Shown: piece by piece, positions 1 through 20,651 of the stretch | How positions within the stretch are numbered: position 1 is the first letter of the stretch | How the letters are laid out: every line of letters begins with the position of its first letter | Origin: Prevotella sp. UBA3776 | Lineage (GTDB): Bacteria > Bacteroidota > Bacteroidia > Bacteroidales > Bacteroidaceae | Assembly (NCBI GenBank): GCA_002369515.1 | Contig: DFFM01000014.1 | Location: 5,481-26,131 of the forward strand | Direction: 5' to 3' | Length of the DNA: 20,651 bases | Translations under genes and position numbers: made by a program | The notes under the pieces: generated by a model | What the model was told of the DNA's origin: nothing | Database searches by the model: none | The model's input: the letters and a program-made list of their open reading frames with translations, nothing else

Positions 1-184
1 GATGGCCATGAAGACCACCATGACCGCCGATGGTGCCAAGTATGAAGTTCCCCAGGGAACTCCCGAGGAGAATGCTAAGCTCGACCAGAGCTACGAGCAC
101 CTCTGCAAGATGCGCGACGAGCTCGTCACCCTCAACATCGTTCCCCCCATCGCCGAGTGGAACAAGATCAATCCCAACCTGTAA
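1..184 (+). CDS. C-terminal end of an unrecognised protein (5' truncated by window edge)
   Basis: An open frame enters from the left edge and ends at a TAA at 182-184, giving about 60 residues ending in ...INPNL. An ATG at position 2 exists, but nothing marks it as the true start and the frame is open to the edge, so this is probably the tail of a longer protein. The visible part is hydrophilic and probably helical (KLDQSYEHLCKMRDELVTLN), with no membrane segment or motif I can assign. A strong intrinsic terminator follows 26 bases after the stop, which supports this being a real gene end. I do not recognise the family. Confidence 0.7.
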   Translation, partial: MAMKTTMTADGAKYEVPQGTPEENAKLDQSYEHLCKMRDELVTLNIVPPIAEWNKINPNL

Positions 185-210
185 GCAACAGCTGACGGAA
201 ATCATTACCA

Positions 211-256
211 CAGAGCGGACTTTCCTTATCGCAAGGAAAGTCCGCTCTGCGTTTTA
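211..256 (+). terminator. Rho-independent terminator of the left-edge gene
   Basis: A perfect inverted repeat pairs AGAGCGGACTTTCCTT (212-227) with AAGGAAAGTCCGCTCT (233-248), extendable by the C211-G249 pair, around a 5-base loop. A short T run (252-255) follows. It separates the left-edge gene from the mntA/hepT promoter. Confidence 0.93.
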
Positions 257-301
257 TCTGCCCCAAGAATCACGCTTTACAAGATTTTTATTTCCAAAAT
301 A

Positions 302-332
302 TTTGATTATTCATGAAAAAAACATATCTTTG
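302..332 (+). promoter_or_regulatory. Bacteroidetes-type promoter for the mntA-hepT operon
   Basis: TTTG at 302-305 (-33 element) and TATCTTTG at 325-332 (matches TAnnTTTG, -7 element) are separated by 19 bases, the usual spacing for the Bacteroidetes primary sigma factor. The predicted start of transcription lies near 338, giving a leader of about 20 bases before the ATG at 357. Confidence 0.8.
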
Positions 333-356
333 CAAGGTAAAGATAGCACAAAAAGA

Positions 357-656
357 ATGAGTACACAGACCATTACACAGCAATTAGCCGAATACTTCAA
401 GACGCAGCCCGTTTTGAAGGCATGGCTTTTTGGGTCTTATTCCCGTGGCGAACAGCGTGAAGAATCGGATATTGACATTCTGATTTTACCCGACAAGTCT
501 CAGCACTTCAGTCTGTTTACCCTCAGCGAAATCTACGAAGACCTGAAAGAGCTTTTAGGGCGCGAAGTCGATTTAATCACCGACGGCGGCCTGATGCCTT
601 TCGCCCGCGAAAGTGTTGACCGCGACAAAATCCTTATTTATGAGAGAGCAGCGTAA
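357..656 (+). CDS. mntA: MNT-domain nucleotidyltransferase, antitoxin of a HepT/MntA module
   Basis: A 99-residue minimal nucleotidyltransferase. It shows the family motif GS-x10-DxD (G26 S27 ... D38 I39 D40, within FGSYSRGEQREESDIDILI) and a likely third acidic residue in REVDLI (D72). Family knowledge: MntA antitoxins transfer AMP to a tyrosine near the HepT active site and so neutralise this RNase. The frame is open further upstream to position 30, but that extension overlaps the preceding gene's end and terminator, and the promoter at 302-332 leads to the ATG at 357, so that start is chosen. The last 17 bases overlap the downstream HEPN gene, indicating translational coupling. The cognate pair next door makes the antitoxin role more likely than an unrelated nucleotidyltransferase function. 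Confidence 0.9.
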   Translation: MSTQTITQQLAEYFKTQPVLKAWLFGSYSRGEQREESDIDILILPDKSQHFSLFTLSEIYEDLKELLGREVDLITDGGLMPFARESVDRDKILIYERAA

Positions 657-999
657 CGACCCCAAACGGCTGAGAGACATCCTTCAGGCCATTGATACTA
701 TTTTCCAATACGTTGAAGGACGCGATATGGATTCTTTCCTTGCCGACAAGAAGTCATATCATGCTGTCATATACAACATCATGATCATTGGCGAAGCAGC
801 CAATATGCTTACTCACGAATTTCGCGAAAGCCATTCTGAAATGAAGTGGAGGCAAATCACAAACATGCGCAACTTCCTTATTCACGGCTATCATAATGTG
901 GAAGAAGATCTTGTATGGGAGGCCATCTCCGTTGACCTTCATCCCATTCGTGAGAAGATCGCTAAATATTTGGAAGAATCAAATGAAAGTCATATATAA
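640..999 (+). CDS. hepT: HEPN-domain (HepT/DUF86-like) toxin RNase
   Basis: A 119-residue, largely helical protein. It carries the HEPN catalytic signature RX4HXY as R77-NFLI-H82-G-Y84, near the C-terminal third. In characterised HepT toxins the Arg and His form the RNase site and the Tyr is the residue AMPylated by MntA; all three are present, so the toxin looks intact. An upstream ATG at 613 is in frame, but the ATG at 640 gives the usual HepT length and the typical short overlap with mntA. The gene is followed by a terminator and lies tail to tail with the fructan locus. Whether it acts in plasmid/phage defence or maintenance here cannot be told from sequence. Confidence 0.9.
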   Translation: MREQRNDPKRLRDILQAIDTIFQYVEGRDMDSFLADKKSYHAVIYNIMIIGEAANMLTHEFRESHSEMKWRQITNMRNFLIHGYHNVEEDLVWEAISVDLHPIREKIAKYLEESNESHI

Positions 1000-1016
1000 C
1001 CCTATAATCATTTTTC

Positions 1017-1064
1017 AAGCGAGCAGCCACCCCTGAAAAAAGGGATGGCTGCTCGCTTTGTTTT
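1017..1064 (+). terminator. Rho-independent terminator after hepT
   Basis: The arms 1017-1034 and 1041-1058 pair over 18 positions with one mismatch (C1030 opposite A), around a 6-base A-rich loop, followed by TTGTTTTC. The T-rich tract is on the hepT side, so it serves the plus-strand operon and blocks read-through into the antisense of the fructokinase gene. Confidence 0.88.
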
Positions 1065-1108
1065 CAATACATTCTCCGAATGAAGGGGTGGGCCTTCGGC
1101 GCGAAGGG

Positions 1109-1990
1109 TCAACCCTTCAGCTCTGCGGGCACGGTGGGCATGGCACCGTTCTGTGTGCATACGAAGGCGCTCACACGGACGGCGGTGAGATGGGCCTGCT
1201 GCACGGGCTTGCCGTTGAGAATACTGGCGCAGAACGAACCGGTGAACGAGTCGCCGGCGCCGACGGTGTCGGCCACCTCCACCTTCGGTGTTTCCTGGAA
1301 CGAGGTGAGACCGTCGTCGGTGAAGACGTAAGAGCCGTTGGTGCCACAGGTGAGCACCAGCATCTTCAGCCCATAGTCAATGACCATGCGCTCGCAGGTG
1401 CCGCGCATGTCGAGACCTTCGTAGCCAAACATGCGGTTGACCACAACCAGTTCCTCATCATTGATTTTCAGAACGTTGCACAGGTGGAACGACTCCTCAA
1501 GCACATCTTTGGAGTAGAACTGCTGGCGCAGGTTGATGTCGAAAATCTTCAGACAGTCGTCGGGTGTGGCATCAAGGAACCGGCGGATGGTGTCGCGGCT
1601 GACGGCATTGCGCTGAGCCAGCGAGCCAAAGCAGACGGCACGGGCGTTGCGGGCCACCTCCTCCATTTCGGCGGTGAAGGGAATGTTGTCCCAAGCCACG
1701 TTCTCCTTGATGTCGTAGGCGGGAATGCCGTCGCCCGAAAGGGTCACCTGCACGGTGCCCGTGGGGAAAGCCACGCGCGGCATCAGATAGTTGAGGTTGT
1801 GATCCTTGAGCGCGTTGATGGTTTCTTCGGCCAGTTCGTCCTCGCCAAGAGCGCTGATGGCCAGTGTGTCAAGCCCGAACTGTCCGGCATGGTAAGCAAA
1901 ATTGGCGGGTGCGCCACCCAGTTTCTTTCCTTCGGGAAGTACATCCCACAGAGCCTCTCCGAGACCCACGATATAACGTTTCTGTTCCAT
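1109..1990 (-). CDS. PfkB-family carbohydrate kinase, probable fructokinase
   Basis: A 293-residue cytoplasmic sugar kinase that most likely phosphorylates the fructose released from fructan. Ribokinase/PfkB features are visible: the N-terminal sugar-binding stretch GGAPANFAYHAGQFG (about 25-39), the DINLR strand (151-155), and the C-terminal signature DTVGAGDSFTGSFC (241-254) with catalytic base D247 in the GAGD anion hole. Length is normal for the family. It is the last gene of the downstream transcription unit, 6 bases after the MFS permease, the same order as BT1758-BT1757 in the Bacteroides levan locus. Fructose specificity is inferred from that context; PfkB kinases vary in substrate. 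Confidence 0.93.
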   Translation of the reverse strand: MEQKRYIVGLGEALWDVLPEGKKLGGAPANFAYHAGQFGLDTLAISALGEDELAEETINALKDHNLNYLMPRVAFPTGTVQVTLSGDGIPAYDIKENVAWDNIPFTAEMEEVARNARAVCFGSLAQRNAVSRDTIRRFLDATPDDCLKIFDINLRQQFYSKDVLEESFHLCNVLKINDEELVVVNRMFGYEGLDMRGTCERMVIDYGLKMLVLTCGTNGSYVFTDDGLTSFQETPKVEVADTVGAGDSFTGSFCASILNGKPVQQAHLTAVRVSAFVCTQNGAMPTVPAELKG

Positions 1991-1996
1991 AGTTGT

Positions 1997-3175
1997 TTAT
2001 GCTGATTTAAGTTGTTTGATATAAGTGAAAAGATAGGCTACGCCGACGGCCATGACAAGCACGGCTCCAATCTGGCCAATGGCGTCGCTGGCAAATCCCA
2101 TGAGCAAGGGGAAGATGGTGCCGCCGAAGAGGCCCATGATCATAAGTCCGCTCACCTCGTTCTGCTTGTCGGGCATGGCCGTGAGTGCCTGTGCGAAGCA
2201 CATGGAGAACACGTTGCTGTTGCCGTAGCCCACCAGGGCAATGCCCAGATAGAGCAGCGTCGTGGTGTTGCCGAAGCACATGAGCACCATGGAGGCTGCC
2301 ATCATCACCACAGAGATGATGAAGAAAGTACGCGTCTTGAGCACACGGAGGAAATAGGAACCCGTCAGACAGCCGATGGTACGGAAGATGAAATAGAGCG
2401 ACGTGGCAAATCCGGCCTGGTCGAGCGTCATGCCCGTGCGCTCAATGAGCAGCTTGGGAGCCGTGGTGTTGGTGCCCACGTCGATGCCCACATGACACAT
2501 GATGCCCAGGAAGGAGAGCAGCACTACGGGTACGCCCAGCAGACGGAAACAGTTGACGAACTGTGTGCCCACGGCGGGCAGTTTCTCGGTCTGCGGCTCC
2601 TCATTCTGGATGGGTGTTGTCCAGAGCAGCAGAGTGGCCGCCACACTGATGACGAAGTAGATGGCAAACAGCACGCGCCAGTCGAGTCCCATCGTGGGAA
2701 TGAGCGCCTTGTATCCCCAGCCGGCAATGAGCGGAGCCATGAACGAGGCGATGGCCTTGACAAACTGTCCGAAGGTGAGCTGCGAGGCCAAGTTTTCGCC
2801 GCCGCTGACCAGTGCCATCAGGGGGTTGAGAGAAGTTTGCATCAGCGTGTTACCAATACCCAACAGCGAGAAGGCTACCAGCATCAGGGGGAAGCTGTTG
2901 CCAAAGACAGGCAGCAGCAGTGCCAATGCGGTGACCACCAACGAGAGCAGCACCGTTTTCTTCTTGCCGATTTTGTTCATCAGCACACTGGTGGGTACGC
3001 TGAAAATGAGGAACCAGAAGAACACCAGTGAAGGCAGCACGTTGGCAACGCTGTCGCTGAGCCCTTGCTCGGCCTTCACATAATTGGAAGCAGTGCCCAC
3101 CAAGTCAACGAACCCCATGCAGAAGAAGCAGAGCATGAGCGAGATGAGCGCGAGTTTCTTGTTTTGACTTGCCAT
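1997..3175 (-). CDS. MFS sugar permease (FucP/GlcP-like), probable fructose importer
   Basis: A 392-residue integral inner-membrane protein with about 12 hydrophobic segments and a short loop of basic residues between helices 2 and 3 (NKIGKKK), typical of MFS carriers. The early segment FFCMGFVDLVGTASNYVK and the internal TSLNPLMALVSG resemble the sugar:proton symporter branch that includes FucP and BT1758. It should bring fructose produced in the periplasm into the cytoplasm. It lies 25 bases after the periplasmic GH32 gene and 6 bases before the kinase, so import and phosphorylation are co-transcribed. Substrate is inferred from context. Confidence 0.9.
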   Translation of the reverse strand: MASQNKKLALISLMLCFFCMGFVDLVGTASNYVKAEQGLSDSVANVLPSLVFFWFLIFSVPTSVLMNKIGKKKTVLLSLVVTALALLLPVFGNSFPLMLVAFSLLGIGNTLMQTSLNPLMALVSGGENLASQLTFGQFVKAIASFMAPLIAGWGYKALIPTMGLDWRVLFAIYFVISVAATLLLWTTPIQNEEPQTEKLPAVGTQFVNCFRLLGVPVVLLSFLGIMCHVGIDVGTNTTAPKLLIERTGMTLDQAGFATSLYFIFRTIGCLTGSYFLRVLKTRTFFIISVVMMAASMVLMCFGNTTTLLYLGIALVGYGNSNVFSMCFAQALTAMPDKQNEVSGLMIMGLFGGTIFPLLMGFASDAIGQIGAVLVMAVGVAYLFTYIKQLKSA

Positions 3176-3200
3176 AAGATTTATCGTTTTTTTTAGGTTG

Positions 3201-4910
3201 TTATTTTATTGCGTAAATGGTGGCTTTGCCGCCCTTCACCTTGACAGCGGTGTAGGCTTCGGTGGGGAACACCAGGTTGGTCATGGCCATCTTGCCCTCG
3301 GCGTCGAACACCTCGATGGAGCAGCGGTCGATGAAGATGCGCAGCTGCTTCAGCGCACCGTGTGTGGGAGCTGTCGTCACGCAGGGGAAGGCTTCGCTGA
3401 AATTCACCTCGCCGCTCTTCGTGCGGTCCATAGAGAAGGTTTGCTTCTGTGCGTCGTAGTTCATCACCACGCGCTCGCCCTTCTGGTTCTGCAGCGTCAG
3501 CTCCATGGTGCCCTTCACATCGACCACCACTTCGCAGGCATCGCTCAGTTTTTTCAGTTTGCCGCCGCGCAGAGCGTCCATCTCCTTCGAGGGTGTCACA
3601 CCGCAGTAGGTTTCGCCGCCGTCAACAAAGAGGTCGAGGTCGCGGGGAATGCTGTTGGCCGAGCGGAACTGCTTGGTGGGAACCTGGTTGGCGTACTGCC
3701 AGTTGCTCATCCACGCCAAGGCCACATGGCGGCCTTCGGGAGCATTGTCAAACGTAACGGTGGCGTAGTGGTCCTTGCCGTAGTCCATCCATTTGGTCAC
3801 CTCGGGCTTGCTCTCGCAGGTGAACTTGTGGCCGTCGAACTGGCCCACGAAGTATTGGGTGCCCGAACCACCATAGACGAAGCCAGGATTGATGTTGCAC
3901 ACCAGCATCCACTTCTGCTGCCCCGTGCCGCGCACAGGCAGTCGCATCAGGTCGGGGCATTCCCACACACCGCCGTGGCTGCCGTATTCGCGTCCGAACG
4001 AACTCTCCATCGTCCAGTCCTTCAGGTTGGCCGAGCTGTAAATCTGCATTTCCTGACCGGCCGCCAATATCATGATCCACCGGCTGGTCTCCTCGTGCCA
4101 GAAGAGATGCGGGTCGCGGAAGTCGGGCATTTTGGCCGTAATCACGGGGTTGCGCTCATATTTCTTGAACGTACGCCCACCGTCGGTAGAATAGGCCATC
4201 GACTGGGTCTGAGCCTCGCCGGCAGAAGTGTAGAAAGCCACGACGCTCTCGCGTCCGTAGCCCGACGTGTTGTTCTTGTCCACCACGCACGAACCGCTGA
4301 AGATGGCTCCCAGCGCGTCGGGTTCGATGGCCGTAGGCTGCGGCTCCCAGTGAGCCAGGTCTTTCGAAACGGAGTGGCCCCAAGTCATGTTCTCCCACAT
4401 TGAGCCGTAGGGGTTGTACTGATAGAACAGGTGCCAAACGCCGTCCTTGTAGAACATGCCGTTGGGGTCGTTCATCCATCCCCACTGCGGGGTGTGGTGA
4501 TAAACGGGGCGCAGGCGCTCGCGGTTTTGGGTGTCAATCTGGTCGGTATATTTCATTTCGCGCCAGCAGGCAAAGTCCTTCACGCTACCTGCATTGCGGC
4601 GGTCGCCATGGAAAACGATGTCGAGCAACTGCCCGTCCCTGATTTCCAATGGCACAAAATAGTCAACGTTGTCAACAGCCAGCCTTACGTTCGGCTTGAG
4701 CACACTCTGGTTGTTGTTGCAAACTACGCGCACGTTGGCGTTCTCAGCTTTCTCCTCGACGGGCAGGAGCACATACTTGTGCCCGCTCTCCAGACGCACC
4801 ATGGCGTGCTGGTCGCCCAGAACAGAGAGCGCATTTGTTCCCACAGGTGTCTCCTGCGCACTGGCATTCATGGCTATGAGCCCAAATAATGCAATCAAAA
4901 ATTGTTTCAT
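3201..4910 (-). CDS. Periplasmic GH32 fructosidase with N-terminal accessory domain
   Basis: A 569-residue GH32 enzyme. A type I signal peptide (residues 1-18, NASA|QE, no lipobox Cys) indicates periplasmic location. Residues about 20-125 form an extra N-terminal domain like the DUF4980 region found on Bacteroidetes GH32 proteins. The five-bladed catalytic domain starts near 135: WMNDPNG holds nucleophile D148, FRDP holds transition-state stabiliser D266, and WECPD holds acid/base E317. All three catalytic residues are present. A beta-sandwich follows from about 425. The likely job is exo-release of fructose from imported oligosaccharides, by analogy with periplasmic GH32 enzymes of levan/inulin loci. 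It opens the second transcription unit, with its own promoter signal at 4975-4982. Confidence 0.94.
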   Translation of the reverse strand: MKQFLIALFGLIAMNASAQETPVGTNALSVLGDQHAMVRLESGHKYVLLPVEEKAENANVRVVCNNNQSVLKPNVRLAVDNVDYFVPLEIRDGQLLDIVFHGDRRNAGSVKDFACWREMKYTDQIDTQNRERLRPVYHHTPQWGWMNDPNGMFYKDGVWHLFYQYNPYGSMWENMTWGHSVSKDLAHWEPQPTAIEPDALGAIFSGSCVVDKNNTSGYGRESVVAFYTSAGEAQTQSMAYSTDGGRTFKKYERNPVITAKMPDFRDPHLFWHEETSRWIMILAAGQEMQIYSSANLKDWTMESSFGREYGSHGGVWECPDLMRLPVRGTGQQKWMLVCNINPGFVYGGSGTQYFVGQFDGHKFTCESKPEVTKWMDYGKDHYATVTFDNAPEGRHVALAWMSNWQYANQVPTKQFRSANSIPRDLDLFVDGGETYCGVTPSKEMDALRGGKLKKLSDACEVVVDVKGTMELTLQNQKGERVVMNYDAQKQTFSMDRTKSGEVNFSEAFPCVTTAPTHGALKQLRIFIDRCSIEVFDAEGKMAMTNLVFPTEAYTAVKVKGGKATIYAIK

Positions 4911-4974
4911 GTTTTCTTCAGTTTTTCAGTTATTCAGATTGTTTGTTACTTTCGCTTTTACAGTTTCAATGCTG

Positions 4975-4982
4975 CAAAAGTA
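4975..4982 (-). promoter_or_regulatory. -7 promoter element for the GH32-MFS-kinase unit
   Basis: On the minus strand this reads TACTTTTG, a full match to TAnnTTTG, followed by CAGC. No TTTG is found at the -33 position, which fits a promoter that needs an activator. It would give a leader of about 60 bases before the ATG at 4910. Confidence 0.6.
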
Positions 4983-5032
4983 CCTTTTTCCCCCCGCTGC
5001 ACCTATAAATAATGTTACAAATAGTGAGAAAA

Positions 5033-5042
5033 ATCGTTCATT
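5033..5042. promoter_or_regulatory. Candidate regulator-binding box upstream of the GH32-MFS-kinase unit
   Basis: ATCGTTCATT (AATGAACGAT on the transcribed strand) repeats the core of the 13-bp inverted repeat upstream of susC. It lies 54 bases upstream of the TTTG of the -7 element, against 33 bases at susC; the difference of 21 is about two helical turns. A weaker inverted 7-base match (GAACGAT) occurs at 5110-5116. Binding by the hybrid regulator is an inference. Confidence 0.4.
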
Positions 5043-5491
5043 GCAACAAAATTACATCTCAATGAAGCAAAAAAACGAACAACGCCCCGCTCTCCTAAAA
5101 AGCGAAGCGGAACGATTATCAACATTCATCTTATGAATAGAAAACAAGACAATCTCGCCACTTGCAAGTCAGCTACAGCTTGTTCTGCCAAAACGTGTAT
5201 TGCAATACTGACAATATCCCCACACCGTTACGATTGTAGAAATGGAAGACTGCTTTCGCATTAAGATACATTGTCAATCCTTGTTTACACTACTGGCGTA
5301 AGTTGAAGACAGTTTTTTCCATGACTTTAATCCCCGTTTGGACGGGAGAAAAACGGCCATCCGCAGAAAGCGGAAAATAACGCTGGAAGATAGCTGAAAA
5401 TTTTCTAGAAAATTTGGACACATCGTCGTGAAATAAATCTGTAGTGCAGCAAGACAGGAAATCATTGTCGGGCGAGAGCGCGAAAACAGTT

Positions 5492-5525
5492 GGCGGCGCA
5501 ACTCTCTTTGCCGAGCTGCGCCGCC
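5492..5525 (-). terminator. GC-rich hairpin downstream of the surface GH32 gene (possible terminator)
   Basis: GGCGGCGCA (5492-5500) pairs perfectly with TGCGCCGCC (5517-5525) around a 16-base loop. On the minus strand the hairpin is followed by AACTGTTTTC, only a weak T tract. It could end or weaken transcription of the susC-led unit before the second unit begins. Confidence 0.4.
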
Positions 5526-5673
5526 GCTATTGTTAAACCTAAAAACAATCCTGATACCTTTCTGTTCTAAACCTATGGAAAAGTGTGTGTGTGTACCTAA
5601 GAAAAATCTTTAAAAATAACCTAATTTCAAAAAAGTCAATACCTAAAAAAACTATCCATATCTAAATTTAATG

Positions 5674-7212
5674 CTATTTCCAAATTCTGTTCAGCACCCT
5701 CACCTGGGCGTCCTGGCCGTTGCCTGTGAGGCTGAGGCGGTCGTAGATGGACTGCGGGAAAACAAGGTTGGTCATGGCCATGGTGCCCTCGGCGGTGAAT
5801 ATTTCCACCGACGACTGGTCAACAAAGATGTCGATGGTGGCTTTGTCGCCCACCACGTTGAGCGGTGCCCGCATGGAGGGGATGGAGAAGATGCCGTTGA
5901 AATTGGTGCGTCCCGTGGCCGAGGTGCGGTGTACGGTCAGCGTTCGGTCGGCTCCGTTGATGTCGATGACAAACTGTTGCTTGCTGTCGTTGCTCAGGGT
6001 GATGGCCGAGTTGCCGTCCAGACCCACGGTGACACGCAGCTGGTAGGCATCCTTCACGTCGAGTTGGCCGTCGGCTTTCTGCCATGTGCCGCCGATGTTG
6101 TCTATTTCTTTCACCACGGTGCTGGCCAGCACGGGGTTGCCCGCCACTTCGGTGAGTTTCAGCTCGCGCGGCAGGGTGAAAGCCGAACGCCAGGGCGAAC
6201 AGGGCACGTCGCCGCTGTACTGCCAGTTGTTCATCCATCCAATCATCACACGGCGGTCGCCCGTGTTGCTCCACGTCACGCCGGCATAGTTGTCCATGCC
6301 GTAGTCGAGCCAAAGCGGATAGTCGAGGTCGTCGGCCTTGAAGGTGGTGCCGTCGAAGTCGCCCACGAAGTACATGGTGCCCGAGCCCAGGATGGGGCCT
6401 CCGGGATTGACGCTGACAATGAGCACCCACTTCTTTGTGCCTTTGTAGTCGAACGACAGCAGGTCGGGACACTCCCACTGTATGCTGGGACGCCCGGGAA
6501 GCTCAACAAAGAAGGTGCTCAGGTGGCGCCAATTCTTCAGGTCGGTGCTGCCGTAGAACTCAATGCCCATTTTCCATCCCTTGGCCAGCGACATGATCCA
6601 CTGGCCCGACTGCTCGTGCCAGAACACCTTGGGGTCGCGCAGATTGTCGTCGTCGTTTTTGATGACGGGGTTGTTTGCAAAGCGTGTGAAGTTCTTGCCG
6701 CCGTCGGTAGAGTAGGCAATGCTCTGCTGCTGCTTCTCGGTGGCCGAGGTGTAGATGGCCACCATGGCGTTGGCTCCGAATCCGGCCGTGTTGTTGCGGT
6801 CGATGACGCACGAGCCGCTGAAAATGTCGCCCAGTTCGTCGCGGGTGAGTGCCACGGCCTGCTCTTCCCAGTGGATGAGGTCGGAAGAGGTGGCGTGTCC
6901 CCACGACATGTTGCCCCACACGTTGCCCTGAGGATTGTATTGATAGAACAGATGATAAACGCCATCGACATAGACCAGCCCGTTGGGGTCGTTCACCCAG
7001 TTCCTGGCCGGGGTGTAGTGAATCTGCGGGCGGTATTGCTCGTCGTATCCACTCGTTTGGGTGGGCTTGTCGGGCGTTTGGGGCTGCTCGGGCTTGGGGT
7101 CGTCAATCTCCGGATTGTAGTCCTGCCCGTGGTCATCGCTGCCTGAGCAAGCCGAAATGGTAGCCGCCAGTGCGGCAGCTACCATAGTCATTGTCAAATA
7201 GGATTTCTTCAT
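5674..7212 (-). CDS. Surface lipoprotein GH32 fructanase (probable endo-levanase/inulinase)
   Basis: A 512-residue GH32 enzyme. The signal peptide ends in a lipobox (TISAC, lipidated C22) followed by SGSDDH, an acidic stretch like the Bacteroidetes surface-export signal, so the protein is probably displayed outside the cell. A Pro/Asp-rich linker covers about 30-58. Catalytic blocks are complete: WVNDPNG (nucleophile D75), LRDP (D193) and WECPD (acid/base E247). A C-terminal beta-sandwich ends in a strand containing DQSSVEIFTAEG. In the Bacteroides levan locus the equivalent surface GH32 (BT1760) is the endo-acting levanase that determines substrate choice; that role is inferred here from localisation and gene order. 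It follows the DUF4960-like gene by 31 bases. Confidence 0.93.
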   Translation of the reverse strand: MKKSYLTMTMVAAALAATISACSGSDDHGQDYNPEIDDPKPEQPQTPDKPTQTSGYDEQYRPQIHYTPARNWVNDPNGLVYVDGVYHLFYQYNPQGNVWGNMSWGHATSSDLIHWEEQAVALTRDELGDIFSGSCVIDRNNTAGFGANAMVAIYTSATEKQQQSIAYSTDGGKNFTRFANNPVIKNDDDNLRDPKVFWHEQSGQWIMSLAKGWKMGIEFYGSTDLKNWRHLSTFFVELPGRPSIQWECPDLLSFDYKGTKKWVLIVSVNPGGPILGSGTMYFVGDFDGTTFKADDLDYPLWLDYGMDNYAGVTWSNTGDRRVMIGWMNNWQYSGDVPCSPWRSAFTLPRELKLTEVAGNPVLASTVVKEIDNIGGTWQKADGQLDVKDAYQLRVTVGLDGNSAITLSNDSKQQFVIDINGADRTLTVHRTSATGRTNFNGIFSIPSMRAPLNVVGDKATIDIFVDQSSVEIFTAEGTMAMTNLVFPQSIYDRLSLTGNGQDAQVRVLNRIWK

Positions 7213-7243
7213 CGTTTGAAAGCCATTTGAGGGTTTTCAGCTT

Positions 7244-8776
7244 TTATCTTGTCTTCAGATACTCGAGTGAGTTCTTGGCCAGACGGAGCACATTGTCCTG
7301 GAAGACATTGTTCTTGGGATGTGCGCTCTTGTCGGGAGTGCCGTCGCTGTTCTTCATCGAGAATTCGCAGCCACCGTTACCGATGCAGAGGATGGTGCCC
7401 TTGAAGTCGGTGTTGCCCTGCTGAGCTTCCCATACGTTCATCTGGCTAACCCAGTCAATCTGGCTGTCCCATGTGCCCAACGGATAGATGCCGTAGGTGG
7501 TGGTGATCTGCGTGTAGCAGGCTTCCTCCTGGTTGCCGATGCCTGTGAGCAGGCTGGGCAGGTTGAAGAACAGACAGTTGTGGTCCTCAGTCCATCCGGC
7601 GCCCTTGAATGCGATGAGCTTGGTGCGGTCGGTGCTCTCAACATCCAGTCCTTTGTAGATGGGGTGTGTAGAGTGGTCCTTCGAGAATCGCGAGCCGGGA
7701 TTCAGCTGGACGGCCATCTTCCAAACATCGTTGTTGATGCCGCCTTGGCCGGTGCCGATGGCGTGGTCGTTGTTCTTCATGTCGTCCAGGTTGAGACGGC
7801 CCAAATGGCCCACATAGACGGTGGCGTGGCTCCAGAGCAGCAGGCTTCCGCCCTCGCGATACCACTCGCGGATGATGGGCGTTGCGGCCGCAACGTTCTC
7901 AGGAATGTTCCATACGGCATCCTCGCCGACGCCCTCGAGGTCGCGCAGCCAGAAGAGTACGCGGAACGGATCGATGTCGTCAGCCGACTTCACATCGTTG
8001 AAGCTGACGAACTGGGCCGTGGGATAGGTTTCGTGCAGCCACAGCCAAGCCGAAGCCTCGTCGTCATCGCCGTTGGCCACCAGTTCTTCGGGGGTGGCAT
8101 AGATGCTGAGGAAGCCGATGGCGGTCTTGCCGATGCGGAGCGAAGACGAGGTGGAGAGCGAGGTGCCCTTGTCGTTCTTGGCCACGAGAGTCACGTTCCA
8201 GGTATCGCCCGTCTCAACATCCTTGATGGTGTAGGAGGTGGCTGTGCCGGGGAGTGTCTCGTTGATGGTCTTCTTGCCGTTGGTGGCGGTGAAGATGATG
8301 CTGGTGGCATCGGCGGCGGCGTTCCACTCAACCAGTGCGTCGTAGCCGCCGGCCTTGTCGAGCTGGCTCATCTGAACACCGTTGATGCTGGTGGCTCCCT
8401 CGCGCGTGTAGGTCTTCACCACACCGGTGGAGATGTTGTTGCCGTCGGTCAGCTTGAACACATACTCGAAAGGCACGTTGGTGGGCACACCACGCTGGGT
8501 GAAGCTGTTGCCGCTGACCACTTCGCTGGCCGAGAGGGTTCCATTGCGATAGATGGTCACCATCATGCTCTGGCCGCTGCCGAGTGCAGGCCAAGTCCAA
8601 GTGTAGTCGTCGCCGGCGAGCGCGCCCGTAATCTGGGTCACATCGGGAGCGCTGAGCACCATGGCTTCGCGGTCGATGTCCTTGTCCTGGCAGGAAGTGA
8701 GGAGCCCCCCACCTACTCCCCCGAGGGAGAGTGCAGCTGCCAAGAACACTACATATTTCATTATATTCTTTTTCAT
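7244..8776 (-). CDS. Surface glycan-binding lipoprotein, DUF4960-like (SusE-position, BT1761-like)
   Basis: A 510-residue lipoprotein. The lipobox is LLTSC (C29), followed by QDKDID, consistent with surface export. Residues about 40-230 look like two Ig/fibronectin-type beta domains (for example the repeat around WTWPALGSGQS and VEWNAAADATS). From about 235 to the end lies a region of the DUF4960 type, rich in aromatic residues (FLSIYATPEEL, WYREGGSLLLWSHATVYVG, CLFFNLPSL) and ending with LRLAKNSLEYLKTR. In levan loci the protein at this position binds fructan on the cell surface next to SusC/SusD. No catalytic motif is seen. The DUF assignment is from memory of the family, not a search. Confidence 0.82.
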   Translation of the reverse strand: MKKNIMKYVVFLAAALSLGGVGGGLLTSCQDKDIDREAMVLSAPDVTQITGALAGDDYTWTWPALGSGQSMMVTIYRNGTLSASEVVSGNSFTQRGVPTNVPFEYVFKLTDGNNISTGVVKTYTREGATSINGVQMSQLDKAGGYDALVEWNAAADATSIIFTATNGKKTINETLPGTATSYTIKDVETGDTWNVTLVAKNDKGTSLSTSSSLRIGKTAIGFLSIYATPEELVANGDDDEASAWLWLHETYPTAQFVSFNDVKSADDIDPFRVLFWLRDLEGVGEDAVWNIPENVAAATPIIREWYREGGSLLLWSHATVYVGHLGRLNLDDMKNNDHAIGTGQGGINNDVWKMAVQLNPGSRFSKDHSTHPIYKGLDVESTDRTKLIAFKGAGWTEDHNCLFFNLPSLLTGIGNQEEACYTQITTTYGIYPLGTWDSQIDWVSQMNVWEAQQGNTDFKGTILCIGNGGCEFSMKNSDGTPDKSAHPKNNVFQDNVLRLAKNSLEYLKTR

Positions 8777-8819
8777 GATTTCGTTTTGTTTATGTTAATT
8801 TGAATAGTCTGTATATTCC

Positions 8820-8837
8820 CACCCCTTTCGGGGAGTG
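8820..8837 (-). other. Small intercistronic hairpin between susD and the DUF4960-like gene
   Basis: CACCCC (8820-8825) pairs with GGGG-A-GTG (8830-8837, one bulged A) around a 4-base loop, in the 76-base gap after the susD stop. No T tract follows on the minus strand, so it more likely affects mRNA processing or stability than termination. Confidence 0.4.
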
Positions 8838-8852
8838 CCATGATGGTGACTT

Positions 8853-10601
8853 TTAGTTGTAGCCCTTGTTTTGGGTGTAGAGTCCGGGAACGTAGTAGAG
8901 CTGGATGTAAGGCAGGGGGAAGTACTCGTTCTTGCCGGGTGTGAAGTGGGCGTCGCGGTAGTACTGTGCATAGGTCTGTCCGTCATAGACAGAGTTCTGC
9001 TCGGTCTCGAAGAACTTGTTCAGGGTCTGCGATGCTATGCCCCAGCGGCGCAGGTCGAAGAAGCGTCCGTTCTCCATGGCCAGTTCCAGACGGCGCTCCC
9101 ACTGCAGGCAGCGGCGGGCACTCTCCTTGGTCTGGAAGTAAGAGGCGGGATAGAGGGCGATATCGCACTGGTTGGCGGCATAGGCAATGTGCTTGCTGAC
9201 CGAGTTCTTGGCGCGCTGACGGATGTCGTTGATGATGCTGCGGGCTTCCTCCAGACCGCCAGTCTCGATGAGTGCCTCGGCGCGCATGAGCATCACGTCA
9301 GTGTAGCGCAGCACGTAGTCGTTCATGGCGAATGCCTGCCAGGGATTGTCGAAGGTTTCGCCCTTTGAGCGCTGCGGCACTTCCTTCAGCGAAGCGTAGT
9401 AGCCGTAGGTGTTGGGCGTACGCGAGTTGTCCTTGGTCATGGTGTAAGCCTCCTCGTACTTGTAGGGGAAGGTAGGCATGCCAACGGTGTGGAAAAGGCG
9501 CGGATCCCACTTCTGAGCGGTGGGTACACCGTTCACGGGGTATTCAATCTTGTCGTTGAAGTGGTCGAACATGGGCAGACCGTCCTGAGTCTTGAAGGCG
9601 TTCACGAGGTTCTGTGTGGGTTTGTGGAAGTCCCAACCGCACGACCAGATGCCCCAACAGCCATTGAGCATGTTGCTCCAATTGCCACGTCCGTAGAGGG
9701 TGTTGTCGTCCTGATAGTCAGAGTGCTGAACGGCGAAGATGCTTTCAGACCCGTTCTTGTACTCGGGCAGGAAGATGTCGCCATAGTCAGCCATGTAGCC
9801 ATACTGCGAGTTCTTCACATCGTTGGTGTACTTGAGCACTTCCTGCATGTACTGCTGGTTGATGTGGCTCACGCCCGTGGTTGCCTCGTAGCCATCGCCC
9901 CATGCCATGGTCAGATAGCACTTGGCCAGATAGGCAGCGGCGGCAATCTTGTTGGCGCGTCCGCCTTCGGCCTGCTGAGCGGGCAGCACGTCGTAGGCAG
10001 CCTTGAAGTCGGCCACGATCTTTTCCATGAGTTCCTGGTGCGAGAAGGTGTTGTTGGGAGTCTGCTCCTCAGTGTGGTTGCGATAGACTTCCTCGTCCAC
10101 CCAGGGCACCTGGTTCCAGATTTGTACCAGCTTGAAGTAGAAGTGGGCGCGGAGGAAGCGCACCTCACCCTCGCGGATGGCGCGTGTTTTTTCATCGAGT
10201 TTGTCGCCGAAGTCGGCCAGCGAAACCAGCGCGCGGTTGCAGCGGCTGACGCTGCAGTAGAGGTGATACCACATTTCGTCCATGTGGTCGGGAGTCGAAG
10301 CGGTCAGCGTTGACCAAACCTCGAAGGGATGATAGTTGGTGTCGGTGGTGCCCGAGCCGCCCTTCATGGCGTCGTCGCTCGTCAGGTCGCCGTAGGGCCA
10401 GAGGTTGAACGGATAGGTGTACCAGTCGTCGCCCAGTTTGGCGTATGCAGCAGTGACCATCTCGTTGGGCTGGCTCATGGCAAGGTCTTCGCTGATGACA
10501 CCCTGCGGCTCGACATCGATGAAATCGTTGCAGGAAGCCAAACCTAAGACTACACCCACTGCGCAGATGGCGCGTATTATTTTGTTGTTCTTGGTAATCA
10601 T
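8853..10601 (-). CDS. SusD-like outer-membrane glycan-binding lipoprotein
   Basis: A 582-residue lipoprotein with lipobox LASC (C24), followed by NDFIDVEPQG, the usual SusD/RagB opening. Tetratricopeptide-like helices follow, including REGEVRFLRAHFYFKLVQIWNQVPW (about 145-167), a hallmark stretch of the family. The C-terminal RagB/SusD region includes DVMLMRAEALIETGGLEEAR and RRLELAMENGRFFDLRRWG. The end carries the common FPLPY motif. It forms the lid on the SusC channel and delivers fructan fragments. It starts 49 bases after the susC stop. Length is normal. Confidence 0.96.
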   Translation of the reverse strand: MITKNNKIIRAICAVGVVLGLASCNDFIDVEPQGVISEDLAMSQPNEMVTAAYAKLGDDWYTYPFNLWPYGDLTSDDAMKGGSGTTDTNYHPFEVWSTLTASTPDHMDEMWYHLYCSVSRCNRALVSLADFGDKLDEKTRAIREGEVRFLRAHFYFKLVQIWNQVPWVDEEVYRNHTEEQTPNNTFSHQELMEKIVADFKAAYDVLPAQQAEGGRANKIAAAAYLAKCYLTMAWGDGYEATTGVSHINQQYMQEVLKYTNDVKNSQYGYMADYGDIFLPEYKNGSESIFAVQHSDYQDDNTLYGRGNWSNMLNGCWGIWSCGWDFHKPTQNLVNAFKTQDGLPMFDHFNDKIEYPVNGVPTAQKWDPRLFHTVGMPTFPYKYEEAYTMTKDNSRTPNTYGYYASLKEVPQRSKGETFDNPWQAFAMNDYVLRYTDVMLMRAEALIETGGLEEARSIINDIRQRAKNSVSKHIAYAANQCDIALYPASYFQTKESARRCLQWERRLELAMENGRFFDLRRWGIASQTLNKFFETEQNSVYDGQTYAQYYRDAHFTPGKNEYFPLPYIQLYYVPGLYTQNKGYN

Positions 10602-10650
10602 GGTTACTTATTGTTTAAAGTTACAACTTGTTTTTCTTCTTTCTTTTTGT

Positions 10651-13600
10651 TTAGAAACCTAACTGAAGGCCGAATGAGAACGAGGTGCTGTTAGGATAAG
10701 CCCAGTTGGGGTTCTCCGGGTCAGAGCACGTCAGGCTGCTGCTCTTCAGGGTGAGCAGGTTGTGGCCGCTGACATAGAAGCGGGCGCTCGTCATATTAAC
10801 ATGCTTGAGCAGGCTCTCGGGCAGGTTGTAGCCAATCTGCACCTGGCGCAACTTGGCGTAAGAGCCATTCTCGACGAAGTAGGTAGAGGCGCGGTTCTCG
10901 TTGCCCACGTTGTTGGTGGTCAGTGCGGGAATGGTCGAGCCGGTGTTGGCCGTTGTCCATGCGTCGAGCATGCGGCTGCCCTTGTTCGAGCCGGCGTCGG
11001 TGATGCTGTAGAAGTCGGTCTGGAACTTCTGGTCGTTATAGACATCCTTGCCGGCAACGCCCTGCCAGAACATCGAGAAGTCGAAGTTCTTGTAGCCCAG
11101 CTCTACGTTCAAGCCCCAAGAGAAGTTGGGAACGGGATTGAAAATCCAGGTCTGGTCCTGCTCGTTGATGACGCCGTTGCCGTCGAGGTCAGCATACTTC
11201 AGACCACCCACGCGGGCGTTCTCCTGACCGCTGGCCAGCACCTCTTCGCGATTCTGGAACAGTCCATCGACCACGTAACCAACAATTGAGCCGTAAGGCT
11301 TCTTGGCCTCCACCAAGTTTTGCTTGGCGGTGTGGACGTAGCTACCGGTGGTAGTTTCGGGCAGGTAAGTCACGCGCTGACGGAAGAAGTCGAGGTTGCC
11401 GTTCACGTTGTAGCGAAGGCCAAACTCGGTGGTGCCGCGGTAGCCCAGGGCAAACTCCATACCCCAGTTGCGGAGGCTGGGCCCGTTGAGCCAAGAAGCT
11501 CCACCTTCACCCATCGAGCCGAGGTAGGCGGGATTGATGAGCATGTCTTTCACGTTCTTGATATAAGCATCGACCGTTCCATAAACGCTGCTGCCGAAGA
11601 GTGTGAAGTCGAGACCGACGTTGTATTGCTCGGTGGTTTCCCACTTCAGGTTATTGTTCTGCGACTGTGTGGCACGGAAGCCAGAGGGGAAGATTCCGCT
11701 GTACTGCAAAGCCAAGTCGTAAGCGGTCGATTCGTTGCGGCCACCGCCGTAGGTTGCGGCGTAGAGTCCGTAGCGGGCATAGTTCGAGATGGCCTGGTTA
11801 CCGGTTTCACCCCACGATGCACGTACTTTCAGGTCGTTGATCCAGTCTTGGTGGAGGTTCTCCGAGAGACGATAACCAAGGGTGAAGGCGGGGAAGGTAC
11901 CGTAGCGGTTGTTCTCACCGAAGCGGCTCGAACCGTCTCGACGGATGGTGAACGAAGCGAGCACCAGGTCCTTCCAGTTGTAGTCAATCTTGCCGAAGAG
12001 CGACACCAGATTGTAACCCTCGCGGATACCGCCGGCGCGCTGGGTGCCGGTAGCGGCATCGGGCCACATGTAGTCATAGTTCTCCAGAGCATACATCTGG
12101 GCGTAGGCCGACGAGCGGTCTTCCACGTCGCGGTGGAGCTCAATACCGGCCAGCAGTGTGAAGGTGTGGTCGGCACCGATGGTGAAGTTGTAGTTGGCCG
12201 TGTTCGACCAGGTCCACTTCACGGAAGTCTTTGTGCCCAAGCTGGCCGACGGGGTCGAGTTGTTCACCACGTCAGAGTGCCAAGTGTAGGTGACTGAGTG
12301 GATGTGCTCCGACCAGTAGTCGAGACCGAAGTTGGAGCGCAACGTCAGACCTTTGACAGGCTGGAAGTTGATGTAGCCATTACCAAAGATACGCCACATC
12401 TTCAGACGGTTGTCGCGGTTGTGATACTGCTCGCGCAGGGGGTTCTGGCGGTCGCTCATACCACCCACGGGGCCAGAGAAGGTAACACCGTCCTCTTCGA
12501 AGACGGGCAGTGTGGGAGCCATCTTCAGAGCGTTCTCCAGCGGAGCGCAGTCCACCTGGTCGCTGTAGGTGATGGTGGCATTCTCGCCGATGGTAACCAT
12601 CTTGTTCACTTTGAAGCTGGTGTTGATACGGCCCGAGAAACTCTCGAAGTCAGTATATTTCAGGATACCGTTGTTCTTCTTGTAGCCGAAGCTGACCAAG
12701 GCCGACGAACGGTCGGTGGCGTTCGAGATGCTCAGGTCATAGTTCTGCGAGAAGCCCGTACGCGAGATTTCGTCCAGCCAGTCGGTGTTGCTGAAGCGCA
12801 TGGTGTGCTTGTCGTTCATGAAACCGTCATAGCGACCGTTCACCACAAATTCGCGCATTTGGCCCGTAGCGGGGTCGTAAGCCCGGATGGGGGTTCCGGC
12901 AGTGGCGTTGAGGGTCAGACCGTAGTTGTTGGCATACTGCTCGGGGTCAAGGCCGTCGTTCATGGCAGCCTGAGCCATTGCTGTGGCATACTCGGCGGTG
13001 TTGGCCAACTTCATCATGGTTTGCTTGTTGTAGAACGAAGCGGTCAGGTTGGCCGAGAAATCGACTTTCACCTTGTCGCCCTTCTTTCCTGAACGGGTGG
13101 TGATGATGATCACACCGTTAGCAGCGCGCGAACCGTAGATAGAGGCCGAAGCGGCGTCCTTCAACACCTGCATCGACTCGATGTCGTTCATGTTCAGAGT
13201 GTTCAGATTGGTGGTTGTAGGCACACCGTCGATGATGAAGAGCGGGTCCTGCGACGAGTTGAACGAACCGCCACCACGGATGCGCACCGTACCGGCGCCC
13301 ACTGGCGAACCGTTGCTCGTGATGGTCATGCCAGGAACTTTACCCTGCAGGGCACGCATGGGGTCGGTGTCCGACGACGACTTCAACTCGTCGGTCTTCA
13401 CTACAGCCACCGAACCGGTAAGGTCGGCCTTGCGCTGCGTCTGGTAACCCGTTACCACCACTTCTGCCAGTTCGGCGGCGTTCTCCTTCAACTGGATTTT
13501 CATCCCAGGGGTGGCAGCCACCTCAACGGCATCATAGCCAATGTAACTGATGACGAGGGTGGCACCCTCAGCAACCTTCATCTTGAAGTTTCCGTCAAAA

Positions 13601-13764
13601 TCGGTCACTGTGCCACTCGACGTTCCTTTCTCCTTCACCGTAGCGCCAATCACGCCTTCGCCGGTCTCATCGACCACGGTGCCAGAAATCTCCGTTTGCG
13701 CGTACATTACAGTACTCGCAAAGATGAGCGCGAAGCTCAGAAGAAGTCTTTTAAGTTTTTTCAT
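10651..13764 (-). CDS. SusC-like TonB-dependent outer-membrane transporter
   Basis: A 1037-residue SusC/RagA-family protein. A signal peptide (1-22, VMYA|Q) is followed by a CarboxypepD_reg-like beta domain (about 25-105), a TonB-box-like stretch ELAEVVVTGYQTQRKADLTG (about 94-113), a plug with VRIRGGGSF and the SusC hallmark DPLFIIDGVP (about 175-184), then a 22-strand-type barrel ending in FSFGLQLGF with terminal Phe. It imports fructo-oligosaccharides together with SusD, powered by TonB/ExbBD encoded elsewhere. It is the first gene of the main unit; a candidate operator and a -7 element lie directly upstream. Confidence 0.97.
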   Translation of the reverse strand: MKKLKRLLLSFALIFASTVMYAQTEISGTVVDETGEGVIGATVKEKGTSSGTVTDFDGNFKMKVAEGATLVISYIGYDAVEVAATPGMKIQLKENAAELAEVVVTGYQTQRKADLTGSVAVVKTDELKSSSDTDPMRALQGKVPGMTITSNGSPVGAGTVRIRGGGSFNSSQDPLFIIDGVPTTTNLNTLNMNDIESMQVLKDAASASIYGSRAANGVIIITTRSGKKGDKVKVDFSANLTASFYNKQTMMKLANTAEYATAMAQAAMNDGLDPEQYANNYGLTLNATAGTPIRAYDPATGQMREFVVNGRYDGFMNDKHTMRFSNTDWLDEISRTGFSQNYDLSISNATDRSSALVSFGYKKNNGILKYTDFESFSGRINTSFKVNKMVTIGENATITYSDQVDCAPLENALKMAPTLPVFEEDGVTFSGPVGGMSDRQNPLREQYHNRDNRLKMWRIFGNGYINFQPVKGLTLRSNFGLDYWSEHIHSVTYTWHSDVVNNSTPSASLGTKTSVKWTWSNTANYNFTIGADHTFTLLAGIELHRDVEDRSSAYAQMYALENYDYMWPDAATGTQRAGGIREGYNLVSLFGKIDYNWKDLVLASFTIRRDGSSRFGENNRYGTFPAFTLGYRLSENLHQDWINDLKVRASWGETGNQAISNYARYGLYAATYGGGRNESTAYDLALQYSGIFPSGFRATQSQNNNLKWETTEQYNVGLDFTLFGSSVYGTVDAYIKNVKDMLINPAYLGSMGEGGASWLNGPSLRNWGMEFALGYRGTTEFGLRYNVNGNLDFFRQRVTYLPETTTGSYVHTAKQNLVEAKKPYGSIVGYVVDGLFQNREEVLASGQENARVGGLKYADLDGNGVINEQDQTWIFNPVPNFSWGLNVELGYKNFDFSMFWQGVAGKDVYNDQKFQTDFYSITDAGSNKGSRMLDAWTTANTGSTIPALTTNNVGNENRASTYFVENGSYAKLRQVQIGYNLPESLLKHVNMTSARFYVSGHNLLTLKSSSLTCSDPENPNWAYPNSTSFSFGLQLGF

Positions 13765-13823
13765 TGTGTTTTGATTTTTGATCTTAAAGGTTAGTACTTA
13801 CTTCAAAATTTCTTAATTTGCTG

Positions 13824-13831
13824 CAAATGTC
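13824..13831 (-). promoter_or_regulatory. Probable -7 element of the susC promoter
   Basis: On the minus strand this reads GACATTTG followed by CAGC, one mismatch from TAnnTTTG. No -33 TTTG is present at the right distance, consistent with an activator-dependent promoter. The same TTTGCAGC string follows the -7 position of the downstream unit (4971-4978). The predicted leader is about 50 bases. Confidence 0.5.
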
Positions 13832-13856
13832 GGCAAAAACGCGCTATCCTGCGGAA

Positions 13857-13923
13857 AAATATCGTTCATCAGGTGCCAAATTTGTTTCAATGTAACATTT
13901 TTAATACTAAATGAACGATATTT
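13857..13923. promoter_or_regulatory. Candidate operator: perfect 13-bp inverted repeat upstream of susC
   Basis: AAATATCGTTCAT at 13857-13869 and its exact complement ATGAACGATATTT at 13911-13923 are separated by 41 bases, so equivalent points of the arms lie about five helical turns apart. It is placed just upstream of the susC -7 element, where a hybrid two-component AraC-type regulator would be expected to bind. The core ATGAACGAT recurs upstream of the second transcription unit at 5033-5041. Function is inferred. Confidence 0.6.
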
Positions 13924-14004
13924 GATGAAAAGGAGACGAAAGACAAGGGATGGGAGACGGGCGCAGGCCGTTACAGACTCATGCAAACAGCCAACGAACA
14001 AGAA

Positions 14005-14056
14005 AACCACCGCAGATGGAAATGCTTGCAAAAAGAGCACTTCATCTGCGGTGGTT
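14005..14056 (-). terminator. Terminator of the regulator / secreted-protein unit
   Basis: AACCACCGCAGATG (14005-14018) and CATCTGCGGTGGTT (14043-14056) pair perfectly over 14 bases, with further imperfect pairing inside (AAATGCT with AGCACTT). On the minus strand the hairpin is followed by TTCTTGTT, a T-rich tract. It would stop transcripts coming from 15119-17371 and 14171-15094 before the susC promoter. Confidence 0.8.
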
Positions 14057-14082
14057 GCTGTAGAATTGTTTTTGGTGAGCCG

Positions 14083-14157
14083 ACTTTTCGTTTTTTCGGC
14101 TTTTGGTTTTTCTGTTTTGTTTTTTTCTGTTTTGGTTTTTTCTGTTTTTGTTTTTTC
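14083..14157. repeat. 15-bp tandem repeat, 5 imperfect copies
   Basis: Five consecutive 15-base units fit the pattern NNYTTTNGTTTTTTC. The last three are near identical (TGTTTTGTTTTTTTC, TGTTTTGGTTTTTTC, TGTTTTTGTTTTTTC). The array is bracketed by a 7-bp inverted repeat, GAGCCGA (14077-14083) and TCGGCTC (14165-14171). It lies between the stop of the secreted protein gene and its terminator, so it is transcribed as an A-rich 3' tail. A period of 15 keeps any reading frame intact; on the minus strand two frames would read lysine-rich pentapeptides. Confidence 0.85.
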
Positions 14158-14170
14158 CTTCGATTCGGCT

Positions 14171-15094
14171 CTAGCGGTTCACCTTGAAGGAAATATGCTT
14201 GTCGTAGAGAGAGACATAGAGTTTGCCGTCGCTGCCCAGAGCAAACCAGTCGGGGGCGGTCGCAACCCAGATGTGTTGTTTCCTGACACCCGTAAACCGG
14301 TTCAGAACGTTCACATAGTCGGTGATGCCTGTGCCGCCGTATCCACACACAATGGAATTGTCGATGATCAGGAAGTTGCTCGAGTTGCAGGTGTTGGGAC
14401 GGCTCACCCACAGCGTCTCGTCGGTAGAAGTGTCGATGGCTACAATGTATGCGTTTTGTCCATTGGCAAAGCCGCTAAGGCCAAGAATGCTGAAGTAGAG
14501 GATCCCATCCTTCACTACGGCCCATTCCACCGACTGCCGGTCGATGTCGGCACCGCGGTTTTTGGGCGGGAAGGTCATGGACGATGTGTTATAGACTTTC
14601 TTCACCTCTCTCGTTGGGTCAACAAGCATTATCAGGTGCGGGTCTCGGCCCCGCCGCGAGATGTCCTTCTCCGATTCTCCCCAAGGCAGAAGATCCGTTT
14701 TTGGCGCCCTTCCATAAGTAGCCACAGGATAGTCGCCGTCGTAGAACACGTCGTTCAGCACCCACTCGCCGCTGTATATCTCAGGCACAATGTCGGGTAT
14801 GCGGTAATCGGTGTCGTCCCAACCGAGTGTCGGATGGCCGATGATGTTTCCAAGCTTGAGCTCGGGCAGCGCAAGGGCATTGTAGTCGTCCAGAGGCGCC
14901 GAAAACGACGTCTTTGCAAGTGTGACGGTCTTGCTCTTGCCGACCGGAGCGGCACTGAGCGTCTGTCCGTCGAAGTTTGACACTGCGATGGGAAATATTA
15001 CGGTTTCATGCTCAACACCGTTGAGCGTGTAGTTCTGCGCGTGGGCAAAGACCATTGCCGCCAACAACGCGACTGATAATGCAAATCTTCTCAT
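14171..15094 (-). CDS. Secreted protein of unknown function, propeller-like repeats
   Basis: A 307-residue protein with a type I signal peptide MRRFALSVALLAAMVFAHA|Q and no lipobox, so probably periplasmic. I do not recognise the family. The C-terminal half has repeats resembling PQQ/WD-type propeller blades (AYIVAIDTSTDETLWVSRP about 221-239, VNVLNRFTGVRKQHIW, KLYVSLYDKHISFKV at the end). The ATG at 15094 is chosen because the signal peptide begins there; a TTG at 15118 would add 8 residues. It starts 24 bases after the stop of the hybrid regulator on the same strand and they share a terminator, so they are probably co-transcribed. A role in signal perception or fructan handling is possible but only by proximity. 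Confidence 0.8.
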   Translation of the reverse strand: MRRFALSVALLAAMVFAHAQNYTLNGVEHETVIFPIAVSNFDGQTLSAAPVGKSKTVTLAKTSFSAPLDDYNALALPELKLGNIIGHPTLGWDDTDYRIPDIVPEIYSGEWVLNDVFYDGDYPVATYGRAPKTDLLPWGESEKDISRRGRDPHLIMLVDPTREVKKVYNTSSMTFPPKNRGADIDRQSVEWAVVKDGILYFSILGLSGFANGQNAYIVAIDTSTDETLWVSRPNTCNSSNFLIIDNSIVCGYGGTGITDYVNVLNRFTGVRKQHIWVATAPDWFALGSDGKLYVSLYDKHISFKVNR

Positions 15095-15118
15095 AGCGAT
15101 AAAACTCTTGACTGCCAA

Positions 15119-17371
15119 CTACAATTCCGAGGGGCTTATGCCGTATTCGTCCTTGAAACACTTGGTGAAGTAGCTGGGAGCCGAGAACCCCACCTCGTAG
15201 GCCACTTCCGAAACGTTCTTGCCCGTGGTTTCCAGCAGGCGGCGGCCACGGCTGACGCGCGCTTTGCGCAGCAACTCCACGGGCGACTGCCCTGTCAGGG
15301 CTTTCACCTTGCGATAGAGCTGCACACGGCTCAATCCCAGTTCAGCCCCCACCGTTTCCACACTCAGGTCGCTGTCGGCCATGTTTTGTTCAATGAATTC
15401 GCGGAACTTGCTCAGGAATGCGTCCTCGCGCGGACTGGCCACTTTCAGCGGTGCAGCGTCCTGAGCAACTGCTGCCGAGGGTGTTTCTGTTCCACCGGCG
15501 GGCTGTTCGGCGTTGGCCGTCGCTTCGGGCTCGGTGGTGCTGGTGGCGAAGATGTCCTTCAGCAGCAAACGGCTTTTGAGCAGGTTGCTGATGCGCGCCA
15601 GCAGCAAGTCGGCGGCGAAGGGCTTGGTGATGTAGGCATCGGCTCCACACTCGTAGCCCTCTATCTGGTGTTCGTTCATGGCACGTGCCGTCAACAGGAT
15701 GACGGGAATATGGCTGGTGGCAGTGCCGGCCTTCAGCCGCTGGCAGAACTCCAGGCCGTTCATGACGGGCATCATCACGTCGGACACAATCAGGTCGGGC
15801 ACAATCTCATTGGCCAGGGCCAGTCCCTGTTGGCCGTCGGCGGCCTCGTTCACTTGGTATTTGTCTTGCAGGATGGTGCGCAGATAGGCGCGTATGTCGG
15901 CATTGTCGTCAACAATGAGCACGGTCTTGGCCTCCGTACTGGGCGAAACGGGTTCTTCGGCTCGCTGCATCGTCTGCAAAGCCGAGTCTCCACGCTCCTC
16001 GCCTTGCGTCTGCCGCCCATCCTTCCACCCGCCGTTCACCTGTGCGTCGAGCATCTTGTTGACCAACTGCGTCAGTTGCTGCGTGTTGCGGCGGACAATG
16101 GCCAGCAGCCCCGAAGCCTCTACACCGGCATGCTGCATGTCGGGAGTGTCGGCCAGCTTGGCCAGCGGCCCCTCGATGAGGGTGAGCGGTGTGCGCAGTT
16201 CGTGGCTCACCTGGGTGTAGAAGTCCAGCTGCTCGCGCTGCAACCGGCTGCGCTCTTTGCGAAGTCTCGACTTCTGCCTATAATATAAATAGGTGACGAG
16301 AGCCACCAGCAACAGCAGTCCTATCACACCCACCGCCAGCAGATTGAGCCAGCGCTGCCGCGTCAGCTCGTCGCCGAAGTCGTTGGCCTTGGCGTGCAGT
16401 TGGTCCAGATAGGCCGTCTGCCTCACCATTTCTTCGCTCTGCATGAGCAGCTCGTCTGCATTGTCTCTCGTGACGAGAGCCGACATCAGGTTGTTTTCCT
16501 TCTTGAAGGGCTTGCCTTCCAGAATGTCAACGGCCAGTTGCAGCAGTTCGTCGCCATGAGTGGGATAGATGTAAGTGGCGTCGAGCAGCGAATCGCGCAC
16601 CAAGCGGATGCCTCCGTTTTCGCCAGGCAGACCGTCGATGCCAAACAACAGCGGCGTCTTGACTCCAGCCGCGGCAAAAGCCTTGCGAGCGCCCATGGCC
16701 ATGCGGTCGTTCTGTCCGAACACCAGGTCAATGGGCTGTTGCCCGCCGTCCTGAATGCGCAGGAAGGACTCAATGGCCTTGTAGGCACTTTCTTCGGTCC
16801 AGTCGCCCTGCAGCGTCGTGACAATCTGCATGCCAGGATAATGCTTCAGCGCAGCCACGAAACCGTTGTGCCGCTCGATGGCGGGCGACGAGCCCTTCAG
16901 CCCCATCACCTCCACCACACGTCCTTTTCCGCCCAGCTTATGGGCGGCATACTCGCCCATGAGCCGCCCCATCTCGTAGTTGTCGGCTCCCATGTGGGCG
17001 GTGTATTTCTTCGAATTGGTTTTCCTTTCAAACACGATGACGGGGATGCCGCGGTCATACACGCGGTCGATGGCCGGCGTGATGGTGCGCACTTGGTTGG
17101 GGGCCACAATCAGCAGGTCGATGCCTTCGTTGGCCAGACTATCAATCTGCTGCACCTGCCGCTCGTCGCTGTCGTAGGCAGCCGCAAAGCAGAGTTCCAC
17201 ATCGTCATTCAGATAGGCACCCATGCGCAGTTCAGCGTTCTGCTTGTCGCGCCAAATGTCCTCCGAGCATTGCGAAATGCCGATGCGATATTTCTTTGGT
17301 TTTGCCGTGCAGGATGCAAGTAAAGCCATCGCAAATGCAGCTAATATGATAGAGTAGAGTACGTTTTTCAT
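15119..17371 (-). CDS. Hybrid two-component regulator with sugar-binding sensor, lacking a HATPase domain
   Basis: A 750-residue inner-membrane sensor/regulator. The N-terminus has a lipobox-like LASC (C21). Residues about 28-320 form a type I periplasmic sugar-binding domain (ribose-binding type: DLLIVAPNQV, IPVIVFERK, VFGQNDRMAMGARKA, LLFGIDGLPG), as in the fructose sensor BT1754. A membrane helix spans about 343-363 and a coiled linker follows. HisKA is present with SHELRTP and phospho-accepting H390. After LVNKMLD (437-442) only about 40 residues precede the receiver, so no ATP-binding N, G1 or G2 boxes exist. The receiver (about 483-600) is intact: D488/D489, D531, T561, K583. An AraC-type DNA-binding domain ends the protein (650-750). 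It probably controls the fructan locus; the missing kinase domain is the main oddity, and BT1754 itself is longer. Confidence 0.93.
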   Translation of the reverse strand: MKNVLYSIILAAFAMALLASCTAKPKKYRIGISQCSEDIWRDKQNAELRMGAYLNDDVELCFAAAYDSDERQVQQIDSLANEGIDLLIVAPNQVRTITPAIDRVYDRGIPVIVFERKTNSKKYTAHMGADNYEMGRLMGEYAAHKLGGKGRVVEVMGLKGSSPAIERHNGFVAALKHYPGMQIVTTLQGDWTEESAYKAIESFLRIQDGGQQPIDLVFGQNDRMAMGARKAFAAAGVKTPLLFGIDGLPGENGGIRLVRDSLLDATYIYPTHGDELLQLAVDILEGKPFKKENNLMSALVTRDNADELLMQSEEMVRQTAYLDQLHAKANDFGDELTRQRWLNLLAVGVIGLLLLVALVTYLYYRQKSRLRKERSRLQREQLDFYTQVSHELRTPLTLIEGPLAKLADTPDMQHAGVEASGLLAIVRRNTQQLTQLVNKMLDAQVNGGWKDGRQTQGEERGDSALQTMQRAEEPVSPSTEAKTVLIVDDNADIRAYLRTILQDKYQVNEAADGQQGLALANEIVPDLIVSDVMMPVMNGLEFCQRLKAGTATSHIPVILLTARAMNEHQIEGYECGADAYITKPFAADLLLARISNLLKSRLLLKDIFATSTTEPEATANAEQPAGGTETPSAAVAQDAAPLKVASPREDAFLSKFREFIEQNMADSDLSVETVGAELGLSRVQLYRKVKALTGQSPVELLRKARVSRGRRLLETTGKNVSEVAYEVGFSAPSYFTKCFKDEYGISPSEL

Positions 17372-17761
17372 GACATTCGTTTACTTTATCGAATGCAAAG
17401 ATAGTGTTTTTCCGCGATAAAGAACCAAAACAAACCGATAATTTTCAAAACAAACATAGATTTCATTATTCTAAAAGGAGCGAAAGATGAAAGAGTGAAG
17501 GGAGACAAGGAGAATTATTTACGTTGCATTCGCGTGTCATTCAGCGGTCATTCACGCTCTTTAAAAACCGTTTGCATCCGTTTTCGCTTTTTCTTTTTTC
17601 ATATCTGTTACGTTTTTTGGGGGCAACGGGAACGGACCATTTCCAATGCCCACCCAATGCAGTGCCTTGTTTCCTATGCGCCATGCCTCCACCACCACAG
17701 AGCAGCCACCGCCACCAGCGAATAGAGCACGGCCAGGACAATGGTTCTCAGTCTCGCATCT
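17372..17761. other. 390-bp non-coding region upstream of the hybrid regulator
   Basis: It holds the regulator's promoter (see 17396-17429) and a direct repeat GTCATTCA at 17536-17543 and 17547-17554, 11 bases apart and enclosed by GCGTG (17532-17536) and CACGC (17553-17557). T-rich stretches follow at 17580-17630. A hydrophobic 46-codon minus-strand frame (17674-17814) overlaps the end of the receptor gene, but is not called as a gene. No clear terminator for the receptor gene is visible. Confidence 0.6.
17396..17429 (-). promoter_or_regulatory. Promoter of the hybrid regulator
   Basis: On the minus strand TATCTTTG (17396-17403) matches TAnnTTTG exactly, and TTTG (17426-17429) stands 22 bases upstream, slightly wider than usual. 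The ATG at 17371 lies about 25 bases downstream of the -7 element. Unlike the susC and GH32 promoters it has both elements, fitting constitutive expression of a sensor. Confidence 0.65.
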
Positions 17762-19870
17762 CTATTTTTCGTTCTCAATACTGATGCTGTTGGTGCTTTT
17801 CCTAACCTTGCCATTTCCAATGCTGTAGCGGATGTTGCACCGAATGGAAAAACTGTTGATACGGTCATCGCCGTATTGGGCCAACTTGCAGCCGGGGATT
17901 TCACTTTTAGTATATGTATGTTTGGAGATGAGTTGTGTGGGCAGGCAAACACGCAGACTCACGGGCAGCCTGCCTTTCAGGAAAGAGCAAATGGCCGTTA
18001 AGAAGCAGGCCTCCTCTTCCTGATACTGCTTCCCTTGCAAGTGTGGAATGTCGTCGTAACGGAGAAAGTATTCTGCGACAAACCTTACGGGTGCTTTTGC
18101 AAAAACATACGCAAGCTCTGTATCAACATAGCTGGTGTGGCCGTGACGCTTGCTGGTCAAGCTGTTGAAACGCGTGTACCACTGGTAGTTGAGTAGTGCC
18201 CAGAATTGCAGGTTCTTCGTCAGTTTGCAATTGCCCTCTATCCCGAGGTAGGAGTGGTGGTAGGTGCCGTTGGCCAAAGTTTGGACGATGTTGCCTTTGC
18301 CGTCATCCTCTAGCCACGTGTCGAAGTCGTTGGCAGTGTTTTTCCACATATAGCTCAGCTTGAAGAGTTTCTCCACCTCCAGTTCCACGTAAGTGTGATG
18401 CATCACGCAGGCTTTCAAATCAGGGTTGCCGCGGCGGATCATGTAGCGGCCAGTCTGCCATTGGGTTGTGGAGAGTTGGTCGAGCGTGGGGTGCGTTGTG
18501 CTGAATGAATAGCTGGCATAGATGCTTGCAAAATCCACAGGGGCCCAGTAGAGTCTCACATGGGGGTCGATCGTAGTCTGAGTCTGCCTCTTTCCGCTGG
18601 CAGCGTTCGACAAAGAGATGAAGTCTGCGCCCAAACGGGTGTTGAACTTGCTGCTGGGGCGGAAAGAAACGCTGCCGTTCAGTCGTTCACGCCATTCGGA
18701 AGAATGGTAGTCGGCTTCTTCTCTCTCTCGTTCGCGGCTGACATACTTCCGCCAAGTGAGCATATTGTCAACGGACAGGTTCCATCTTTCCGACAGTTTC
18801 AGGAACAAGCCATTGTCTAGACGCACATATTGTTTTTCTGAGCACGTAGTGCTGAGCGATCTGTAGCTGCCTGCCTGCTCATAGACCCGATGCTCGTTTA
18901 CGTGATAAAAGTTATAAGTAAGTTCATTCGACAAGCTGACATTCTTGAAGTTGCCCTTGTGGAGGATATTCGCGGCTGTGTTCTGCGTATGATAGTTGTC
19001 CGTGGCCAGTTGGTGAAACCATGAAGTGTTGTTGCCGTCAGCGGTATGGACGTCCATTTCTTCTCTGTTTCCATTTCTCTGCAGGTTGGTTCTCACCTGC
19101 ATGCTGACCGTCTGTTGCCCAGTTACTTTGCAGTCTGCACCCACAACCACTTGACCGGCAGTTGCGTCTGAGAGCATGTTGGGATGGTCAATGTCTATGT
19201 CTTCGCTCTGTTCTGCATAGCCGTTGGCGTACGACCGTTCAAAAGCCGCACTGTCGTGCCAGTGCCGGCGCGAAACATTCACAGTGCCGTAACAGTTCCA
19301 ATTGCCAATGGTCCGGGTATAGTCAAAGGCTGTAGCCTCAGTATGGGTGTCAGTGTGCAACAATCTGATGTCGGCATTCTGCAACAAAGAAAGATCCCAA
19401 CCCGCATAATCATCATAAAGCACCAGATTGACGACAATGGGGTAACCCGTAAAGCGCCCTGTGGGGCTCCTGATGATCTCCACTTTCTTAATGCGTTTGG
19501 GATTCATGCTCATCGCATGCTTGGCGTCCACCTCATGTTCATTAATCACTACAGGCACGTTGCCGTCAAGCCCAACGTTCACAGACTCTGTAATCCAGTC
19601 AACTTTCACTCCTTTCACCTTGCGCAGCAACTGCGCGGCGCTCACCGTTCCCTTGCGCATCGAATCGGTGATGAAGATCGTCTCCCGCTCAGCATCCCGC
19701 TTCACCCGTTTCTCTGTCACCACCAGCTCACCAAGCTCAAGGCTTTTATAAACAGAGTCGTTCTTCTCCGCTTGTTCTCTTTTGCCTTGCAAACTGTCTG
19801 CGGGCTGTGTCACCTGTGCGGAGGAAACAAGGCAATACAGCAATAAAAACGCCAAAAACATAACTCTCAT
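17762..19870 (-). CDS. TonB-dependent receptor / outer-membrane beta-barrel protein
   Basis: A 702-residue outer-membrane protein, starting at the ATG (19870) that begins the signal peptide MRVMFLAFLLLYCLVSSA|Q; the frame is open to an ATG at 20008, but that 46-residue extension would bury the signal peptide and overlaps a repeat. A TonB-box-like GELVVTEKRV precedes a short plug (LLRKVKGVKVDW, NVPVVINEHEVD, RIKKVEIIRSPTGRF, IVVNLVLYDD). The rest alternates aromatic and polar residues as in a barrel. No CarboxypepD_reg domain precedes the plug, so it is not a SusC; it resembles the outer-membrane beta-barrel receptor group common in Bacteroidetes. The substrate is unknown and nothing nearby points to one. 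Confidence 0.85.
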   Translation of the reverse strand: MRVMFLAFLLLYCLVSSAQVTQPADSLQGKREQAEKNDSVYKSLELGELVVTEKRVKRDAERETIFITDSMRKGTVSAAQLLRKVKGVKVDWITESVNVGLDGNVPVVINEHEVDAKHAMSMNPKRIKKVEIIRSPTGRFTGYPIVVNLVLYDDYAGWDLSLLQNADIRLLHTDTHTEATAFDYTRTIGNWNCYGTVNVSRRHWHDSAAFERSYANGYAEQSEDIDIDHPNMLSDATAGQVVVGADCKVTGQQTVSMQVRTNLQRNGNREEMDVHTADGNNTSWFHQLATDNYHTQNTAANILHKGNFKNVSLSNELTYNFYHVNEHRVYEQAGSYRSLSTTCSEKQYVRLDNGLFLKLSERWNLSVDNMLTWRKYVSREREREEADYHSSEWRERLNGSVSFRPSSKFNTRLGADFISLSNAASGKRQTQTTIDPHVRLYWAPVDFASIYASYSFSTTHPTLDQLSTTQWQTGRYMIRRGNPDLKACVMHHTYVELEVEKLFKLSYMWKNTANDFDTWLEDDGKGNIVQTLANGTYHHSYLGIEGNCKLTKNLQFWALLNYQWYTRFNSLTSKRHGHTSYVDTELAYVFAKAPVRFVAEYFLRYDDIPHLQGKQYQEEEACFLTAICSFLKGRLPVSLRVCLPTQLISKHTYTKSEIPGCKLAQYGDDRINSFSIRCNIRYSIGNGKVRKSTNSISIENEK

Positions 19871-20332
19871 ACTCCGTTCCGTTGGGTGTTCGGCGCGGGG
19901 TTCGGCGGAACCAACGGTCGCTAGCCGAAGGGAAAAGCAATTTCGAATCCGCCGCCATTGAGTATCAGCATCTCCAGATGCGACAATTACTGTTGTTTTC
20001 CTTATCATCTCAAAAGAATTACAAATTCATATGCTCATTCTTCGGTGGATTGCAATTGCTTTTCCCTTTGGCCAGCGACCGTTGGTTCCACCGAACATCC
20101 GCCGCAACTGGGAGAGATGCCATGCTACGACATCTCTACAACAACGAATAAAGCGAATTTTCCGAATACACCCATGGCGGCAGCGAATGGCCTCAAGAGG
20201 CCAACGAATCATTCGAATCGCTGCATTCGTCAACATTCGTTGCATCTTCGATGCATTGATAGGATTCGATATATTGGTTAATTTCGTTGTTGTAGAAAAC
20301 AGCCGAAACTTCAGTTATATATAATTATGGCG
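19871..20332 (-). other. Long 5' leader of the outer-membrane receptor gene, repeat-rich
   Basis: From the promoter at 20333-20364 to the ATG at 19870 there are about 455 bases without a gene. Besides the hairpin pair (19901-20095) it holds AGAGATG/CATCTCT (20113-20119 and 20131-20137), a perfect 7-bp hairpin, and a cluster of CGAAT/ATTCG words in both orientations between 20144 and 20270. The many inverted CGAAT words could fold together, but I could not derive a single clear structure. No known riboswitch was recognised. Confidence 0.5.
19901..20095. repeat. Inverted pair of REP-like ~55-bp palindromic units
   Basis: Unit one (19901-19954) and the reverse complement of unit two (20041-20095) are nearly identical through TTCGG(C/T)GGAACCAACGGTCGCT and GAAAAGCAATT. 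Each unit has its own terminal inverted repeat: CGGCGGA/TCCGCCG in the first and TTCGGTGGA/TCCACCGAA in the second. The C-to-T change in one arm is matched by G-to-A in the other, so pairing is kept. The units face each other across 86 bases, like a bacterial interspersed mosaic element. They are transcribed in the leader of the receptor gene; the nearer unit ends 30 bases before the ATG. Confidence 0.75.
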
Positions 20333-20364
20333 CAAAAATAAAAAACAAAGAACGAAACACCAAA
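20333..20364 (-). promoter_or_regulatory. Promoter of the outer-membrane receptor gene
   Basis: On the minus strand TTTG (20361-20364) and TATTTTTG (20333-20340, TAnnTTTG) are spaced by 20 bases. Transcription would start near 20326 and yield a leader of about 455 bases. A second promoter closer to the gene cannot be excluded, but no better match was seen. Confidence 0.6.
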
Positions 20365-20371
20365 TTTTTTG

Positions 20372-20456
20372 AGTACACTTTGTAAACCCCTGTCATAGGA
20401 TTGAACATAAAAGATTGAATTAAAAGGACTTACAAAAAAGTACACTTTGTAAACCC
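20372..20456. repeat. Two direct copies of an 18-bp sequence
   Basis: AGTACACTTTGTAAACCC occurs at 20372-20389 and again at 20439-20456, 67 bases apart, with no match in the flanks. It lies between the stop of the helix-turn-helix gene and the promoter of the receptor gene, so it may be in the former's 3' tail. The minus strand contains the small dyad AAAGT-GT-ACTTT in the second copy. Confidence 0.85.
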
Positions 20457-20462
20457 ATACGG

Positions 20463-20651
20463 CTAAATGGAGAAGATATTGCCATTAAGGGTGACAGCTC
20501 CTTCTTGCTGAAAGATTTTTTTGTTGATATTCCTCTTGATATTGTTGACACGCTGTTTGCTTACACCCAGTAGTGATGCCAGCTCGCCTTGGGTGAACTG
20601 GAGCCTGATGAGCAGAGCTGCAATCATTTCTTGGTCTGTCAAGGGTGGCTC
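20463..20651 (-). CDS. C-terminal end of a helix-turn-helix DNA-binding protein (5' truncated by window edge)
   Basis: A minus-strand frame runs from the right edge to a TAG at 20463-20465, giving 62 residues. It contains LTDQEMIAALLIRLQFTQ, then GELASLLGVSKQRVNNIKRN, a clear helix-turn-helix, then a short tail ending GAVTLNGNIFSI. The arrangement resembles the LuxR/sigma-like C-terminal domain of Bacteroidetes membrane-associated regulators, in which the N-terminal part often has TPR repeats and a membrane helix; that part is outside the window. Codons are coherent with no in-frame stop. The specific family is uncertain. Confidence 0.72.
   Translation of the reverse strand, partial: EPPLTDQEMIAALLIRLQFTQGELASLLGVSKQRVNNIKRNINKKIFQQEGAVTLNGNIFSI

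Follow-up and report, generated by a model that had tools for sequence, protein, structure and literature searches.

The closest described counterpart of the regulator analysed here is BT1754, the fructose-sensing hybrid two-component system (HTCS) of Bacteroides. HTCSs of the BT1754 type resemble our protein in sensor family, membrane helix, HisKA domain, receiver and AraC output, and in the neighbour genes of full-length relatives, whereas our protein has no HATPase_c domain and a HisKA-receiver gap of about 40 residues as against a median of 209. ChpT and Spo0B are DHp-type phosphotransferases that keep a degenerate ATPase-like domain, and we know of no DHp-type phosphotransferase with a fused sugar sensor and AraC output. 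These two and PhyT share with our protein a phosphorylatable histidine without kinase activity of their own (for PhyT, PMC5898713). DHp fragments of EnvZ and NtrB, phosphatases that work with no ATPase domain, and the kinase-dead CrdS variant E372Q are also alike in having HisKA, its histidine and a Thr or Asn at H+4, four residues after the histidine. They are fragments or mutants that act on separate regulators, whereas our protein is natural, membrane-bound and fused to its receiver and AraC domain. One-component membrane regulators resemble the sister proteins described below, which are sensor, membrane helix and AraC domain only; our protein differs from them in retaining both HisKA and an intact receiver. 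A comparative study states that every HTCS that it identified in B. thetaiotaomicron has a histidine kinase domain (PMC3878776). Our literature search, which covered open-licence PMC articles, found no title or beginning of an abstract that describes an ATPase-less HTCS.

A hybrid regulator without HATPase_c upstream of a fructan locus

The window, meaning the whole stretch of 20,651 nucleotides of Prevotella sp. UBA3776 that was analysed, encodes a hybrid regulator and, downstream of it, a fructan locus that by Pfam comprises two GH32 genes and genes for SusC, SusD, MFS and PfkB proteins (Table 1). An earlier sequence-only reading had placed this open reading frame at the same position and on the same strand. 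It had described a sensor, HisKA with H390, a receiver with D531 and K583 and an AraC output, with which Pfam and the residues agree, and a single membrane helix; the stretch placed by eye lies inside a helix predicted by AlphaFold2. Its main claim was that the gap of about 40 residues between HisKA and receiver is too short for a HATPase_c domain. The two matches are separated by 41 residues, and the Pfam check that it had proposed detected HisKA and Response_reg and no HATPase_c in the protein (E 1e-3). A periplasmic sugar sensor with a membrane helix, HisKA with H390, a receiver with its Asp and Lys, an AraC output and a polysaccharide-locus setting are all present as in other HTCSs. Pfam, the length of the gap and the AlphaFold2 model all show HATPase_c to be missing. 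The same three lines of evidence rule out an ATPase domain hidden in the linker. The receiver has D488, D489, D531, T561 and K583, and the Thr or Asn expected at H+4 of a HisKA-type receiver phosphatase is present as T394.

The AlphaFold2 model, built from 54 sequences, has a mean pLDDT of 81.5 and a pTM of 0.47. A single helix (residues 305-407) is predicted to leave the sensor, cross the membrane and continue as HisKA helix 1, followed by a second helix (417-445). Residues 446-478 have pLDDT < 50 and are predicted to be disordered, and the model has no folded domain in the stretch from the HisKA helices to the receiver. The solved chain closest to the sensor is 2x7x, deposited as ‘sensor protein’ and presumably BT1754 itself; the other closest solved chain, 12aw, is the receiver and AraC part of a hybrid system.

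Ahead of the sensor, residues 1-21 (17309-17371) contain a lipobox-like LASC, and all 54 rows of the alignment share its Cys21. Such a pattern is found before the sensor in most frames of each form (256 of 274 ATPase-less, 141 of 146 full, 19 of 22 short), so that the N-terminal end of the sensor may carry a lipid anchor as well. Between the regulator and SusC genes, a 315-residue protein (14171-15118, minus strand) has a signal-like N-terminus by eye and no Pfam match. At the other end of the window, overlapping plus-strand genes (30-656 and 613-999) match nucleotidyltransferase (PF18765/PF01909) and HepT-like (PF01934) families, a putative toxin-antitoxin pair of the MNT-HEPN type by Pfam.

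Table 1. Positions of the regulator, its parts and the fructan locus genes in the window
Feature	Position	Strand	Basis or remark
PfkB-family sugar kinase (fructokinase-like)	1109..1990	-	Pfam
MFS transporter	1997..3175	-	Pfam
Second GH32 enzyme, with DUF4980	3201..4910	-	Pfam
GH32 enzyme (fructan hydrolase family)	5674..7212	-	Pfam
DUF4960 protein of fructan locus	7244..8776	-	Pfam
SusD-type binding protein	8853..10601	-	Pfam
SusC-type TonB-dependent transporter of fructan locus	10651..13764	-	Pfam
ATPase-less hybrid regulator, 750 aa: sugar-binding sensor, membrane helix, HisKA, linker, receiver, AraC	15119..17371	-	
Peripla_BP_4 sugar-binding sensor, residues 53-287	16511..17215	-	Pfam
Membrane helix, about residues 344-365	16277..16342	-	By eye; inside predicted continuous helix 305-407
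HisKA (DHp) domain, residues 382-442	16046..16228	-	Pfam
Phospho-acceptor His390	16202..16204	-	His in all rows compared
Glu391 (H+1, kinase-only position)	16199..16201	-	Gln, Lys or Asn in many ATPase-less relatives
Thr394 (H+4, phosphatase position)	16190..16192	-	Thr in all ATPase-less rows compared
Linker where HATPase_c is missing, residues 446-482	15926..16036	-	Pfam, length, AlphaFold2
Receiver domain (Response_reg), residues 484-594	15590..15922	-	Pfam
Receiver Asp531	15779..15781	-	
Receiver Lys583	15623..15625	-	
AraC-type DNA-binding domain (HTH_18), residues 676-749	15125..15346	-	Pfam

The ATPase-less architecture is conserved in a family

We used precomputed Pfam annotations to look for HATPase_c (PF02518) in homologues of two queries. 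The domain occurs in none of the best 120 of 7262 homologues of the window protein (the protein itself included; identity down to 63%). Nor does it occur in any of the best 120 of 3622 homologues of a diverged member, 41% identical to the window protein, from the one-contig genome G024. Custom profiles concur, with no HATPase_c in these 240 listed rows or in P0121 and P0122. The control was P0123, a full-length relative that shares the sensor; it and its best 120 homologues all have the domain. The length of the HisKA-receiver gap in the fetched loci is bimodal, being 33-63 residues without the ATPase domain (35 PBP-type and 27 other frames) and 185-263 residues with it (27 PBP-type and 80 other frames), with nothing between; these loci overlap, so the counts include duplicates. 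The short gap reaches 90 residues in the P proteins.

The source assembly is a partial draft genome (66.7% complete), and the sequence-only reading had raised the doubt that an assembly or strain-level deletion removed the domain, to be recognized by close orthologues that have it. We reject such a deletion as vanishingly improbable. None of the 240 matches listed for the two queries has HATPase_c, and G024, assembled as one contig, has the same ATPase-less architecture. The window protein is a genuine, conserved ATPase-less derivative of the BT1754-type fructose-sensing hybrid regulator.

The locus setting of the relatives was compared in the stretches examined, many of them short, and GH32 genes lie beside only a minority of each regulator form. 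Full-length regulators of Bacteroides faecis and B. acidifaciens (L070, L071) adjoin PfkB, MFS, GH32 and SusD genes. One ATPase-less relative (L059) adjoins PfkB, MFS and SusC genes, and another (L068) adjoins SusC and SusD genes whose products are 82% and 85% identical to those of the window.

The ATPase domain was probably lost more than once

Hybrid regulators of the same genus with a propeller/Y_Y_Y sensor are also without HATPase_c. In the first 17 matches these propeller frames are 1129-1369 residues long, and the first seven (L155-L161) were chosen because the match to them ran gapless. Pfam confirms the absence of the domain in two propeller-type proteins (P0364, P0365) and in a single further protein, L082. 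The ATPase-less propeller-sensor regulators (L155-L161, L175-L191, L194, L200) mostly have Lys after the phospho-histidine (SHKLRTP).

We built a tree of the C-terminal part (HisKA, receiver and AraC) from 157 representatives, comprising 96 ATPase-bearing and 61 ATPase-less proteins, the latter 41 PBP-type and 20 other. On this tree the presence of the ATPase domain changes three times, in the PBP lineage, in the propeller lineage and in L082, and the PBP-type ATPase-less rows form one side of a branch with support 61. We read the changes as probable losses, although the tree alone would fit gain equally well; the propeller-sensor family would then have lost HATPase_c independently of the PBP-type family. 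The sensor-only tree conflicts with this simpler picture. Its three architectural forms are intermingled, with 15 architecture changes, and a single clade is rejected for both reduced forms (p-AU 1.3e-4 for the ATPase-less one), which implies repeated loss or module swapping.

The third form consists of 22 sensor-membrane-AraC frames of 508-598 residues without HisKA, ATPase or receiver (L023-L032, L034, L061-L065, L079, L092, L149, L150, L152, L153). These appear to be natural one-component derivatives of the same regulator, and several seem to belong to fructan loci. In the stretches examined, a SusC-like gene adjoins 21 of the 22 and a clear GH32 gene adjoins three; L063 and L065 adjoin PfkB, MFS, GH32, SusC and SusD genes. 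A further hybrid-type frame in the closed genome G024 (L231, C1 near 1611751-1612062) has a weak ATPase match, AraC and no receiver called. Its HisKA-like stretch reads SSELKIP, with no His at that site by eye, and it is probably another reduced variant.

Residues that change and residues that are kept

Residue states were counted on the 157 tree representatives. Sequences were merged only if both architecture and H+1 residue agreed, so that rare H+1 states are over-represented on both sides, and the ATPase-bearing P rows come from a single clade and are nearly identical to each other. The H+1 residue is acidic in 96/96 ATPase-bearing representatives (82 E, 14 D) and in 22/61 ATPase-less ones, the other 39 having Q, K or N. 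PBP-type ATPase-less proteins have 20 Q, 20 E and 1 D, and the other 20 have 15 K, 2 Q, 2 N and 1 E (L082); Lys is found in 15 of the 19 propeller-type representatives. For the clade of the window protein, the 120 rows listed have 114 E, 5 Q and 1 D. Clade B has Gln in 121/121 rows (117 by pattern; in the four rows that the pattern missed, the sequence shows Q). Position 442 is acidic in 93/96 ATPase-bearing rows and more variable in those without HATPase_c.

The C-terminal tree requires six changes between acid and non-acid at H+1, necessarily all in ATPase-less rows. Pure ATPase-less clades make up 13.9 of the total tree length of 59.9, and 0.23^6 gives about 2e-4, which is our own rough arithmetic; with only three independent pairs there are too few for a sign test.

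The phospho-acceptor His, the H+4 Thr and the receiver Asp and Lys are kept in 61/61 ATPase-less representatives, while the median column changes five times in the 41 PBP-type rows. The first acidic residue of the receiver is E in 1/41 PBP-type and 19/20 other ATPase-less representatives, the second is E in 1/41 PBP-type, and the T561 position is S in 1/41 and 19/20, respectively. The S/C-H pair of the receiver-AraC contact is kept in 40/41 PBP-type and 19/20 other ATPase-less representatives; in ATPase-bearing ones it is found in 20/23 PBP-type and 56/73 other (nine of the latter were missed by the pattern). Loss of the H+1 acid together with retention of His, Thr, Asp and Lys fits release from ATP-driven phosphorylation under continued selection for phosphate chemistry.

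The sequence-only reading had set out three signalling options, namely phosphorylation-independent action, a partner kinase or small phosphodonors. These were the right ones, and the conservation pattern across relatives allows them to be ranked. For the first, the sugar would turn the long helix and mechanically rearrange the HisKA-receiver-AraC dimer, with His and Asp passive. The 22 sensor-membrane-AraC frames do without HisKA and receiver, and phosphorylation-independent action has been suggested for some hybrid systems (PMC11253607). Passive sites should drift, however, and the four phosphate-chemistry residues are invariant, which argues against a purely phosphorylation-independent design; we judge such a switch quite improbable.

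A sugar-gated receiver phosphatase as the preferred reading

We lean, with confidence just short of even, to the reading that HisKA, gated by sugar, dephosphorylates the receiver tethered to it, the phosphate being supplied from outside. That the ATPase-less design is common to many relatives suggests that the sensor removes phosphate rather than adding it. The sugar sensor would drive one continuous helix through the membrane into the HisKA dimer; as the chain no longer includes a catalytic domain, this dimer could not use ATP to load itself. Asp531 would be phosphorylated from outside, by acetyl phosphate or by other hybrid systems that pass on their phosphate. In the absence of sugar, HisKA, through Thr394 with His390, would strip this phosphate, and the AraC domain would be held against the receiver. 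Sugar would take HisKA away from its phosphatase state; the receiver would then keep its phosphate, and the fructan locus would be turned on. The phosphatase activity, the phosphate source and the sign of the sugar effect are what we infer here.

The published background comes from other proteins. In the HisKA proteins tested, the acid was reported to be needed only for kinase activity and the Thr or Asn only for phosphatase activity, and CrdS E372Q to have no kinase activity and full phosphatase competence (PMC3510030); the natural Gln at H+1 in clade B is the same as this laboratory substitution. The H+1 acid is described as the general base of the kinase reaction, with the His acting in the phosphatase reaction too, and HK853 without its ATPase domain was reported to be phosphatase-active at pH 8.0 and inactive at pH 5.0 (PMC7005713). 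DHp-only phosphatases are reported to be weaker once the ATPase domain is removed (PMC3510030, PMC7005713), a point against the phosphatase reading. HTCS receivers reportedly accept phosphoramidate, and in most of them a contact between receiver and AraC that involves an S/CHIP motif keeps the protein off until phosphorylation (PMC11253607). In the organism's own genome, contig C32 carries the genes for acetate kinase and phosphotransacetylase near each other.

Three further observations count against the phosphatase reading or parts of it. The window protein and 114 of 120 rows of its clade keep E391, so that the kinase-dead signature is not found in the window protein. The HK-receiver specificity of HTCSs is reported to be relaxed, with insulation by tethering (PMC11253607), which speaks against phosphate from other hybrids. 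The sister regulators, which have neither HisKA nor receiver, point to a sensor that can act on AraC with no phosphate chemistry involved.

Could another protein load His390?

Phosphate may instead reach Asp531 by way of His390, loaded by a separate protein's ATPase domain or, in an HPt-like manner, from another receiver. We regard this as unlikely, although several observations favour it. His390 is present in every row, and one study reports that the phospho-acceptor His cannot be bypassed for phosphotransfer (PMC12632262). E391 is retained in most of the window's clade, the membrane protein PhyT is reported to move phosphate between receivers via a His (PMC5898713), and the organism's own genome has six ATPase-bearing hybrid regulators. 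Against a trans kinase reaction stands the loss of the H+1 acid, required for kinase activity, in 39/61 ATPase-less and 0/96 ATPase-bearing representatives, including Gln throughout clade B and Lys in most propeller-type representatives. This argument applies to those lineages; it does not reach the window protein, which keeps E391, and it leaves the HPt form untouched.

The sequence-only reading had proposed a search for orphan HATPase proteins. The organism's own genome (66.7% complete) has 15 ATPase matches, eight of which have HisKA in the same frame by profile (six hybrids, two kinases). Another, L046, has no Pfam HisKA and reads AHQLGTP by eye, and L048-L052 were set aside, by size only, as weak or gyrase/Hsp90-like. 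G024 has 27 matches, 18 with HisKA, one (L231) with a weak HisKA and two (L225, L226) with an H-box by eye; five (L223, L227-L230) were set aside by size or weak score only. The search did yield a candidate donor, a DUF5112-HATPase_c-DUF5113 protein found in both genomes (L047 on contig C16, L224), with no Pfam HisKA and with N, G1 and G2 boxes visible. Its putative phospho-histidine site is, by eye, His in the organism's own and G016 copies and Asn in the G024 copy. The DUF5112 family occurs in 32 of the 36 genus genomes searched, the other four having a completeness of 50-79%. It passes its cut-off in 0/24 other genomes of the order; the control Bacteroides ihuae has it. This genus-wide distribution makes it a candidate donor rather than a dedicated partner, and it is the main remaining candidate for an ATPase partner.

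Four genomes with an ATPase-less regulator contain neighbouring pairs of short ATPase frames (eight in total: L233, L235, L236, L238). HisKA is absent by profile in six of these frames and very weak in two, and in the two frames run against Pfam the HisKA match is weak. By the same count, four of the eight read AHEVQNP or AHEIQNP by eye; of the other four, some are cut by the edge of the stretch.

Implications for sugar sensing in Prevotella-type bacteria

Taking the phosphatase reading further, Prevotella-type bacteria may more than once have made sugar-sensing hybrid kinases into phosphatase-only receptors. These would gate phosphate from acetyl phosphate or cross-talk by sugar and would be way-stations to one-component sensor-membrane-AraC regulators. 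We regard this broader proposal as possible but somewhat doubtful. If true, it would mean that a two-component system decays to a one-component one, opposite to the textbook direction. A kinase-less form that is conserved, recurs and retains its phospho-histidine and receiver would show that polysaccharide loci can be placed under sugar control through phosphatase gating or through kinase activity borrowed from elsewhere. Such a form would also supply naturally occurring proteins with which the kinase and phosphatase functions could be studied apart. The inulin locus of Segatella copri DSM18205 is reported to have no contiguous HTCS gene, and an upstream homologue has, according to the authors, an unclear role (PMC11784079). 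The ATPase-less form may bear on such loci without a full hybrid regulator.
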